From: an uncultured Alistipes sp. | Lineage (GTDB): Bacteria > Bacteroidota > Bacteroidia > Bacteroidales > Rikenellaceae | Direction of reading: 5' to 3' | Assembly (NCBI RefSeq): GCF_963931675.1 | Contig: NZ_OZ007039.1 | Coordinates: 2,207,806 to 2,271,805 of the forward strand | DNA: 64,000 nucleotides | Shown here: one piece after another, positions 1 through 64,000 of the stretch | Numbering within the stretch: position 1 is the stretch's first letter | Layout of the letters: the number at the start of each line of letters is the position of its first letter | Made by a program: the position numbers and the translations under genes | Notes under the pieces: generated by a model | The model's database searches: none | The model's input: the letters and a program-made list of their open reading frames with translations, nothing else | Told to the model about the DNA's origin: nothing

Positions 1-808
<808 letters not shown>

Positions 809-817
809 CTAAAAAAG

Positions 818-848
818 TTGTGGGATATAGATTAATTTTATATCTTTG
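818..848 (+). promoter_or_regulatory. Promoter of the oxyR-like gene (TTG-N20-TATCTTTG)
   Basis: TTG at 818-820 is followed after 20 bases by TATCTTTG at 841-848, a full match to the Bacteroidetes primary sigma consensus. Transcription should start near 852, leaving a short leader before the ATG at 871. Confidence 0.75.
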
Positions 849-870
849 TTCAAGGAAATAAACGTCTGTT

Positions 871-1770
871 ATGACCATCATTCAACTCGAATACCTGTTG
901 GCGGTAGCCAACTGCGGCAGTTTTTCGCAGGCTGCCGAGCACTGTTTCGTGACGCAGCCGTCGCTGAGTATGCAGATCAAGTCGCTGGAGGAGGAGTTGG
1001 GCGTAGTGCTGCTGGACCGTTCGAAGAAACCGGTAATCCCGACGGAGGCGGGCGCTGCGGTGCTGGAGCAGGCGCGTGAGACGCTCAAGGCCTACAACTA
1101 CATCCGGGAGGTGGTTGCCGAATTGAAGGGCGAGACGGCCGGGAAACTGCGTCTGGGTGTGATCCCGACGATTGCGCCCTACCTGCTCCACAAGTTCATT
1201 CCGACCTTTGTGCGGGAGTACCCGAAGGTGGAGCTGGAGATCTCGGAGATGATCACTTCGGAGATCGTCGAGGCGCTGAAGCGCGACCGGATCGACGCGG
1301 CGCTGGTGGCGAGCGGCACGTGCGGGGAGGGGATCTTCGAGCAGGAACTTTTCAACGACCGTTTTTATGCGTATGTATCCCCGGAAAACCCGCTCTACGA
1401 ACGGCAGAACATCCGCATCGAGGATATCGACCTGAAGGACCTGGTGATCCTGAGTCCGGGCAACTGTATGCGGGACCAGATCATCGAGCTGTGCCAGGCG
1501 CGTCGTTCGATGCCGACGCACTATTCGTTCGAATCGGGTTCGCTGGACACGCTGATGCGGATCGTGGACTGCACGTCGTGCCTGACGATCATTCCGGAGA
1601 TGTCGATCGAGTATATTCCGGCGGACCACCGCGACCGGCTGAAGACGCTGGCCAAGGGTGCGATGTCGCGCAAGATCGCCGTGGCGGTGCGTCGCACGTA
1701 TGTCAAGAACTCGATTATCCGGGTCCTGACGGAGACGATCCTCTCGTGCGTGGAGCAGTCGCGTTCGTGA
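871..1770 (+). CDS. oxyR: LysR-type peroxide-responsive regulator OxyR
   Basis: LysR-family DNA-binding activator. Residues 1-60 form the winged helix-turn-helix (AEHCFVTQPSLSMQIKSLEEELG) and the rest is the effector domain. Cys199 and Cys208 lie in GNCMRDQIIELC, at the same numbers and spacing (eight residues between) as the disulfide-forming pair of E. coli OxyR. That makes a peroxide sensor much more likely than a metabolite-binding LysR protein. The length of 299 aa fits the family. The gene is monocistronic, with its own promoter and a strong terminator at 1811-1846. No catalase or ahpC gene is next to it here, so its targets must lie elsewhere. Confidence 0.88.
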   Translation: MTIIQLEYLLAVANCGSFSQAAEHCFVTQPSLSMQIKSLEEELGVVLLDRSKKPVIPTEAGAAVLEQARETLKAYNYIREVVAELKGETAGKLRLGVIPTIAPYLLHKFIPTFVREYPKVELEISEMITSEIVEALKRDRIDAALVASGTCGEGIFEQELFNDRFYAYVSPENPLYERQNIRIEDIDLKDLVILSPGNCMRDQIIELCQARRSMPTHYSFESGSLDTLMRIVDCTSCLTIIPEMSIEYIPADHRDRLKTLAKGAMSRKIAVAVRRTYVKNSIIRVLTETILSCVEQSRS

Positions 1771-1810
1771 ACCCGGATGCGAAGGATGTCCGATGCTCCG
1801 GAAAAGTTGA

Positions 1811-1846
1811 AAATCCCCGATACGTCAGGTCGTATCGGGGATTTTT
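1811..1846 (+). terminator. Rho-independent terminator after oxyR
   Basis: A 14-bp perfect stem (AAATCCCCGATACG with its complement) with a six-base loop is followed by a T run, 41 bases after the oxyR stop codon. Confidence 0.85.
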
Positions 1847-1994
1847 CGAAAAGCCGGAGCCGATTGTACCCGGTTTTTTGTCTGTGGTTTGTGACGGAAG
1901 CTCGCAATCGGTTTTTCTTCTGCCGCTTGCCGACGGTTTGGATGGATGCAATGTGTTTTTTTGCCGGTAATTTTCAAATATCATTCTCTTTTCG

Positions 1995-2002
1995 TACCTT
2001 TG
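1995..2002 (+). promoter_or_regulatory. -7 box ahead of rsfS (TACCTTTG)
   Basis: TACCTTTG lies 29 bases before the rsfS ATG and probably drives the rsfS-ftsH-cdsA-psd run. The upstream -33 element is weak (TTTTC near 1971). Confidence 0.55.
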
Positions 2003-2031
2003 CAAGGTTATAGACACCTACATGGAAATTT

Positions 2032-2382
2032 ATGGACAAACTGATCGAAACGATCGTCAGCGCGATTGAAGATAAAAAAGGGAAAAATATCGTATCGTTG
2101 GACCTCTCGGGCTTCGACGGGGCCATCTGTTCTCATTTCGTGGTCTGCAACGCGGATTCCACGACGCAGGTGGCGGCCATAGCCGACGGCATCGAGGAGA
2201 AGGTGCTCGAAACGCTGGGCGAAAAGGTCTGGCGCATCGAGGGGCAGCAGAATGCCCTGTGGATCGCCATGGACTATGTAGACGTTGTGGTTCACATCTT
2301 CCAGACGGAGCTGCGCAGCTTCTACCGGCTTGAGGAGCTGTGGGCCGATGCCCCGATGGTGAAATACGAATACGAAGCGTAA
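2032..2382 (+). CDS. rsfS: Ribosome silencing factor RsfS (Iojap family)
   Basis: RsfS binds ribosomal protein uL14 on the 50S subunit and blocks subunit joining under starvation. The 116-aa product has the family core: LDLSGFDGAICSHFVVCNAD near residues 24-43 and IAMDYVDVVVHIF near 82-94, and its length fits. It is the first gene of a colinear run. ftsH begins six bases after its stop, so translation and transcription are probably linked. The call rests on family recognition of the conserved DYVDVVVHIF segment. Confidence 0.9.
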   Translation: MDKLIETIVSAIEDKKGKNIVSLDLSGFDGAICSHFVVCNADSTTQVAAIADGIEEKVLETLGEKVWRIEGQQNALWIAMDYVDVVVHIFQTELRSFYRLEELWADAPMVKYEYEA

Positions 2383-2388
2383 AAACTT

Positions 2389-4509
2389 ATGGCACAGAAT
2401 CTGAACAAACGTAGCAATAATCCGAAAATGAACATGCCCCGGTTCTCGCTGTTGTGGGTCTACGGGGTGATTGCGGCGCTGATCGTGGGCTACTACCTGT
2501 TCAACCCGTCGGGCGAGCAGCCCGTCGAGAGTAACTGGACGACGGTCGAGCCGATGGTCGAGGCCGGGGATGTGGAGAAGATCCTGGTGGTGAACAAGGA
2601 CCAGGCCCAGGTTTTTCTGAAACGGGAATCCGTTGCGAAATACCGCAGCGATTCGCTCGATAAGCGCTTCCGGCGGCTGCCGGAGAGCGGTCCGCAGCTG
2701 ATCTTTACGATCGGTTCGGTGGATTCGTTCCGCGAGGACCTGAATGCAGCCGAATCCCGCTCGGGGGCGAGTGTCCCGGTGGAGTACGACAACCGGGACG
2801 ACGGCTGGACCTCGCTGCTGGTGAATCTGCTGCCGTGGGTGCTGATCATCGGGGTGTGGATCTTCATCATGCGTTCGATGGCCCGCGGGGCGGGTGCCGG
2901 GGGCGGAGGCGGCATCATGAATGTCGGCAAGGCCAAGGCGCAGGTCTTCGACAAGGACAACTCCAAGCGGGTGACGTTCAAGGATGTGGCCGGCCTGGAG
3001 GAGGCCAAGGTCGAGATCATGGAGATCGTCGACTTCCTGAAGAAGGCCGACAAATACAAGGAACTGGGCGCCAAAATCCCGAAAGGGGCGCTGCTCGTGG
3101 GCCCTCCGGGCACGGGTAAGACGCTGCTGGCGAAGGCCGTGGCGGGCGAGGCGAATGTTCCGTTTCTCTCGATTTCGGGTTCGGATTTTGTGGAGATGTT
3201 CGTGGGCGTGGGGGCGTCGCGCGTGCGCGACCTCTTCGAGCAGGCCAAGCAGAAAGCCCCGTGCATCGTCTTCATCGACGAGATCGACGCCATCGGCCGG
3301 GCGCGCGGCAAGAATGCCGGCTTCTCGGGCAACGACGAGCGTGAAAATACGCTGAACCAGCTGCTCACGGAGATGGACGGTTTCCAGACCAATACGGGCG
3401 TGATCGTGCTGGCGGCAACCAACCGCGCCGACATCCTGGACAAGGCGCTGATGCGGGCCGGGCGTTTCGACCGCCAGATCGAGGTAGGGCTTCCCGACGT
3501 GAAGGAGCGCGAGGAGATCTTCGAGGTGCACCTGCGCCCGTTGAAACTCGACCCGGCGCTGGACCGTTCGTTCCTGGCGCGCCAGACCCCGGGCTTCTCG
3601 GGCGCCGACATCGCCAACGTTTGCAACGAGGCGGCCCTGATCGCGGCCCGCCACAACAAGAAATACATCTCCAAGGAGGACTTCCTGGCGGCCATCGACC
3701 GGATCATCGGCGGCCTGGAGCGCAAGAACAAGATCATTACCGACGAGGAGAAGCGCGTGATCGCCTATCACGAGGCGGGCCATGCCACGGTAAGCTGGAT
3801 TCTCGAAAATGCCAGTCCGCTGATCAAGGTGACGATCATCCCGCGCGGGAAGGCGCTGGGTGCCGCGTGGTACCTGCCCGAGGAGCGTCAGATCACCACG
3901 CGCGAGCAGCTGATGGACGAACTGGCGGCGACGCTGGGCGGGCGCGTGTCGGAGCAGCTGACCTTCGGGGAGGTGTCGACCGGGGCGTTGAACGACCTGG
4001 AGCGCGTCACCAAACAGGCTTACGCCATGGTGGCCTACTACGGCATGAGCGAAGAGGTCGGGACGCTGTCGTATTACGACTCGACGGGCCAGAGCGACAT
4101 GTCCTTTACGAAGCCCTACTCCGAGAAGACGGCGCAGCAGATCGACGCCGAAGCCCGGGCGGTGATCGACCGGGCCTACGGGATGGCCGAAAAGGTGCTG
4201 AAGGAGCACCGCGACGGCCTAAAGGAGTTGGCGGAACTGCTTCTGCAGCGCGAGGTGGTCTTTACGGAGGATGTGGAGCGGATTTTCGGCAAGCGCAAGA
4301 AGGATATCGAGCACGAGCGGCGTGAGGCTGCGGCGAAAGCCGGGGCGGAAGGCGCCTCGTCGGAGGCTTCGGCGCCGTCCGCCGATGAAAAGCGCTCCGG
4401 AACGCAGAATGCTGCCGTCTCGGCCGCGGGGACCCCGGAGCAGCCGGGCGTGAAGAACCCGTCAGGCCCGGAATCCGTCTCATCGAGCGATTCGAAACAG
4501 AAGGCGTGA
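2389..4509 (+). CDS. ftsH: ATP-dependent zinc metalloprotease FtsH
   Basis: Membrane-bound AAA+ protease that extracts and degrades misfolded membrane proteins and short-lived regulators. One transmembrane helix lies near residues 20-37 and a second near 145-162, with the periplasmic loop between them. Walker A GPPGTGKT is at 238-245, Walker B follows as CIVFIDEID (292-300), and the zinc motif HEAGH is at 461-465. After about residue 640 comes a low-complexity Ala/Glu/Ser/Pro tail of some 65 residues, typical of a flexible extension and not needed for catalysis. It sits directly after rsfS and 24 bases before cdsA, placing membrane proteolysis with phospholipid synthesis. Confidence 0.98.
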
Positions 4510-4533
4510 AACTTGTTAGACCTTTGAAAACCG

Positions 4534-5382
4534 ATGAGTGAAAAGATGAAGAACCTGGGGGTCCGCACGTTGAGCGGTGCGGTGCTCGCGGTGGTGGTTC
4601 TGGGTGCCATCCTCTGGTCTCAGTGGAGTTTCGGACTCCTGCTGGGGGTACTGCTGGTCTGCGGCATGATGGAGTTTTACTCCCTGGCCGGAAAACGGGG
4701 CCGCCGCCCGCAGCGGTTTGTCGGACTTGTGGCGGGTCTTGTGCTCTTTGCCCTGAATTTCGCCTTCGTCAGCGACGACATCCAGATCCTGGGTTCCGCC
4801 AACCGGGCCTTCGGCTGCGGAATGGCCTTTCTGCTGCTGCTGTTGCCCGTGATGTTCATCTGCGAACTCTACCGACGGGGCGAGGATCCCGCGGGCAATA
4901 TCGCCACGACCCTGCTGGGTCTGGTTTACGTGGCGATGCCGCTGTCGCTGATGTGCTACTTCCCGATCATTGCCAGCGAGACCTGGAGCCCCTGGGTGAT
5001 GCTCTTCTACATCTTCATCATCTGGGCGAACGACGTCTTCGCCTACCTGGTGGGGATGTCGGTCGGCCGCCACCGCCTTTGCGAACGCCTTTCGCCCAAG
5101 AAGTCGTGGGAAGGCTTCTTCGGCGGGGTCATCGGGGCCGTGGCGATGGGACTGCTCGCCGCCCGGGTGCTGGAGGACAGCTATGCGGCGTGGGCCGGTC
5201 TGGCCCTCGTGGCTTCGGTCACGGGGGTGCTGGGCGACCTGGTGGAGTCGATGTTCAAGCGGGCCGCGGGTGTCAAGGATTCGGGTACGCTGATTCCGGG
5301 GCACGGAGGTGTCCTGGACCGTTTCGACGCCATGCTGCTATCGGCGCCCTTCGTCTTCGTCTATATGCTTTTCGTCATGTAA
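4534..5382 (+). CDS. cdsA: Phosphatidate cytidylyltransferase CdsA
   Basis: Integral inner-membrane enzyme that makes CDP-diacylglycerol from phosphatidic acid and CTP, the branch point for all phospholipids. The 282-aa protein is strongly hydrophobic with several membrane helices and ends with the CDP-alcohol signature SMFKRAAGVKDSG followed by PGHGGVLDRFD (about residues 232-258), which holds the catalytic acidic residues. psd follows 18 bases later, so two steps of phosphatidylethanolamine synthesis are encoded side by side. Confidence 0.96.
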   Translation: MSEKMKNLGVRTLSGAVLAVVVLGAILWSQWSFGLLLGVLLVCGMMEFYSLAGKRGRRPQRFVGLVAGLVLFALNFAFVSDDIQILGSANRAFGCGMAFLLLLLPVMFICELYRRGEDPAGNIATTLLGLVYVAMPLSLMCYFPIIASETWSPWVMLFYIFIIWANDVFAYLVGMSVGRHRLCERLSPKKSWEGFFGGVIGAVAMGLLAARVLEDSYAAWAGLALVASVTGVLGDLVESMFKRAAGVKDSGTLIPGHGGVLDRFDAMLLSAPFVFVYMLFVM

Positions 5383-5400
5383 CCGCAAACCTTACCTATT

Positions 5401-6084
5401 ATGAGAATCAACAAGGAAGGATACAAGATTATCGGCATTTCGGGGGCCGTCTGCCTTCTGATCTGGTGGTTTTTCTACCGGATGCTGGTCAATGAATCGG
5501 GTGTCGCCTTGCTGTGGGGCGGTACGATATTCCTGCTGCTGTTCTGGTTCTTCATCGTGGCGTTCTTCCGCGAGCCGCGGCGGGTGCGGATCCATGATGC
5601 CGATCTGGTCTTTGCGCCGTGCGACGGCCGCGTGGTGGTGACCGAGGTGGTGAAGGAGACCGAATACCTCCAGGAGGAGATGCTGCAGATCTCGATCTTC
5701 ATGTCGATCACGAACGTCCACATGAACTGGGTTCCGGTGGGCGGTGTCGTGGAGTATTTCAAATACCATCCGGGCCGTTTCCTGGTGGCCTGGCATCCGA
5801 AGTCGTCGACCGAGAACGAGCGGACGACCACGGTGGTGAAGATGCCTACGGGCCAGCGGGTGCTGTTCCGTCAGGTGGCGGGTCTGATCGCCCGGCGGAT
5901 CATCTCCTACATGAAGGTCGGCAATCCCGTGGAGCAGAACAGCGTCTGCGGGTTCATCAAGTTCGGCTCACGGGTCGACATCCTGATTCCGAAGGATAGC
6001 GAGCTGCTGGTCGAGATCGGCGACCCGACGGTGGGCTCGCAGACGCCGATCGCGCGGCTGCGCAAGGTGGTGGATAACCAATAA
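5401..6084 (+). CDS. psd: Phosphatidylserine decarboxylase proenzyme
   Basis: Makes phosphatidylethanolamine by decarboxylating phosphatidylserine. The 227-aa proenzyme belongs to the short Psd class. Two N-terminal hydrophobic segments (about residues 10-28 and 35-56) anchor it. The motif GFIKFGSRVDILIP contains the self-cleavage site between Gly189 and Ser190, where the serine becomes the pyruvoyl group on the small alpha chain. It is adjacent to cdsA; no phosphatidylserine synthase gene is seen in this window. Confidence 0.94.
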   Translation: MRINKEGYKIIGISGAVCLLIWWFFYRMLVNESGVALLWGGTIFLLLFWFFIVAFFREPRRVRIHDADLVFAPCDGRVVVTEVVKETEYLQEEMLQISIFMSITNVHMNWVPVGGVVEYFKYHPGRFLVAWHPKSSTENERTTTVVKMPTGQRVLFRQVAGLIARRIISYMKVGNPVEQNSVCGFIKFGSRVDILIPKDSELLVEIGDPTVGSQTPIARLRKVVDNQ

Positions 6085-6093
6085 CCGGAAACC

Positions 6094-7200
6094 ATGCAAA
6101 CGACGCCTCAGACGGTTCTGAAATTCATCGTGGGCGCGGCGATCGCTACGGCCGTGCTCTTTCTGGTGTGGTATTTCTCGTCGATCGTCGTCTATATTCT
6201 GGTCTCGGCGGTGCTGGCCGTGATGGGGCGCCCGCTGGTGAAACGCCTCTCGGGGGTGCATATCCGCGGTTGGCAGATCCCGCGCTGGCTGGCGGCCCTG
6301 GTGACGCTGGTTGTGATCTGGGCGATCTTCGCGGCCTGCTTCTCGCTCTTCGTGCCGCTGGTCTTCAACAAGATCAACCAGTTCGCCCATGTGGACTTCG
6401 CGGCCGTCATGGCGAGTATCGGCGAACCCCTGGCTCGTGCGCAACTCGACCTGCAGCACCTTTTCTCCCTGCCCGAAAGCACCTTTTCGCTCTCCGAGGA
6501 GCTGACCGATGCCCTGCGGGGAATCATCGACTTCGATTCGCTCAACCTGATCTTCTCGTCGATCGTCAACCTGGTGATCTCGTCGGTGATCGCGATCTTC
6601 TCGATTTCGTTTATCACCTTCTTCTTCCTCAAGGAGGAGGGGCTTTTCTATGCAATGGTGACTTCGGTTTTCCCGGAGCACTACCATGAAAACATCACCC
6701 GGGCGCTGGATTCGGTGACGCTGCTGCTGGCCCGCTACTTTACGGGCATCCTGTCGGAGAGCCTGCTGCTGACGATTGCCGTGTCGCTGGTGATGATGAC
6801 CTTCGGGATGAAGACCGTGGATGCCGCCTTCATCGGCCTGACGATGGGCATCATGAACGTCGTACCCTATGCGGGCCCGCTGATCGGCGGGATCTTCTCG
6901 GTCTTCGTGGGGATTGTGACGCCGATCGAGGGGATGCCCGTGGGGCATACGGTGCTGGTCATCATCTGCTCGCTGCTGGTCATCAAGGGGCTGGACGATT
7001 TCGTGCTGCAGCCGACACTCTATTCGGAACGGGTCAAGGCCCATCCGCTGGAGGTCTTTCTGGTGATCCTGATTGCGGGATCGCTGGCCGGGATCGTGGG
7101 GATGCTGTTGGCGATACCCTCCTATACGGTGCTGCGGGTCTTCGCCAAGGAGTTCTTCTCGCAGTTCAGTCTGGTGCGCAAACTGACGGAAAAAATCTGA
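6094..7200 (+). CDS. AI-2E family transporter (predicted permease)
   Basis: Polytopic inner-membrane protein of 368 aa with about seven or eight hydrophobic segments in the arrangement of the AI-2E/PerM family: a pair near the N terminus, a long soluble loop (about residues 90-145), then a cluster including GIMNVVPYAGPLIGG, the most conserved family motif. Family members export small molecules or act as antiporters; the name does not prove autoinducer-2 transport. It begins nine bases after psd, and the riboflavin kinase gene starts two bases after its stop. Confidence 0.9.
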   Translation: MQTTPQTVLKFIVGAAIATAVLFLVWYFSSIVVYILVSAVLAVMGRPLVKRLSGVHIRGWQIPRWLAALVTLVVIWAIFAACFSLFVPLVFNKINQFAHVDFAAVMASIGEPLARAQLDLQHLFSLPESTFSLSEELTDALRGIIDFDSLNLIFSSIVNLVISSVIAIFSISFITFFFLKEEGLFYAMVTSVFPEHYHENITRALDSVTLLLARYFTGILSESLLLTIAVSLVMMTFGMKTVDAAFIGLTMGIMNVVPYAGPLIGGIFSVFVGIVTPIEGMPVGHTVLVIICSLLVIKGLDDFVLQPTLYSERVKAHPLEVFLVILIAGSLAGIVGMLLAIPSYTVLRVFAKEFFSQFSLVRKLTEKI

Positions 7201-7202
7201 CG

Positions 7203-7664
7203 ATGGAGCGTGTGATCGAGGGGGCGGAAAGAGATGCCGGGGCCGGGAAACACGGAGCCGGGAAACACGGGGCCGGGACGCGGGAAGCTGCTCCCGAAAG
7301 GCGCGTGATCGAAGGAGTGGTGGAGCATGGGCAGCGTTTGGGCCGCGAACTGGGTTTCCCGACGGCGAACCTGGCGGTTCCTGCCGGTTTTCCGCTTTCG
7401 GACGGGGTCTACCGTTCGCGTGCGGAAGTCGAGGGGCGCTGGTACGACAGCATGTCGAACCTGGGCTGCAACCCTACGGTAGGGGGCGGTAAACGGCGCC
7501 TGGAGACCCATATTTTCGGTTTTGCGGGCGAGCTTTACGGCAGCCGCCTGCGGGTGGAGTTGCTGGAAAAGATCCGCGACGAGCGGCGTTTCTCTACGCT
7601 GGAGGAGCTGCAGGCGCAGATCGCCGAGGACCGGGCGACGGTGTTGCATCTCCTGGGGAAATGA
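7203..7664 (+). CDS. Stand-alone riboflavin kinase domain protein
   Basis: Predicted to phosphorylate riboflavin to FMN. After an unusual N-terminal stretch with the repeat GAGKHGAGKHGAG (about residues 12-24), residues 36-153 match the flavokinase domain that normally forms the C-terminal half of RibF. It has GRELGFPTANL (the PTAN nucleotide-binding motif), SNLGCNPTVGGG, and LETHIFGF with the expected catalytic Glu. The FAD synthetase half of bifunctional RibF is absent from this 153-aa product. It starts two bases after the AI-2E transporter stop, so it is translated as part of the operon. It could complement a separate RibF elsewhere or be the only kinase; that cannot be decided here. Confidence 0.85.
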   Translation: MERVIEGAERDAGAGKHGAGKHGAGTREAAPERRVIEGVVEHGQRLGRELGFPTANLAVPAGFPLSDGVYRSRAEVEGRWYDSMSNLGCNPTVGGGKRRLETHIFGFAGELYGSRLRVELLEKIRDERRFSTLEELQAQIAEDRATVLHLLGK

Positions 7665-7747
7665 CGGAAGGGGAGCCTTCGGATGGGCATTCCGCACAAC
7701 CGCGCAGCTCCCGCAAAAGAGGATTTACCTAAAAAAAGAAAAAGCAT

Positions 7748-9157
7748 ATGTTTTTGGACAACACGCTTCCCTACAAGGTAGCCGACCTGTCGCTGGCCGA
7801 GTGGGGACGCAAGGAGATCGAGATCTCCGAACACGAAATGCCGGGCCTGATGGCCGTTCGCCGTAAATACGGGCCCCGGAAGCCGCTGAAAGGGGTGCGG
7901 ATCATGGGATCGCTGCACATGACGATCCAGACGGCGGTGCTGATCGAGACGCTCGTGGAGCTGGGCGCCGAGGTGCGCTGGTGCTCGTGCAACATCTTCT
8001 CGACGCAGGACCACGCTGCGGCGGCCATTGCGAAGGCCGGGGTTCCGGTCTTCGCGTGGAAGGGCGAGACGCTGCCCGAATACTGGTGGTGCACGGCGAT
8101 GGCGATGTCGTTCCCGGGCGGCAAGGGCCCGCAGCTGATCGTCGATGACGGCGGTGACGCCACGCTGCTGATCCACAAGGGCTACAAGGCCGAGAACGAC
8201 GCCGCGACGCTCGACTACGCTCCCTCGTCCTATGAGGAGGAGGTCATCCTCGACACCTTGAAGCGGATTCTGGCCGAGGACCCGCAGAAGTGGCACCGCA
8301 CGGTGGCCGAATGGAAGGGCGTGAGCGAGGAGACCACGACGGGCGTGCACCGCCTCTACCAGATGCAGGCCGCCGGAGAGCTGCTCGTTCCGGCGATCAA
8401 CGTGAACGACTCCTGCACGAAGTCGAAGTTCGACAACCTCTACGGGTGCCGCGAGTCGCTGGCCGACGGCATCAAGCGCGCGACGGACGTGATGATTGCC
8501 GGGAAGGTGGTCGTCGTGTGCGGTTACGGCGATGTGGGCAAGGGCTGCGCGCGTTCGATGCGCTCCTATGGCGCCCGGGTGATCGTCACGGAGATCGACC
8601 CGATCTGCGCGCTGCAGGCGGCGATGGAGGGCTTCGAGGTGAAGACTGTGGAGAGCGCCCTGGCCGAGGGCAACATCTATGTCACCTGCACGGGCAACTG
8701 CGACATCATCACGCTGGAGCACATGGAGCGGATGCGCGACCAGGCGATCGTCTGCAACATCGGTCACTTCGACAACGAGATCCAGATGGCGCGTCTGGAG
8801 GCGTCGTCGGCCGTGAAGACGACGATCAAGCCGCAGGTCGACAAGTACACCTTCCCCGACGGCCACTCGATCTTCATTCTGGCCGAGGGGCGTCTGGTGA
8901 ACCTGGGCTGTGCGACGGGCCACCCGTCGTTCGTGATGTCGAACTCCTTCACGAACCAGTGTCTGGCGCAGATGGAGTTGTGGGAGCAGGACCTCAAGGT
9001 GGATGTCTACCGCCTGCCGAAGCACCTCGACGAGGAGGTGGCGCGGCTGCACCTGGACAACCTGGGTGTCGAACTGACGCACCTGACGAAGAAGCAGGCC
9101 GACTATATCGGTGTCCCGGAAGAGGGACCCTACAAGGCCGACCACTACCGTTATTGA
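7748..9157 (+). CDS. ahcY: Adenosylhomocysteinase (S-adenosyl-L-homocysteine hydrolase)
   Basis: Hydrolyses S-adenosylhomocysteine to adenosine and homocysteine, relieving inhibition of methyltransferases. The 469-aa protein shows the family order: substrate domain with [14 protein letters not shown] and [21 protein letters not shown] before the NAD site, the Rossmann motif [14 protein letters not shown] (about residues 253-266), and the C-terminal KADHYRY tail that contributes to the neighbouring NAD site in the tetramer. It has an A-rich leader. A bidirectional terminator separates it from the convergent M16 peptidase gene. Confidence 0.97.
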
Positions 9158-9174
9158 GGTAGGGCCTTTATGCG

Positions 9175-9207
9175 AAAAGCCCCGGGAGCAAACCTCCCGG
9201 GGCTTTT
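9175..9207. terminator. Bidirectional terminator between ahcY and the M16 peptidase
   Basis: A 14-bp perfect stem AAAAGCCCCGGGAG with its complement and a five-base loop. It has A and T runs on both sides, so it can stop transcription from either direction. Confidence 0.85.
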
Positions 9208-9259
9208 GCATTCAAGCGGTCGGCGGGCGGTGCCGGGGCTGCCGGGCTGCCCGATCCGA

Positions 9260-12160
9260 TCAATATCCGAAGATCTCCTCCTGCGAGACGGTGCGGATGG
9301 GGCCGAGCGTCTTGAGGAAATTGAGGTCGAGGGCCTTGATGTCGCCCAGAATACCGTAGGTGTAGGGGCGATCCTTGACCCACTTCTGCTGCGTGGCCTT
9401 CACGTCGTCGATCGTCATGTTCTGCACCTGTTCGAAAACCAGCCGGTTGGGATCCTCCGAGAGCCCCAGACGGCGCAGGGCGAGGTAGGAGTTCAGGACG
9501 CCGATTCCCGTGGTGCGGTCGGTACGCAGGCGGGAGATGATAGCCTCCTTGGCGATGTGGAAGGCCGCATCCGATTCGGGCATCTGGTTGATGATCTCGT
9601 CGAAGGCCTCGATGGCGGTCTGCATCTTGTCGTTCTGCGTGGCGATGAAGGCGATGTAGTTGTAGCTGTCATCGGCATAGGAGGGGGTTCCGAGCCATGC
9701 CTGGGCCGTGTATGCCAGACCGCGGGCCTCGCGCATCTCCTGGAAGCAGATGGAGTTCATGCTGCCGCCGAAATACTCGTTGTAGAGCGTGATTTCGGGT
9801 TCGTTCTTCACGTCGAACGCCTCGCCGCGGTTCGAATACTGCAGGTAGTAGAGCTGGTTGGCATCGTACTGTGCCAGCACGACGCTGCTCTTGTCCGTGC
9901 GCTGCATCTTCGGGTGGCTCTTTTCGAGCGGCGCAAGCACCTCGGCCGCCTTGTGGCACGCGGCGATGCTGGCCTTGACCTGATTCTCCTCCTGCGGGCC
10001 GTAGTAGAGCACCTCGTGCTGTTTGTTCATCAGGTCGCGGACTGCGGCGATCAGCTCCTCCGAACCGAGTGCCATGAGCGCCTTGTTCGAGAGGGTCGTG
10101 CGCTTGATGTACTCCTCGCCGTAGAACATGTAGCGCTGCAGGGCTCCGAAATTCTGGCCCTGGTTGAGCTTGGCATCGGCGCGGGACTTGATCAGGTCCT
10201 GCTTGAGGTTTTCGAGGATGGCCTCATCGGCAACGGCCCCGGCAATCAGCCCCTCAACGATCTCCATGGCCTTGGGCATGTTCTCGCTCAGACCCGAAAT
10301 CGAGATGAAGCTCTGGTTGCTGCCGGCGCGCATCGAGAAGGAGCAGGCGATGTCGTACATCTCCGAAGCGATCTGCTCGGCACTCATGGCCTCGGTCCCG
10401 AGATAGCTCAGGTAATCGAAGGCCAGCGAGAGGGCGGGATTGTTTTCGGTACCCGTATCGAATACGTAGTTGAGCGTGAAGATGTCGTTCAGTTCGTTCT
10501 TCTTGTAGAGGACGTGGATTCCGTCGCGGAGGTCGAACTGTGACATCTCCTTCTGGTAGTCGACGAAGACGGGCTCGATGGGCTTCACCTTGGAGTTCTG
10601 AATCTCGGTCAGGAAGGCGCTCTGCATGTCGCGGTTCGTCACGATCGGGGTGATCTTCGGAGCGGCGATCTTCTGCACGTTCTTGTCCTCGCCTTCGCGT
10701 TTGTAGACGATGGCGTAGGCGTTCTCGCCGAGGTACTTGTTCGCCCAGTCGACGACATCCTGCTTGGTGATCTTCGACATGCGGTCGATCTGCGCCACCT
10801 CGTCGGCCCAGTCGGTCCCGGCGATGAACGACTGCACGTACATGTCGGCCCGCGAATCGTTGTCCTCGTAGGCCCGCATCATGTAGAGTTTGAAGTTGTT
10901 GATCGATGCCTCGATGAGCTTCTCGTCGAAATCGCCCGAACGCAGTTTGGCCACTTCGCCGAGGAGCAGGTCGCGGACCTCTTCGAGCGACTGTCCGGCC
11001 TTGGGGCTTCCGCCGAGGAGGAACGAGCTGTAGTCGGGCTGTCCGGAGTATCCGCCGTAGGCGCTGAGGACTTTCTGCTGCTGGTTGAGGTCGAGGTCGA
11101 TCAGTCCGGCCTGTCCGTTGCTGAGGATGGCGCTGGCGATCTGAGCGACGTCGTTCGGGTCGGTCGAGCCGCCCGGCAGACGCCAGCCGATCATCACGTT
11201 GGCAGCCTCCAAACCGTAAACCTCCCGCACGACGGGCTCGGTGATGGGCTCTTCGGGCTTGAATTCGAGTTTCGGGAGGTTCTCGTTGGGCTGCATGTCG
11301 CCGAAATACTTGTCGATGGTGGCGATCACCTCGTCGGGATTCAGGTCACCCGATAAGCAGATGGCCATGTTGTTCGGAACGTAGTAGGTCTTGTGGTAGT
11401 TCCGCACGTTGGTGATCGAGGGGTTTTTCAGGTGCTCCTGCGTGCCGAGTACGGTCTGCGTGCCGTAGGGGTGGTTGGGGAAGAGCGCGGCGTCGAGTGC
11501 CTCCCAGACCTTGCGCGCGTCGCGTGTGAGCGACATGTTCTTCTCCTCGTAGATGGTCTCCAGCTCGGTGTGGAAGCCGCGGATTACGGGGTTGCGGAAG
11601 CGGTCGGCTTCGATCTTCGCCCAATTCTCCACCTCGTTCGAGGGGATGTCCTCGACGTAGACGGTCATGTCCTGCGAGGTGTAGGCGTTGGTTCCGTTGG
11701 CACCGATGGCGGCCATCAGCTTGTCGTATTCGTTCGGGATGGCGATCTTCGAAGCCTCGTAGCTGATCGAGTCGATGCGGTGGTAGATGGCCGCGCGCTC
11801 AGCCTCGTCAGAGGTCTTGCGGTAGACCTCGAAGAGCTGTTCGATCTCGTCGAGCAGGGGTTTTTCGGCGGCGTAGTCCGAGGTCCCGAAGTTGGGCGTA
11901 CCCTTGAACATGAGGTGTTCGAAGTAGTGGGCCAGACCGGTTGTTTCGGCGGGGTCGTTCTTGCCGCCGACGCGCACGGCGATGTAGGTCTGGATGCGGG
12001 GCGTCTCCTTGTTGACGCTCATGTAGACTTTCAGACCGTTGGGCAGGGTGTAGATCCGCGTGTTCATCGGATCCCCTTTGACGGTCTCGTACTTGTACTT
12101 GCTGCACGACGATGCGAGCAGGGCAAGGACCACGACGACCAGAGTCAGCAGTTTTTTCAT
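9260..12160 (-). CDS. M16 family zinc peptidase, two-lobed, lipoprotein
   Basis: Insulinase/pitrilysin-type metallopeptidase, 966 aa, thus a full double-length M16 chain with an active and an inactive half. The signal peptide MKKLLTLVVVVLALLASSC ends at a lipobox Cys19, so it should be a lipid-anchored envelope protein. The inverted zinc motif HYFEH is at residues 78-82, with the distal Glu in ELETIYEEKN about 75 residues later. The second half has no HxxEH, as expected for the family. The DUF456 membrane gene lies 12 bases upstream and is probably cotranscribed. The substrate (small peptides in the periplasm or at the surface) is inferred only from family. Confidence 0.93.
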   Translation of the reverse strand: MKKLLTLVVVVLALLASSCSKYKYETVKGDPMNTRIYTLPNGLKVYMSVNKETPRIQTYIAVRVGGKNDPAETTGLAHYFEHLMFKGTPNFGTSDYAAEKPLLDEIEQLFEVYRKTSDEAERAAIYHRIDSISYEASKIAIPNEYDKLMAAIGANGTNAYTSQDMTVYVEDIPSNEVENWAKIEADRFRNPVIRGFHTELETIYEEKNMSLTRDARKVWEALDAALFPNHPYGTQTVLGTQEHLKNPSITNVRNYHKTYYVPNNMAICLSGDLNPDEVIATIDKYFGDMQPNENLPKLEFKPEEPITEPVVREVYGLEAANVMIGWRLPGGSTDPNDVAQIASAILSNGQAGLIDLDLNQQQKVLSAYGGYSGQPDYSSFLLGGSPKAGQSLEEVRDLLLGEVAKLRSGDFDEKLIEASINNFKLYMMRAYEDNDSRADMYVQSFIAGTDWADEVAQIDRMSKITKQDVVDWANKYLGENAYAIVYKREGEDKNVQKIAAPKITPIVTNRDMQSAFLTEIQNSKVKPIEPVFVDYQKEMSQFDLRDGIHVLYKKNELNDIFTLNYVFDTGTENNPALSLAFDYLSYLGTEAMSAEQIASEMYDIACSFSMRAGSNQSFISISGLSENMPKAMEIVEGLIAGAVADEAILENLKQDLIKSRADAKLNQGQNFGALQRYMFYGEEYIKRTTLSNKALMALGSEELIAAVRDLMNKQHEVLYYGPQEENQVKASIAACHKAAEVLAPLEKSHPKMQRTDKSSVVLAQYDANQLYYLQYSNRGEAFDVKNEPEITLYNEYFGGSMNSICFQEMREARGLAYTAQAWLGTPSYADDSYNYIAFIATQNDKMQTAIEAFDEIINQMPESDAAFHIAKEAIISRLRTDRTTGIGVLNSYLALRRLGLSEDPNRLVFEQVQNMTIDDVKATQQKWVKDRPYTYGILGDIKALDLNFLKTLGPIRTVSQEEIFGY

Positions 12161-12172
12161 AGGGATATTGTT

Positions 12173-12682
12173 TTAAAAGAGATTAGTCAGCCAGTTCCAG
12201 AACGCGGGCCAGAAGTCGGCGACGACGTGGACGAGGATGCCGACCGCGACGATGAGCTTGATTCCGGTTCCGACGAAGAAGGAGAGGAAGGATCCGAATC
12301 CGACGACGAGGGCCTTGGCGAAGTCGCTGCGGTCGTTGACGAGCTCTCCGATGACGGCGCCGACGAAGGGCCCGAGGATGATCCCGACGGGTCCGGCGAA
12401 GAATCCGACGAAGATGCCGATGGTGGCACCGATGGATCCGGCGCGGGAGCCTCCGAACCGCCTGGTCATCCAGGCCGGGAGGAAGTAGTCGGCGGCGCAG
12501 ACGGCGATGCAGACGGCGAGCCAGATCCAGATGGCCGCGGCACTCATCTGCGAATAGGAGGTGAAATAGGAGCAGAGGAGTCCTCCGTAGGAGAGGATTG
12601 TCCCGGGGAGGACGGGGACGATACACCCTGCGATACCGAGTATCGCGAGGATGAAAGCGCATATCGAGAGCAGAATATCCAT
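12173..12682 (-). CDS. DUF456 family membrane protein
   Basis: Small integral membrane protein of 169 aa with about five helices. Starting at ATG 12682 it reads MDILLSICAFILAILGIAGC and then IVPVLPGTILSYGGLL, the Gly/Pro-rich motif typical of DUF456. A second Gly-rich segment, GATIGIFVGFFAGPVGIILG, is a glycine-zipper-like repeat. Function unknown. A -7 box at 12708-12715 supports this ATG over the TTG at 12700. It precedes the M16 peptidase by 12 bases. Confidence 0.85.
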   Translation of the reverse strand: MDILLSICAFILAILGIAGCIVPVLPGTILSYGGLLCSYFTSYSQMSAAAIWIWLAVCIAVCAADYFLPAWMTRRFGGSRAGSIGATIGIFVGFFAGPVGIILGPFVGAVIGELVNDRSDFAKALVVGFGSFLSFFVGTGIKLIVAVGILVHVVADFWPAFWNWLTNLF

Positions 12683-12707
12683 GGGCGGGTCGGTAGTCAA
12701 CCGGAGA

Positions 12708-12715
12708 CAAAGATA
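12708..12715 (-). promoter_or_regulatory. -7 box of the DUF456-M16 operon (TATCTTTG)
   Basis: The reverse strand reads TATCTTTG 25 bases before the ATG at 12682. Confidence 0.6.
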
Positions 12716-12727
12716 GGTATTTATACG

Positions 12728-12756
12728 AAAAAATCTCCTTCGGGGAGGAGATTTTT
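12728..12756 (-). terminator. Terminator after panCD
   Basis: Stem AAAAATCTCC with GGAGATTTTT around an eight-base loop, 32 bases downstream of the panD stop. On the reverse strand it is followed by a T run. Confidence 0.75.
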
Positions 12757-12788
12757 ACGGGTTTTCGCCAGGCGGCCGGTCCGGGGGG

Positions 12789-13148
12789 TTACTTAACGAG
12801 CCGGTTTGTGGCCGTGTCGGGGAAGATGACCCAGGGTCGGAACTGCTTGGCGTCCTCGAAATCCATCAGGGCGTAGGAGGCGATGATGACCACGTCGCCG
12901 ACTTGGACCTTGCGGGCTGCGGCTCCGTTAAGGCAGATGCAGCCGCTGTCGCGTTCACCCTTGATGATGTAGGTTTCGAAACGTTCTCCGTTGTTGATGT
13001 CCATGATCTGGACCTTTTCACCTTCGATCATGTTGGCGGCCTCCATCAGGGCCTCGTCGATGGTGATGCTCCCCACGTAGTTGAGGTCGGCCTGGGTGAC
13101 CGTCACGCGGTGGATTTTCGATTTGATGACTTCGATCTGGAATTTCAT
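12789..13148 (-). CDS. panD: Aspartate 1-decarboxylase proenzyme PanD
   Basis: Makes beta-alanine from aspartate for pantothenate synthesis. The 119-aa proenzyme begins [20 protein letters not shown]. The self-processing site is Gly26-Ser27 in NYVGSITID; Ser27 becomes the catalytic pyruvoyl group. Length and the [22 protein letters not shown] segment are typical. The start was placed at 13148 because its ATG overlaps the panC stop codon by one base (TAATG) and the protein begins exactly at the family N terminus; a longer upstream reading would only overlap panC. Translation is likely coupled to panC. Confidence 0.95.
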
Positions 13149-13984
13149 TATCGGATACGTATGTTGTCGATTAAACGGATGTCGCCGGCCTGTACGGCGA
13201 TGCAGCCCTGAATGCGGCCGGAGTCGCTCCAGGCGCGGACCTCCTGCATCGTGCGGGCGTCGACCGACTGGTAGTAGATGACCTTGAGCAGGGGGTTGCC
13301 CTCCACCTCCTTCACGACCCATTCCTTGAGGGCTTCGGGATCGAGCGTGTGCGACATTTCGACGGCACGGCGCAGCGTGGCGTAGATGTGGGGTGCGGCG
13401 GCGCGGTGCGGGGCGTCGAGGAGCTGGTTGCGCGACGAGAGGGCCAGTCCGTCCTCGCCGCGGACGATGGGGCACTCGACGATCTCGACCGGGAGGGCGA
13501 GTTGTGCGACCATGGCGCGGATGACGGCGATCTGCTGGAAATCCTTCTCGCCGAAGTAGGCGCGTGCCGGTCGCACGATGACGAAGAGCCGGCTGACGAC
13601 CTGGGCCACGCCGTTGAAGTGTCCGGGGCGGGTAGCACCCTCCATGACCTTGTCGATCTGTCCGAAGTCGAAGACGCGGGTGTCGGGTTCGGGATAGATC
13701 TCCTCGACCGGGGGCATCAGGACGAAATCGGCCCCGGCCTCTTCGAGCAGGCGTTCATCGGCCTCCGGGGTGCGGGGGTAGTGCTTCAGGTCGTTTTTGT
13801 CATTGAACTGCGTGGGGTTTACGAAGACGCTCACGACGACGGTCGGGTTTTCACGCCGGGCGCGCTCCACGAGCGAGCGGTGTCCCGCATGGAGGGCACC
13901 CATCGTGGGGACGAAACCGATCCCGGACTGCTCCGTGCGATCGAGTTCGGCGCGAAGCTCTTTGACGCTTGTAAATACTTTCAT
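13148..13984 (-). CDS. panC: Pantothenate synthetase PanC
   Basis: Joins pantoate and beta-alanine with ATP to form pantothenate. The protein has the nucleotidyltransferase motif [10 protein letters not shown] (HAGH at residues 32-35), [17 protein letters not shown] and the KMSKS-like SSRNQLL. The ATG at 13984 gives the usual N terminus ([14 protein letters not shown]), and a -7 box lies at 14012-14019. panD follows with a one-base overlap, so beta-alanine supply and its use are encoded together. panB is not in this window. Confidence 0.96.
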
Positions 13985-14011
13985 CTCTGTAAGATTACCG
14001 AGTTGCGGGGG

Positions 14012-14019
14012 CAAAGGTA
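14012..14019 (-). promoter_or_regulatory. -7 box of panCD (TACCTTTG)
   Basis: The reverse strand reads TACCTTTG 27 bases before the panC ATG. It is divergent from the box at 14064-14071 with 44 bases between them. Confidence 0.55.
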
Positions 14020-14063
14020 GAAATTCCCGCAGACATAACGAAGGAAAATTTCAAAAAATGCAC

Positions 14064-14071
14064 TATCTTTG
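14064..14071 (+). promoter_or_regulatory. -7 box of the M49 peptidase gene (TATCTTTG)
   Basis: TATCTTTG lies 24 bases before the ATG at 14096. It supports that start, because an upstream alternative start would overlap the promoter. Confidence 0.6.
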
Positions 14072-14095
14072 ACGGAAACTAACGTTTTCACCAGC

Positions 14096-16120
14096 ATGAA
14101 AAGGCTTTTTACCATTGCAACCATGAGTATTACGATTTGCGCCGCCACCTCGTGCGGCGAGGGGACGAAGGGCACGGCGCCGTGGATCGTCGACCGGTTC
14201 GACGATATCAAGGTCATACGCTATGAAGTTCCTGGTTTCGAGACGCTTCCGCTCGAACAGAAGGAGCTGGTCTACTACCTTGCGGAAGCTGCGAAGTGCG
14301 GCCGCGATATTCTTTTCGATCAGAACTGCGTGGCGAACCTGCCGGTGCGTCGGACCCTTGAGGTGGTCTACGAAAACTACGCCGGGGACCGCACGACCGC
14401 AGAGTGGAAGGCCCTGGAGAAGTATCTCAAGAAGGTATGGTTCGCCAACGGCATCCACCACCACTATTCGAACGACAAGTTTACGCCGGAGTTTACGGAG
14501 GGCTACCTGCTGGATGTCATCGAGACGATCCCCGAGGAGAAGTTCGGCGAGCTGAATGCCCTGCGGGAGATGGTTTGCATGGCGATTTTCGATCCTGCGA
14601 AGTACCCCACGCGGCTGAATCAGCGGGCGGGCGACGACCTGTTGCTCACTTCGTCGAGCAACTACTACCGGGGCGTTTCGCAGGCCGAGGCCGAGAGCTT
14701 CTATGCCGGGATGGCGGCTGCCGACGCCAAGGACCCCGAACCGGTCTCCTACGGGCTGAACAGCCAGCTGACGAAGGACGAGGCCGGGAAACTCGCCGAG
14801 CGGACGTGGCGGGTCGGCGGCATGTATTCGGCGGCCATCGAGCGGATCGTCTACTGGTTGGAAAAGGCCGAATCGGTAGCGCAGGAGCCGCAGAAGTCGA
14901 ATATCGCGGCGCTGATCGCCTACTACCGGAGCGGTGACCTGAAGGAGTTCGACCGCTATAACATCGGCTGGGTGCGGGATACGGTTTCGAACGTTGATTT
15001 CGTGAACGGCTTCATCGAGACCTACGGCGATCCGCTGGGTTTCAAGGCGTCGTGGGAGGCGAACGTGAACTTCGTGGATTCGGCGGCCTGCCACCGCACG
15101 GATGCGATCTCGTCGAATGCGCAGTGGTTCGAGGACCACTCGCCCGTGGACCCGCAGTACCGCAAGAAGGAGGTGAAGGGCGTTTCGGCCAAGGTCATCA
15201 CCGTGGCGATGCTGGGCGGCGACTGCTACCCCTCGACGCCGATCGGCATCAACCTCCCGAACGCCGACTGGATCCGCAAGGAGTACGGTTCGAAATCGGT
15301 CACGATCGACAACATCACCTATGCCTACGACCAGGCGGCGCACGGCAACGGCTTCAACGAGGAGTTCGTGCTGCGGGCCGAGGACCGCGAGCGGATGGAC
15401 AAGTACGGCAAGCTGGCCGACGACCTCCATACGGACCTGCACGAGTGCCTGGGCCACGGTTCGGGGCAGCTGGCGCCGGGCGTGACGGGCTCGGAACTGC
15501 GCAGCTACGGCTCGACCCTGGAGGAGGCGCGTGCCGACCTCTTCGGGCTCTACTACCTCGGTGACGAAAAGCTCGTCGAGCTGGGTCTTGTGCCGTCGTT
15601 CGACGTGGCGAAGGCCGGTTATGCCGACTACGTGATGAACGGCCTGATGACGCAGCTGGCGCGCATCGAGCCGGGCAAGAACATCGAGGAGTCGCACATG
15701 CGCAATCGCAAACTGATCTCGGAGTGGTGCTACGAGCGGGGCAAGGCCGAGAACGTGATCGAACTGGTCAGGCAGGACGGCAAGACCTACGTGGTGGTGA
15801 ACGACTTCGGGAAGTTGCGCGGGCTCTTCGGGGAGTTGCTCCGCGAGGTGCAGCGCATCAAGTCGGAGGGTGACTACGAAGCGGGCAAGGAGCTTGTGGA
15901 GCGCTACGGCGTGCAGGTGGACCCGACACTTCACAACGAGGTGCTGGAGCGCTACGAGGCCCTGCACATCGAGCCTTACGGCGGTTTCGTGAACCCGGAG
16001 TATGAGCTCGTCGAGCAGGACGGCAAGGTCGTCGACGTGAAGGTCAGCTACCCGGCCAATTACGTGGAGCAGATGCTCGACTACTCGAAGAACTACTCCT
16101 ACCTTCCGAACGTCAACTGA
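14096..16120 (+). CDS. Dipeptidyl peptidase III (M49 family) lipoprotein
   Basis: Zinc exopeptidase that removes dipeptides from peptide N termini. The 674-aa protein has the M49 motif HECLGH at residues 449-454, the bacterial form also known from Bacteroides DPP III, and EEARAD at 476-481 supplying the third ligand. The N terminus MKRLFTIATMSITICAATSC ends in a lipobox Cys20, so it is predicted to be a lipoprotein facing the periplasm or surface. The ATG at 14096 was preferred because it starts the signal peptide and lies just after the -7 box. It is followed by its own terminator. Confidence 0.92.
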   Translation: MKRLFTIATMSITICAATSCGEGTKGTAPWIVDRFDDIKVIRYEVPGFETLPLEQKELVYYLAEAAKCGRDILFDQNCVANLPVRRTLEVVYENYAGDRTTAEWKALEKYLKKVWFANGIHHHYSNDKFTPEFTEGYLLDVIETIPEEKFGELNALREMVCMAIFDPAKYPTRLNQRAGDDLLLTSSSNYYRGVSQAEAESFYAGMAAADAKDPEPVSYGLNSQLTKDEAGKLAERTWRVGGMYSAAIERIVYWLEKAESVAQEPQKSNIAALIAYYRSGDLKEFDRYNIGWVRDTVSNVDFVNGFIETYGDPLGFKASWEANVNFVDSAACHRTDAISSNAQWFEDHSPVDPQYRKKEVKGVSAKVITVAMLGGDCYPSTPIGINLPNADWIRKEYGSKSVTIDNITYAYDQAAHGNGFNEEFVLRAEDRERMDKYGKLADDLHTDLHECLGHGSGQLAPGVTGSELRSYGSTLEEARADLFGLYYLGDEKLVELGLVPSFDVAKAGYADYVMNGLMTQLARIEPGKNIEESHMRNRKLISEWCYERGKAENVIELVRQDGKTYVVVNDFGKLRGLFGELLREVQRIKSEGDYEAGKELVERYGVQVDPTLHNEVLERYEALHIEPYGGFVNPEYELVEQDGKVVDVKVSYPANYVEQMLDYSKNYSYLPNVN

Positions 16121-16140
16121 CGCGTCGCGCAAGGAACGAC

Positions 16141-16171
16141 AAAAGGGCCGTGCGGAGGCACGGCCCTTTTT
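16141..16171 (+). terminator. Terminator after the M49 peptidase gene
   Basis: Stem AAAAGGGCCGTGC with its complement, a four-base loop, then TTTTT, 20 bases after the stop codon. Confidence 0.85.
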
Positions 16172-16250
16172 GTGCCCGGAAGCCAGCCCGAAGGTCTGCC
16201 CGAAAACCTGCTCCTCGGGTGATTGCCGACTCGGGGATCTCCTCTCCGCA

Positions 16251-16287
16251 AAAAAAGGACGCACCCTTGTCAATAAGGAGTGCGTCC
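16251..16287 (-). terminator. Terminator after rubredoxin
   Basis: On the reverse strand GGACGCAC pairs with GTGCGTCC, with an inner CCTT/AAGG stem, followed by TTTTTT, 25 bases after the rubredoxin stop. Confidence 0.75.
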
Positions 16288-16311
16288 CGGGTGTTCCGAT
16301 CTCCGGAAGCC

Positions 16312-16476
16312 TTATTCGGCGACCTCTTCGAACTGGTCCTTGCCGACGCCGCAGACGGGGCAAACCCAGTCTTCGGGAATCTCTTCGAACGCCGTTCCGG
16401 GGGCGATACCTCCGTCGGGATCGCCGACTGCCGGGTCGTAAACCCAGTCGCAGACTACACAACGATACTTTTTCAT
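16312..16476 (-). CDS. Rubredoxin
   Basis: Small one-iron electron carrier, 54 aa. The four iron-binding cysteines are in the two knuckles CVVCDW (residues 6-9) and CPVCGVGK (residues 39-42), with the family aromatic and acidic residues [10 protein letters not shown] and EIPEDWVCP. In anaerobes rubredoxin feeds superoxide reductase, rubrerythrin or related detoxifying enzymes; no such partner is adjacent. It is a single gene with its own terminator. Confidence 0.95.
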
Positions 16477-16533
16477 CTTTTTCGTGTTTTAAATGGTGAA
16501 TAATGGTGTGGATATGCAAATAGATTGCCGGAA

Positions 16534-17166
16534 TCACTCCGGCCGGGTTTCGGTTGTTCTGCCCGCCGCTTCCCGATGTCTTTCGGCGCCATTCCGGCTG
16601 TTTCCCGACTCCTGGGCCTCCTGTTCCGGGCCCTCCTCTTCCTCGTCGACCTCATCGTCATTGGGGCGGTTTCCGCCGGGCGGGGTGAGTTCGGCGACCA
16701 GCCGGTCGGCATCGGCGCACGAGACGTAGAGCCGGTCGTCGTAAATATCGGTGACCTCGACGAAATTGCGCCACTCCGAGGCGTAGATCCTCACGCGGTC
16801 GAGCCTCCGCAGGTCGATGAAATGCCCGTAGTATCCGAAGAATCCGTATCCGCCGAAGATGGGCAGGAACCACTTCATGCGGCGTGTCTCGACGCGGCGC
16901 ACCGAGGCGATTTCGTCGCGGCGGATCTCGGTGATGTCCAACAGGCAGCGCACCTCGACGCGATCGTCCGAGACAACGATCTTGCGGGGAATCGAGAGGG
17001 CCATCAGGGCGATCAGGGCGACGATGAACGAGGTGAACCATGCCGAGAGATAACCCCCTTCGTAGAGGTGGTAGAGCGCCCAGCCCAGCAGTGCGAAGAC
17101 GGCCAGGTAGAAGATCGACACGTAGATCGTGCGACGGGAAAAACGGTATTTGTAGACGCTCAGCAT
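16534..17166 (-). CDS. PH-domain-like membrane protein, function unknown
   Basis: A 210-aa protein with two hydrophobic helices (about residues 15-34 and 41-58). They are followed by a predicted bacterial PH-like beta domain (IVVSDDRVEVRCLLDITEIRRDEIASVRR... is the typical strand pattern) to about residue 155. The C-terminal 50 residues are charged and low-complexity, rich in Glu, Arg and Asn. It is the last gene of a reverse run with the M23 peptidase and ispD. No enzymatic motif is visible. The PH assignment is by pattern only. Confidence 0.65.
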   Translation of the reverse strand: MLSVYKYRFSRRTIYVSIFYLAVFALLGWALYHLYEGGYLSAWFTSFIVALIALMALSIPRKIVVSDDRVEVRCLLDITEIRRDEIASVRRVETRRMKWFLPIFGGYGFFGYYGHFIDLRRLDRVRIYASEWRNFVEVTDIYDDRLYVSCADADRLVAELTPPGGNRPNDDEVDEEEEGPEQEAQESGNSRNGAERHREAAGRTTETRPE

Positions 17167-17211
17167 CGGTTGGTTTGCGAATGGTTGGTATTCGGGTTTG
17201 TCCGGTCGGGG

Positions 17212-17976
17212 TTATTCCGTCTGTTCGAGGCGCCGGTCATTGGCTGCGGCTTCTGCGGCTTCTGCGGCCTCTGCGGCGGCCTCCTGGCGGGCGGCGAGGA
17301 TGGCTTCGGCGATGGCGAAATCCTCGGGGGTGGTGAGTTTGAGGTTACTGCGTTCGCCCGGTGCGAGCGAGACGGGGTAACCGGCGGCCTCCACGACCGA
17401 GGCATCGTCGGTGAAACTGCTCCGGAACTCCGCGCCGTAGGCTTCGCGCAGGAGCCAGCTCCGGAAGACCTGAGGGGTCTGCACGATGCGCAGGCGGGTG
17501 CGGTCGACGGGGTGCGAGCGGGGATCCGCAGCCTGTTCCGATCCGGCATCCAGCTCGCGGAACGAATCGACGGGCTCCACGACGGGAATGGCGGCTCCGT
17601 ACCGTATGGCCGTCTCGACCACACGGCGGATCATCTCCGCCGTGCCGAGCGGGCGCACGCCATCCTGGACGGCAATCAGGTCGGGATCGCTCTTCAGGGC
17701 CTGTAGCCCGCAGCGCACCGAGTCGAAACGCTCGGAGCCACCCGCCGTGATGCGGTGCGGCGCCACGTCGAAACGGGCCTTGAGGTTCTCCCAGAAGGGG
17801 ATGTGCTGTTCGGGGAGCACGACGGCGATCTCGGCTCCGGGCAGCGCTGCGGCGAAGGTGCCGATCGTGCGGGCCAGCACGGGCTCTCCGCCCAGCAGCC
17901 GGAACTGCTTGGGAATCCCCTCTCCCATGCGGCGGCCGCTTCCCCCGGCCACGATGATGACTGCGGTGCGTTCCAT
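17212..17976 (-). CDS. ispD: 2-C-methyl-D-erythritol 4-phosphate cytidylyltransferase IspD
   Basis: Third step of the MEP isoprenoid pathway: couples MEP with CTP. It has the nucleotidyltransferase signature VAGGSGRRMGEGIPKQF (residues 9-25), IAVQDGVRPL and a TDDASVVE segment. The normal fold ends near residue 230; the last 25 residues are an Ala/Glu repeat (AAEAAEAAEAA) encoded by repeated gcc/gct-type triplets and are probably dispensable. The gene begins seven bases after the M23 peptidase stop. ispE is also in this window at 32248. Confidence 0.95.
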   Translation of the reverse strand: MERTAVIIVAGGSGRRMGEGIPKQFRLLGGEPVLARTIGTFAAALPGAEIAVVLPEQHIPFWENLKARFDVAPHRITAGGSERFDSVRCGLQALKSDPDLIAVQDGVRPLGTAEMIRRVVETAIRYGAAIPVVEPVDSFRELDAGSEQAADPRSHPVDRTRLRIVQTPQVFRSWLLREAYGAEFRSSFTDDASVVEAAGYPVSLAPGERSNLKLTTPEDFAIAEAILAARQEAAAEAAEAAEAAANDRRLEQTE

Positions 17977-17983
17977 AAGCGGA

Positions 17984-19291
17984 CTATTTCTGATCCTCGG
18001 CTACCGGGGCTGCGGCGGCATCGGGCAATACGAGCGAGTCGAGTCGGGTGATTCGCTCTTCGGGTTTCACGTCGCCGTTGAGTTCGGCCATGATGCGGTC
18101 GCGGACGAATTCGAAGAGTGCGCGGTTCTCTTTCGAGATGGGTTCGGCGGGTTCCGAGGGGATCTTCAGCGGGTCGATGGGCGTGCCGTTCTTCCAGACG
18201 CGGTAGTCGAGGTGGGGGCCCGTCGAGGCACCGGTCGAACCGACGTATCCGATCAGCTGGCCCTGCGAGACGCGCGTCCCCTTCGAAATGCCCTTGGCAT
18301 AGCCGCTCAGGTGGAGATACCCGGTCTGGAGGTTGCCGGGGTGCTTGATCTTGAGGGTGTTGCCGCCACCGCCTCCCCAGCCCTTGAAGATCACCACGCC
18401 GTCGGCCACGGCGTGTACGGGGGTGCCCTTCGGCGCGGCGTAGTCGACACCGGTATGGGGGCGGTAAACCTTGTAGATGGGGTGTTTGCGGGCGTAGCTG
18501 AAGCGCGAACTGATGCGCGAATACTTCAGCGGGGCCTTGAGCATCTGTTTGCGGAGGCTTCCGCCGTCGGCCTCCCAGTACTGGATCTTGCCGCCCTGGC
18601 GGAACGGGATGGCGTAGAACTCCTTGCCGCTCTGGACGAATTTCGCGCCCCAGATGCGCCCGATGCCGACCGAGACGGTGTCGTCGATGAACCGCTCGTC
18701 GTAGATCACCGTGAAGCTGTCGCCCTTCTGGATGCCGAAGAAGTCGACCGTCCACTGGTAGATCTCCTCCATTTCGGCGGCGAGGGCGTAGGGGAGCTCC
18801 TGTTCCATGATGGCGCCCCAGAGCGAGGAGTTGATCACGGCGCTCTTCTTCGTGCGGCGCAGGGTGTATTCCTTGCAGTCCTTGCGTACGGAGACCGAGT
18901 CGTTGTCGTGGAATCCGAAGACGACATAGTCGGTGACGGAGACTTCGTATGCGAGCCAGTCGAGGTGGGGGGCATAGAGCGAATCTTCGTGGATGAAGGC
19001 CGTGAACTTGTGTCCGGGGCGGATGTTGCGCAGGGGGAAGACATCCCGGGAGGCTTTGTCCAGCCGGTCGACGGCGAGGGCCGAGATGCCGAAACGGTTG
19101 AGGATTCCGCCCATGGTTTCGCCGTTGGCGACCTCACCGGTTTCGGTGCGGTAGTTGTCGGCGTCGATACCGTAGAGGAGGTTTTGGGGTTCGGCCGTTT
19201 CGGCATTATCGTTGTCGGTTGCGGCGTTGCGGCCGCAGGCGGCGGCTCCGAGCAGGAGCAGCGCCGCGAAGGCAGTTTTCAGATTTTTCAT
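17984..19291 (-). CDS. M23 family (LytM/OapA-type) peptidoglycan endopeptidase, lipoprotein
   Basis: A 435-aa envelope protein with signal MKNLKTAFAALLLLGAAAC and lipobox Cys19. Residues of about 40-130 resemble the LysM/OapA-like region (NGETMGGILNRFGISALAVDRL), and the C-terminal half is the M23 metallopeptidase. HTGVDYAAPKG holds zinc ligands His279 and Asp283, and GPHLDYRVWKNGTPIDPL is the closing HxD motif. It should cut peptide crosslinks in the cell wall or activate a hydrolase. ispD follows seven bases later. Confidence 0.92.
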   Translation of the reverse strand: MKNLKTAFAALLLLGAAACGRNAATDNDNAETAEPQNLLYGIDADNYRTETGEVANGETMGGILNRFGISALAVDRLDKASRDVFPLRNIRPGHKFTAFIHEDSLYAPHLDWLAYEVSVTDYVVFGFHDNDSVSVRKDCKEYTLRRTKKSAVINSSLWGAIMEQELPYALAAEMEEIYQWTVDFFGIQKGDSFTVIYDERFIDDTVSVGIGRIWGAKFVQSGKEFYAIPFRQGGKIQYWEADGGSLRKQMLKAPLKYSRISSRFSYARKHPIYKVYRPHTGVDYAAPKGTPVHAVADGVVIFKGWGGGGGNTLKIKHPGNLQTGYLHLSGYAKGISKGTRVSQGQLIGYVGSTGASTGPHLDYRVWKNGTPIDPLKIPSEPAEPISKENRALFEFVRDRIMAELNGDVKPEERITRLDSLVLPDAAAAPVAEDQK

Positions 19292-19299
19292 AGTCGAAG

Positions 19300-19307
19300 C
19301 AAAGATA
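19300..19307 (-). promoter_or_regulatory. -7 box of the M23-ispD operon (TATCTTTG)
   Basis: The reverse strand reads TATCTTTG eight bases before the M23 ATG, implying a very short leader. Confidence 0.55.
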
Positions 19308-19459
19308 GTAAAAAAAACGGATTGCGGGAATCGGGAGTTCCGGATTTTGCGGTGGAGCCTTTCCTTGGGCCGGGAATGGGCGATGCCGGTTGTTTTGCGG
19401 GGGCGTCGGTCGGTTTTGGAGCGTTTTTTGCGGGTCGGAGAGAGAATTGCGGTTTCGGG

Positions 19460-19491
19460 TTTGGCGATCCGGGGAATAATTTCTATCTTTG
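19460..19491 (+). promoter_or_regulatory. Promoter of lpxK-pnp-ssb (TTTG-N20-TATCTTTG)
   Basis: TTTG at 19460-19463 and TATCTTTG at 19484-19491 are spaced 20 bases, a full match to the Bacteroidetes consensus, 28 bases before the lpxK ATG. Confidence 0.75.
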
Positions 19492-19519
19492 AACATTATC
19501 TGTTCAAACCGGTAGAAAA

Positions 19520-20563
19520 ATGCTCAAATGCCTGCTTGCGCCTGCGGCTTTCCTCTATAAGATGGGGGTGACGTTCCGTCACCGTCTCTTCGACTGGGGC
19601 ATCCTCAAAAGCGAGCGGTTCGACATCCCGATCATCTGCATCGGCAACATCACCGTCGGCGGTACGGGCAAGACGCCGATGGCCGAGATGGTGATCGCCT
19701 ACATGGCGCAGATGCACCGCGTGGCGCTGCTCTCGCGCGGCTACGGGCGCCGTACGAAGGGCTATCTGGAAGTGCGCACCGACTCCCACTACCGGGATGT
19801 GGGGGATGAACCCCTGCAAATCAAGTTCAAGTTCCCGGATACGGTGGTCGTGGTGTGCGAGAAGCGCGCCGAGGGAATCCGCCGGCTGCGTGCCGAACAC
19901 CCCGAAGTGGACCTCATCGTCATGGACGACGGATTCCAGCACCGCTACGTGGAGCCGAAAATCAACGTCGTGATGATCGACGCCACGCGCCCCGTGCAGC
20001 ACGACCGGATGCTGCCCGTGGGGACGTTGCGCGACCTCCCGGAGGAGCTGCACCGGGCCCACTATTTCGTGGTGACGAAGTGCCCCGAGCACATGGCGCC
20101 GATCGACCGGCGGATCCTGCGCAAGGTGCTGATCCAGGTGGCCTACCAGCGGGTCTACTTCACGCGCTTCGAGAGTTTCATCCCGCAGCCGCTCTATGCG
20201 GACGAGGCGCCTTCGGAACCGCTTGCCGGGGGGCGTTCGGTGATCGCACTCTCGGGGATCGGGAATCCGGGTCCGTTCTTGCAGTCGCTGCGCGAACGCT
20301 ACAAGGTGGTTGCGGAGATGACGCTGGACGACCACCATGTCTACAAGGTCCGGGACATGAACGCGCTGAAGGCGCTGCTGGCGAAGTATCCCGGGGCGGT
20401 GATCGTCACCACGGAGAAGGATGCCGTAAAAATGACCAACCGGGCGAAAATCCCGTCGGAAGTCCGCCGGGCGCTCTACTACCAACCGATCAATATTTCA
20501 TTCATAGAGGATTCGGCAACGGATTTTCTGCAAAAATTAGAAGAAGATGTTAGAGGAAATTAA
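19520..20563 (+). CDS. lpxK: Tetraacyldisaccharide 4'-kinase LpxK
   Basis: Phosphorylates the 4' position of the lipid A disaccharide at the inner membrane. The 347-aa protein has an N-terminal membrane-associating helix, the P-loop-like motif GNITVGGTGKTP (residues 42-53), LLSRGYGRRTKG, and VMDDGFQHRYVEP, the conserved DDGFQH segment of LpxK. Its last 17 bases overlap the start of the purine nucleoside phosphorylase gene, implying translational coupling between two unrelated pathways. Confidence 0.96.
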   Translation: MLKCLLAPAAFLYKMGVTFRHRLFDWGILKSERFDIPIICIGNITVGGTGKTPMAEMVIAYMAQMHRVALLSRGYGRRTKGYLEVRTDSHYRDVGDEPLQIKFKFPDTVVVVCEKRAEGIRRLRAEHPEVDLIVMDDGFQHRYVEPKINVVMIDATRPVQHDRMLPVGTLRDLPEELHRAHYFVVTKCPEHMAPIDRRILRKVLIQVAYQRVYFTRFESFIPQPLYADEAPSEPLAGGRSVIALSGIGNPGPFLQSLRERYKVVAEMTLDDHHVYKVRDMNALKALLAKYPGAVIVTTEKDAVKMTNRAKIPSEVRRALYYQPINISFIEDSATDFLQKLEEDVRGN

Positions 20564-21356
20564 ACGAACCGCCGCCTTCATCAAGGCGCAGACTCAAGAC
20601 TTTGCTCCCGAGGTGGGAATCGTACTGGGAACCGGACTGGGCGGCTTTGCCGACGGAATCGAGGCGGTCCATACGTTGGAATACAAGGATATTCCGGGAT
20701 TTCCGGTTTCGACGGTCGAGGGCCACAAGGGCCGCCTGATCTTCGGGCGGGTCGCAGGCCGCAAGGTTGTGGCCATGCAGGGCCGTTTCCACTACTACGA
20801 GGGCTATACGATGCAGCAGGTGACTTTCCCGATCCGGGTGATGCAGCAGCTGGGCATCCGTTACCTTTTCGTGTCGAACGCTTCGGGCGGGATCAACACC
20901 TCGTTCCGGGTGGGCGACCTGATGGTCATCACGGACCACATCAACCTGATGCCCAACCCGCTCATCGGGCGCAACATCGCCGAACTCGGCCCCCGTTTCC
21001 CGGACATGCACAACTGCTATGACAAGGATCTGATTGCCGCAGCGACGCGCATCGCCGAGGAGGAGAACATCAAACTCCAATACGGCGTCTATGTGGGCGG
21101 CACGGGCCCGACGTTCGAGACGCAGGCCGAGTATCGCTATTTCAAGGCGATCGGCGGAGATGCGGCGGGCATGTCGACGGTTCCGGAGGTGATCGTGGCC
21201 CGTCACATGTCGATTCCGGTCTTCGGAGTTTCGGTCATCACGAACTGCGGCCTTTCGGACGAGGTGGGCGACCACGAGGACGTGCAGCTTCAAGGCCGGA
21301 AGGCGGGCGTGAAGATGGAACGGCTCTTCAAACGGATGATTAAAGAACTGAAATAA
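20547..21356 (+). CDS. Purine nucleoside phosphorylase (PNP-I)
   Basis: Phosphorolysis of purine nucleosides to base and (deoxy)ribose 1-phosphate for salvage. The 269-aa length and motifs fit the trimeric PNP class. GTGLGGFAD near residue 27 is the phosphate loop, and IPGFPVSTVEGHKGRLIFG, MQGRFHYYEGY and GPTFETQAEYR line the active site. VFGVSVITNCGLSDEVGDHED has the base-recognition Asn. The ATG is inside the lpxK reading and the stop overlaps the ssb start (TAATG), making a tightly coupled three-gene operon. Confidence 0.95.
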   Translation: MLEEIKRTAAFIKAQTQDFAPEVGIVLGTGLGGFADGIEAVHTLEYKDIPGFPVSTVEGHKGRLIFGRVAGRKVVAMQGRFHYYEGYTMQQVTFPIRVMQQLGIRYLFVSNASGGINTSFRVGDLMVITDHINLMPNPLIGRNIAELGPRFPDMHNCYDKDLIAAATRIAEEENIKLQYGVYVGGTGPTFETQAEYRYFKAIGGDAAGMSTVPEVIVARHMSIPVFGVSVITNCGLSDEVGDHEDVQLQGRKAGVKMERLFKRMIKELK

Positions 21357-21883
21357 TGGTAAACAAGGTAATCTTGATCGGCAACGTGGGCATGGACCCG
21401 GAGGTCCGCACGTTGGAGGGTGGCGCGAAGGTAGCGCGCGTTCGTCTGGCGACGACCGAACGGTTGTACGACCGTCAGGCGAACGAGACGAAGGAACATA
21501 CCGAATGGCATACGATCACGTTGTGGCGGGGTCTGGCGGATGTGGTTGACCGCTACGTGCGGAAGGGCTCGCAGATCTATGTCGAGGGGCGTCTGCGCAC
21601 CCGCGAGTGGATGGACAAGGATAACAACAAACGCTATACGACGGAGATTCTGGCCGATACGATGAATCTGCTGGGCCGCCGTTCGGACAATCCGGCTTCG
21701 GACGGGGCCTCCTCCTCGGGATACGGCTCGCAACCGCAGGGCGGCTACCAGCAAGGGGGTTACCAGCAGGGCGGTGCTTCGGCGGGAGGATACTCGCAGC
21801 CGCAGGCTCAACCCCAACCCCAACCCCAACCGCAGCAGCAGGTCACTCCTCCGGCGGACGATCCGGACGACCTGCCGTTCTGA
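21356..21883 (+). CDS. ssb: Single-stranded DNA-binding protein
   Basis: Coats single-stranded DNA in replication and repair. Residues 1-110 form the OB fold (NKVILIGNVGMDPEVRTLEGGAKVARVRLATTE, EWHTITLWRGLADVV, GSQIYVEGRLRTREW). A Gly/Gln/Tyr-rich flexible linker follows, containing QQGGYQQGG and a run of PQ dipeptides, and the chain ends in the acidic protein-interaction tip DDPDDLPF. The start codon overlaps the preceding stop by one base. Confidence 0.96.
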   Translation: MVNKVILIGNVGMDPEVRTLEGGAKVARVRLATTERLYDRQANETKEHTEWHTITLWRGLADVVDRYVRKGSQIYVEGRLRTREWMDKDNNKRYTTEILADTMNLLGRRSDNPASDGASSSGYGSQPQGGYQQGGYQQGGASAGGYSQPQAQPQPQPQPQQQVTPPADDPDDLPF

Positions 21884-21909
21884 TGACCTGCCTTCCGCGG
21901 GATACTGTT

Positions 21910-21942
21910 CGCCCCTGCCGGTTATCCGGCAGGGGCGTTTTT
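21910..21942 (+). terminator. Terminator after ssb
   Basis: A 12-bp perfect stem CGCCCCTGCCGG with its complement, a TTAT loop, then TTTTT. Confidence 0.88.
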
Positions 21943-22036
21943 GCCGGGTTCCGGAACGAATGGCTGGGAGTTCTCCGCTGAAGTCGTCTCTCTGCCCCCC
22001 TCCTTCGTTCAACTCCGCTCCCGGAGACGAGCTCCT

Positions 22037-22456
22037 CTAAAACCAACTTTTCTCCGTTTCGCTGGCCGCGGGGCGCTCTTGGGCATAAGGATCATAATGG
22101 GGAATGCGGCAGCCGTACTCTTTCAGGGATGCTATCCGGCCGTTTTGCCACTCGATGACCGAGATGCCGTCGAAACGCTCCGTCCGCCCGTCATCCATGC
22201 GGTCCTCGAAGAACCATTCGATATAACTCCGTTCTTCGGCGTGGGTGTAACGCCGGATCTCCCAAGCGATGACCCGGCCTCGGGTGTTCCACTCCCGAAA
22301 CCAGTGTTCGACGGCTTCGCTCCCGCGGTATTCAGGTCCCCAACTCTCGGTATAGAGACAATCCGGAGTAAAAAGTTCCTCTATCGCCGGCTCCTCCTTG
22401 CGGAGCCACATGCCGAACCAATGTTCGATTTTTCGTTCGCGTTCCTTCGGGTCCAT
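22037..22456 (-). CDS. SnoaL-like / NTF2-fold protein
   Basis: A 139-aa protein of the NTF2-like fold. The pattern EHWFGMWLRKEEPAIEELFTPDCLYTESWGPEYRGSEAVEHWFREWN, then a beta-rich half with SYIEWFFEDRMDDGRTERFDGISVIEWQNGRIASLKEYG, is typical of SnoaL-like proteins. Such proteins can be small isomerases or cyclases, or uncharacterised ligand binders; no function can be fixed. The ATG at 22456 is five bases after the SDR stop, so the two genes probably form an operon. Confidence 0.8.
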   Translation of the reverse strand: MDPKERERKIEHWFGMWLRKEEPAIEELFTPDCLYTESWGPEYRGSEAVEHWFREWNTRGRVIAWEIRRYTHAEERSYIEWFFEDRMDDGRTERFDGISVIEWQNGRIASLKEYGCRIPHYDPYAQERPAASETEKSWF

Positions 22457-22461
22457 TGCCG

Positions 22462-23196
22462 TTACTCTTTTTTCCGGATCTTCAGCCGCTCCCACAACCC
22501 CTGCGGGATCAACTTCCAGCCGAATACCAGCCAGGCATAGCGGCGGTCGATCACCACCCGCCGACGGGGTTTCCGCAATACCTGCATGATGCTGCGGGCA
22601 ACCTTTTCGGCGGGCATCAACATCGGGTAGTGCCCCTCCCTGGCCAACAGGGGCGTGGCGACGAATCCGGGACGGATGTCCGTAAACCGGATTCCGTACC
22701 CTTCCATGCGGGCGAGTTGCGAGAGGGCGTCGATGTAGGTGTTCTGCATCCGTTTGGTGGCAGAGTAGGCGGGTGCTGCTCCGAGGCCTTTGGTTCCGGC
22801 GATCGAGCTGATGACGGCGATGTGCCCGCCTCCGCGGCTGCGGAAGTACCCGAATGCGGCGACGACCATCCGCACGAACCCTTCGCCGTTTGTCCGAAGG
22901 GTTTCGAGTTCGATATCGGGCCGAAGTTGGGTGTTCTGGCTGCCGATTCCCGACGAATGGAAGTAGGTATCCATACCTCCGAGGCGCTCGATAAGCCGAT
23001 TCAGCCGTTCGGGAGCATCTTCGTGCGTGATGTCCAAGGGTTCGACCTCGACCTGCCCCGGCGCTTCGGCCCGCAACGCTTCGAGGGCTTCGAGCCGCCG
23101 TCCGGCAGCCCCTACGCGCCACCCTTCGCGGATGCAGAGCCGGGCGGTTTCGAGTCCGATGCCGGAGGTAGCGCCTACGATGACGATCCGTTTCAT
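22462..23196 (-). CDS. Short-chain dehydrogenase/reductase
   Basis: NAD(P)-dependent oxidoreductase of 244 aa. It begins MKRIVIVGATSGIGLETARL with the TGxxxGIG-type dinucleotide motif (here GATSGIG). The catalytic serine is in VISSIAG, followed by the YSATK active-site Tyr-Lys pair near residue 148. A hydrophobic C-terminal segment (YAWLVFGWKLIPQ) suggests membrane association. The substrate is unknown. The ATG at 23196 starts exactly at the beta strand that precedes the nucleotide motif, and longer readings lack family similarity. The SnoaL-like gene follows. Confidence 0.88.
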   Translation of the reverse strand: MKRIVIVGATSGIGLETARLCIREGWRVGAAGRRLEALEALRAEAPGQVEVEPLDITHEDAPERLNRLIERLGGMDTYFHSSGIGSQNTQLRPDIELETLRTNGEGFVRMVVAAFGYFRSRGGGHIAVISSIAGTKGLGAAPAYSATKRMQNTYIDALSQLARMEGYGIRFTDIRPGFVATPLLAREGHYPMLMPAEKVARSIMQVLRKPRRRVVIDRRYAWLVFGWKLIPQGLWERLKIRKKE

Positions 23197-23287
23197 GGCG
23201 AACAGGTTTTCGGTTTTCTCCGGACAAGATACGACATGTCTTCGGGATTTGCAACTCCGGTCGGCAGAATCCGCCGTCGGACAAAAG

Positions 23288-23309
23288 AAAAAGCCCCGCA
23301 GGGCTTTTT
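23288..23309. terminator. Bidirectional terminator between dCMP deaminase and SDR
   Basis: Stem AAAAAGCCC / GGGCTTTTT with a four-base loop. A/T runs flank both sides, 20 bases after the deaminase stop. Confidence 0.75.
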
Positions 23310-23329
23310 CAGGATGAGTGGAACGGGGT

Positions 23330-23770
23330 CTATCCGATTTCGTCGGATTTGTACTGCACGCATTCGATTCCCACGCGGCGCAGGAGGTCGAGTCCCTCTT
23401 CCGAGCGGTAGTCGTCCGAATAGACCACACGGCGGATTCCGGCCTGGATGATGAGCTTCGAACACTCGATGCAGGGTGCGGCGGTGATGTAGAGGGTCGA
23501 ACCGTCGCAGTTGTTGGCGGATTTTGCGACTTTGGTGATGGCGTTTGCCTCGGCGTGAAGGACGTAGGATTTGGTTTTTCCGTTTTCGTCCTCGCAGATG
23601 TTCTCGAAACCCGAAGGGGTACCGTTGTAGCCGTCGGAGATGATCATCTTATCCTTGACGATCAGTGCTCCGACCTTGCGGCGGACACAGTAGGAATTTT
23701 CGGCCCAGATGCGCGCCATGCGGAGATAGCGCAGGTCGAGTTGGTGCTGTTTCTCTTCCTGATAACCCAT
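23330..23770 (-). CDS. Deoxycytidylate (dCMP) deaminase
   Basis: Converts dCMP to dUMP for thymidylate synthesis. The 146-aa protein carries the zinc deaminase signature: HAEANAI (His ligand and catalytic Glu) and PCIEC, whose two cysteines complete the site, plus the substrate motif NGTPSGF. The ATG at 23770 (MGYQEEKQHQLDLRYLRMA) begins just before the first helix, and an upstream extension carries no family similarity. It is downstream of secA but separated from it by a 320-base repeat-bearing spacer. Confidence 0.93.
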   Translation of the reverse strand: MGYQEEKQHQLDLRYLRMARIWAENSYCVRRKVGALIVKDKMIISDGYNGTPSGFENICEDENGKTKSYVLHAEANAITKVAKSANNCDGSTLYITAAPCIECSKLIIQAGIRRVVYSDDYRSEEGLDLLRRVGIECVQYKSDEIG

Positions 23771-23860
23771 AGGTCTTTGGTTTGTCGGTTTTATGAATAG
23801 ACCCGGAAGGCGCATTTCCGCGGCCTTCCGGATCACTTTTATTCGGTTGAAGGAGCCTCT

Positions 23861-24091
23861 CCCCAAAAAGGGGCAACGGAGATTCAGAACCCCGTTGCGG
23901 CTCTATCCCGGGTTTGGGTTGGCAGGGCCGCTGACGACCAGAACCCCGTTGCGGCCCCATCCCCCATAAAGGGGTTTTCTTAAAACCCTAGGGCAACGGA
24001 GGTTCAGAAACCCGTTGTAGCTTCATCTGGGTGGAAGGGCTGCTGACGGTCTGAAACCCGTTGTGGTTCTATCCCCCACAAAAGGGCTCTC
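23861..24091. repeat. Two-copy imperfect tandem repeat, about 120-bp period, with hairpins
   Basis: Fills most of the 321-base space between dCMP deaminase and secA. Copy one spans about 23871-23988 and copy two about 23991-24091. Each starts GGGCAACGGAG and contains two boxes of the form GAAMCCCGTTGYRGYYYYATC (near 23886, 23941, 24007 and 24054). GCAACGG pairs with CCGTTGC to form a stem inside each copy. Each copy ends in a second hairpin: GGGTTTT-CTT-AAAACCC at 23972-23988 and GGGCTCT-CTT-AGAGCCC at 24084-24100. The two differ by paired, compensatory changes. There is no convincing reading frame. Origin unknown. Confidence 0.7.
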
Positions 24092-24100
24092 TTAGAGCCC
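24084..24100 (-). terminator. secA terminator hairpin overlapping the stop codon
   Basis: GGGCTCT-CTT-AGAGCCC; on the reverse strand it is followed by TTTTG. The secA stop codon (24092-24094) sits at the loop and arm of this hairpin, so the final codons help form the terminator. Confidence 0.6.
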
Positions 24101-27100
24101 CTTGCCGTGGCAGTTTTTGTATTTCTTGCCGCTGCCGCAGGGACAGGGATCGTTCCGTCCGACCTTCTTCTCGACGTGCAGAGGCATGGGTTTCTGCCGC
24201 TCCTGCTGCCCGGCCTGCGCCGCGGCCTGCATTCTCGAAGCCTGGAGCTTGTTGACATCGACCTTGGCCCGGCGTTCCCGCTCCATCTGCTGACGCTTGG
24301 CCTCGTCGACGTTCTGGTCGCGGACGGGGATGTAGGCCTTGTTGAGGATCGAAAGCACCTCGCGATTGACCTTGATGAGCATCTTGGAGAAGAGCCCGAA
24401 GGATTCGAACTTGTAGATCAGCAGGGGATCCTTCTGCTCGTAGGTTGCATTCTGCACGCTCTGGCGCAGGTCGTCCATTTCGCGCAGGTGCTCGCGCCAG
24501 GCATCGTCGATGGAGGTGAACATCACGACCTTGGAGAAAACCTTGTAGATCTCGGCACCGTCGGTCTCCTGACACTTGCGGAGGTTAACCGGGATGTTGT
24601 ATCCGAGGTGTCCGTCGGTGATCGGGAAGTAGATGTTCGAGTCGAGCTGGTCCTTGCGGTCCTCGTAGATGCGCTGCATGACGGGACGCACGGTGTCGGC
24701 CACGGCCTTGGCACGGCGTGCATAGGCCTCCTTGAGCGCCTTGACGATCGCCTCGACCAGTTCGGCGGGTTTGGCATTCTCGTATGCAGCCTGGTCGATG
24801 GCGGGCTCCACGGCGACCTGACGGATCAGCTCCATGCGGAATTCGTCGTATTCGATGCCGCGGCACTCCTCGACGAAGTTGTCGGCGAAATCGTACATGA
24901 TGTTGTTCAGGTCGATTTCGATGCGTTCGCCGTAGAGGGCGTGGCGGCGCCGGGTATAGATGACCTCCCGCTGGGAGTTCATCACGTCGTCGTATTCGAG
25001 CAGGCGCTTGCGGATTCCGAAGTTGTTCTCCTCGACCTTCTTCTGGGCGCGCTCGATGGCCTTGGTCATCATGCCGGCCTGGATCACCTCGCCCTCCTTG
25101 AGTCCCATGCGGTCCATCATGGTGGCGATTCGTCCCGAGCCGAATAGACGCATCAGGTCGTCTTCGAGCGAGACGAAGAACTGCGACGATCCGGGGTCAC
25201 CCTGACGTCCGGCACGACCGCGCAACTGGCGGTCTACGCGTCGGCTTTCGTGGCGCTCGGTACCGATGATGGCCAGACCGCCTGCGGCCTTGACCTCGGG
25301 CGTGAGCTTGATGTCGGTACCGCGGCCTGCCATGTTGGTGGCGATGGTCACCTGTCCCGAGCGTCCGGCTTCGGCGACGACCTGTGCTTCGAGGGCGTGC
25401 TGCTTGGCATTGAGGACGTTGTGCTTGATTCCGCGCAGTTTGAGCATGCGGCTCAGCAACTCGGAGATCTCCACCGAGGTGGTGCCCACGAGAACCGGAC
25501 GGCCTTCGCCGACCAGGCGGACGATCTCCTCGATGACGGCGTTGTACTTTTCGCGCTTGGTCTTGTAGATGAGGTCCTGGCGGTCGTCGCGGATGACGGG
25601 ACGGTTCGTGGGGATGACCACGACGTCGAGTTTGTAGATGCTCCAGAACTCCGAAGCCTCGGTTTCGGCCGTACCGGTCATACCGGCCAGCTTGTGATAC
25701 ATGCGGAAGTAGTTCTGGAGGGTGATGGTCGCAAAGGTCTGCGTGGCGGCCTCGACCTTGACGTGCTCCTTGGCCTCGATGGCCTGGTGGAGTCCGTCGG
25801 AGTAGCGGCGGCCTTCGAGGATACGTCCGGTCTGCTCGTCGACGATCTTGACCTTGTTGTCCATGACGACGTACTCGATGTCCTTTTCGAACATCGCAAA
25901 GGCCTTCAGCAACTGGTTCACCGTGTGCACGCGCTCCGACTTGACGGCGTAGTCGTTGATCACCTCGTCGCGTTTGGCCGCCTTCTCTTCGGGCGAGAGC
26001 GTGCTCTTCTCCAGTTCGGCGACCTCGGCTCCGATGTCGGGAAGGACGAAGAACCCGTCCTCCTTGAAGTAGTTCGACAACACCTCGTGACCCTTGTCGG
26101 TCAACTCGACGGAGTTGAGTTTCTCGTCGATGACGAAGAAGAGGTCGTCGGTGATCTCGGGCATCCGGCGGTTGTTGTCCTGCATGTAGATGTTTTCGGT
26201 CTTCTGCATGAGGGCCTTGACACCCTGCTCCGAGAGGTACTTGATCAGGGGTTTGTACTTCGGGAGCCCCTTGTGTGCGCGGTAGAGCTTGATCCCTCCC
26301 TCCTCGGTTTTGCCTGCTGAGATCAGCTGCCGGGCCTCGGCCAGCAGCTGCGTGACGAGGTTTTTCTGCAGGTTGTAGAGGTGGTCGATCGAGGGGCAGT
26401 ACTGTTCGAACAGCTGATCGTCGCCCTTGGGCACGGGACCGGAGATGATCAGCGGGGTGCGGGCGTCGTCGATCAGCACCGAGTCGACCTCGTCGACGAT
26501 GGCGAAGTGGTGCTTCCGCTGCACGAGGTCCTTGGGCGAAGAGGCCATGTTGTCGCGCAGGTAGTCGAAACCGTATTCGTTGTTCGTACCGAACGTAATA
26601 TCGGCCATATAGGCCTTGCGGCGGGCGTCGGAGTTGGGCTGGGTGTCGTCGATGCAGGCGACCGAGAGTCCGTGGAACTCGTACATGGGGCCCATCCACT
26701 CGGAGTCACGCTTGGCCAGGTAGTTGTTCACCGTGACCATGTGCACGCCCTTCCGTGCCAGGGCGTTGAGGAATACGGGGAGCGTCGCGACGAGGGTCTT
26801 TCCTTCACCCGTCGCCATTTCGGCGATCTTGCCCTGGTGGAGCACCACGCCGCCGAAGAGCTGGACGTCGTAGTGGATCATGTCCCACTTGACGTCGTTT
26901 CCTCCGGCCATCCAGTGTGTGGCGTAGACGGCCTTGTCGCCGTCGATGGTGACGAAATCCTTCGTGGCGGCGAGTTCGCGGTCGAAGTCGTTTGCCGTGA
27001 CCACGACGGTGTCGTTCTGCGCAAAACGGCGGGCCGTATCCTTCATGATGGCGAATGCCTCGGGGAGGATGCGGTCGAGGATCTCCTCGATCTTTTCGTC

Positions 27101-27394
27101 AATGCGTTTGGTGGTGTCGTCGATCTCCTTGGAGATCTTCTCCTTCTCTTCGAGCGAGGTTTCGGGCTTTTCGAGTTCGGCCTTCAGTTCGACGATGCGG
27201 GCCTCGTCTGCGGCGATGAAGTCGGCGATCTGTTTCTTGAGGTCTTCGCTGCGAGCACGGAGTTCGTCGTTGGAGAGGGCTTCGATCGTCGGGTAGACGG
27301 CCTTGATTTTCTGCAGATAGGGTTCGATCAGTTTGCGGTCCTTGTCGGCTTTCGAACCGAAGAGGGCTTTGATGATACTGGCAACTATATCCAT
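24092..27394 (-). CDS. secA: Preprotein translocase ATPase SecA
   Basis: Motor of Sec-dependent protein export at the inner membrane. The start [20 protein letters not shown] at 27394 gives 1100 aa. That is longer than E. coli SecA because of an acidic/charged insert near residues 55-100 and a longer nucleotide-binding region, as usual in Bacteroidetes. Walker A ATGEGKT is at 194-200, [19 protein letters not shown] follows, and [12 protein letters not shown] and [14 protein letters not shown] are the second-domain motifs. The C-terminal zinc site [13 protein letters not shown] uses Cys1084, Cys1086, Cys1095 and His1096 for SecB or ribosome contact. Readings upstream of 27394 have no SecA similarity. 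Confidence 0.97.
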
Positions 27395-27512
27395 ACGTTT
27401 TGTGTTGTTTTCGTGTTTTCGGTTGTAAATCCTACAAAAATACTCATTTTTCGGAAAATACGAAAAAAATAGAGGCTTTATCTGCAACCTTTTCCCGGAT
27501 TTCAGCAAGGAG

Positions 27513-27538
27513 CATCCGGAATCCCGGGATTCCGGATG
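27513..27538. repeat. Perfect 26-bp palindrome in the secA upstream region
   Basis: The arms CATCCGGAATCCC and GGGATTCCGGATG are fully complementary with no loop. It lies 119 bases upstream of the secA ATG and 87 bases downstream of the DUF2851 stop, in a 230-base gap with no other feature recognised. There is no T run after it, so it does not look like an ordinary terminator. Confidence 0.7.
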
Positions 27539-27624
27539 TGATGGATGTGGGGCTGCCGGTTTTCGGAGTGAGGTCCGACAGAACGGCCTGCGGCAGTCGC
27601 AGCCTGCCTTTGGTTGTCGTTTTG

Positions 27625-28611
27625 TTATCGTTCGGGGCGTATCCGTGCGATCCGGCGCCCGACGGGACATTCGGCACAGCGCCCTGCGGCACAGTATTCC
27701 GTGGCGAGTTGCAGCAGGGCCTGGCTTTCGAAGGCGCTGCGGGGCCGGATTCCGGCATTCATCCATTCGCGCATGTAGCGGTTGTCCTCGGCGGGGAGGC
27801 GTTCGAGGAGCGAGAGGGCGCTGTCGCGCAGCCGTTCGCTGGAGGTGTAGCTTCCGTAGGCGAACTGGAGGACGGCCACGAGGTTGATTCCGATGATGTT
27901 GGCCTTGAACGCTCCGATCCGTTTGGGACGGGAGTCGCTTTCGGCTCCCGGGATGAAGTGTGTCCGCCAATATTCCGAGGCTTCGATGCCGAAGAGCTTG
28001 CGGACCTCCTCCTCGGACCGGCAGGCCATGGCGCGGTCCATGATGAATTCGTCTTGGATGAAGAACTCCGCGGCCTGCGCCAACCGCAGCACGGGGTGGT
28101 TCGCGGGCCGGATCTCGGACAATTCCCACATGGAGGCATCCAGCGGCCGGAGTTCGTATTTGGCGGCGAGATGTTCGAAATGGCGGCGGAGATTGAGCGT
28201 GTATTCGTCGTGGCGGTAGAGTTCCAGCAGTCCCGAGACTCCGAACAGCATCGCCTCGACGGCATGGGGGACCTTGCGCTCGCGCAGGACGATCTTGCAG
28301 GGGACCCTGCGGGCCAGTTCGAGATAGGCCTCCTGATTGCGGCGGTCGCCCAATGTGCGGAAATAGAGCAGGTAGAAGGTCTGGTTCCAGTTTTGGGCGG
28401 ATTCCGCATAGAGCGCCTCGACGGTGCGGATCTTGCGTTGCAGCCGGTCGAAGATCAGTGCGGTGAAGAGTTCCGTGCGCTGGAGCGGCTCTGTTGTAGC
28501 GAGGAATCCGCCGCAGGCGTGCTCTCCGGCCCGGGCTTCGAGCCTGCGGATCGTCAGCTCGACGGCGTTGTCCGTACCCTGTCCGCTCTTTTTGTCCGCA
28601 GGCCGGTCCAT
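27625..28611 (-). CDS. DUF2851 family protein
   Basis: A 328-aa cytoplasmic protein of the DUF2851 family, widespread in Bacteroidetes and of unknown function. Recognisable family segments are [27 protein letters not shown] near residues 80-106, LFGVSGLL near 122, and a C-terminal cysteine cluster [15 protein letters not shown]. That cluster could bind a metal (inference). The gene starts two bases after the MIP18-type gene stop, placing it in a reverse run with Fe-S assembly genes. Confidence 0.85.
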
Positions 28612-28613
28612 GG

Positions 28614-28955
28614 TCAGAGCATGTTGAGTTCGAGCAGCGCCTCTTCGGACATCATGCTCTTGTCCCAGACGGGATCGAACGTGAGGATGACGTTCACCGA
28701 CTTCACGCCCTTGACCTTGGCGACCTGCAGGTTGACATCCTCGACGAGCATGTCGGCCATCGGGCAGTTGGGGGCCGTGAGGGTCATGCGGATGGTGGCC
28801 ACGCCGTCGGGCGTGTAGTCGATTTCGTAGACCAGACCGAGATCGTAGATGTTGACCGGAATCTCCGGGTCGTATATGTTCTTGAGTGTCGCAACGATCT
28901 CCTTCTCGACCTCAAGAATCTCTTCGGGTGTCATGTTTTCCTGGTTTTCATGCAT
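28614..28955 (-). CDS. MIP18/DUF59 family Fe-S assembly protein (SufT-like)
   Basis: A 113-aa protein of the MIP18 (DUF59) family that helps mature iron-sulfur proteins. [22 protein letters not shown] contains the conserved DPE and LG(L)VY motifs, and [15 protein letters not shown] carries the single conserved cysteine. It lies 54 bases downstream of sufE and two bases before DUF2851. Context and family agree on Fe-S carrier or assembly work; the client proteins are unknown. An alternative start is the Met at residue 8. Confidence 0.9.
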
Positions 28956-29009
28956 TGCCGTTCGTCCGTTCCGGTTGCGGGGCCGGACGTTCGGTGACTT
29001 GTCGGAGGG

Positions 29010-29456
29010 TTATTCCGCCTTTTTCGGCGCTTGTTCCTCGGCTTCGGTCTTGGCCTCGAAGGCCAGGGCGTAGAGCCGCATCTGCTTGACCATGGCCAGC
29101 AGTCCGTTGGCGCGTGTCGGGGAGAGGTTGGCACTCAGCCCGATGGCGTCGATGAAGTAGAGTTCGGTGTCGAGAATCTCCTTCGGGGTGCGTCCGTTCA
29201 GCACGCGGATCAACAGGGCGATGATCCCCTTGGTGATGATGGCGTCGCTGTCGGCGGCGTAGTAGACGCGGCCCTCGTCGAGGCGGGCGTCGACCCACAC
29301 CCGGGACTGGCATCCCTGGATGAGATACTGTTCGGTGCGGTGTTCGGGCGCGATTGCCGGGAGGGTTTCGCTCAGTCCGATCAGGTAGTCGTATTTGTCG
29401 AGCCAGTCGTCGAATACCGAGAACTCCTCGATGATTTCATCCTGTATCTTGTCCAT
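29010..29456 (-). CDS. sufE: Cysteine desulfuration protein SufE
   Basis: Accepts sulfur from SufS and passes it to the SUF scaffold. The 148-aa protein has the family order EEFSVFDDWLDKYDYLIGLSETLP, then QGCQSRVWVDARLDEG with the sulfur-accepting cysteine, then ADSDAIITKGIIALLIRVLNGRTPKEIL. The C-terminal tail is short and charged. It forms a reverse cluster with the MIP18-type gene and DUF2851. sufS and sufBCD are not in this window. Confidence 0.95.
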   Translation of the reverse strand: MDKIQDEIIEEFSVFDDWLDKYDYLIGLSETLPAIAPEHRTEQYLIQGCQSRVWVDARLDEGRVYYAADSDAIITKGIIALLIRVLNGRTPKEILDTELYFIDAIGLSANLSPTRANGLLAMVKQMRLYALAFEAKTEAEEQAPKKAE

Positions 29457-29487
29457 ATTTTTTCTGTTTCAACTTCCTTTTTCAATA

Positions 29488-29550
29488 TCCGGGCCGTCCG
29501 TCTCCGGTTTCCGGGCCATCCGTCTCCGGTCTCCGGGCCGCCCGTTTTCC
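29488..29550. repeat. 22-bp tandem repeat, about 2.9 copies
   Basis: Units at 29488-29509, 29510-29531 and a truncated 29532-29550, built on TCCGGGCC(g/a)TCCGTCTCCG with a few changes. It is immediately followed by a run of nine C. The block lies in the spacer between the phosphatase-like gene and sufE. Confidence 0.7.
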
Positions 29551-29573
29551 AACCCCCCCCCTCCTTGGCTCCG

Positions 29574-31139
29574 CTACATCTCCACGATCTCCTCCAGGGC
29601 GTCACCTTCGGCGGCGGCGGGTTCGCGTATCCCCGCCACCCGGGCCAGCGTCGGGGCCACGGAGGTCATCTCCACGCGGCGGTTGACCCGCAGCGGCCCG
29701 GCCCCTTCGCCGTAGAAGAGAAGCGGCACTTCGGTGTCGTAACCGTACATCGATCCGGACATCGACCAGCAGCGCTCCTGCTCCTCGATCCAGCCGGGCA
29801 TCAGGTTGAGGATCACGTCGCCCGAACGCCGGGGATAGAAACTGTTCTGCATCTTGCGGGCATAGCCGCTGCCGAAGTAACTCGTGCGCATGGCCGAGGC
29901 GGCCAGGGCGTGCGACACGCCGCTGAACTGCATGGCGAAGATCGCTACTTCGTTCTGGATCTCGGCGAGGTCCAGCCCCCGTTCGTAGATGAGGTTGTGG
30001 TTCAGCCACAGCGACTTGTCTCCGTAAGCCACGACCCACTCGCCGGTTCCGTAGCGGACGTTGAGGAATCCGTTGACGATCACCTCGAACTGTCGGCTGT
30101 TGAAGCGCTCGGCGGGCCCTTCGCCCGCATCGTAGGAGGGGCTGGTCCCGTGGTCGGAGGTTACGACGACCAGTACGTTGCGGTCCTTGACCTGTGCGAA
30201 GACGAAGGTCAGGAAGTCGGCCAGGTCGCGGTCCAGCCGGTAGTACATGTCCTCGATCTCGACCGATTCGGGCCCGTAGGCCTCGGCGATGCGGTGCGGC
30301 GAGTCGAGGCAGATGTTCAGCAGGTCGGGCGCCGTATCGGTGCCGAGCCTGTATTGGGCGATGGCCTGCTTGGCCAGCCCCAGCACGGCGGTATTTCCCG
30401 CCGGGGTGTAGAGCAGGCGTTCGTAGTCGCTCGTGAGTTCCAGCCGCTGGCTGCCGTCGCGGTCCTCCTCCTTTTTGCTGCGTCCCGAGAGCACGATGTC
30501 GTGCTGCCGCGTGTTGAGGTAGCGGCTCTTTTCGAGCAGCGACCGCCATTCGAGCCCGATGTAGGAGAGGTTGTAGCGTTCGCGGTTGCTGCGGGCCATC
30601 CATTCCGGGACTTCGGGGGCGTAGTAGGGCGATGTAACCCAGTCACAGCGCAGGGAGTCGAGCCAGAAGGCCTCCCCGCCGCGTCCGGCCAGCATGACGG
30701 CCGACATGGCCTCGGCGGCGATCGTCACGGCCTGGCTTCCGGAAGCGCTTTGCACGAGGGTTTCGGCCAGCGTCGGGGCGATCCGGTGGTAGGCGCCGGG
30801 GCCCTGGCGGCCGTCGATGAGCTCCACGGTGCGGTTGGTGGTGTAGTCGACCCAGCGGGGGCCGATCACGCCGTGGGTCGAGGGCATGGCCCCCGTTGCG
30901 AGGGTGGCCAGCGACACGGGGGTCGTGGTCTGGAGGCAGTCGTAACGGGCATCGGTATAGACCGTGCCGCGTTCGGTCAGGAGCCGGAATCCGCCCTCGC
31001 CGAAGTTGGCGGCGTAACGGTCGAGGTCTCCGGCGCGCATCGAACCGATGACGATCTGCACGATCAGGCGGGGCTGCGCCGCCGTGGCCCGGAAGGCCGC
31101 CAGTGCGGCTATGAGAAGCAGAATGAGACGTTTGTTCAT
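29574..31139 (-). CDS. Alkaline phosphatase superfamily protein, altered active site
   Basis: A 521-aa exported protein (signal MNKRLILLLIAALAAFRATA) of the PafA/type I phosphodiesterase branch. Family features are FGEGGFRLLTERG, LATGAMPSTHGVIGPRWVD and VVVTSDHGTSPS with a metal-binding Asp-His. Two expected features are changed: the usual N-terminal VVDQMR metal Asp is replaced here (IVIGSMRAGDL), and the T-x-x-GH nucleophile region reads TTTPVSLAT. It may therefore be a divergent or inactive phosphatase-like protein. A -7 box at 31161-31168 precedes it. The ATG at 31139 starts the signal peptide. Confidence 0.82.
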   Translation of the reverse strand: MNKRLILLLIAALAAFRATAAQPRLIVQIVIGSMRAGDLDRYAANFGEGGFRLLTERGTVYTDARYDCLQTTTPVSLATLATGAMPSTHGVIGPRWVDYTTNRTVELIDGRQGPGAYHRIAPTLAETLVQSASGSQAVTIAAEAMSAVMLAGRGGEAFWLDSLRCDWVTSPYYAPEVPEWMARSNRERYNLSYIGLEWRSLLEKSRYLNTRQHDIVLSGRSKKEEDRDGSQRLELTSDYERLLYTPAGNTAVLGLAKQAIAQYRLGTDTAPDLLNICLDSPHRIAEAYGPESVEIEDMYYRLDRDLADFLTFVFAQVKDRNVLVVVTSDHGTSPSYDAGEGPAERFNSRQFEVIVNGFLNVRYGTGEWVVAYGDKSLWLNHNLIYERGLDLAEIQNEVAIFAMQFSGVSHALAASAMRTSYFGSGYARKMQNSFYPRRSGDVILNLMPGWIEEQERCWSMSGSMYGYDTEVPLLFYGEGAGPLRVNRRVEMTSVAPTLARVAGIREPAAAEGDALEEIVEM

Positions 31140-31160
31140 CGTTGCGGATTGAATGGTCGG

Positions 31161-31168
31161 CAAATTTA
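31161..31168 (-). promoter_or_regulatory. -7 box of the phosphatase-like gene (TAAATTTG)
   Basis: The reverse strand reads TAAATTTG 21 bases before the ATG at 31139. It overlaps the stop codon of the GSCFA gene. Confidence 0.5.
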
Positions 31169-32131
31169 CGAATTTATTTCGATAGATTGCCGGAAAAGCG
31201 CACTTTCGCGTTGAAAATCGATCTCCGGGAGCGCGGCGATGCGCTCCAGCTGTCGGCGGCAGAAGGCGTGGTGGGCTTCGCTGCGGGGATTGCGGGGCCG
31301 GTGGGCGGCTGCGGCGACGATCGACTCCACTTCGGGAAGCAGCCGCCGGGCCTTGTCGTCGAGGACCGCAGGGATGAACTTCTCCCAGACGTAGGCGATG
31401 GCCTGCGGGGCGGGGTGGACGAGGTCGTCGGCGTAGAACCGGTAGTCGCGCAGGTCGTCCGTAAGTATCTCGTATGCTGGAAAATAGTCGACGCACCGGA
31501 AGTTCTGCTTCAACTCTTCGGCGGCCAGGCGCAGCGCGGCCTTGCTGACGGCATTCCCTTCGAGACCGTCGCCGAGATGCCGTACAGGGCTGACGGTCAG
31601 CAGGATCTGTCTTCCGGCGAGCGGACCTCTGAAGAGATTGCCGAGGCTCTCCACGATCTCTGCAACGCTCATTCGTCTTCTCGAAAATTCCGAGGCGGGA
31701 CGCCGGTGGCAGTTGGCGACGACCTTGCCGTCGTGCTCGTAGACCCAGGCCGTGCCGAGGGTGAGGATCACGCGGTCGGCCGTGCGGAGCGCTTCGGCCC
31801 CGGCCTGCCGGGCGGCATTCATGCGACGCAGGGCCTCGTCGGCCGTCGGGGCCGAGAAGTCGCCGTGGAATCCGAAGTGGAACCACACCTCGCCGTCGAA
31901 TCCCAACTCCTCGCGGGTGACGGGCGTGGGGGAGGCGTAGCTGCGGACCGCCGCGGCGATCGACAACGGGTTGAAGAGGATTCCCGAGGGGTTTTCGACG
32001 ACGCGGAACTTCGCCGCCGAGAGCCGTTCGGCGATGTGTGCGGCGAAGCACGACCCGAGGGTCAGAATGCGGTTGGCATAGCCGATGCGCACGGAGAGTG
32101 GCGCCGGTTCGATTTCGGTACGGAATTTCAT
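31166..32131 (-). CDS. GSCFA domain protein
   Basis: A 321-aa cytoplasmic protein named for its motif GSCFA, present near residue 27 in RILTLGSCFAAHIAERL. The family is distantly related to GDSL/SGNH hydrolases: the Ser of GSCFA would be the nucleophile, ILTLGTAWVYE and LLTVSPVRH fill the other blocks, and ADDLVHPAPQA supplies the Asp-x-x-His. The substrate is unknown. The ATG at 32131 is chosen because a -7 box ends four bases upstream, which would make the mRNA leaderless. Confidence 0.88.
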   Translation of the reverse strand: MKFRTEIEPAPLSVRIGYANRILTLGSCFAAHIAERLSAAKFRVVENPSGILFNPLSIAAAVRSYASPTPVTREELGFDGEVWFHFGFHGDFSAPTADEALRRMNAARQAGAEALRTADRVILTLGTAWVYEHDGKVVANCHRRPASEFSRRRMSVAEIVESLGNLFRGPLAGRQILLTVSPVRHLGDGLEGNAVSKAALRLAAEELKQNFRCVDYFPAYEILTDDLRDYRFYADDLVHPAPQAIAYVWEKFIPAVLDDKARRLLPEVESIVAAAAHRPRNPRSEAHHAFCRRQLERIAALPEIDFQRESALFRQSIEINS

Positions 32132-32135
32132 ACGG

Positions 32136-32143
32136 CAAAAATA
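32136..32143 (-). promoter_or_regulatory. -7 box of the GSCFA gene, leaderless arrangement (TATTTTTG)
   Basis: The reverse strand reads TATTTTTG, then CCGT, then the ATG at 32131. The predicted transcript start is at or within a base or two of the start codon. Confidence 0.6.
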
Positions 32144-32211
32144 GCAAATTTCGCCTGTTTTCGGAAACCGGGAGCGGTTCGGCACAGTCAAACCTGAAAA
32201 CGCGGTTTTCG

Positions 32212-32243
32212 TTTGCCTCTGCGCTCACCTTTCAGTATATTTG
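32212..32243 (+). promoter_or_regulatory. Promoter of ispE, leaderless arrangement (TTTG-N20-TATATTTG)
   Basis: TTTG at 32212-32215 and TATATTTG at 32236-32243 are spaced 20 bases. Only CAAT separates the box from the ATG at 32248, so transcription should begin at the start codon. Confidence 0.75.
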
Positions 32244-32247
32244 CAAT

Positions 32248-33060
32248 ATGATACTGCGAGCAAACTGCAAGATAAATCTGGGCCTGGACATCCTGCGCCG
32301 CCGGGCCGACGGTTACCACGATCTGGAGACCGTGATGTTTCCCGTGCGGGGCCTTTTCGATGAGGTGGAGGTCGTGCGTACCGGCACGCCGGGCGTCGAG
32401 TTCCGTGCCGAAGGGCTTGTCGTGGACTGTCCGGCCGACGACAATATCTGTCTGAAGGCCTTCCGGCTGATGCACGGCCGCTATGGTGTGGACGGGGTGC
32501 GGATCCGCCTGGTGAAGCGCGTGCCGTTCGGCGCCGGGCTGGGCGGCGGCTCGGCCGATGCCACGGCCGTGGTGATGGCGTTGAACGAACTCTTCGCCCT
32601 GGGGCTCTCCGAGGAGGAGCTGATCGCCCGCGCCGCCGAGTTGGGCAGCGATACGGCCTTCTTCGTGAGGAACTCCCCGCAGTTATGTACCGGACGGGGT
32701 GAGGTGATGGAGCCTTTCCCGCTGGATCTGAGTGGTATGACGCTCGTTATCGTGAAGCCCGACGAGGGGGTTTCTACCCGTGAGGCCTATGCCGGGGTGC
32801 GGCCGCGGATTCCCGCTGTGCCGCTGGTCGAGCGGCTGCGGCGCCCCGTCGGGGAGTGGCAGAGCGTGGTGACCAACGATTTCGAGGAGTCGGTCTTCGC
32901 CGCACACCCCGCGATCCGGGACTGCAAGGAGCAACTGCTTGCCGCCGGGGCGGTTTATGCCTCGATGTCCGGGAGCGGCTCGGCACTCTTCGGACTCTTC
33001 GCCGGGCATGGAAAAGGCGAGGAGCTGCGCGCCCTCTCGCCCTTCGTCTTCGAGATTTGA
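32248..33060 (+). CDS. ispE: 4-diphosphocytidyl-2-C-methyl-D-erythritol kinase IspE
   Basis: GHMP-family kinase of the MEP pathway. The 270-aa protein begins MILRANCKINLGLDILRRRADGYHDLETVMFPV with the conserved KINL and DGYH motifs. The ATP loop is PFGAGLGGGSADATA near residue 91, and SMSGSGSALFGLF forms the C-terminal glycine-rich motif. Start ATG 32248 matches the family N terminus and lies four bases after the -7 box. It is divergent from the GSCFA gene, with both predicted to be leaderless. Confidence 0.95.
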   Translation: MILRANCKINLGLDILRRRADGYHDLETVMFPVRGLFDEVEVVRTGTPGVEFRAEGLVVDCPADDNICLKAFRLMHGRYGVDGVRIRLVKRVPFGAGLGGGSADATAVVMALNELFALGLSEEELIARAAELGSDTAFFVRNSPQLCTGRGEVMEPFPLDLSGMTLVIVKPDEGVSTREAYAGVRPRIPAVPLVERLRRPVGEWQSVVTNDFEESVFAAHPAIRDCKEQLLAAGAVYASMSGSGSALFGLFAGHGKGEELRALSPFVFEI

Positions 33061-33072
33061 TCCGCACCTTTT

Positions 33073-33118
33073 GCCGCCTGTCCGGTCCTGTAGCCGCCTG
33101 TCCGGTCCTGTAGCCGCC
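33073..33118. repeat. 20-bp tandem repeat, about 2.3 copies
   Basis: Two perfect copies of a 20-base unit containing GCCTGTCCGGTCCTGTA (33073-33092 and 33093-33112) plus six bases of a third, in the space between the convergent ispE and rpiB genes. Confidence 0.75.
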
Positions 33119-33154
33119 GGGAGTCGGGGCGTACGGACCGCAGTCCCGCGGGGC

Positions 33155-33598
33155 CTATTTCGCGGCCGGGATCGGAATTTTCGCAATCCGGGCGGCGTGG
33201 CGACCCCCCTCGAACTGCGCTCCGAAGTAGGCGTCGAGCATCCGCACCGCCTCGTCGTTGGTGATGAACCGCGCCGGGAAGACGATCACGTTCGCATCGT
33301 TGTGGCGCCGGATCAGCGTTGCGATCTCCGGATCCCAGCAGAGCCCCGCCCGGATTCCCTGGTGCTTGTTCAGCGTAATGGCCATCCCTTCTCCCGAACC
33401 GCACAGCGCGATCCCGCGCTCCACTTCACCCTTCTCGACGGCCTCGGCCAGCGGGTGCGCATAGTCGGGGTAGTCGACGCTCTCGGGCGAATGCGTTCCG
33501 AAATCCAGCACCTCGTGGCCCATGGCATCGAGGTAGCCTACCAGGAATTCCTTCATTTCATAGCCGGCGTGGTCGCTGGCAATACCGATCTTGCTCAT
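33155..33598 (-). CDS. rpiB: Ribose-5-phosphate isomerase B
   Basis: Interconverts ribose 5-phosphate and ribulose 5-phosphate in the pentose phosphate pathway. The 147-aa protein has IASDHAGYEMKE at the N terminus (sugar-phosphate contact), FGTHSPESVDYPDYAH, and GIALCGSGEGMAITLNKHQGIRAGLC, whose Cys is the catalytic base of the RpiB/LacAB family. It has its own -7 box (33630-33637) and faces the tandem repeat at its 3' side. Confidence 0.95.
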   Translation of the reverse strand: MSKIGIASDHAGYEMKEFLVGYLDAMGHEVLDFGTHSPESVDYPDYAHPLAEAVEKGEVERGIALCGSGEGMAITLNKHQGIRAGLCWDPEIATLIRRHNDANVIVFPARFITNDEAVRMLDAYFGAQFEGGRHAARIAKIPIPAAK

Positions 33599-33629
33599 CG
33601 TATCTTGGTGTTTTTGGTTCTCTTTCCGA

Positions 33630-33637
33630 CAAAGTTA
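33630..33637 (-). promoter_or_regulatory. -7 box of rpiB (TAACTTTG)
   Basis: The reverse strand reads TAACTTTG 31 bases before the rpiB ATG. Confidence 0.5.
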
Positions 33638-33740
33638 ACGAAAATATTGCTCCGGGCGTGTCCCAAAACGGTGAAATCCGCCTTTTCGGCCGAAGTTAGA
33701 GGGCATTCGGGACGGACCGGCCCCGAAAACGACCTTTTCG

Positions 33741-33772
33741 TTTGTCCCGATGCCCGCCTTTTCCTATTTTTG
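33741..33772 (+). promoter_or_regulatory. Promoter of the DUF454 gene, leaderless arrangement (TTTG-N20-TATTTTTG)
   Basis: TTTG at 33741-33744, 20 bases, TATTTTTG at 33765-33772, then CGGC and the GTG at 33777. An upstream in-frame ATG at 33750 falls inside the promoter spacer, so it cannot be used from this promoter. Confidence 0.75.
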
Positions 33773-33776
33773 CGGC

Positions 33777-34142
33777 GTGAAAACGCTGCTCGTCATTCTC
33801 GGAGCGCTGTCGCTCCTGCTGGGACTGGCCGGCATCTTCGTGCCGCTGCTCCCCACGACGCCCTTTCTGTTGCTGGCCGCAGCACTCTGGGTGCGCTCCT
33901 CCCCGCGGCTCTACGACTGGCTGCTCGCTCACCGGCGCCTCGGACCCTACATCCGCCAGTTCCGCGAAAACCGCGCCATTCCGCTCCGGGCCAAAATCTA
34001 CTCCGTGACGCTGCTCTGGGCAACCCTGCTCTACTGCATTTTTGCCGTCGTGGAGGAGTGGTGGTGGGCGCAGCTGGCCCTCTTGGCCGTGGCCGTCGGC
34101 GTCACGTGGCACATCCTTTCGTTCGCAACCCTGCGCAAGTAG
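33777..34142 (+). CDS. DUF454 (YbaN-type) small membrane protein, GTG start
   Basis: A 121-aa inner-membrane protein of the YbaN/DUF454 family: ILGALSLLLGLAGIFVPLLPTTPFLLLAAALW is the family core, followed by SPRLYDWLLAHRRLGPYIRQFRENRAIP, then two more helices. Function unknown. The GTG at 33777 is preferred over ATG 33750 because a full promoter (33741-33772) overlaps the ATG and ends four bases before the GTG. It would then be translated from a leaderless mRNA. Confidence 0.88.
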   Translation: MKTLLVILGALSLLLGLAGIFVPLLPTTPFLLLAAALWVRSSPRLYDWLLAHRRLGPYIRQFRENRAIPLRAKIYSVTLLWATLLYCIFAVVEEWWWAQLALLAVAVGVTWHILSFATLRK

Positions 34143-34281
34143 GGGCGGCAGGGGAGATTCCGGCCGTCTGGGGTTGTCTGGAGCCGTCTGGGACCGTTTG
34201 GGACTGACAAGGCCGACGGAGGCTGGTCTTGCCGACCCGGTTCCGTCCCGTTTTCGCTCGGCCCCGCCTCTCTCGGAAAAT

Positions 34282-34923
34282 CTATCCCGGAAGCCCTTCG
34301 GACCCCTTCTCTTCGTCCGAAAGCGTCTCCTTCAACCGGTATTTGACCTGCCAGGCATCCTCGTCGTCGGCCGTGGCGCTTTCGTCGAAGACGGCGACGG
34401 GCTGGATCCGCAGCCGGTATTCGTGTCCGGATGTGAAGCCGAACCCTTCGATCTCCCACGGGAAAATCTGCCACGGCGCATCCTCTCCGTAGCGCAGGTC
34501 CCGGATCCAGTAGGCAAGAGTCTCTCCGGCGGGACGCTCGGAGGCGACGAGCACCTCGCATTCGGGGCTGAACGTCAGCGGGTCGACCGGCATCTCGGCG
34601 GGAGTGCGCGAAAGCTGCTCCTCCATCGTATAGCGCTTGTCCGGTGCATCGGCAGGCGGGTTGGCGATCGGGTCGATCCTTACGCGCAGGGTCGTCTGGA
34701 CTCCCCGCTCGAAGGTGAAGCCCTCGATCCGGGCCGCCGTGGTCTCCCAGGCGGCATTCCCATCCTTTCGGACGATGTAGGCCGGGACGTACCCGAAGTA
34801 CATGGTGATGCCCGCCACGCCCTTCTCGGGAGCGATGGTCCAGATTTCGGTGCGTGATCCGTTGTCGTTGTCGCAGGAGCCCAGCGTGAAGGGCAGCAAC
34901 AGGAAAAGAAGAAGTCGTTTCAT
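34282..34923 (-). CDS. Lipoprotein with two DUF4377-like repeats
   Basis: A 213-aa predicted lipoprotein: signal MKRLLLFLLLPFTLGSC, lipobox Cys17, then DNDNGS, an acidic stretch typical of surface-directed Bacteroidetes lipoproteins. The mature part has two similar domains of about 90 residues, each with a W-x(5-6)-IEGF-x(3)-G pattern (WETTAARIEGFTFERG and IFPWEIEGFGFTSG) and a following LR(V/I) strand. This resembles DUF4377. The role is unknown. The ATG at 34923 starts the signal peptide; upstream codons run through the repeat at 34966-35040. Confidence 0.72.
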   Translation of the reverse strand: MKRLLLFLLLPFTLGSCDNDNGSRTEIWTIAPEKGVAGITMYFGYVPAYIVRKDGNAAWETTAARIEGFTFERGVQTTLRVRIDPIANPPADAPDKRYTMEEQLSRTPAEMPVDPLTFSPECEVLVASERPAGETLAYWIRDLRYGEDAPWQIFPWEIEGFGFTSGHEYRLRIQPVAVFDESATADDEDAWQVKYRLKETLSDEEKGSEGLPG

Positions 34924-34965
34924 GGTTCCTGGTTTTTTGAGTGTGAGGTTTTCATGAAAAAAACG

Positions 34966-35040
34966 CTTCGGATGCCGCAATACTGCATGGAAACACAAAA
35001 AAAATACTTCGGATGTCGCAAAACAGCATGAAAACACAAA
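34966..35040. repeat. 34-bp imperfect direct repeat, two copies
   Basis: CTTCGGATG(c/t)CGCAA...ACACAAA occurs at 34966-34999 and 35007-35040 (pitch 41). The second copy's end forms one arm of the terminator at 35032-35069. Confidence 0.65.
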
Positions 35041-35069
35041 GAACGGACTTCGGCCCGTTCTTTGTGTTT
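35032..35069 (-). terminator. Terminator after the small membrane protein gene
   Basis: Stem AAACACAAAGAACGG with its complement (15 bp) and an eight-base loop, followed on the reverse strand by a T-rich stretch, 20 bases after the stop at 35090. Confidence 0.75.
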
Positions 35070-35089
35070 ATCCGCATCACCCCTCCCGG

Positions 35090-35404
35090 CTATCCCAGGT
35101 AGTGCTCCGCGACGCTGAGGAGGAAGCCCAGCAGCACGGCGTTGAGCAGCATCGGAACCAGCCGGTTCTCCTTGCCCGAACCGATCGTTGCCGAGGGGAT
35201 CGTGAGCATCAGCGCCACGCCCATGCCGTCGGCCCACCAGGGCAGGTAGGGAAGGTCGCTGTAAAAGACGATCAATCCGGCAAAAAGGTAGGCCAGAAAC
35301 GCTGCACAGCAGTTCCGTACCGAGGCCTTGCGGGCCACCATCGGCAGCACGGCCACCGCTCCGGCGATGGCTCCCGCAGCGAGCGACAACGTGAAGTGAT
35401 TCAT
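35090..35404 (-). CDS. Small membrane protein, unknown function
   Basis: A 104-aa protein with four hydrophobic segments (about residues 5-23, 33-48, 57-72 and 84-98): MNHFTLSLAAGAIAGAVAVL, CCAAFLAYLFAGLIVFYSD, MGVALMLTIPSATIG and LVPMLLNAVLLGFLLSVAEH. No family was recognised. It begins 21 bases downstream of typA on the same strand, so it is probably cotranscribed with it, and is followed by a strong terminator. Confidence 0.7.
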   Translation of the reverse strand: MNHFTLSLAAGAIAGAVAVLPMVARKASVRNCCAAFLAYLFAGLIVFYSDLPYLPWWADGMGVALMLTIPSATIGSGKENRLVPMLLNAVLLGFLLSVAEHYLG

Positions 35405-35425
35405 CGCGTACTCTCCTTCCGGGGG

Positions 35426-37225
35426 TTATTTCGCCGCGCGTTTGCGGTCGTTCTCGTTGAGCAGGATCTTCCGCAGGCGCATGGCGTGCGGCGTAACCTC
35501 CACGTACTCGTCATCCTGGATATACTCCAGCGCCTCTTCCAGCGTAAAGATCTTCGGCGGTACGATCACCGCCTTGTCGTCCGAACCCGACGCCCGCATG
35601 TTGGTCAACTGCTTCGACTTGGTGACGTTCACCGTGATGTCGTTCTGCCGCGTGTGTTCGCCGATCACCTGCCCCTCGTAGACCTGGTCCATCGGGCTGA
35701 TGAAGAAACGCCCGCGGTCCTGCAGCTTGTCGATCGAGTAGGCGTAGGCCGTGCCCGTCTCGCCCGAGATGATCGAACCGTTGGTCCGCATCTCGATCTC
35801 GCCGACCCACGGCTCGAAATCCTTCAGGCGGTGCGTCATGATCGCCTCGCCGGCCGTCGCCGTGAGCATGTTCGAGCGCAGCCCGATGATGCCCCGCGAC
35901 GGGATGTTGAACTCCAGGCGCGTGCGCTCGCCGTCCGAAGCCATGTTCGTGAGCGTCCCCTTGCGGCGCGTCACCAGGTCGATCACCGTGCCCGAATACT
36001 CGTCCGGGCAGTCCACGGTCATCTCCTCGATCGGCTCGCACTTCTTGCCGTCGATCTCCTTGATGATCACGTGCGGCTGGCCCACCTGCAGCTCGTAGCC
36101 CTCGCGGCGCATCGTCTCGATGAGCACCGAGAGGTGCAGCACGCCGCGCCCGTAGACGATGAACGAGTCGGCCGACGGCCCCGGCGTCACGCGCAGCGCG
36201 AGGTTCTTCTCCAGTTCGCGGTCCAGGCGCTCCTTGATGTGGCGCGAGGTGACGTATTTGCCGTCCTTGCCGAAGAAGGGCGAGTTGTTGATCGTGAAGA
36301 GCATCGACATCGTCGGTTCGTCGATGGCGATCGGCGGCAGCGGCTCGGGGTTCTCGTAGTCGCAGATCGTATCGCCGATCTCGAACCCCTCGATGCCCAT
36401 GATTGCGCAGATCTCCCCGCACGGAACCTCGTCGACCTTCTTCTTGCCCAGACCCTCGAAGACCATCAGGTCGCGGATCTTCGTCTTCTGCATCGTCACG
36501 CCGTCACGCTTGGCCAGCGTGACGTTCTGGCCCGCCTTCAACGAACCGCGCGTCACCTTCCCCACGGCGATGCGCCCCGTGTAGGAGGAGTATTCGAGCG
36601 ACGTGATGAGCATCTGCGGCGTCCCCTCGACCTGCGCCGGCTCGGGGATCTCGTCGATGATCGCGTCGAGCAGCGGGACGATCGAATCCGTGCGTTCGTT
36701 CCACTTGTGCGACATCCAGCCCTGTTTGGCCGAGCCGTAGATCGTCTTGTAGTCCAGCTGCTCCTCGGTGGCGTTGAGCGAGAACATCAGGTCGAAGACC
36801 TGCTCGTTGACCACCTCCGGACGGCAGTTCGGCTTGTCCACCTTGTTGATCACCACGATGGGCTTCTTGCCCAGCGCCAGGGCCTTCTGCAGCACGAAGC
36901 GCGTCTGCGGCATCGTCCCCTCGAAGGCGTCCACCAGCAGCAGCACCCCGTCGCACATGTTCAACACACGCTCCACCTCGCCGCCGAAATCGGCGTGGCC
37001 CGGTGTGTCGATGATGTTGATCTTGTAGTCCTTGTAGATCACCGAAACGTTTTTCGAGAGGATCGTGATTCCCCGTTCGCGCTCCAGATCGTTGTTGTCC
37101 AGAATCAGGTCCCCGGTCTGCTGGTTGTCCCGCAGGATGTGGCCCGCCAGGATCATCTTGTCGACAAGCGTCGTCTTGCCGTGGTCGACGTGGGCGATGA
37201 TCGCAATGTTGCGCAGTTTTTGCAT
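35426..37225 (-). CDS. typA: Ribosome-associated GTPase TypA/BipA
   Basis: Translational GTPase related to EF-G that helps 50S assembly and stress adaptation. The 599-aa length is right. The G motifs are [10 protein letters not shown] (residues 11-20), [23 protein letters not shown] and NKVDKPN. Domains II, III and V follow, and the BipA-specific C-terminal domain includes [23 protein letters not shown]. It is divergent from aroB, with both -7 boxes in an 81-base gap. Confidence 0.97.
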
Positions 37226-37244
37226 AAATCTCTATTTTGTCGTG

Positions 37245-37252
37245 CAAAGGTA
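37245..37252 (-). promoter_or_regulatory. -7 box of typA (TACCTTTG)
   Basis: The reverse strand reads TACCTTTG 19 bases before the typA ATG. Confidence 0.55.
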
Positions 37253-37274
37253 ACAATTTCTCCGGAAAATGTAC

Positions 37275-37282
37275 TACATTTG
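37275..37282 (+). promoter_or_regulatory. -7 box of aroB (TACATTTG)
   Basis: TACATTTG lies 24 bases before the aroB ATG, divergent from the typA box. Confidence 0.5.
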
Positions 37283-37306
37283 CTTACTTCTTAAAAAAGT
37301 TAAATA

Positions 37307-38323
37307 ATGAAACCCGCATTCAACGTCCGCCAACAGAGCCAGGTCTATATCGGTTCGGCCGCCGAACTGCTCCCCGAACTCCTTCCCGAAGGGCGTGTCG
37401 TGGTGGTCTCCGACGCCACCATCGACCGCCTCTACCACCCGCTGCTGGCCAAATACGACACCGTGCTGATCGGTACGGGCGAGAGCATCAAGACCTTGCA
37501 GACCGTCGAGACCATCTACCGCCGCTTCATCGAACTCGGCGTCGACCGCGCGACCTTCGTGCTCGGAATCGGCGGCGGAATCGTCACCGATGTCGCCGGA
37601 TTCGCCGCCTCGACCTACATGCGCGGCCTGCGCTTCGGATTCGTCTCCACGACCCTCCTGGGGCAGGTCGACGCCTCGGTCGGCGGCAAGAACGGCGTGA
37701 ATGTCGACGGATACAAGAACATGGCCGGGACCTTCACCCAGCCGCAGTTCGTCGTCTGCGACCCCTCGCTGCTGCGCTCGCTTTCCGACCGCGAATTCCG
37801 CGCCGGGCTCGCCGAGGTGGTCAAGGCCGCCATCATCGCCGATGCCGACCTTTTCGGGCGCATTGAACAGACCTCGTTCGAGACGCTGCGCACCGACGTC
37901 GACCTGCTTTCGGATGTCATCTCGGCAGCCATCCGCGTCAAGGCCGACATCGTGGAGTACGACGAGAAGGAGTCCGGCGAGCGCCGCAAACTCAACCTCG
38001 GGCATACGCTGGCCCACGCCATCGAGAAGTCCTCGAACCGCATGAACCACGGCGAAGCCGTCGCGGTCGGTACGGCCCTGATCGCCGGGGCGGCCGTGAA
38101 GCTCGGCGTGCTGAAGGAGGAGGACCGGCTCCGCATCGAGAAACTGCTCGTGCGCTTGGGGTTCGACCTCACGCCGCCCGTGGAGATCAAACGGCTCCTC
38201 AAGGAGGTCGGAAAGGACAAGAAAAACGAGGACGGTATGCTGCGCATCGTCCTGCCCGTGGGCATCGGCGACTGCGAGGTCCGGAAAATGGCGCCCGGGG
38301 AGTTTGCCGCCCTCTTCGTCTGA
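37307..38323 (+). CDS. aroB: 3-dehydroquinate synthase
   Basis: Second step of the shikimate pathway, making 3-dehydroquinate from DAHP with catalytic NAD and a metal. The 338-aa protein has VLGIGGGIVTDVAGFAASTYMRG near residue 85 (NAD loop), STTLLGQVDASVGGKNGVNVDGYKNMAGTF with the substrate lysines, GLAEVVKAAII, and LNLGHTLAHAIE with a metal-binding His. MNHGEAVAVG supplies another ligand. It is monocistronic with a terminator at 38346. Confidence 0.97.
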   Translation: MKPAFNVRQQSQVYIGSAAELLPELLPEGRVVVVSDATIDRLYHPLLAKYDTVLIGTGESIKTLQTVETIYRRFIELGVDRATFVLGIGGGIVTDVAGFAASTYMRGLRFGFVSTTLLGQVDASVGGKNGVNVDGYKNMAGTFTQPQFVVCDPSLLRSLSDREFRAGLAEVVKAAIIADADLFGRIEQTSFETLRTDVDLLSDVISAAIRVKADIVEYDEKESGERRKLNLGHTLAHAIEKSSNRMNHGEAVAVGTALIAGAAVKLGVLKEEDRLRIEKLLVRLGFDLTPPVEIKRLLKEVGKDKKNEDGMLRIVLPVGIGDCEVRKMAPGEFAALFV

Positions 38324-38345
38324 TCTCCATCCGGAGGGGAGATGG

Positions 38346-38386
38346 AAAAAGCCGACAGTCTTTCATGCAGACTGTCGGCTTTTTTG
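38346..38386. terminator. Bidirectional terminator between aroB and the malic enzyme gene
   Basis: A 15-bp stem (AAAAAGCCGACAGTC with its complement) with a nine-base loop and a T run on the aroB side; A/T runs allow use from either convergent gene. Confidence 0.85.
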
Positions 38387-38436
38387 GCGGGTTCCGTCTC
38401 TGTCCTCCCTCTCCGCCGGATTTTCGTGGAGGAAGG

Positions 38437-39720
38437 TTACTTTTTGGCGTATTTCCGCTGCAGTTCCGCGGCGTAGGCCTCCCAGTCGGTGATCGGGCGG
38501 CGCGCAACGCCCGACTCCACGGCGGCACGCGCTACGGCCGCCGAAACCCGGGTCAGCAGACGCGGGTCGAGCGGCTTGGGAATCAGGTAATCCCGCCCGA
38601 ACTCCATCTTCCCGACCCCGTAGGCCTCCAGCACCGAAGCCGGAACCGGTTCGCGCGTCAGGTCGGCCAGCGCATGGGCCGCGGCGAGTTTCATCGCCTC
38701 GTTGATCTTCGTGGCACGCACGTCGAGCGCCCCGCGGAAGATGTAGGGGAAGCCCAGCACGTTGTTCACCTGGTTCGGGTAGTCCGAACGCCCCGTGGCA
38801 AAGATGATGTCCGGACGCGAAGCCATCGCCGTCTCGTAGGCAATCTCCGGATCGGGGTTTGCCAGCGCCATGACGATCGGGTTCGCGGCCATCGTGCGCA
38901 GCATTTCGGGTTTCAGCGTGTCGGCCTTCGAGACCCCGAGGAAGACGTCGGCACCCTCGACCGCTTCGGCCAGTGTCGAGATCTTGCGCGTCGTGGCGAA
39001 TTCGCGCTTCATGCGGTTGATGTCCTCGCGGTAGATTGTCACCACTCCGTGGCTGTCGCACAGCGTCACGTTGCTGTGGCGCACGCCTAAGGCCACGAAG
39101 AGTTTCGCACACGCGATCGCCGCCGCTCCCGCGCCGTTGACCACCACCCGCAGCTGCGAAAGCTCCTTCCCGGCGAGTTTCGCGCCGTTCAGAAGTGCCG
39201 CCGACGAGATGATCGCCGTGCCGTGCTGGTCGTCGTGCATGAGCGGGATGTCCAGCTCCTCGCGCAGCCGCGTTTCGATTTCGAAGCACTCCGGGGCCTT
39301 GATGTCTTCGAGGTTGATGCCCCCGAAGGTCGGGGCGATGGCCTTCACCGCACGGATGAACTCCTCGGGGTCCGTGGCGTCGACCTCGATGTCGAAGGCG
39401 TCGATCCCCGCGTAGGTCTTGAAGAGCATACTCTTCCCCTCCATCACCGGTTTGGCCGCCAGCGGCCCGATGTTGCCCAGTCCCAGCACGGCCGTGCCGT
39501 TCGAGATCACGGCCACGAGATTGCCCTTACCCGTGTAGGTGTAGACGTCGTCCGCCTGGGCCGCAATCGCCCGCGACGGAGCCGCCACGCCCGGCGAATA
39601 GGCCAGCGACAGGTCATAGGGGGTTTGGTAGGGCTTGGTGGGCACGATTCCGATCTTGCCGGGGTGCCCTTCGCTGTGGTAGCGCAGCGCCGCTTCGTCG
39701 AGTTTCGATTTGGTATCCAT
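38437..39720 (-). CDS. Malic enzyme, short form without a phosphotransacetylase domain
   Basis: Oxidative decarboxylation of malate to pyruvate with NAD(P). The 427-aa protein shows the bacterial MaeB-type catalytic part: [23 protein letters not shown] with the catalytic Tyr, [46 protein letters not shown] with metal-binding Asp residues, and [16 protein letters not shown] as the dinucleotide fold. E. coli MaeB carries an extra C-terminal PTA-like domain that is missing here. NAD or NADP use cannot be told by eye. Confidence 0.93.
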
Positions 39721-40127
39721 CTGTTTGCCGTTTTTTGAAGTCTTGGTTATCTCTCTATGATTAACGGCGAATATAGTGAAATTATCGTGAGGATACTAAA
39801 TTTTTTTAGATTTTTCGGTAAATTTTTTAGGAACAACTGTTCCGGCTTTGGAAAAGTTCCCGAAATGAACGACCCCGGGCACAAAATGAACACCCGGCTC
39901 GTCCGGTCCGCGAAACGGACGGAACACGAACTCGCCGCACTGTGGCGGGGTGTGGGGGTTGCGGAGCCGTGGCGATCGGGAGGCCGTGGCAGGAGAGGCG
40001 TGTGTGTTTGTGACGATTGCAGCGCCGTGCGGAGGGGTGTCTGCGGCGAGAGTTGCGGCGGGTGTGTGCGGGGCGGAGAACCCAACGCCACATGGAACCG
40101 GGCTCTGCCGCGGGGATCGGAAGCGGG
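39721..40127. other. 407-base gap: AT-rich promoter part, then GC-rich part of unknown content
   Basis: From 39721 to about 39840 the DNA is AT-rich and must hold the malic enzyme promoter, though no TAnnTTTG box was found. A small perfect inverted repeat GGAACA-AC-TGTTCC sits at 39830-39843. From about 39850 to 40127 the DNA is GC-rich with a hairpin GTCCG-CGAAA-CGGAC at 39906-39920. Readable frames look like random Arg/Gly/Cys-rich shadow translation, so no gene is called. Confidence 0.4.
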
Positions 40128-41135
40128 TCAGAAGAGGGTGGCATCGCCGCCGCCCGGAGCGCCGTAGCCCAGGTGTTCCCACGCCAGCGGTGTCGCCTCG
40201 CGGCCCCGCGGCGTGCGTTTCAGGAACCCCTCCTTGATCAGGAACGGCTCGTAGACCTCCTCGATCGTCCCGGCCTCCTCGCCGACGGCCGTGGCGATCG
40301 TGTTCAGACCCACCGGCCCGCCGTTGAACTTCTCGATGATCGTCCCCAGGATCTTGTTGTCCATGTGGTCCAGCCCCCGCGAGTCGATGTTCAGCGCCGA
40401 GAGCGCCACCCGCGTGATCGGCAGGTCGATGTGCCCCTCGCCCTTGACCATGGCGAAGTCCCGCACGCGCCGCAGCAGCGCATTGGCGATACGCGGCGTG
40501 CCGCGCGAACGCAGGGCTACCTCGCGGGCCGCATCGTCGTCGATCGAGACGTCGAGAATCCGCGCCGAACGCCGCACGATCCCCGCAAGAACCCCGGCGT
40601 CGTAGTATTCCAGGTGGCACTGGATGCCGAACCGCGCCCGCAGGGGCGAGGTCAGCAGGCCGCTGCGCGTCGTGGCGCCGATCAGGGTGAAGGGAGCCAG
40701 CTCGATCTGGATCGAACGCGCCGAGGGACCCTTGTCCAGTACGATGTCGATCTTGAAATCCTCCATCGCCGAGTAGAGGTACTCCTCGACAATGGGGCTC
40801 AGGCGGTGGATCTCGTCGATGAAGAGCACGTCCCCCGGGTTGAGGTTCGTGAGCAACCCCGCCAGGTCGCCCGGCTTGTCCAGCACCGGACCCGACGTCA
40901 CGCGCAGTTGCGCCCCCATTTCGTTGGCGATGATGTTCGCCAGGGTCGTCTTGCCCAGGCCCGGAGGCCCGTGCAGCAGCACATGGTCGAGCGAGTCGCC
41001 GCGCATGAGCGCAGCCTTGATGAAGACCCGCAGGTTTTCGACGATCTTCTCCTGCCCGGCGAAGTTCTCCAACTCCTGCGGGCGGATCCGATTCTCGAAT
41101 TCGAGGTCGCTTTCGGTATTGCGTACGATGGACAT
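40128..41135 (-). CDS. ruvB: Holliday junction branch migration helicase RuvB
   Basis: AAA+ motor that, with RuvA, drives branch migration of recombination intermediates. The 335-aa protein has [15 protein letters not shown], Walker A GPPGLGKT (residues 56-63), Walker B FIDEIHRL, the sensor GATTRSGLL and the C-terminal winged helix ending [22 protein letters not shown]. The ATG at 41135 matches the family N terminus; the -7 box ends four bases before it, so the mRNA is predicted to be leaderless. ruvA and ruvC are not adjacent. Confidence 0.96.
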
Positions 41136-41139
41136 GTTG

Positions 41140-41147
41140 CAAAGATA
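41140..41147 (-). promoter_or_regulatory. -7 box of ruvB, leaderless arrangement (TATCTTTG)
   Basis: The reverse strand reads TATCTTTG, CAAC, then the ruvB ATG. No good -33 box was seen at the usual spacing. Confidence 0.6.
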
Positions 41148-41180
41148 CGTTTTTTCGGCGAATCCTGCTCCGTTGAAGAC

Positions 41181-41214
41181 AAAAAATCCGGCCCGCAGCA
41201 TCTGCGGACCGGAT
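41181..41214 (-). terminator. Terminator after the NigD-like gene
   Basis: The reverse strand forms ATCCGG-t-CCGCAG / CTGCGG-g-CCGGAT with a short loop and a TTTTTT tail, 21 bases after the NigD-like stop and just upstream of ruvB. Confidence 0.75.
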
Positions 41215-41234
41215 CGGCTGCCGTCATGGAGTGG

Positions 41235-41942
41235 CTACTCCTCCTGCGGCAGATCGAGTTTCAGCTCCTTGTTGCCGTTGTCGCGCGTCGGGAGCAGCAG
41301 GTTGATGCCCTTCTTGCCATCGAGCTCCGTGGCCAGCGGCGTCAGGTCGAACGATACGTACGAGCCCGAGTCATAGCCCCGGGAGTCGCCGCCGTCGTCA
41401 TGCAGCACCACCACGTTGAGGTAATTCTCGTCGGTATTCTCGAACTCCGTCGTGCCGGTCTTGTCCAGTACCAGCGTGAACGTGTGGCACGAATAGTCGT
41501 GCATGGCGTAGTTCGCGTAGAAGGTCAGCCACTCGCGCGAGAGGTTGAACGTCCCCAGCGTATAGCCCGTCTTTGCATCGCCCAGCTCTTCGAGCTGCGC
41601 GGCATCCTCCACGATCTCCGACGTCCCCGTGTAGATCTCCTCCACGGCGTAGAGCGCAATATTATATCGGTAGCCCGGGACCGTTTCGTCGAGCAGCGAG
41701 AACCAGATGATTGCCCGCTGTTTCGTGCCGTCGTCCTCGGGCCGGTAGCCCGGCACCCGCGTCTTGTCGCTCGGGTAGAGCTTGTCGCCGTTGTCGCGCT
41801 GGAAGTAGTAGTCGCCTCCGTCGAGCGGGCAGACCGTCGTGATGAGGGGATTGCTGGTCGGATAGTCGCCGTCGTCGTCGTTGCAGGCACTGAATCCGAC
41901 AACCGTCAGTGCCGCGAGGAGGAATAAACCGATTTTTTTCAT
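41235..41942 (-). CDS. NigD-like lipoprotein
   Basis: A 235-aa lipoprotein: signal MKKIGLFLLAALTVVGFSAC with lipobox Cys20, followed by the acidic stretch NDDDGD characteristic of surface-exported Bacteroidetes lipoproteins. The body follows the NigD pattern: GGDYYFQRDNGDKLYPSD, then KQRAIIWFSLLDETVPGYRYNIALYAVEEIYTG, then an Ig-like C-terminal half (WLTFYANYAMHD...FTLVLD). NigD-like proteins are widespread in Bacteroidales, and the exact role is not known. It is divergent from the ECF sigma gene. Confidence 0.85.
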   Translation of the reverse strand: MKKIGLFLLAALTVVGFSACNDDDGDYPTSNPLITTVCPLDGGDYYFQRDNGDKLYPSDKTRVPGYRPEDDGTKQRAIIWFSLLDETVPGYRYNIALYAVEEIYTGTSEIVEDAAQLEELGDAKTGYTLGTFNLSREWLTFYANYAMHDYSCHTFTLVLDKTGTTEFENTDENYLNVVVLHDDGGDSRGYDSGSYVSFDLTPLATELDGKKGINLLLPTRDNGNKELKLDLPQEE

Positions 41943-42073
41943 AGTTTTCGTATTTTGTATTACCTTTCGCCTTTAAAACGTGGATGAGGTGAAAATACTG
42001 CGTGATGAGAAAATTTTTTTTGCGATCGTGCAGTCTTTTGCCCCAATCCGCATTTAGTAAGGTGAAACTATCG

Positions 42074-42631
42074 ATGCAGACGGAGGAACAGATACTGGCC
42101 GAAGGGTGCCAGAAGGGCGAAAATACGGCCCGTAAAGAGCTGTATGATCGCTTTGCCGGACGGCTGTTGGCGATCTGTATGCGCTATGTCGGTGACCGCG
42201 AGACGGCCGAAGACCTCGTGCATGACGCCTTCATCAAGATTTTCGGCGCCTTCGACCGCTTCTCCTACCGGGGCCCCGGGTCGCTCCGGGCCTGGATCGA
42301 GCGGATTACGGTCAATGTCGCCCTGGAGTGGCTCCGGAACCGGAACCGCCTCGGAACCCTCGAACTCGACGAGGGCCGCGCCGCCGCCGAAATCGCCGAA
42401 CCCGAACCGGGTGAGGTGGCGCGCATCCCGCAGGAGGTGTTGATGCGTTTCGTCGCCGAACTCCCCGACGGTTACCGGACCGTCTTCAACCTCTACTGTA
42501 TCGAAGAGCGGTCCCATAAGGAGATCGCCGAACTGTTGGGTATCAACGAGAAGAGTTCCTCGTCGCAACTCTTCCGCGCGCGGACCCTGCTGGCCCGCCG
42601 GATCAAGGACTATTTGAAGTCGCAGAGATGA
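42074..42631 (+). CDS. ECF-type RNA polymerase sigma factor
   Basis: A 185-aa sigma-70 family ECF factor. Region 2 is LYDRFAGRLLAICMRYVGDRETAEDLVHDAFIKIFGAFDRF (residues about 23-63). Region 4 is LPDGYRTVFNLYCIEERSHKEIAELLGINEKSSSSQLFRARTLLARRI with the helix-turn-helix. The ATG at 42074 (MQTEEQILAEGCQKGE) is the usual start for this class; a longer reading from 42002 adds unrelated residues. Its stop overlaps the ATG of the next gene by four bases (ATGA), coupling it to its presumed anti-sigma partner. Confidence 0.93.
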   Translation: MQTEEQILAEGCQKGENTARKELYDRFAGRLLAICMRYVGDRETAEDLVHDAFIKIFGAFDRFSYRGPGSLRAWIERITVNVALEWLRNRNRLGTLELDEGRAAAEIAEPEPGEVARIPQEVLMRFVAELPDGYRTVFNLYCIEERSHKEIAELLGINEKSSSSQLFRARTLLARRIKDYLKSQR

Positions 42632-44049
42632 AGATGAAACAAAATACCGATTGGACCGATGTCATGCGGAGTGCGTTGCGCGACGCCGAACTCCCGCCCG
42701 CCGAAGGCGGTTGGGAGCGTCTGCAGCGTGAACTCGATGGGATGGAACCGCGCCTTGCCGGGACCCTTGTCCCCGAACCCCGGAAAAACGTATGGCGGAT
42801 CTATGGACCGCGGATCGCCGCTGCTGCCGCCGTCGTGTTGGTCTGTGTCGTAGCCGTAGAGATGCTGTGGCGACCGGACAAGGAGTTGGGGGATGAGGCG
42901 CATCCGATGATCGCTTCAGAGGCGGAAGCCGGTGATCCTGCGGTCGATGGAGCACAACTTCCCGAGTCGGCATCGCTGCGGGAGCGGCTCGCCGAAGCCT
43001 CCGGCTGGACAGAGGCTCCCGGAGCCGGGGCGGAGCGCCCCGCGAAAGCGGAAAAGGAGGGAATGGTCGCAATCGGATCGGCTGAAAAAGGCCCGGAGTT
43101 GTTGGCCGTGGCAACGGAACGGCTGTCGGCAGCCGCCGAAGCGGAGCGGCCGGTGCAGCGGGAGGCTGAGGCCCGGAAGGCGGGTCCGGAGGGCGCGCTC
43201 CGGACGGATGCCCGCACGGAGCAGTCGGCTCCGAAGGCGGCGCAGACCCGGCAGCCGGAACCGTCGGCTGACGCTCGTCCGGAATCCGGACAGGTGCGGC
43301 AGCGCCGTGCGGCGGAAACAACCCGCAGCCGGACTTCGGCCCGGACGGCCGGGGATGCCGGGACGTTTGGCGATCCTTTCGCAGAGCCCTTCGAGGCGCG
43401 GCACAACGGAGGCCGGACCCGGACCAAAGCTTCGTTGGCTCTCTTTGCCGGCGGCGGTATGACGGGCGGCAGTGCCTTGCAGGGGACGGCCATGCGAAGC
43501 TATTCCCCCATGGCGAACGATGCCGTGTCGCTCGTCGGAAACGGCGACAACTTCTCGCCCATGGAGCGGCGCAATTACGATGAAAGCTCATTCCGCCACC
43601 ATCTGCCCCTGGGGTGCGGCGTGACCGTGCGGGCGGAACTCCCCTACGGGCTCTCGCTCGAAAGCGGTGTCAACTATACGCTGTTGCGGTCGGATGTGCG
43701 TCTGCGCTACTCCTCGGACGACGTGAGCCAGAAGCTCCATTTTATCGGGGTGCCTCTTCGGTTGAACTGGCAATTTGTCGAGCAGGGACGCTTCTCGGCC
43801 TATCTCGGGGCGGGCGGAATGCTCGAAAAGTGCATCTCGGCGAAGTTCGGAAGCGAAAATGTCAATGAAGCCGGGGTGCAGTGGTCGGCAACCGCTGCAA
43901 TCGGTGCCCAATATCGCCTCGGAGAGGTCGTAGGCCTCTATTTCGAGCCTGAAGCCGCCTATTACTTCAACGATACCGAACTGCGTACGTCGCGTTCCGA
44001 TGCTCCGCTCTCGGTCTCCTTGCGCGTAGGTGTGCGGCTGCTGTTCTAA
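42628..44049 (+). CDS. Putative anti-sigma/outer-membrane beta-barrel fusion protein
   Basis: A 473-aa protein with an unusual plan. Residues 1-55 are short, soluble and charged (TDWTDVMRSALRDAELPPAEGGWERLQ), like cytoplasmic anti-sigma tails in Bacteroidetes. One transmembrane helix lies at about 62-81. Then come nearly 190 residues of low-complexity Ala/Glu/Arg-rich linker. From about 270 to the end is a barrel-like domain (LFAGGGMTGGS, YGLSLESGVNYTLLRS, KLHFIGVPLRLNWQF, GVRLLF) ending in the aromatic residue typical of outer-membrane proteins. It overlaps the ECF sigma gene by four bases. The anti-sigma role is inferred from position. Confidence 0.75.
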   Translation: MKMKQNTDWTDVMRSALRDAELPPAEGGWERLQRELDGMEPRLAGTLVPEPRKNVWRIYGPRIAAAAAVVLVCVVAVEMLWRPDKELGDEAHPMIASEAEAGDPAVDGAQLPESASLRERLAEASGWTEAPGAGAERPAKAEKEGMVAIGSAEKGPELLAVATERLSAAAEAERPVQREAEARKAGPEGALRTDARTEQSAPKAAQTRQPEPSADARPESGQVRQRRAAETTRSRTSARTAGDAGTFGDPFAEPFEARHNGGRTRTKASLALFAGGGMTGGSALQGTAMRSYSPMANDAVSLVGNGDNFSPMERRNYDESSFRHHLPLGCGVTVRAELPYGLSLESGVNYTLLRSDVRLRYSSDDVSQKLHFIGVPLRLNWQFVEQGRFSAYLGAGGMLEKCISAKFGSENVNEAGVQWSATAAIGAQYRLGEVVGLYFEPEAAYYFNDTELRTSRSDAPLSVSLRVGVRLLF

Positions 44050-44343
44050 CTCCCTGTCCGTGATTCCCTCCCTTTGTTCCGACCGACCGTCCCGGCCAGA
44101 CGGTTCGTTGTGCGGGCAGGAGGACTTTGCACCCAATTGTCAACATGTATTGTCAATTGGGAAATTCCCGGCTGCGGAGAAACTCCCTTCCTCCTCGAAA
44201 CCCGCGTACAGACATGTCTGAACGTACTATCCATACGATCAAAAGTGCTGTTTTTTTATTGTTGGTAAGAAATTTGTTATTATTTTTGCAAGAATAATAA
44301 ATAGAGGTGTGTGGATGTGAAAATGGAATATGAAAGGGTAAGA
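44050..44343. other. 294-base gap with an inverted repeat and a possible small-transcript promoter
   Basis: No gene is recognised. CCCAATTG at 44132-44139 and its complement CAATTGGG at 44154-44161 form an 8-bp inverted repeat. A good forward promoter, TTG at 44259-44261, 19 bases, TATTTTTG at 44281-44288, points toward the tRNA hairpin. It would give a short transcript antisense to the end of tRNA-Arg. Only an 11-codon frame follows it. Confidence 0.4.
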
Positions 44344-44374
44344 TAAAACAGAGGCGCGGTACTCCGCACCTCTG
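44344..44374 (-). terminator. Terminator after tRNA-Arg
   Basis: The reverse strand reads CAGAGGTGCGG, a short loop, CCGCGCCTCTG, then TTTT, two bases after the tRNA CCA end. Confidence 0.75.
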
Positions 44375-44376
44375 TC

Positions 44377-44451
44377 TGGTAGTCCCGACGGGAATCGAAC
44401 CCATATCGTAAGAACCGGAATCTTATATTCTATCCATTGAACTACGGGACC
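44377..44451 (-). tRNA. tRNA-Arg (anticodon CCG)
   Basis: The reverse strand folds as a complete cloverleaf of 75 bases. The acceptor GGTCCCG pairs with CGGGACT (one G-U), D stem GTTC/GAAT, anticodon stem TAAGA/TCTTA with loop TTCCGGT giving anticodon CCG, and T arm with loop TTCGATT. Discriminator A and an encoded CCA complete the 3' end. It reads CGG arginine codons, which are frequent in this GC-rich genome. A CATCTTTG box, one mismatch from consensus, lies just upstream. Confidence 0.93.
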
Positions 44452-44494
44452 GGGACTGCAAAGATGCAAAAAAAATTTTAATAAACGAAAAAAA

Positions 44495-45124
44495 ATGCGT
44501 GAAAAGCGGAATAATTGGTTTAGAATTGAGGCGGTGATTAAATGGGCGAATATGTCGACCAACTATTTTGCTCGCTATATCGGCCTTGCAAGAGGCGAAA
44601 ACCTCTATCAGATCAAACGCGGGAACAACGGCATTTCGCTCGACGTGGCGGATCGGATCGTCGCCAAGTTCCCCCAGATCGACAAACTGTGGCTTCTGAC
44701 CGGAGAGGGGCAGATGTTCTCCGACGGATCGCTCCGCGGTCCCCAGATCCCCTATTACGATGTAGATGTCGAACAGGGAATCTCCAACCTGGAACACCTG
44801 GAGGCTCAGAGCAATCTGATCATTCCGCCCGTCGGAGGGTGCGACCTGGCCATGTCATACACCGGGCGTGCCATGGGCGACCGCGTGCCCCCGGGAACCA
44901 TCGTCCTCCTGAAGGCCGTAGACCGTGATGCAATTATTCCTGGTGAAGAATATGTGATTGTCTGCCGAAAAATTGTAACTTTGCGCATAGTTCGTGCCGC
45001 AGAGGAGGAGGGCAAAGTCCGCCTCGTGGCCGGAGACCGGGAACACTATGACGATATTGTCTTGAACGACAGCGATATAGTCTCGGTCTACAAAGTGAAG
45101 GCTAAATTGATAATCAACAACTAA
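44495..45124 (+). CDS. HTH / S24-like repressor with degenerate protease site
   Basis: A 209-aa protein. The N-terminal 65 residues form a helix-turn-helix (MSTNYFARYIGLARGENLYQIKRGNNGISLDVADRIVAKFP). Residues of about 85-205 have the LexA/CI-type S24 fold pattern. The usual G-(D/N)-S-M nucleophile motif reads GRAM at 124-127, so the catalytic Ser is Ala126. The general-base Lys region reads VTLRIVR (161-167), with Arg164 in place of Lys. Self-cleavage is therefore unlikely. It starts 43 bases from the divergent tRNA and is followed five bases later by ribE. Target genes are unknown. Confidence 0.78.
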   Translation: MREKRNNWFRIEAVIKWANMSTNYFARYIGLARGENLYQIKRGNNGISLDVADRIVAKFPQIDKLWLLTGEGQMFSDGSLRGPQIPYYDVDVEQGISNLEHLEAQSNLIIPPVGGCDLAMSYTGRAMGDRVPPGTIVLLKAVDRDAIIPGEEYVIVCRKIVTLRIVRAAEEEGKVRLVAGDREHYDDIVLNDSDIVSVYKVKAKLIINN

Positions 45125-45129
45125 AGCGC

Positions 45130-45726
45130 ATGTTTTCAGGCATCGTGGAGGGTACGGCGGAGGTGGTTGCCATCCGCACGGACCGGCAAAACAAGGATTT
45201 TACGCTCCGGGCAGACTTCTGCAGCGAGCTCAAAATCGATCAGAGCATAGCTCATAACGGCGTTTGTCTGACGGTCGTGGACATCACGGACGATACCTAC
45301 ACCGTCACCGCCATGAAGGAGACCCTCGACCGCAGCAACCTCGGGCTGCTGCGCGTGGGCGACCTGGTCAACCTCGAACGCTCGATGAAACCCGACGCCC
45401 TGCTCGACGGACACATCGTCCAGGGCCACGTCGACCAGACCGCCGTCTGCACCGCCAAGGAGGATGCCGACGGAAGCTGGTATTTTACCTTCAGGTATGA
45501 ACCCCGCGGCGGCGGACTCTGCACCGTCGAGAAGGGATCCGTGGCCGTGAACGGCGTCAGCCTTACGGTCTGCGACCCCACGCCCGACTCCTTCCGCGTG
45601 GCCATCATCCCCTATACCTTCGAACACACCAACTTCTGCCGCATCGAGGTGGGGTCGGTCGTCAATCTCGAATTCGACATCATCGGGAAGTACATCGCCC
45701 GCCTGATGCAAAACTACATGAAATAA
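45130..45726 (+). CDS. ribE: Riboflavin synthase, alpha chain
   Basis: Final step of riboflavin synthesis: dismutation of two 6,7-dimethyl-8-ribityllumazine molecules. The 198-aa protein has two homologous lumazine-binding barrels. The first begins MFSGIVEGTAEV with IAHNGVCLTV near residue 43. The second begins after DGHIVQGHVDQTAVC, with VAVNGVSLTVCDPTPDSFRVAIIPYTFEHTNF. It lies five bases after the S24-like gene and ten bases before the histidine kinase gene, forming an apparent operon. Confidence 0.95.
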   Translation: MFSGIVEGTAEVVAIRTDRQNKDFTLRADFCSELKIDQSIAHNGVCLTVVDITDDTYTVTAMKETLDRSNLGLLRVGDLVNLERSMKPDALLDGHIVQGHVDQTAVCTAKEDADGSWYFTFRYEPRGGGLCTVEKGSVAVNGVSLTVCDPTPDSFRVAIIPYTFEHTNFCRIEVGSVVNLEFDIIGKYIARLMQNYMK

Positions 45727-45736
45727 CTGAAGAAAC

Positions 45737-46801
45737 ATGGTACGCATCAAAACCAAGGAGGCCACGTCGGCCTGGATCGGGTTGCTGGCGGCCGTTATCG
45801 TTGCCGGACTCCTCGTCGCAATCCATGCCCAGGAGTATCCGGTTCGCTGGATTCCGGCTGTCATCGTCGTGCTCTGCACCTTCTCGGTCGTGACGTCCGT
45901 TGCGCTGTTCCTCATCCGCAAGTACGTCTCCTACAAGCTCAAGCCGATCTATTCGATCGTCCTTTCGCGCGACGTGCACACGAAGGAGATCTTCTCCGAA
46001 CTCAAGGACAAGAAGGTCGAGGATATTGGCGAGGAACTTACCGCCTGGGCCGATACCAACGACAAGGAGATCGCCCGGCTGAAAGAGGCCGAGCAGTTCC
46101 GCAAACAGTACCTCGGCAATGTGGCCCATGAACTGAAAACCCCGATCTTCAACGTCCAGGGCTATATCTCCACGCTGCTGGACGGCGGACTGGAGGACGA
46201 ACTCATCAACCGCAAATACCTCGAACGCGCCGAAAAGAGCATCGACCGCCTGATCAACATCGTCAACGACCTCGATACCATCTCGAAACTGGAGAGCAGC
46301 ATGAACAAGCTCGACATGGAGAAATTCGACGTCGTGGCGCTGGCCAAGGAGATCGCCGACCAGGCCGAGATGGAGGCCGACAAGAAGGGTATCAGGATTT
46401 CGGTCAAGGGGGCCGAAAATCTCCCTTCGCCGTTCTGGGTTCTGGCCGACAAGCACTATATCGGACAGGTGTTCGTCAACCTGATCATCAATTCGATCCG
46501 TTACGGCAAGGAGGGCGGGCAGACCCGTATCCGCTTCCGAGACATGCTGGACAAGATTCTCGTCGAGGTCGAGGACAACGGTCTCGGAATCGGCAAGGAG
46601 GACCTGCCGCGCGTCTTCGAGCGCTTCTACCGCACGGACAAGGGCCGCTCGCGCGAGCAGGGCGGAACGGGACTCGGACTGGCCATTGTCAAGCACATCG
46701 TCGAGGCCCACGGCGAACGCATTACCGTCCGCAGCGAGCCGGGTGTCGGCAGCACCTTCTCCTTTACGCTCAAAAAGGTCAACCTCCAGGACATCAAATA
46801 G
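45737..46801 (+). CDS. Sensor histidine kinase (PhoR-like)
   Basis: A 354-aa inner-membrane kinase. Two helices at about 12-30 and 38-60 enclose only a short external loop, so the signal is probably sensed in or near the membrane. A linker follows, then the dimerisation/phosphoacceptor helix GNVAHELKTPIFNVQGYI with His131. The ATP domain has the N box VNLIINSIRYG, VEDNGLGIGKEDLPRVFERFYR and GGTGLGLAIVKHIVEAHG. No response regulator gene is adjacent, so its partner lies elsewhere. The spacing suggests cotranscription with ribE. Confidence 0.93.
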   Translation: MVRIKTKEATSAWIGLLAAVIVAGLLVAIHAQEYPVRWIPAVIVVLCTFSVVTSVALFLIRKYVSYKLKPIYSIVLSRDVHTKEIFSELKDKKVEDIGEELTAWADTNDKEIARLKEAEQFRKQYLGNVAHELKTPIFNVQGYISTLLDGGLEDELINRKYLERAEKSIDRLINIVNDLDTISKLESSMNKLDMEKFDVVALAKEIADQAEMEADKKGIRISVKGAENLPSPFWVLADKHYIGQVFVNLIINSIRYGKEGGQTRIRFRDMLDKILVEVEDNGLGIGKEDLPRVFERFYRTDKGRSREQGGTGLGLAIVKHIVEAHGERITVRSEPGVGSTFSFTLKKVNLQDIK

Positions 46802-46904
46802 CGTCGGAACGCTTCGGAGGGGGGGGGAGGAAGGAGAGTTGGTGAAGACCGGAGCGCCGGGCGTGTGACCGGACTGGACGGCGTGTTGAAAATGACTTGA
46901 ATAG

Positions 46905-47891
46905 ATGTTACAGATTCCTTTATTGATACAACCGCTTTCGATCGTATGGGATTTCGATCCGGTGCTCTTCCGCATCGGGACGTTCGATATCCGCTATTAC
47001 GGACTGATGTGGGCGCTGGCCATCCTGATCGGCGCCAAATTCTTCGATAACTTCTGCAAACGCGAAGGGCTTCCCTCGAAAGTCTCCGAGTCGATCTTCG
47101 TCTACGGAACGATCGCCACGATCCTCGGGGCGCGCCTCGGACACTGCCTCTTCTACGATCCCGTGGGCTACCTCTCGCAACCCTGGACCATCATCACCGG
47201 ATTCCGCGACGGCGGAATGGCCAGCCACGGTGCGGCCATCGGTCTGTTGATCGGCCTCTGGCTCTTCTCCCGCAAGAACAAACTGCCCTATGTCTGGTCG
47301 CTGGACCGCATCATGATTCCCGTGGGGATCGGCGGCGCCATCGTCCGGCTGGGCAACCTCTTCAATTCGGAGATATTCGGGCGCGCTACCACGCTGCCCT
47401 GGGGCTTCGAGTTCGTGCGTTCGCACAAGTGGGTGACCGAGTACGCCCCGGCTGCCGTGCATCCCACGCAGATCTACGAGGCGATCTGCTATGTGGTGAC
47501 CTTCGTGATCCTCTACTGGCTCTATTACCGCAGGGATATGGCGCGTCGGCGTCCCGGCATCCTGTTCGGCATCGGACTGATCGGGGTCTTCCTCACGCGT
47601 TTCTTCCTCGAATTCATCAAGACCGAACAGGAGGATTTCGAGATCGGCTGGGCCCTCGACATGGGGCAATGGCTCAGCATTCCCTTCATCGTGCTGGGCA
47701 TCTATATGATCTGGCGGGGCATGAAGCATCCGGAGGTCGTGGTGGCGGCTCCGAAATCGGCCGCTGCAGTATCGGACCTGAACCGTCATGCCGCAGGACA
47801 TGGTGCCGGGAGCGGCGCCGGAGGTGGCACTCCGAAGACGGCGGCGGCGAACTCCGCCCCGAAATCGTTCCATAAAAAGAGACGGAAATGA
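46905..47891 (+). CDS. lgt: Prolipoprotein diacylglyceryl transferase Lgt
   Basis: Attaches diacylglycerol to the lipobox cysteine of prolipoproteins. The polytopic 328-aa protein has the family motifs DIRYYGLMWALAILIGAKFF, GARLGHCLFYDP, GFRDGGMASHGAAIGLL and GIGGAIVRLGNLFNSEIFGRAT (the HGGL-like and RxGN regions). The last 50 residues are an Ala/Gly/Lys-rich cytoplasmic tail. The substrate pool is large: many lipoproteins occur in this window alone. Its stop overlaps the next gene's ATG by four bases. Confidence 0.95.
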   Translation: MLQIPLLIQPLSIVWDFDPVLFRIGTFDIRYYGLMWALAILIGAKFFDNFCKREGLPSKVSESIFVYGTIATILGARLGHCLFYDPVGYLSQPWTIITGFRDGGMASHGAAIGLLIGLWLFSRKNKLPYVWSLDRIMIPVGIGGAIVRLGNLFNSEIFGRATTLPWGFEFVRSHKWVTEYAPAAVHPTQIYEAICYVVTFVILYWLYYRRDMARRRPGILFGIGLIGVFLTRFFLEFIKTEQEDFEIGWALDMGQWLSIPFIVLGIYMIWRGMKHPEVVVAAPKSAAAVSDLNRHAAGHGAGSGAGGGTPKTAAANSAPKSFHKKRRK

Positions 47892-48895
47892 ACGAAAACC
47901 CGATGACCGAACAGGTCGCCAGACTCATCGGCAATTTGCTGGCCGGAGGCGGGACACTGCTCCTGCCCGGTGTCGGGACGCTGTATGCCGAACGGCAGGC
48001 GGCCCGGCGCATCGACCGGCGGCATGTGGTGCCGCCGTGCCGCACGGTGCAGTTCTCCTCGCAGGAGCGCGGGACGTCGCTCGTCGACGAGATTGCCCGC
48101 GTCCTGAAAGTCAACGGCGTGCGGCCCGAAAACCCCGTTCCCGAGGCGCAGAAGGTCTACGACCGCTGGATCGCCCAGGTCCGCGAGGGGGATACGCTGA
48201 CCATCGCCGGTATCGGGGTGTTGCGCTTCAAGGATTTCCGGGTCGATCCGGAGTTCGACCGGCGGCTCAACCCTCAGGGGCATGAACCGGTTCGGGTGCA
48301 GGCTCCGCGCCGTTTCGATGCCGTGTTGTGGATCGGCATCGTGGCCATCGTCTGCGTGGTGGGCGCTACGGCCTGGTGGTGGTTCGGACTGAAGCAGTCC
48401 GGAGATGCCGCGATGTTGGCAAAGGTGGCCCGGCGTGCGACGTCGCAACGTCAGATTACCGCGGAACGTGTTCCCGAGGGTGCGGCAGTGGCCATAGCGG
48501 CGGATACGGCGGTGAATGCTGCGGCGGATGCGGCGGATCTCTCTTCCGGAGCTGCGGCAACGCCCGGGCAGACGGAGGTGCGGACGCCTTCGGCGGCAAC
48601 GTCTGAAGCCGTCCGCGAACCGGCGGAGCGTACAGCCGGCAGCGAGCCCGGAGCCGTCCGCATGACTTCCGGACGGCACTATGTGGTCATGGGGGTCTTC
48701 AGTTCGGAGCAGAATGCCGAACGGGCCGCCCGGGAAGCCTCCGCAGAAGAGGTGGCCATGACCTGCGGCATCTATCGCTTCGGTGCGAAATTCATGGTCT
48801 CGCCCTTCGAGTCGGACGATCCCGAAGCGTGCAGGCTCTTCATCAGCGCCCACGCCGAGCGTTTCCCCGGCATGTGGACCTATACCGCACGTTGA
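47888..48895 (+). CDS. HU-like domain/SPOR domain membrane protein
   Basis: A 335-aa protein with three parts. Residues 1-120 carry two tandem HU-CCDC81-like blocks (MTEQVARLIGNLLAGGGTLLLPGVGTLYAE and KVYDRWIAQVREGDTLTIAGIGVLRFKDF). A transmembrane helix lies at about 143-166 (VLWIGIVAIVCVVGATAWWWFG). After a low-complexity Ala-rich periplasmic linker comes a C-terminal SPOR-like domain (HYVVMGVFSSEQNAERAAREA). SPOR domains bind denuded peptidoglycan at division sites, suggesting a link between chromosome or ribosome-side contacts and the septum (inference). It overlaps lgt by four bases. Confidence 0.82.
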   Translation: MNENPMTEQVARLIGNLLAGGGTLLLPGVGTLYAERQAARRIDRRHVVPPCRTVQFSSQERGTSLVDEIARVLKVNGVRPENPVPEAQKVYDRWIAQVREGDTLTIAGIGVLRFKDFRVDPEFDRRLNPQGHEPVRVQAPRRFDAVLWIGIVAIVCVVGATAWWWFGLKQSGDAAMLAKVARRATSQRQITAERVPEGAAVAIAADTAVNAAADAADLSSGAAATPGQTEVRTPSAATSEAVREPAERTAGSEPGAVRMTSGRHYVVMGVFSSEQNAERAAREASAEEVAMTCGIYRFGAKFMVSPFESDDPEACRLFISAHAERFPGMWTYTAR

Positions 48896-49386
48896 TGCGT
48901 CTGGCAGAGGGGATAACGCGGTTGATCGACCGGCTCTACATCCGGCCCGTTGCGGCCATCCTGCCCCGGCAGGTATTCCGCTATGCCGCCTGCGGAGGTT
49001 TCACCTATCTGGTTTTCGATCCGGTCTGCTACTCGCTGCTCTACAATTTCCTGGTCGGCTATCGCTTCTTCGACCTGGGTTTCGTGGTCATTTCGCCGCA
49101 CATCGCCGCGATGGTGCTTGTCTTTCCCTGCACCTTCTTCGTGGGATTCTGGCTCAACCGTTACGTCGCTTTCCGCCGTTCGCCCGTCGGTGCCGGAGCG
49201 CAACTGTTCCGTTATCTGTTGTCGATCGTGGGGTCGATCCTGCTGACCTATGCCGGATTGAAGCTCTTCGTCGAGGTGTGCGGCATCTGGCCCACGCCCG
49301 CCAAGGTGATTACCACGCTGCTGACGACCGTATACAGTTTCCTTGCGGCCAAGTATTTCACCTTCCGCCACGCCGAAAAGGGTTGA
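48895..49386 (+). CDS. GtrA family membrane protein
   Basis: A 163-aa protein with four predicted helices, in the GtrA/DPMS pattern: QVFRYAACGGFTYLVFDPVCYSLLYNFLVG, then IAAMVLVFPCTFFVGFWLNRYVAFRR (the conserved NRYxxF motif), then two more helices ending AAKYFTFR. GtrA-like proteins move lipid-linked sugars or support cell-surface polysaccharide synthesis. The ATG at 48895 overlaps the preceding stop (TGATG), so it closes the lgt operon. Confidence 0.88.
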   Translation: MRLAEGITRLIDRLYIRPVAAILPRQVFRYAACGGFTYLVFDPVCYSLLYNFLVGYRFFDLGFVVISPHIAAMVLVFPCTFFVGFWLNRYVAFRRSPVGAGAQLFRYLLSIVGSILLTYAGLKLFVEVCGIWPTPAKVITTLLTTVYSFLAAKYFTFRHAEKG

Positions 49387-49404
49387 CCGTGCCGTCGGGT
49401 GCTG

Positions 49405-49743
49405 TCAGGGGAGTGGCTCGTAGTTGATTTCAGACTCCTCGTCCGTCCGCTCGATCTTCATGATGACCGGACGCAATCCGTCGTTGCAGGAGCAGATGGC
49501 CACACCCTCTTTCGTGATCCAGTCTCCGTAGTAGAATGTGCCGGCGCCGTGCGAAAGGGCGAAAACATATTGGTAGATGGTCTTCCAGGCCTCGTCGCAG
49601 AAACCTTCGGGTTTGGCATAGTCGGCGTAGAAAACCTGGCCTTCGCGCATCATGGGGCAACGGGTGAATTCCGGCCCGGCATATTCACGCGCGAGATCCT
49701 CCTGGAGTGTCCGTTTCAGAATAGTGATTTTGCAACGTTTCAT
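49405..49743 (-). CDS. TIGR04076 family protein
   Basis: A 112-aa protein with the TIGR04076 pattern: KITILKRTLQEDLAREYAG at the start, CPMMREGQVFYADYAKPEGFCDEAWKTIYQYVFALSHGAG in the middle and CNDGLRPVIMKIER at the end, with conserved cysteines. The family is common in anaerobes and has no known role. It is convergent with the GtrA gene. Confidence 0.85.
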   Translation of the reverse strand: MKRCKITILKRTLQEDLAREYAGPEFTRCPMMREGQVFYADYAKPEGFCDEAWKTIYQYVFALSHGAGTFYYGDWITKEGVAICSCNDGLRPVIMKIERTDEESEINYEPLP

Positions 49744-49825
49744 GAACGTATTGGGTTTGTTGTGAATTTCGATTGACGCGGGGGTATGGAATGACGGTTG
49801 GATAGGCGGAGCTGGATCCCGATGG

Positions 49826-51889
49826 CTATCGCTGGTTCTCCTCGCGGAGTTTCTGCAGTTCGTACATCCGGTCGCGGAACTTCGCCGCTGCCAGGAAATC
49901 CAGCGACTTGGCGGCCCGTTCCATATTTTCGCGCGCCCGGTCGATCAGTTCGTCGAGATTTTCGCCCAGACCGGCAGTTAGGGTGCAGGCCGTATAGCCC
50001 TTCTGCACGTCGGCGGCCGTGGCGTAGTGCTCTTCCATGACGGGGTAGGCTGTCGGGATGCCGCACTCCGCGGCTTCGCGTCCCGCCAGCAGCGCACTCG
50101 GCCCCGAACCGCTCTTCTGCGCCCGCCGCGGCAGCATCTCGTGCTCCATGTTGAAACGCACCTGCTTCTCGCGGCGGCGGTTGCTCTGCTCGATGGCGTA
50201 GCGCATCGACTCCGTGCAGGTGTCGGCGTAGAGGATCACGTTGCCCTGCGAGTGGCGCGCGGCACGCCCGGCGATCTGCGTCAGCGACCGCACGTTGCGC
50301 AGAAAACCCTCCTTGTCGGCGTCCAGAATCGCCACCAGCGCCACCTCCGGAAGGTCCAGACCCTCGCGCAGCAGGTTCACACCCACCAGCACGTCGAACA
50401 GGCCGTTGCGCAGGTCCTCCAGGATCTGGATCCGCTCCAGCGTGTCGACGTCCGAGTGGATGTAGCGGTTGCGCACCCCCACGCGGTCGAAGTATTTCGA
50501 GAGCTCCTCGGCCATCCGTTTGGTGATGGTCGTCACGAGCACCTTGTCGTCGTTCTTCACCCGCTTGTCGATCTCCTCGATCAGGTCGTCGATCTGGTTC
50601 AGCGTCACCCGCACCTCCAGCGGCGGGTCCACCAGCCCCGTGGGGCGGATCAGCTGCTCGGCAATCACCCCTTCGCTCTTCATCAGTTCCCAGTCGGCGG
50701 GCGTCGCGCTTACGTAGATCGAGGTACCCTGCAGCTGCTCGAACTCCGCGAAGGTCAGCGGACGGTTGTCCTTCGCCGCCGGGAGCCGGAAACCGTACTC
50801 CACGAGGTTCTCCTTCCGGGCACGGTCGCCGCCGAACATCGCGTGGACCTGCGGCAGCGTCACGTGGCTCTCGTCCACGACCATCAGGTAATCCTTCGGG
50901 AAGTAGTCCAGCAGGCAGAAGGGCCGCGTTCCGGCGGCGCGTCCGTCGAAATAGCGCGAGTAGTTCTCGATCCCCGGGCAGTAGCCCAGCTCCTTGATCA
51001 TCTCCAGGTCGTACTCCACGCGCTGCTTGATGCGCTGCGCCTCGACCATCCGTCCCGACTGCTCGAAGAACTCCACCTGCTTGCCCAGGTCGAGGTAGAT
51101 CTGCTGCACGGCCGAATTGATGCGCTCCTTGGTCGTCACGAAGAGGTTCGTGGGGTAGAGCGTCAGTGCGTCGAGCGTCTGGATACGCTGACCCGTCACG
51201 GGATCGATCGACTGGATCGCCTCGATCTCGTTGTCGAAGAACATCACCCGGAAACACTGGTTCCCGAACTCGCCGAAGGCCGCCATGATGTCCACCGTGT
51301 CGCCGTTGACGCGGAACGTCGCCGGTTCCAGCTCGCGTTCCGTGCGGGTGTAGAGTGCCTCGACCAGTTTGTAGAGGAAGTGCTTGTAGCTGACGACCTG
51401 TCCCACCTCGATGTGGATCGCCGTGGCGTGGAAATCCGCCGGGTTGCCCGCGCCGTAGAGGCACGAGACACTCGACACGACCACTACGTCGCGCCGCCCC
51501 GAGAGGAGCGTCGCCACGGTCTGCAGGCGCATCTTCTCGATCTCGGCGTTGATCGAGAGGTCCTTTTCGATATAGGTGTCCGTCGAAGGGAGGTAGGCCT
51601 CCGGCTGGTAGTAGTCGTAGTAGGAGACGAAGTACTCGACGGCATTTTCCGGGAAGAAGTTCCGGAATTCGCCGTAGAGCTGTGCCGCAAGGGTCTTGTT
51701 GTGGCTCAGGACCAGGGTCGGGCGGTTCAGTTGTGCGATGACGTTGGCTACCGTGAAGGTCTTGCCCGAGCCCGTGACACCCAGCAGCACGTTGTGCTTC
51801 GAGCCGTGGCGGATCGAGCCGACGAGCTGGGAGATGGCCTCCGGCTGGTCGCCCATCGGGGCGTAGTCCGATACGAGTTTGAAGTCCAT
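49826..51889 (-). CDS. uvrB: Excinuclease ABC subunit B
   Basis: Damage-verification helicase of nucleotide excision repair. The 687-aa protein has LVSDYAPMGDQPEAI, Walker A GVTGSGKT (residues 37-44), the beta-hairpin region YYDYYQPEAYLPSTDTYIEKD, the DESH motif (VVDESHVTLPQ), and the C-terminal UVR motif (ENMERAAKSLDFLAAAKFRDRMYEL) for UvrC contact. The ATG at 51889 is the family start and lies four bases after a -7 box, predicting a leaderless mRNA. Confidence 0.97.
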   Translation of the reverse strand: MDFKLVSDYAPMGDQPEAISQLVGSIRHGSKHNVLLGVTGSGKTFTVANVIAQLNRPTLVLSHNKTLAAQLYGEFRNFFPENAVEYFVSYYDYYQPEAYLPSTDTYIEKDLSINAEIEKMRLQTVATLLSGRRDVVVVSSVSCLYGAGNPADFHATAIHIEVGQVVSYKHFLYKLVEALYTRTERELEPATFRVNGDTVDIMAAFGEFGNQCFRVMFFDNEIEAIQSIDPVTGQRIQTLDALTLYPTNLFVTTKERINSAVQQIYLDLGKQVEFFEQSGRMVEAQRIKQRVEYDLEMIKELGYCPGIENYSRYFDGRAAGTRPFCLLDYFPKDYLMVVDESHVTLPQVHAMFGGDRARKENLVEYGFRLPAAKDNRPLTFAEFEQLQGTSIYVSATPADWELMKSEGVIAEQLIRPTGLVDPPLEVRVTLNQIDDLIEEIDKRVKNDDKVLVTTITKRMAEELSKYFDRVGVRNRYIHSDVDTLERIQILEDLRNGLFDVLVGVNLLREGLDLPEVALVAILDADKEGFLRNVRSLTQIAGRAARHSQGNVILYADTCTESMRYAIEQSNRRREKQVRFNMEHEMLPRRAQKSGSGPSALLAGREAAECGIPTAYPVMEEHYATAADVQKGYTACTLTAGLGENLDELIDRARENMERAAKSLDFLAAAKFRDRMYELQKLREENQR

Positions 51890-51893
51890 GTTG

Positions 51894-51925
51894 CAAAGGT
51901 AATGATAAAATGAAACAGTTTTCAA
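51894..51925 (-). promoter_or_regulatory. Promoter of uvrB, leaderless arrangement (TTG-N21-TACCTTTG)
   Basis: On the reverse strand TTG (51925-51923), 21 bases, TACCTTTG (51901-51894), CAAC, then the uvrB ATG. Confidence 0.72.
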
Positions 51926-52049
51926 TTTTATGCCGTTTTTTGCGCTCCGTCGGGGTCCCTCGCCGCCTTCGGCATCGTCTGCAAATCTGCCTCCCCCCGC
52001 CATCTCGGGGTTTATTGCTTGGTCTCGGGATTTACTCCTCTATGCGGCC

Positions 52050-52079
52050 TTGCATATTGAAAACAATTTTCTACCTTTG
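52050..52079 (+). promoter_or_regulatory. Promoter at the start of the decayed island (TTG-N19-TACCTTTG)
   Basis: TTG at 52050-52052 and TACCTTTG at 52072-52079 are spaced 19 bases. Downstream there is no intact gene. The best frame is 53 codons from ATG 52142 to the stop at 52303 (MWKFSKAKGWTNSTHSLYRY..., one hydrophobic segment). It matches nothing recognised and is not called as a gene. Confidence 0.5.
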
Positions 52080-52380
52080 TCTCGCTGAGCAATCAGCGGA
52101 CATATTTGATGAAAGTGTTTTCGCACTGTCCTTAACTGAAAATGTGGAAGTTTTCAAAAGCAAAAGGATGGACGAACAGCACTCATTCCTTGTATAGATA
52201 CGTGGTTGGCATATCTTGTGCCCATACCCCAATATCTATCTCGGTGTGGGGTATTGCGTCGTTTATTTTTGCTTGGGTCCTTCCACAACCTTCAGTTAGA
52301 TAGACGAAACGGCTCCACACTTTCTTTTTTATGTAATCCGCAGTCGGAGCCGGGTGGAAAACTGATACGATTTATCATGA

Positions 52381-52680
52381 AAAAATGCCAATATCGAGGC
52401 CATTCAGTCCATTGTCGACGTATTGTCCGCTGCGGATTGCATAACGGCGGTCGTCCCGGTTCGCAGCGGGACGGAGACGATCGGTTATACGATTCCCTGC
52501 GAGAAGAGCGAACCGATAACGATTTATCACGAGAAGGACGCCGTGGATGCGATTCTGTTCGAAGATGAACTTGTTAAGAGCATATGTGTATTTCGTTGGG
52601 ATACCGATAAAGACGGTGAACTTTCTGTCGCTGAAGCCGAAGCAGTCACTTCACTGCGCAAGGCGTTCAATGCGGAACCG
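52381..52680 (+). pseudogene. Remnant of a DUF4988 / BspA-like surface lipoprotein gene
   Basis: The frame from 52381 reads KNANIEAIQSIVDVLSAAD, then ITAVVPVRSGTETIGYTI and SEPITIYHEKDAV. This is the end of a DUF4988 domain as seen in Bacteroidales surface lipoproteins. LVKSICVFRWDTDKDGELSV plus AEAEAVTSL follows, the calcium-site-like start of the BspA-type leucine-rich region. There is no start codon, signal peptide or coiled coil: a stop at 52378-52380 precedes it. After about 52655 the expected repeats are missing. A short sequence, ACGATTTATCA(t/c)GA, recurs at 52367 and 52518, suggesting an internal deletion or duplication. Confidence 0.7.
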
Positions 52681-52720
52681 ATTCGCCATTGTCGCGGCGG
52701 AGTAGCGGTTGCCCACGAAA

Positions 52721-52757
52721 CGATGACAGCCTGCATCATGCAGGCTGTCGTCGTTTT
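52721..52757. terminator. Terminator between the remnant and the GNAT gene
   Basis: A 15-bp stem (CGATGACAGCCTGCA with its complement, one T-G wobble), a three-base loop, then TTTTA. It still marks the 3' end of the lost forward gene and overlaps the end of the GNAT gene on the other strand. Confidence 0.8.
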
Positions 52758-53385
52758 ATTTCAGTATTTTTTGCAGCAACACTTCGTCGCGGTAGCCGTC
52801 GGGAGTCCACAACCAGTCGCGTTTCGTGCCGACCTCCCGGAACCCCAGTTTGCGGAACAGCCCCAGGCTCGCTTCGTTGTCGGCCCCGACGTTGCACCAC
52901 AACTGGTGCATCCGCAACCCTTCGCGGGCATAGCGGCAAAGCCTCTCCACCGCATCGGCTGCATAGCCCCGGCAACGGTCGTCTCGGTCGTAGATCAGGA
53001 TTCCCAGCCCGGCACGTCCGTGCAACGGGTCGTATTCGAACAGGTCGAGCGTCCCGATCGTGCGGAACGTGCGGGCCGTCCGATTCGGGTTGGCGGCCTT
53101 TGCTTCATCGGCCATTCCCGGCTCTGCTTCCGTTCTCGTTTCCGCCGTTCCCGCCGCTCCTGCTGGCTCCGGCACCTCGATCATCAGCCGCAACTGGCCG
53201 GTCCGCAACAGATCACCGCCCTCCAGCTGCCGGGAAATGAACCGCTCGATCTGCTCCCGCGAAAAGGGTTCCGTCGTGCCGCTCACCGCCCAGACCGCCG
53301 GATCGTTCTCCCACGTGTAGAGGAGTTCGACATCCGCCGGTTCCACGGCCCGCAGGCGGGTCAGGCTCCCTTCGAGTGACGTCAC
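52756..53385 (-). CDS. GNAT family N-acetyltransferase, GTG start
   Basis: A 209-aa acetyltransferase of the RimJ/RimL-SpeG type: LTRLRAVEPADVELLYTWENDPAVW at the start, DRDDRCRGYAADAVERLCRYA as the acetyl-CoA loop, then VGADNEASLGLFRKLGFREVGTKRDW. Between the second and later strands lies an unusual Ala/Glu/Arg-rich insert of about 35 residues (around 75-110). The GTG at 53385 is chosen because it overlaps the ROK gene stop by two bases (GTGA) and gives the family N terminus. The substrate is unknown. Confidence 0.85.
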   Translation of the reverse strand: MTSLEGSLTRLRAVEPADVELLYTWENDPAVWAVSGTTEPFSREQIERFISRQLEGGDLLRTGQLRLMIEVPEPAGAAGTAETRTEAEPGMADEAKAANPNRTARTFRTIGTLDLFEYDPLHGRAGLGILIYDRDDRCRGYAADAVERLCRYAREGLRMHQLWCNVGADNEASLGLFRKLGFREVGTKRDWLWTPDGYRDEVLLQKILK

Positions 53386-54611
53386 AGCCCGATCACTTTG
53401 TTGCGGATCAGCATCGCCACGCCCCAGGCGTTCGCATTCTCGCTCATCTTCGAAACGCGGAACTTCGTGTCCTTGTAGACCAGGTTGAGCGAGTATTTGT
53501 TCGTCGCGGACTTCAGCGGCAGCATGATGTAGTCGCCCGCCGCCGCGAGGTTGCCGCCCACGATCACCGTCTCGGGGTTGAACGTGTTGATCAGGAAGGC
53601 CACGGCCTTGCCGACCTTCTCGCCCGCCTCCTCGATCAGTTCGATCGAGAGGTTGTCGTCGTTTTTCGCCGCCTGGATGATGTCGTCGATGTGGATGCTC
53701 TTCTGCTGGTCGTACTTTTCCTTGAGGATCGTGTTGACGCCCTTCTCGATCAGGTGGCACATCTTGTCTTCGATGGCGATACCCGAGACTTCGGTCTCCA
53801 GGCACCCCTTCTTGCCGCACGAGCAGATGATCTCGTTGTCGAAGAACGGAATGTGCCCGAATTCACCCGCGAATCCGCTCTTGCCGTAGTAGAGCTGTCC
53901 GTCGACCACGATGCCGATGGCCACGCCGCGGCCCATGTGCAGGTAGAGGACGTTGCTCTCCTCCTTCGATTTGCCGCACGTGTACTCGGCATAGCAGCGG
54001 GCCCGGGTGTCGTTTTCCAGCAGCACGCGGATGCCGACACGATCTTCGAGGATGTCGCGCAGCGACTGTTCGCTCGACGTGAAGTATTTGTAGCTGCGGC
54101 CTGTGGCGGGGTTCACGCGGCCCGTCATGCAGACGCCCAGGCCGAGGATCTTCGCGCGGTCGATGCCGCAGTTGGCGATGAAGTTTTCGATATTCGAGCA
54201 GATGCGTTCGATGCACTGCGGGCGGTCGATGAGTTCGAACGTGAAGTCGTTCTCCTCCTTGATGATATTGTTCTGCAGGTCGGTGATCAGGAAGCGCATG
54301 TTGTCGCGTCCGACATTCACCCCGGCGAAGTAGATGGCCGAATTGGCCAGTCCGAAGATGTTCGGGCGGCGTCCGCCCGGGGTTTCGACCTTGCCCAGAT
54401 CCGAGACGATGTTCTCGTCGACCAGTTCCTGGACCAGTTTGGTGATCGTCGGGACGCTGATATGCAGCTCTTTGGTCAGTTCCGAGAGCGTGCACTCGCC
54501 GTTGACGGCCATGTGTGCGATGATGTTGCGCTTGATGATGCTGTTTTTGTGGGAAATACCCTTCAGGGCTTCGTCTTCGTGTTTGTTGAAAAATTCGGTG
54601 AGTGATGTCAT
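53382..54611 (-). CDS. ROK family transcriptional regulator (NagC/XylR type)
   Basis: A 409-aa repressor with an N-terminal winged helix (KRNIIAHMAVNGECTLSELTKELHISVPTITKLVQELVDENIV, about residues 27-69) and a C-terminal ROK sugar-binding domain. That domain has LENDTRARCYAE, MGRGVAIGIVVDGQLYYGKSGFAGEFGHIPF and the zinc motif CSCGKKGCLE. Family members respond to sugars or sugar phosphates. ATG 54611 fits the promoter at 54641-54671, with a leader of about 25 bases. GNAT is coupled downstream; the operon does not contain sugar genes. Confidence 0.93.
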   Translation of the reverse strand: MTSLTEFFNKHEDEALKGISHKNSIIKRNIIAHMAVNGECTLSELTKELHISVPTITKLVQELVDENIVSDLGKVETPGGRRPNIFGLANSAIYFAGVNVGRDNMRFLITDLQNNIIKEENDFTFELIDRPQCIERICSNIENFIANCGIDRAKILGLGVCMTGRVNPATGRSYKYFTSSEQSLRDILEDRVGIRVLLENDTRARCYAEYTCGKSKEESNVLYLHMGRGVAIGIVVDGQLYYGKSGFAGEFGHIPFFDNEIICSCGKKGCLETEVSGIAIEDKMCHLIEKGVNTILKEKYDQQKSIHIDDIIQAAKNDDNLSIELIEEAGEKVGKAVAFLINTFNPETVIVGGNLAAAGDYIMLPLKSATNKYSLNLVYKDTKFRVSKMSENANAWGVAMLIRNKVIGL

Positions 54612-54623
54612 CCTTCCAGGCTG

Positions 54624-54690
54624 TTTTTTAAGTAACAATGCAAATATAGCGACTTAAATTAAAAAATGCAATAACTTTTTAAGTAATTTA
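54624..54690 (-). promoter_or_regulatory. ROK gene promoter with repeated operator-like sequences
   Basis: On the reverse strand the -33 TTG (54671-54669) is 20 bases from TATATTTG (54648-54641). TTTTTAAGTAA occurs just before (near 54675-54686) and just after (near 54625-54635) the promoter, and an inverted relative (TTAAATTAAAAA, near 54654) lies between the boxes. This placement suits autorepression by the ROK protein (inference). Confidence 0.55.
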
Positions 54691-54716
54691 ATAAATTTTC
54701 CGCCTGAAAGGACAAT

Positions 54717-54754
54717 AAAAAAATAACGGTCTGAATACCAGACCGTTATTTTTT
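54717..54754. terminator. Terminator-like hairpin between fabD and the ROK promoter
   Basis: Stem AAATAACGGTCTG with its complement and an AATAC loop, with A and T runs outside. It lies 98 bases after the fabD stop on the reverse strand. Confidence 0.82.
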
Positions 54755-54851
54755 GTCGGGAGAATTCGGTAATCCTCGGGACGATTCCGTCCACAGGATT
54801 ACATCCGTCTCCCCCCCCCGGATTGCACGCAATCCCGTTTCCGTAAGGGGG

Positions 54852-55733
54852 TTACAGCGTCGATTTCGACTCGACCGCAGCGTTGGCGTCGACTTTGCGG
54901 ATCAGACCCTGGAGCACCGTGCCGGGACCGAGCTCGGTGAACTCCGTCACGCCGTCGGCCAGCATGTTCTTGACGATATAGGTCCAGCGCACCGGAGCCG
55001 TCAACTGGGCGATCAGGTTGGCCTTGATGGCGGCGGGATCGGTGTAGGGTTTGGCGTCGACGTTCTGGTAGATCGGGCACGTGGGGGTCTGGAACGGAGC
55101 CTCGTGGATGGCCTTTTCGAGCTCCTGCTTGGCGGGCTCCATCAGCGGCGAGTGGAACGCCCCGCCGACCGGCAGACGCAGGGCACGGCGTGCTCCGGCT
55201 GCCTTGGCCTTCTCACAGGCGGCCTCTACGGCCTCCACGGCTCCCGAGATCACCAGCTGTCCCGGGCAGTTGTAGTTGGCGGCTACGACCACGCCGTCGA
55301 CCGAGGCGCAGATCTCCTCGACGACTTTGTCTTCCAGTCCGAGAATGGCGGCCATCGTGCCGGGCCGGGCCTCGCAGGCGGCCTGCATGGCCATGGCACG
55401 TTTCGAGACGAGTTTCAGACCGTCCTCGAACGAGAGGGCTCCGGCAACGACCAGCGCCGAGAATTCACCCAGCGAGTGTCCGGCAACGGCATCGGGTTTT
55501 ACGCCGAGGGCCTTGGCCATGATCACCGAGTGGAGGAAAACGGCCGGTTGGGTGACCTTCGTCTGCTTGAGTTCGTCGTCCGTTCCGGCGAACATGATGT
55601 CCGTGATGCGGAATCCGAGTATCTCGTTTGCTTTCTCGAAGAGTTCCTTTGCTTCGGGAACGTTGTCGTAGAGGTCCTTGCCCATCCCGACGGCCTGGGC
55701 GCCCTGGCCCGGGAACACGTAAGCGTGCTTCAT
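54852..55733 (-). CDS. fabD: Malonyl-CoA:ACP transacylase FabD
   Basis: Loads malonate onto acyl carrier protein for fatty-acid synthesis. The 293-aa protein begins MKHAYVFPGQGAQAVGMGKDLY. GHSLGE at 85-90 has the nucleophile Ser87, and GGAFHSPLM near residue 198 carries the catalytic His. QNVDAKPYTDP and TEFTELGPGTVLQGL are conserved C-terminal parts. Its promoter region overlaps that of the divergent riboswitch transcript. Confidence 0.97.
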   Translation of the reverse strand: MKHAYVFPGQGAQAVGMGKDLYDNVPEAKELFEKANEILGFRITDIMFAGTDDELKQTKVTQPAVFLHSVIMAKALGVKPDAVAGHSLGEFSALVVAGALSFEDGLKLVSKRAMAMQAACEARPGTMAAILGLEDKVVEEICASVDGVVVAANYNCPGQLVISGAVEAVEAACEKAKAAGARRALRLPVGGAFHSPLMEPAKQELEKAIHEAPFQTPTCPIYQNVDAKPYTDPAAIKANLIAQLTAPVRWTYIVKNMLADGVTEFTELGPGTVLQGLIRKVDANAAVESKSTL

Positions 55734-55759
55734 GATTTTCGTGTTTTTTGGTTTAGCGG

Positions 55760-55791
55760 TTGCAAAGATACGAATTTATTTTCTAACTTTG
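55760..55791 (+). promoter_or_regulatory. Promoter of the cobalamin riboswitch transcript (TTG-N21-TAACTTTG)
   Basis: TTG at 55760-55762, 21 bases, TAACTTTG at 55784-55791. The -33 region overlaps the fabD -7 box on the other strand. Confidence 0.65.
55763..55770 (-). promoter_or_regulatory. -7 box of fabD (TATCTTTG)
   Basis: The reverse strand reads TATCTTTG 29 bases before the fabD ATG, overlapping the divergent riboswitch promoter. Confidence 0.6.
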
Positions 55792-55796
55792 CACCG

Positions 55797-56025
55797 CCAA
55801 GGTTCACAAAGGGCCGATCCCGCGTATGCGATCGAGTATGCAGGAGGTTGTGAGGCTCTGCGTGATGAAAAGGGAATGCCGTGAAAATCGGCAGCAGTTC
55901 CCGCTGCTGTAAGTCCCGTTGATTGCCGCAACACGCTGGCCACTGGTCCCTCAGGACCGGGAAGGCGTTGCGACAGGGATGAGCCAGAAGACCTGCCTTG
56001 CACTTCCCGGGAGGGGAGAATCTTT
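55797..56025 (+). ncRNA. Cobalamin (adenosylcobalamin-type) riboswitch
   Basis: All core elements occur in order: AAAAGGGAA near 55868, GTGAAAATC near 55881, GCAGTTCCCGCTGCTGTAA near 55893, the B12-box region GGCCACTGG at 55938-55946, GGGAAGGC near 55959, and GATGAGCCAGAAGACCTGCC near 55978. The aptamer is followed by CTTCCC-GGGA-GGGGAG and a T-rich run (near 56002-56026), which could act as a terminator switched by ligand. Another 160 bases of leader separate it from the first lipoprotein gene. High cobalamin should lower expression. Confidence 0.93.
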
Positions 56026-56186
56026 TTCGAGCGCATCTGCGGAGAACGGAGCATCGTGGAAATCGGCGACAGGCCGCAAAAACGGGTGTTTGTTTGGTGT
56101 GATACGGCGAAAACGGAGGATTCGATCTCGGGAGGCACGGGACCGGATTTTTTGTTTTTATACATATTCATTTAAACCAAACGACC

Positions 56187-57293
56187 ATGAAACGATTTCT
56201 ATTTGTTTCGGCCATTGTGCTGATGGACATGCTGGCTTTTGTCGGCTGTGCAAATGATGACAACGGGAATGATTCGGTTCCGGCGACAGCTGTCGTGCTG
56301 GATGTCACGGAAAAGGACCTTGTGATGGGGGAGACCCTCCAACTGACGGCGACGCCCGCTCCGGCCGATACGACGGATCCGGTGGTGTGGAGCTCGGACA
56401 AGGAGACCGTGGCCACGGTTTCGGAAACGGGACTGGTGACGGCCGTAGCGCCGGGTACGGCGGTTGTCAAGGCGGTTTGCGGCAGCGTGTCGGCGACCTG
56501 CACCGTACAGGTTACCGAGCCCGCTGCGGAGTATGACATCATCTCCTTCGAGGAGGAAGAGGGTATGATGGACTTCGTGGGCAGTGCCGTCGAATTGGGC
56601 GATATAGAGGTGGTCGGTGGAAGCGCTGCCGGGACCCAACACCATGTTTTCTGGGCAAAACCCTATGCGGCCGAGTACGGTGACCCCGATGGAATCATGG
56701 GGTTGGAACTCGACTGTCTGCTCTTCTCTTCCGCCGATGAGAATGTCTGGTTCGGCTCTTATTATTGTGACTGTACCGGATGGGGCTCCCAGATGGATAC
56801 GTGGGGCGGCTTCGTGCTGTCGCAGAACTGCAATACGACGGCAACCTCGCACGATTACGCCAATCAGTTCTCCGTGTACGCCGAATCGGGCGCCAATTCG
56901 GGCAAGACCTTCGCCGTGGCCTACTGCAACGGCATGATGGGCGGGGCATACTCCGCGCCGGTCATTGAATTCTCCAAAACACCCCGCACGGTGGCCTATC
57001 TGTACATGGCTCCCTCGACGATGCTCGATTCCTATTATAAATACGATCTTACGGCCGCCAGGGACCGCACGTTCGGGTTCCGGATCACCGGGTCGCTGAA
57101 CGGAGAATCGACCGGTACGGTGGATGTGACGCTGGTGAAGAACAGCACGGTCGAGGCCGGATGGGTCAAGGTCGATCTCTCGGCGCTGGGACAGGTCGAC
57201 AAACTGGCCTTCGCGCCCGAAGGCATCAATCCCAACGTGGATTTCGATCCGGTTTACTTCTGCCTGGATGAGATCGCGCTGGTGAAAGAGTAA
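56187..57293 (+). CDS. Lipoprotein with BIG2 Ig-like and DUF4465-type domains
   Basis: A 368-aa lipoprotein under the cobalamin riboswitch. Signal MKRFLFVSAIVLMDMLAFVGC, then ANDDNGND. Residues of about 30-112 are a bacterial Ig-like (BIG2) domain (VVLDVTEKDLVMGETLQLTATPAPADTTDPVVWSS...CTVQV). The rest is DUF4465-like: WGGFVLSQNCNTT, QFSVYAESGANSGKTFAVAYCNG, VAYLYMAPSTMLDSYY, GFRITGSLNGESTG, GWVKVDLSALGQVDKLAFAPEG and YFCLDEIALVKE. Control by the riboswitch and the surface signal suggest corrinoid capture outside the cell. BtuH-type B12-binding lipoproteins are known from Bacteroides, but a direct relation is not shown here. Confidence 0.83.
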   Translation: MKRFLFVSAIVLMDMLAFVGCANDDNGNDSVPATAVVLDVTEKDLVMGETLQLTATPAPADTTDPVVWSSDKETVATVSETGLVTAVAPGTAVVKAVCGSVSATCTVQVTEPAAEYDIISFEEEEGMMDFVGSAVELGDIEVVGGSAAGTQHHVFWAKPYAAEYGDPDGIMGLELDCLLFSSADENVWFGSYYCDCTGWGSQMDTWGGFVLSQNCNTTATSHDYANQFSVYAESGANSGKTFAVAYCNGMMGGAYSAPVIEFSKTPRTVAYLYMAPSTMLDSYYKYDLTAARDRTFGFRITGSLNGESTGTVDVTLVKNSTVEAGWVKVDLSALGQVDKLAFAPEGINPNVDFDPVYFCLDEIALVKE

Positions 57294-57320
57294 GACTTTT
57301 ATTAAATAAATTTTGCGAAT

Positions 57321-58154
57321 ATGAAATTGAATATGAAACTCTTGTCTCGCTTTTTTCTGGCGACGCTGTGTGTAGCCTCTGTGGCTGCCTGCTCGGATGA
57401 TGATGAGGGTGAACCGGCGCCGGAGTACGATGTGATCTCCTTCGAGCCTTCGGAGCACATGGTCGATGTCAACGGCGAAGAAATTGCGCTGAAAAGCGTC
57501 ACCATGAGCCTCTATGAAGGGGCTGGATACGCCGACTTCACCTTTGCCTCCATCTACTGCGGCAAGGAGTACGCTACGACGGAAAACCATGACGGCCCGC
57601 TCTTCATGACCGCCGACGGCTCGGTGGAATTCCTCTCCTACTATGCCTCCGGCTTTGACTACTGGAACGGAATTGCCCTGGCCGCCATGCCCGACATGCA
57701 GCCGGCTGCCAGTGCCCCGAAGCAGCAGTTCTCCGTATGGGCCGAAGGCGGTGCCAACAATACGCCGACCTATGCCGTCTGCTACGACTCGAATACCCCT
57801 TCGGAGGGATATCCTGCAGGGATGAGCAAATCGGGCTATCCGACCTTCACCCTTGCGCAGCCCCGGGTTGTCGATCACCTCTACATCGCCAATTCGACCT
57901 ATGTCTACAATTGGTTCCAGGGCGAAGAGGGCGACTTGTTCCAGGTGAAGATCACCGGATGGAACGGTGACACCGAAGTAGGTTCGACGACCGAGACGTT
58001 GATTTCGGGTTCGACGAAGCTTGCCGGATGGCGCAAGGTGAATTTGGCCTCGTTGGGAGCCGTCGATAAACTGGTCTTCAAGGTGGCGGGTATCGATATT
58101 ACGCAGGATCCCTCCTATTTCTGCATCGACGAAGTCGCGCTTGTGAAGGAGTAA
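57321..58154 (+). CDS. DUF4465-type surface lipoprotein
   Basis: A 277-aa paralogue of the preceding protein without the BIG2 domain. The signal MKLNMKLLSRFFLATLCVASVAAC is followed by SDDDE, an exact match to the kind of acidic export signal that sends Bacteroidetes lipoproteins to the cell surface. Shared segments are YDVISFE, FDYWNGIALAAMPD, QFSVWAEGGANNTPTYAVCYD, VDHLYIANSTYVYNWF, FQVKITGWNGDT, GWRKVNLASLGAVDKLVFKVAG and YFCIDEVALVKE, the same closing motif as its neighbour. It starts 27 bases after the first gene, in the same riboswitch transcript, and ends before a strong terminator. Confidence 0.85.
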   Translation: MKLNMKLLSRFFLATLCVASVAACSDDDEGEPAPEYDVISFEPSEHMVDVNGEEIALKSVTMSLYEGAGYADFTFASIYCGKEYATTENHDGPLFMTADGSVEFLSYYASGFDYWNGIALAAMPDMQPAASAPKQQFSVWAEGGANNTPTYAVCYDSNTPSEGYPAGMSKSGYPTFTLAQPRVVDHLYIANSTYVYNWFQGEEGDLFQVKITGWNGDTEVGSTTETLISGSTKLAGWRKVNLASLGAVDKLVFKVAGIDITQDPSYFCIDEVALVKE

Positions 58155-58180
58155 TCCGGTGTCCGGCAATTCTGAAAACA

Positions 58181-58212
58181 ACCGCCCCCGCAGTTCTCTG
58201 CGGGGGCGGTTT
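58181..58212 (+). terminator. Terminator after the DUF4465 pair
   Basis: A 13-bp perfect stem ACCGCCCCCGCAG with its complement and a TTCT loop, then TTT, 26 bases after the stop codon. Confidence 0.82.
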
Positions 58213-58307
58213 CGTGTATTCCGGGCATTTTCGTGTATTCCGGGCATTTTCGTGTATTCCGGGCATTTTCGTGTATTCCGGGCATTTTCGTGTATTCCGG
58301 GCATTTT
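58213..58307. repeat. Five perfect tandem copies of a 19-bp unit
   Basis: The unit cgtgtattccgggcatttt is repeated five times without a mismatch (58213-58231, 58232-58250, 58251-58269, 58270-58288, 58289-58307). It starts directly after the terminator of the lipoprotein operon, in the 232-base space before the convergent rhaD gene. The rest of that space (58308-58386) is GC-rich with nothing recognised. Confidence 0.92.
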
Positions 58308-58386
58308 CGCGGGACCGGGACTTTTGCAGTCCGGGGCGGAGTGCCGGTTTCGGGGACCCGCGTCCTGCCGCCGCCGGGCCGGGGCG

Positions 58387-59190
58387 TCAGAGGTTGAAGG
58401 CGCGTTTGAGTTCGTCCATCTGCTCGGGAGTCGTTCCCGTGGGTTCGAATCCCATGGACTTGGCCGTGAGGTAGATCTGGGCCGATTTCGAGAGGACGTC
58501 GATCTGGTCGAAGGCCTCCATGACGTCGGGCCCCACGGCGCAGACGCCGTGCTTCTCCCACATCACCACGTCGTACTCCTTCAACTGCTCGATCGTTGCC
58601 CGGGCCAGCTCCACGGACGACGGCATGGCGTAGGGGACGATTCCGAGCCCCTTGGGGCAGAAGGCCCGCGTCTCGGGGATCATCGACCACAGGAGGTTGG
58701 TCAGCACATCCTTTTCGAGAAAAGCCGGGTTGTGGGTCATCGCCACGAGGTCGATCGGATGGGTGTGGATCGCCGCACGGTAGCCGTTCCCTGCGGCGAG
58801 CATCTGCTCGTGCATGGCCAGGTGCGACGCCAGTTCGGAGGTCGGGCGCACGGGCTCATCGGCCACGATTTCGTACGAGGCTCCGTCGTCGAGGATGCGG
58901 ATCACCGCGCCGTTCTCCATCGGGCGGCGGGCCAGGTCGCGCATCCGGCGGTTCGTCCCCTTGCAGAAGAAGTAGCACCCCTTGAGCCGGGGCAGGGCCA
59001 TGCCGAACGGAATCGGGTCGCTGAGGGACGGCAGGGCGCGGACCGCATCGTCGATGCACTCCGTGACGTTGATCGTGATGTTGCCGCCGTTGCGCTCGGC
59101 CCACCCCTTTTGCCAGAGGTATCCGGCTACCTCGGCCACTTCGGCTACCCGGCGGGCCAGTTCCGGACGGTTTTCGAGTATGGATTCCAT
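58387..59190 (-). CDS. rhaD: Rhamnulose-1-phosphate aldolase
   Basis: Class II zinc aldolase splitting rhamnulose 1-phosphate into dihydroxyacetone phosphate and L-lactaldehyde. The 267-aa protein has WAERNGGNITINVTE near residue 31 (phosphate contacts), AAIHTHPIDLVAMTH with two zinc histidines, and VMWEKHGVCAVGPDVMEAFD with the third. The ATG at 59190 lies ten bases after the rhaT stop, making rhaD the last gene of the rhamnose operon. Confidence 0.95.
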   Translation of the reverse strand: MESILENRPELARRVAEVAEVAGYLWQKGWAERNGGNITINVTECIDDAVRALPSLSDPIPFGMALPRLKGCYFFCKGTNRRMRDLARRPMENGAVIRILDDGASYEIVADEPVRPTSELASHLAMHEQMLAAGNGYRAAIHTHPIDLVAMTHNPAFLEKDVLTNLLWSMIPETRAFCPKGLGIVPYAMPSSVELARATIEQLKEYDVVMWEKHGVCAVGPDVMEAFDQIDVLSKSAQIYLTAKSMGFEPTGTTPEQMDELKRAFNL

Positions 59191-59200
59191 GAATTGCGGT

Positions 59201-60229
59201 TTATTGGAACAAAGATGGGAAAAATATCGAGAAAAGCAACAGGACAAGTCCTGCGGTGAGTGTCGCCAGCGTGCGGGCGCTGGATCCCTTCCACTCCTTG
59301 AGCAGAAGGCCCCAAAGGTTCGAGAAGAGGACGTTCAGCGACATGAGGATGCTCCACGAGAAGGCCGTGAGCACGGGCGATCCGGAGAGGAAACTCTTGC
59401 CCGTCTCCAGTCCGAAGAACTGCGAGTACCAGAGTACGCCTGCCAGGGCGCAGAACAGCAGGTTGTTGGCCAGCGTGGAGCGGCTGACGCGGAGATACTC
59501 TCCGGCGGTGTGGTTGCGCACGTTCTGGTAGAGGCAGTAGGCGGCGTTGGTGACGAACCCGCCGGTGGTGACGAGCAGGATGACGGGCAGCCCGGCGAAG
59601 AGCGGTGCGACGCCCTGTGCGGCGGCCGCGGCCCTGATCGGCGCTCCGGCGTCGAGCCCCAGGGCGAAGCAGGCGCTCATCACACCGGCCAGCAGGGCCA
59701 CGACGAGCCCTTTCGTGAGGGCGAAATCGCGGATGGCGGCGCGTTTCTCTTCGTCGCTCATCGTGGCGGCGCGCAGCGACCCGGCGTAGCCGATCACGGC
59801 GATGCCCGCCAGTGTGATGCCGACGCCGACCAGGAGGATGAGCCCGGGGCCGTGCAGCAGGTCCGTTCCGGCGAAGAGGGCCGGGAGCAGCGTGCCGAAG
59901 GCCGAACAGGTCCCGAGCGAGATCGACTGCCCGAGCGCCACGCCGAGGTAGCGCATCGAGAGCCCGAACGTCAGGCCGCCGACGCCCCACAGCGCGCCGT
60001 AGACAATGGCCCGGAGGGCGCCGCCATGGCCCAGCAGGGCGAAGAGCGAACTCCCCTCGGGTACGGCGATCAGGGCCCCGAGCAGCGGGAAGAGAAGCCA
60101 TGCGAAGATGCCCTGCACCATCCAGAAGTTCTCCCAGCTCCATTCGCGCACGCGGTTGATCGGCACGTAGGAGCTCGACTGCCCGAACGAACCGAGGGCA
60201 ATGATCAGCAAACCGATAAAGATCTCCAT
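59201..60229 (-). CDS. rhaT: L-rhamnose:proton symporter RhaT
   Basis: Inner-membrane sugar importer of 342 aa with about ten helices: MEIFIGLLIIALGSFGQSSSYVPINRVREWSWENFW is the typical RhaT start, followed by GGLTFGLSMRYLGVALGQSISLGTCSAFGTLLPAL. It lies four bases after rhaA and ten before rhaD. Together the four rha genes cover uptake, isomerisation, phosphorylation and cleavage of L-rhamnose. Confidence 0.95.
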   Translation of the reverse strand: MEIFIGLLIIALGSFGQSSSYVPINRVREWSWENFWMVQGIFAWLLFPLLGALIAVPEGSSLFALLGHGGALRAIVYGALWGVGGLTFGLSMRYLGVALGQSISLGTCSAFGTLLPALFAGTDLLHGPGLILLVGVGITLAGIAVIGYAGSLRAATMSDEEKRAAIRDFALTKGLVVALLAGVMSACFALGLDAGAPIRAAAAAQGVAPLFAGLPVILLVTTGGFVTNAAYCLYQNVRNHTAGEYLRVSRSTLANNLLFCALAGVLWYSQFFGLETGKSFLSGSPVLTAFSWSILMSLNVLFSNLWGLLLKEWKGSSARTLATLTAGLVLLLFSIFFPSLFQ

Positions 60230-60233
60230 AGGG

Positions 60234-61490
60234 CTATCCGCGTTTGGAGGTTACGTCGCGTTCGTACTGCTGGACGTCGGCGATGAATGCCTCGCCGACG
60301 GGCACGTCGTTGCGGCGGCAGAACTCGTCCCAGACGGCGTTCCAGGGCAGCGATTTCGACTCTTCGAGCAGGGCCAGGCGTTCGAAACCCTGTCCGTTGG
60401 CCTCGTATGCACGGAGTTGGGCGAGGGGTTCGAGCAAAGCCTGCATCAAGGCCTTCTGCGTGGCCCGCGAACCGATGACGTAGGCGCCGATGCGGTTGAT
60501 CGAGGCGTCGAAATAGTCCAGGCCGATGTGTACGCGGTCGAGGGCGTCGCAACGCACGATCTCCTTGCAGAGCTCCAGCGTGTCGTCGTTGAGGATCGTC
60601 ACGTGGTCCGAATCCCAGCGTACCGGGCGCGAGACGTGCAGCATCACCTCCGGGGTGAAGAGCAGCAGCGACGAAATCTTGTCCGCTACGGACTCCGTGG
60701 GGTGGAAGTGTCCCGTGTCGAGCGTGACGATCTTGCCGCGCGAGGTGCCGTAGCCGATGTAGAAGTCGTTCGAGCCGACGGTGTAGCTCTCCAGCCCGAT
60801 GCCGAAGACCTTCGACTCGATGCAGTCCTTCATGTGGGCGTACTCCGTCTCGAAGATGCGGTCCAGCGAGTCGCGCAGCAGTTCGCGGTATTTCATGCGG
60901 TTGACCGTGAGGTCCTTCGAGCCGTCGTGCACCCAGATGTTCATGATCGAGGGGTCGCCCTGCGCCTTGCCCATCTCCTCGGCGATGGCCCGGCAGCGGC
61001 GCGTGTGCTCGATCCAGAATTCGCGGATTGCCGGGTCGGGGTTCGCCAGCGAAAGGTCGCCCGACTTGGGGTGCGAGAACGATGTGGAGTTGAAGTCCAG
61101 CTTCATGTCGTTGGCCTTCGCCCAGTCGATCCAGCCCTGGAAGTGGCGCGGCTCGACCTGGTCGCGGTCAACGAACTGGCCGCCGAACTCGCCGTAGATT
61201 TCGTGGAGGCTCAGGCGGTGCCTGCCCGGGATGAGCGACTTGGCCTTGAGGATGTCGGCGCGCAGTTCGTCGATGTTGCGCGCCTTGCCCGGGTAGTTGC
61301 CCGTGGTCTGGATGCCTCCCGAGAGCTCCCCGCCCAAATTCTCGAACCCCGTCACGTCGTCGGCCTGCCAGCAGTGGAGCGACAGTGAGATGCCTTGCAG
61401 CGCCGCAAGGGCCTTTTCCGTATCTACGCCGATGGACGCATAGCGCTCCCGGGCGATCTCATAAGCACGTGTGATCTGTTCCTGTTTCAT
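60234..61490 (-). CDS. rhaA: L-rhamnose isomerase
   Basis: Converts L-rhamnose to L-rhamnulose with a divalent metal. The 418-aa protein has the family blocks LHCWQADDVTGFENLGGELSGGIQTTGNYPGKARN, HRLSLHEIYGE, LDFNSTSFSHPKSGDLSLANPDPAIREFWIEH, IWVHDGSKDL and LDTGHFHPTESVADKISSLL, which hold the metal-binding His, Glu and Asp residues. It is second in the operon, 24 bases after rhaB and four before rhaT. Confidence 0.97.
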   Translation of the reverse strand: MKQEQITRAYEIARERYASIGVDTEKALAALQGISLSLHCWQADDVTGFENLGGELSGGIQTTGNYPGKARNIDELRADILKAKSLIPGRHRLSLHEIYGEFGGQFVDRDQVEPRHFQGWIDWAKANDMKLDFNSTSFSHPKSGDLSLANPDPAIREFWIEHTRRCRAIAEEMGKAQGDPSIMNIWVHDGSKDLTVNRMKYRELLRDSLDRIFETEYAHMKDCIESKVFGIGLESYTVGSNDFYIGYGTSRGKIVTLDTGHFHPTESVADKISSLLLFTPEVMLHVSRPVRWDSDHVTILNDDTLELCKEIVRCDALDRVHIGLDYFDASINRIGAYVIGSRATQKALMQALLEPLAQLRAYEANGQGFERLALLEESKSLPWNAVWDEFCRRNDVPVGEAFIADVQQYERDVTSKRG

Positions 61491-61514
61491 GTCGGTATGT
61501 GTTTTATGGGTTTG

Positions 61515-62999
61515 TTATTCGGGGTTGTTCGTGATGCGCCGGAAACGGTCATAGGCCTCGTCCCAGGCCGCGTCGTGATGCGGGGTGAACCGCTCGGTGG
61601 GGATGCGGCGGGCGATAAGCGCACGCATCTCGCGCAGCGTCGTGACGCACCCCGCAGCCCGGGCCTGAATCATGAGGTTGCCCACGGCCGTAGCCTCCGA
61701 AGGCCCGGCCACGACCGGAAGCCCGATCGAATCGGCCGTAAATTGATTCAACAGGGCGTTTTTCGAACCGCCTCCGATGACGTGCAGCCGCTCGATGGGG
61801 AAGGGTGCGATCCGCTGGAAGCGTCCGAGGACCAGCCGATACTTGAGGGCCAGGCTCTCGAAGATCGTGCGGATCATCGCGCGGTCGTCGGCGGGCGGTT
61901 GCTGTCCCGTCCGGGTGCAGTAGGCGCGGATCGCGGCGGGCATGTCGCCCGGGGCGGCGAACGAGGCGTCGTCGGGGTCGATCATCGCGGCGAAGGAGGT
62001 CGCTTCCGAGGCCATGCGCACGATCTCCGGGTAGGAGTAGTCGCGGCCTTCGGCCTTCCAGCGTTTCAGACATTGTTCGAGAATCCACATGCCGGTAATG
62101 TTTTTCAGCAGGCGCGTTGTCCCCTCCACGCCCCCTTCGTTGGTGAAGTTGCAGGCGAAGGTCCGTTCGTCGATCACCGGGTCGGGAACCTCGATGCCCA
62201 TCAGCGACCAGGTTCCCGACGAGAGGTAGGCGAAGCGTTCGTCTTCGGCCGGGACGGCGGCGACGGCCGAGGCGGTGTCGTGCCCCGCTACGGCGATGAC
62301 GGGCAGCGTCGGCAGACCGCATTCGGTGGCCAGTTCGGGGCGCAGGGTCCCGATCCGGTGTCCGGGCAGGACGATCGGCGGGAAGAGCTCCGGCGAAAGC
62401 CCCATCCGCTCCAGCAGCCGCCCTTCGATGCGCTTCGTGCGGGGGTTCAGCAGCTGGGAGGTCGACGCGATGGTGTACTCGGTGATCATCTCGCCGGTGA
62501 GCAGGTACGACAGTGCGTCGGGCATGAAGAGCAGCCGACGGGCGGCTGCCAGTTGCGACGAATGTTCGCGCTGCAGGGCGTAGAGCTGGTAGAGCGAGTT
62601 GAAGTTCATGATCTGGATGCCCGTTGCGGCATAGACCTCCTCGCGGGAGAGCACTTCGGAGAAGTAGGCTTCGGGGATTCCGTCGGTGTGGGGGTCGCGG
62701 TAGGCGTAGGGGAGCCCCAGGAGGCTGCCGTCTTGTCCGACGAAGGCGAAGTCTACACCCCAGGTGTCGATGCCGACCGACGTGATTCCGACCCCTTCGC
62801 GGGCAGCGGCGCGGAGGCCTTCGCGCAGGTGTTCGTAGAGCGAGAAGATGTTCCAGTGGTAGTGGCTGCCGAGGCGGAGCACGGCGTTCGGGAAGCGGGT
62901 CAGCTCCTTGAGGGCGAGCTCCCCGTCGCGGAGCGAGCCGAGGATCGTCCGGCCGCTGGTGGCCCCGAGGTCGAAGGCGATGAAGTGTTTGGGTTGCAT
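61515..62999 (-). CDS. rhaB: Rhamnulokinase
   Basis: FGGY-family sugar kinase phosphorylating L-rhamnulose at O1. The 494-aa protein begins with FIAFDLGATSGRTILGSL (phosphate loop), has VGIDTWGVDFAFV with the catalytic-site Asp, VAGHDTASAVAAVPA near residue 238, and IHVIGGGSKN-like RLHVIGGGSKNALLNQFTAD near 405. It is the first gene of the rha operon. The divergent AraC-type regulator and a palindrome at 63099-63114 lie upstream. Confidence 0.96.
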   Translation of the reverse strand: MQPKHFIAFDLGATSGRTILGSLRDGELALKELTRFPNAVLRLGSHYHWNIFSLYEHLREGLRAAAREGVGITSVGIDTWGVDFAFVGQDGSLLGLPYAYRDPHTDGIPEAYFSEVLSREEVYAATGIQIMNFNSLYQLYALQREHSSQLAAARRLLFMPDALSYLLTGEMITEYTIASTSQLLNPRTKRIEGRLLERMGLSPELFPPIVLPGHRIGTLRPELATECGLPTLPVIAVAGHDTASAVAAVPAEDERFAYLSSGTWSLMGIEVPDPVIDERTFACNFTNEGGVEGTTRLLKNITGMWILEQCLKRWKAEGRDYSYPEIVRMASEATSFAAMIDPDDASFAAPGDMPAAIRAYCTRTGQQPPADDRAMIRTIFESLALKYRLVLGRFQRIAPFPIERLHVIGGGSKNALLNQFTADSIGLPVVAGPSEATAVGNLMIQARAAGCVTTLREMRALIARRIPTERFTPHHDAAWDEAYDRFRRITNNPE

Positions 63000-63098
63000 G
63001 TTTCGGCGTGTGGTTTTGTCTTTACAAAAGAACGCTTTTTTTTGTTGTTCCGACGTGGAAATATGACGGATGAATTGAACTTTTTGATTTTTGTTCCA

Positions 63099-63114
63099 TT
63101 CCGCGATTGCGGAA
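63099..63114. promoter_or_regulatory. Palindrome TTCCGC-GATT-GCGGAA in the rha intergenic region
   Basis: A perfect 6+4+6 inverted repeat that overlaps the -33 box of the AraC-type gene and lies 100 bases upstream of rhaB. It is well placed to be an operator for control of one or both directions (inference). Confidence 0.5.
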
Positions 63115-63136
63115 GCCTGACTTTTCCCTATATTTG
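63107..63136 (+). promoter_or_regulatory. Promoter of the AraC-type regulator gene (TTG-N19-TATATTTG)
   Basis: TTG at 63107-63109 and TATATTTG at 63129-63136, spaced 19 bases, 39 bases before the ATG at 63176. The TTG is inside the palindrome at 63099-63114. Confidence 0.68.
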
Positions 63137-63175
63137 TAGGTAGAAAACCTCGTTTTCGCCCGGATGGCCTTGTGA

Positions 63176-64000
63176 ATGAAACCTGAAAGCGGATATAAAT
63201 ATCTGGTTAACAGTGATAAGGATCAGATGTGGGGCATTACCGTCGATACCGTCGGGAGTGAGACCGTGCCGCCCGGCTACGAGGTCTATCCGCCGCGGGT
63301 GGGACACCCTTCGGGTTTCTATTTTGATGTTGGGAAAGGCCGTGTGCTGGAGAGCTACCAGCTGCTCTACATCACCTCCGGGCGGGGGGGTCTTCTACGG
63401 GCGTCGGCGCGAACGCACCGTGATCGGGGCCGGGGACATGATCCTCCTGCGCCCCAACCGCTGGCACAGTTACATGCCCGACCGCGAAACGGGATGGCAC
63501 GAGTACTGGATCGGATTCCGGGGTCCGAACGTCGACGCGCGGTTCCGCAACGACTTCTTCGCCGACGACCTCGAAATCTTCCGTGTCGGAGTCCGCGAGG
63601 AGATGGTCGACCTCTACGACAAGGCCCGCGAGGTGGCCGAGGACGAACGCTCCTCCTATCAGCAGTATCTGGCCGGGATTGCCAACCTGTTGTTGGGCAT
63701 GGCGATGTACTACCATGCGAACCATCAGTTCGTATCGCAGGAGGTCGTCGGGCAGATCGACCGCGCCCGGCGGATCATGCGCGAGGAGTATTCGACCGGC
63801 ATCTCCCCCGGGGAGGTCGCCCGGCGCGTGAACATGAGCTATTCGTGGTTCCGGAAGATGTTCCGCGACTACACGAACCTCTCCCCGGCCCGCTACATGC
63901 AGCAGCTCCGGCTGCAGGAGGCCTGCCGCCTGCTGTCAGGGACCTCGCTGAGCATCAAGGAGATCGCTTTCCGGGTCAACTGCGTCGATGCCTCCTATTT
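63176..64000 (+). CDS. AraC-family regulator, frameshifted at a G7 tract and cut by the window end
   Basis: Probable rhamnose regulator, divergent from rhaB. The ATG frame reads MKPESGYKYLVNSDKDQMWG... to LLYITSGRG, then leaves the family pattern at the run of seven G at 63384-63390. One base fewer there restores VFYGRRRERTVIGAGDMILL and RPNRWHSYMPDRETGWHEYW. That frame stays open to the window edge through ISPGEVARRVNMSYSWFRKMFRDYTNLSPARYMQQLRL, the AraC DNA-binding helices, then SIKEIAFRVNC. So an N-terminal cupin sensor and a C-terminal double helix-turn-helix are both encoded but in different frames. This is a sequencing error, a true mutation, or a slippage switch. Confidence 0.82.
   Translation, partial: MKPESGYKYLVNSDKDQMWGITVDTVGSETVPPGYEVYPPRVGHPSGFYFDVGKGRVLESYQLLYITSGRGGLLRASARTHRDRGRGHDPPAPQPLAQLHARPRNGMARVLDRIPGSERRRAVPQRLLRRRPRNLPCRSPRGDGRPLRQGPRGGRGRTLLLSAVSGRDCQPVVGHGDVLPCEPSVRIAGGRRADRPRPADHARGVFDRHLPRGGRPAREHELFVVPEDVPRLHEPLPGPLHAAAPAAGGLPPAVRDLAEHQGDRFPGQLRRCLLF

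Follow-up and report, generated by a model that had tools for sequence, protein, structure and literature searches.

Proteins with a DUF4465 domain form the BtuJ family; the papers on its B12 binding and its structures date from 2025-2026 (PMC12751083 and PMC13398666). BtuJ1 and BtuJ2 of Bacteroides thetaiotaomicron, two lipoproteins under riboswitch control, bind cobalamin with very high affinity and enable vesicles to deliver it; hand-over of the captured cobalamin to the importer has been proposed (PMC12751083). Eight DUF4465 proteins, including one from a Rikenellaceae bacterium, were shown to bind B12 (PMC13398666). Here we analyze a pair of such proteins, A and B, encoded in a 64,000-nucleotide stretch of an uncultured Alistipes sp. 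(hereafter the window). A and B belong to a known kind of protein; the novelty lies only in their stand-alone arrangement, a BtuJ pair apart from the importer operon. In the literature searched we found no paper joining a cobalamin riboswitch with Alistipes; an earlier mention of the stand-alone locus may exist.

A two-gene operon behind a cobalamin riboswitch

The riboswitch heads only two lipoprotein genes, both with a DUF4465 domain, and a strong hairpin closes the unit. The features of the locus, in window coordinates, are as follows:

55784..55791, + strand: -7 promoter element of Bacteroidetes type, TAACTTTG, for the riboswitch transcript, read from the sequence
55836..56014, + strand: cobalamin riboswitch aptamer, RF00174, 102.6 bits, E 1.4e-24, model positions 1-189 of 189
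56109..56161, + strand: predicted expression platform, a long hairpin (56109-56159) and U-run just 5' of the start codon, from the leader fold
56187..57293, + strand: gene of protein A, a lipoprotein of 368 aa with Big_2 (34-106) and DUF4465 (203-363) domains (Pfam)
57321..58154, + strand: gene of protein B, a lipoprotein of 277 aa with a DUF4465 domain (112-272, Pfam)
58180..58212, + strand: closing hairpin with a short U-run, probable terminator, fold z-score -7.05

The aptamer covers the full-length model, and its score compares with a gathering score of 31.5 bits for RF00174. None of 200 shuffled sequences is as stable as the closing hairpin (GCCCCCGCAG..CTGCGGGGGC), whose U-run is short (UUU), and an equivalent GC-rich hairpin is present in the related locus L039. 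The operon is flanked by fabD upstream and a class II aldolase-like gene downstream, both on the opposite strand, and neither flank holds a btu or cob gene. The first-pass annotation, made from the letters alone, had described a complete riboswitch leading to two paralogous lipoproteins, one with an added BIG2 domain, and a strong terminator, with no btuB, btuG-type or cob gene adjacent; each of these elements was recovered here. Directly 3' of the closing hairpin, at positions 58210-58309 of the window, a 19-bp unit (TTTCGTGTATTCCGGGCAT) is perfectly repeated in tandem, with 5.3 copies; the related locus L039 shows no such repeat.

The -7 motif is of a type established for Bacteroidetes. Among 17 aligned riboswitches from related loci, 15 have a TAnnTTTG-like element in the equivalent position, immediately 5' of the aptamer; the remaining two matches are truncated and begin 3' of the element's position. 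A fabD -7-like motif (TATCTTTG) lies on the minus strand at 55770-55763. The fabD and riboswitch promoters appear divergent (window 55763-55791), and some 14 bp separate their -7 elements; the B12 operon and fabD could therefore interfere with each other's transcription.

The leader hairpin (AAAACGGAGGAUUCGAUCUCGGG...) stands before the first start codon and ends in a U-run. A hairpin with a U-run is also present in the leaders of five relatives (L039, L040, L048, L144 and L047) and was not found in three others (L049, L050 and L051). On this distribution and on single-sequence folding, the hairpin is predicted to act, in the usual reading, as the intrinsic terminator of an OFF state that would depend on ligand binding. 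This predicted terminator-type expression platform is a new point of the analysis. An antiterminator pairing of 56019-56032 with 56109-56124 appears plausible by eye; it is not claimed here, because in most leaders the duplex energies did not exceed those of shuffled sequences.

Proteins A and B have the BtuJ fold

Over 276 aa A and B are 36% identical, in an alignment that includes the closing motif previously noted as common to both. PF14717 (DUF4465, IPR027828) matches the two proteins at 64.6 and 76.6 bits against a cut-off of 25, and only A carries a Big_2 domain. Searches of PDB structures with a single sequence (phmmer) gave weak matches to DUF4465 structures, and a profile was required for clear ones: the local-family profile matches 9hmu (3e-18) and 9fct (1.9e-15), both B12-bound.

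The AlphaFold2 models (pLDDT 84.2 for B and 86.6 for A) both match the DUF4465 structures 9hmu, 9fct, 9i2l, 4jqr and 4e9k, with an augmented beta-jellyroll, at Z 19-23. Model B reaches Z 22.9 to 9hmu and 22.5 to BtuJ1 (9fct), the next unrelated fold being at 9.4, and residues 113-368 of model A reach 22.2 and 22.0 to the same two structures; the background of other folds for the two models is at Z 9.4-9.5. Residues 27-113 of model A match the solved Big_2 domain of 7quz at Z 14.1. The models also match CBM22, CBM4 and CBM29 folds at Z 8-9.5, as would be expected if the riboswitch were real but A and B bound something else, such as a carbohydrate. This is highly unlikely, as the DUF4465 structures at Z 19-23 include several that are B12-bound, the genes stand behind a cobalamin riboswitch and their relatives occur in btu operons. 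The carbohydrate-binding reading was rejected because of the gap in Z-score between the DUF4465 and CBM structures.

The first-pass annotation had pointed to structure prediction and to BtuH-type B12 binders for comparison. The models place A and B with BtuJ, and the likeness to BtuH does not stand: B has no detectable sequence similarity to the genome's own BtuH, which rules out BtuH membership. The capture of B12 suggested at the same time is probable for A and B, given the eight DUF4465 proteins shown to bind B12 (PMC13398666).

Both proteins have acidic residues after the lipobox cysteine, as reported earlier, with ANDDN following C21 in A and exactly SDDDE following C24 in B. The surface-export consensus of B. 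fragilis is SDDDD (PMC5080379), to which the CSDDDE of B is close; the signal of A is weaker, ANDDN being poorer than SDDDE in this role. We infer that both proteins are located at the surface.

The importer is encoded elsewhere in the genome

The genome consists of one contig of 3.38 Mb, in which A and B are the only DUF4465 genes and four cobalamin riboswitches are found. One of these, 208 kb from the A/B locus, heads a btuG-btuH-btuB operon, whose products match 8bmx_D (BtuG, E 1.3e-106), 7biz (BtuH, E 1.2e-54) and 8bmx_C (BtuB, E 8.8e-232). A BtuFCD-like ABC operon at 1.62 Mb holds the sole FecCD permease of the genome; no riboswitch was detected at this operon, which could serve another ligand. 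In B. thetaiotaomicron, too, the lipoprotein BtuF2 comes from an operon in which no riboswitch has been identified (PMC12751083). Two proteins carry B12-binding domains, and their open frames, of 1331 and 720 aa, are compatible with MetH and methylmalonyl-CoA mutase. CbiC is absent from the genome, which favors B12 auxotrophy but is by itself no proof of it.

Because btuG-btuH-btuB, the BtuFCD-like operon and the B12 enzymes lie elsewhere in the genome, the locus is stand-alone while the system is complete: the term orphan fits the locus but not the system. The earlier description of an orphan module with no transporter therefore holds for the locus and fails for the genome, and the distant transporter it had invoked is present, under the same riboswitch class, as the probable recipient of what A and B would capture.

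Two further riboswitches were observed. The one at L038:5496-5692 (- strand; genome C1:2045495-2045691) precedes an NRDD gene (L038:3201-5804, - strand) for a class III ribonucleotide reductase, an anaerobic and B12-independent enzyme, so that B12 probably represses this B12-free reductase through the riboswitch. The other, at L037:12272-12468 (- strand; genome C1:3021271-3021467), lies ahead of a short open reading frame (L037:11661-12158, - strand; 122 aa from MNILLYG) without a Pfam match, an uncharacterised B12-regulon protein. Seven of 12 related genomes encode homologs of the latter, and at least two of these homologs (G149:C7 and G134:C75) have a riboswitch 0.2-0.3 kb upstream.

The split arrangement is conserved in Alistipes

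DUF4465 genes behind cobalamin riboswitches, a search proposed with the first-pass annotation, were surveyed in 150 sampled genomes of the family. DUF4465 is present in 78 of them, and 122 matches were read in context. A riboswitch accompanies 56 of the 60 matches that lie within 4.5 kb of btuH, btuG or btuB, 11 of the 13 that adjoin a divergent fabD and 16 of the 49 located elsewhere. Thirty-three stand-alone matches, for example at L063, L102 and L119, have no btu genes nearby and no riboswitch detected ahead of them. The fabD-linked matches come from 12 of the 150 genomes, 10 of which have the riboswitch and nine of which have no other DUF4465. A DUF5074 (BtuG-type) protein is encoded in all 13 genomes examined with a fabD locus, including the present one. 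Whereas DUF4465 is often found inside a btuHGB operon in related genomes, the regulon is here split in two. At L052 (G060:C17) and L147 (G084:C20), from two genomes of the genus, DUF4465 is beside fabD and no cobalamin riboswitch was found.

A and B occur together, again between fabD and the aldolase-like gene, in at least three named Alistipes assemblies: two of uncultured Alistipes (L181 and L182) and one of Candidatus Alistipes intestinigallinarum (L183). An A-type protein stands alone at the locus of A. montrealensis (L184) and is the sole DUF4465 protein of that genome (G127), and a B-type protein stands alone in Candidatus A. faecavium and others (L186-L188). In the tree, the fabD-locus proteins fall into two neighboring clades, with 2 label changes compared to a shuffled mean of 14.4, and A and B occupy separate, well-supported branches of one fabD-locus clade. 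From these clades and from the A-only and B-only species, the pair seems to stem from a duplication at a stand-alone site of long standing, after which some species lost one copy; we propose this order of events tentatively. One btu operon contains, directly 3' of its intact DUF4465 gene, a 52-aa DUF4465 fragment (L041:7008-7200; G099:C5:3226013-3226147) that is a probable decayed duplicate.

As btuB, btuG and btuH are missing at the locus, the juxtaposition might be due to chance, the riboswitch having been left beside fabD by a lost btu operon with the DUF4465 genes as remnants. Such an origin is already disfavored, and we give it very little credence: the open reading frames are intact, the stand-alone unit is conserved across the genus in 11 riboswitch-bearing fabD-linked matches, identity to close relatives is 90-92% for B and 78-90% for A, and the fabD-locus proteins cluster in the tree.

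A and B lack different pocket tyrosines

Residues of the binding pocket were compared by aligning A and B with BtuJ1 and by reading a family alignment of 123 rows; Trp78 of BtuJ1 was left out, as two alignments disagree for B. The HI-loop tyrosine (Y245 of BtuJ1), nearly invariant family-wide, is kept in A and B (FDPVYF and QDPSYF), and the Asn-Thr (NT) of the HI-loop motif is replaced in both. A keeps Y97 as well and has Met at the DE-loop tyrosine Y146, while B keeps Y146 and has Pro at the AB-loop tyrosine Y97. This pattern holds in the orthologs of A (L181, L183 and L184) and of B (L181, L183 and L186-L188). Since Y146 is replaced in 20 of the 123 rows and Y97 in 42, either loss alone is unremarkable, and Y146 does not appear, on this alignment, to be strictly defining for the family. 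The new point is that the two partners lack different members of BtuJ1's three corrin-contacting tyrosines; with the NT replacement, affinity or ligand could differ.

It is possible, though not what we would expect first, that the paralogs are specialized for different cobamides (or B12 precursors or analogs), one for cobalamin and the other for another corrinoid, widening the diet of the single BtuB. The complementary tyrosine losses kept in the orthologs, the identity of just 36% and the conservation of the pair in three named assemblies are consistent with such a division, against which Y97 is Tyr in only 81 of 123 rows and Y146 is also replaced repeatedly, neither loss being rare. In another scenario, which we regard as unlikely, B alone, with its canonical export signal, would bind B12 at the surface, and A, no longer a tight binder, would serve with its Big_2 stalk as a spacer, adhesin or vesicle anchor. 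In favor are the Big_2 insert of A, the ANDDN that follows its lipobox cysteine and its missing Y146, and there is a precedent in BtuK1 of B. thetaiotaomicron, which binds cobalamin while its close paralog BtuK2 does not (PMC12751083). However, A keeps Y97, Y245 and the fold at Z 22, and in A. montrealensis, where no other DUF4465 protein is encoded, an A-type protein must do the job alone.

Proposed function

Taken together, the locus is very probably a stand-alone BtuJ operon for two diverged surface lipoproteins that capture cobamides and feed the remote BtuG-BtuH-BtuB under low B12; capture at the surface or on vesicles for this importer is the most likely function of A and B. When intracellular B12 is high, the bound aptamer would let the hairpin form before the first start codon, and transcription would stop. 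At low B12, A and B would be made alongside the BtuG-BtuH-BtuB importer, whose operon is headed by a riboswitch of this class as well. They would be exported to the outer surface, possibly being carried on outer-membrane vesicles by analogy with BtuJ of B. thetaiotaomicron, and would bind cobamides tightly while the vitamin is scarce. Captured B12 would be handed to the BtuH/BtuBG importer, and the ABC transporter would bring it inside for the MetH-like and mutase-like enzymes.

A more far-reaching reading, which we hold to be rather doubtful, is that in one Alistipes lineage BtuJ moved out of the importer operon to a site next to fabD, under a riboswitch of its own, and duplicated there, giving a transporter-independent and perhaps vesicle-borne module whose two members, with complementary tyrosine losses and one Big_2 stalk, take different cobamides for a shared BtuBG. 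Independently of this reading, the locus shows that the genes for BtuJ-type capture can be separate from those of the importer, an arrangement that the vesicle-as-siderophore model (PMC12751083) permits. With their opposite pocket substitutions, A and B form a natural two-paralog set for probing which contacts set corrinoid preference. An annotation based on neighborhood only would label their genes orphan.

Comparison with known systems

The closest described proteins, BtuJ1 and BtuJ2 of B. thetaiotaomicron (BT_1491 and BT_1957; PDB 9FCT, 9I2L and 9QPM), are of the same family as A and B. Both sets are lipoproteins under cobalamin-riboswitch control with the augmented jellyroll fold (Z 19-23), and both consist of two paralogs of low mutual identity with a conserved HI-loop tyrosine. 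BtuJ1 and BtuJ2, however, sit inside btu transport operons, in two places, whereas A and B share an operon of their own without a transporter; A carries Big_2, and A and B each lack one shared tyrosine. The domain and fold are also common to the DUF4465 proteins D5EK51 (9HMU), Pan, Fluta, 656, Cylst and Halo, of which 656 binds B12 and is from the Rikenellaceae, like the host of A and B; a stand-alone riboswitch operon of two paralogs is not described in that source (PMC13398666), nor is a Big_2 fusion discussed in the parts consulted. BtuH (7BIZ) is, as A and B would be, a B12-binding surface lipoprotein from cobalamin-riboswitch loci; its sequence is unrelated, and the BtuH of this genome sits in the btuG-btuH-btuB operon. 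The BtuG/BtuB complex (8BMX and 8P97), a propeller lipoprotein with a TonB barrel as opposed to the jellyroll of A and B, is encoded in the same genome and is their likely recipient.
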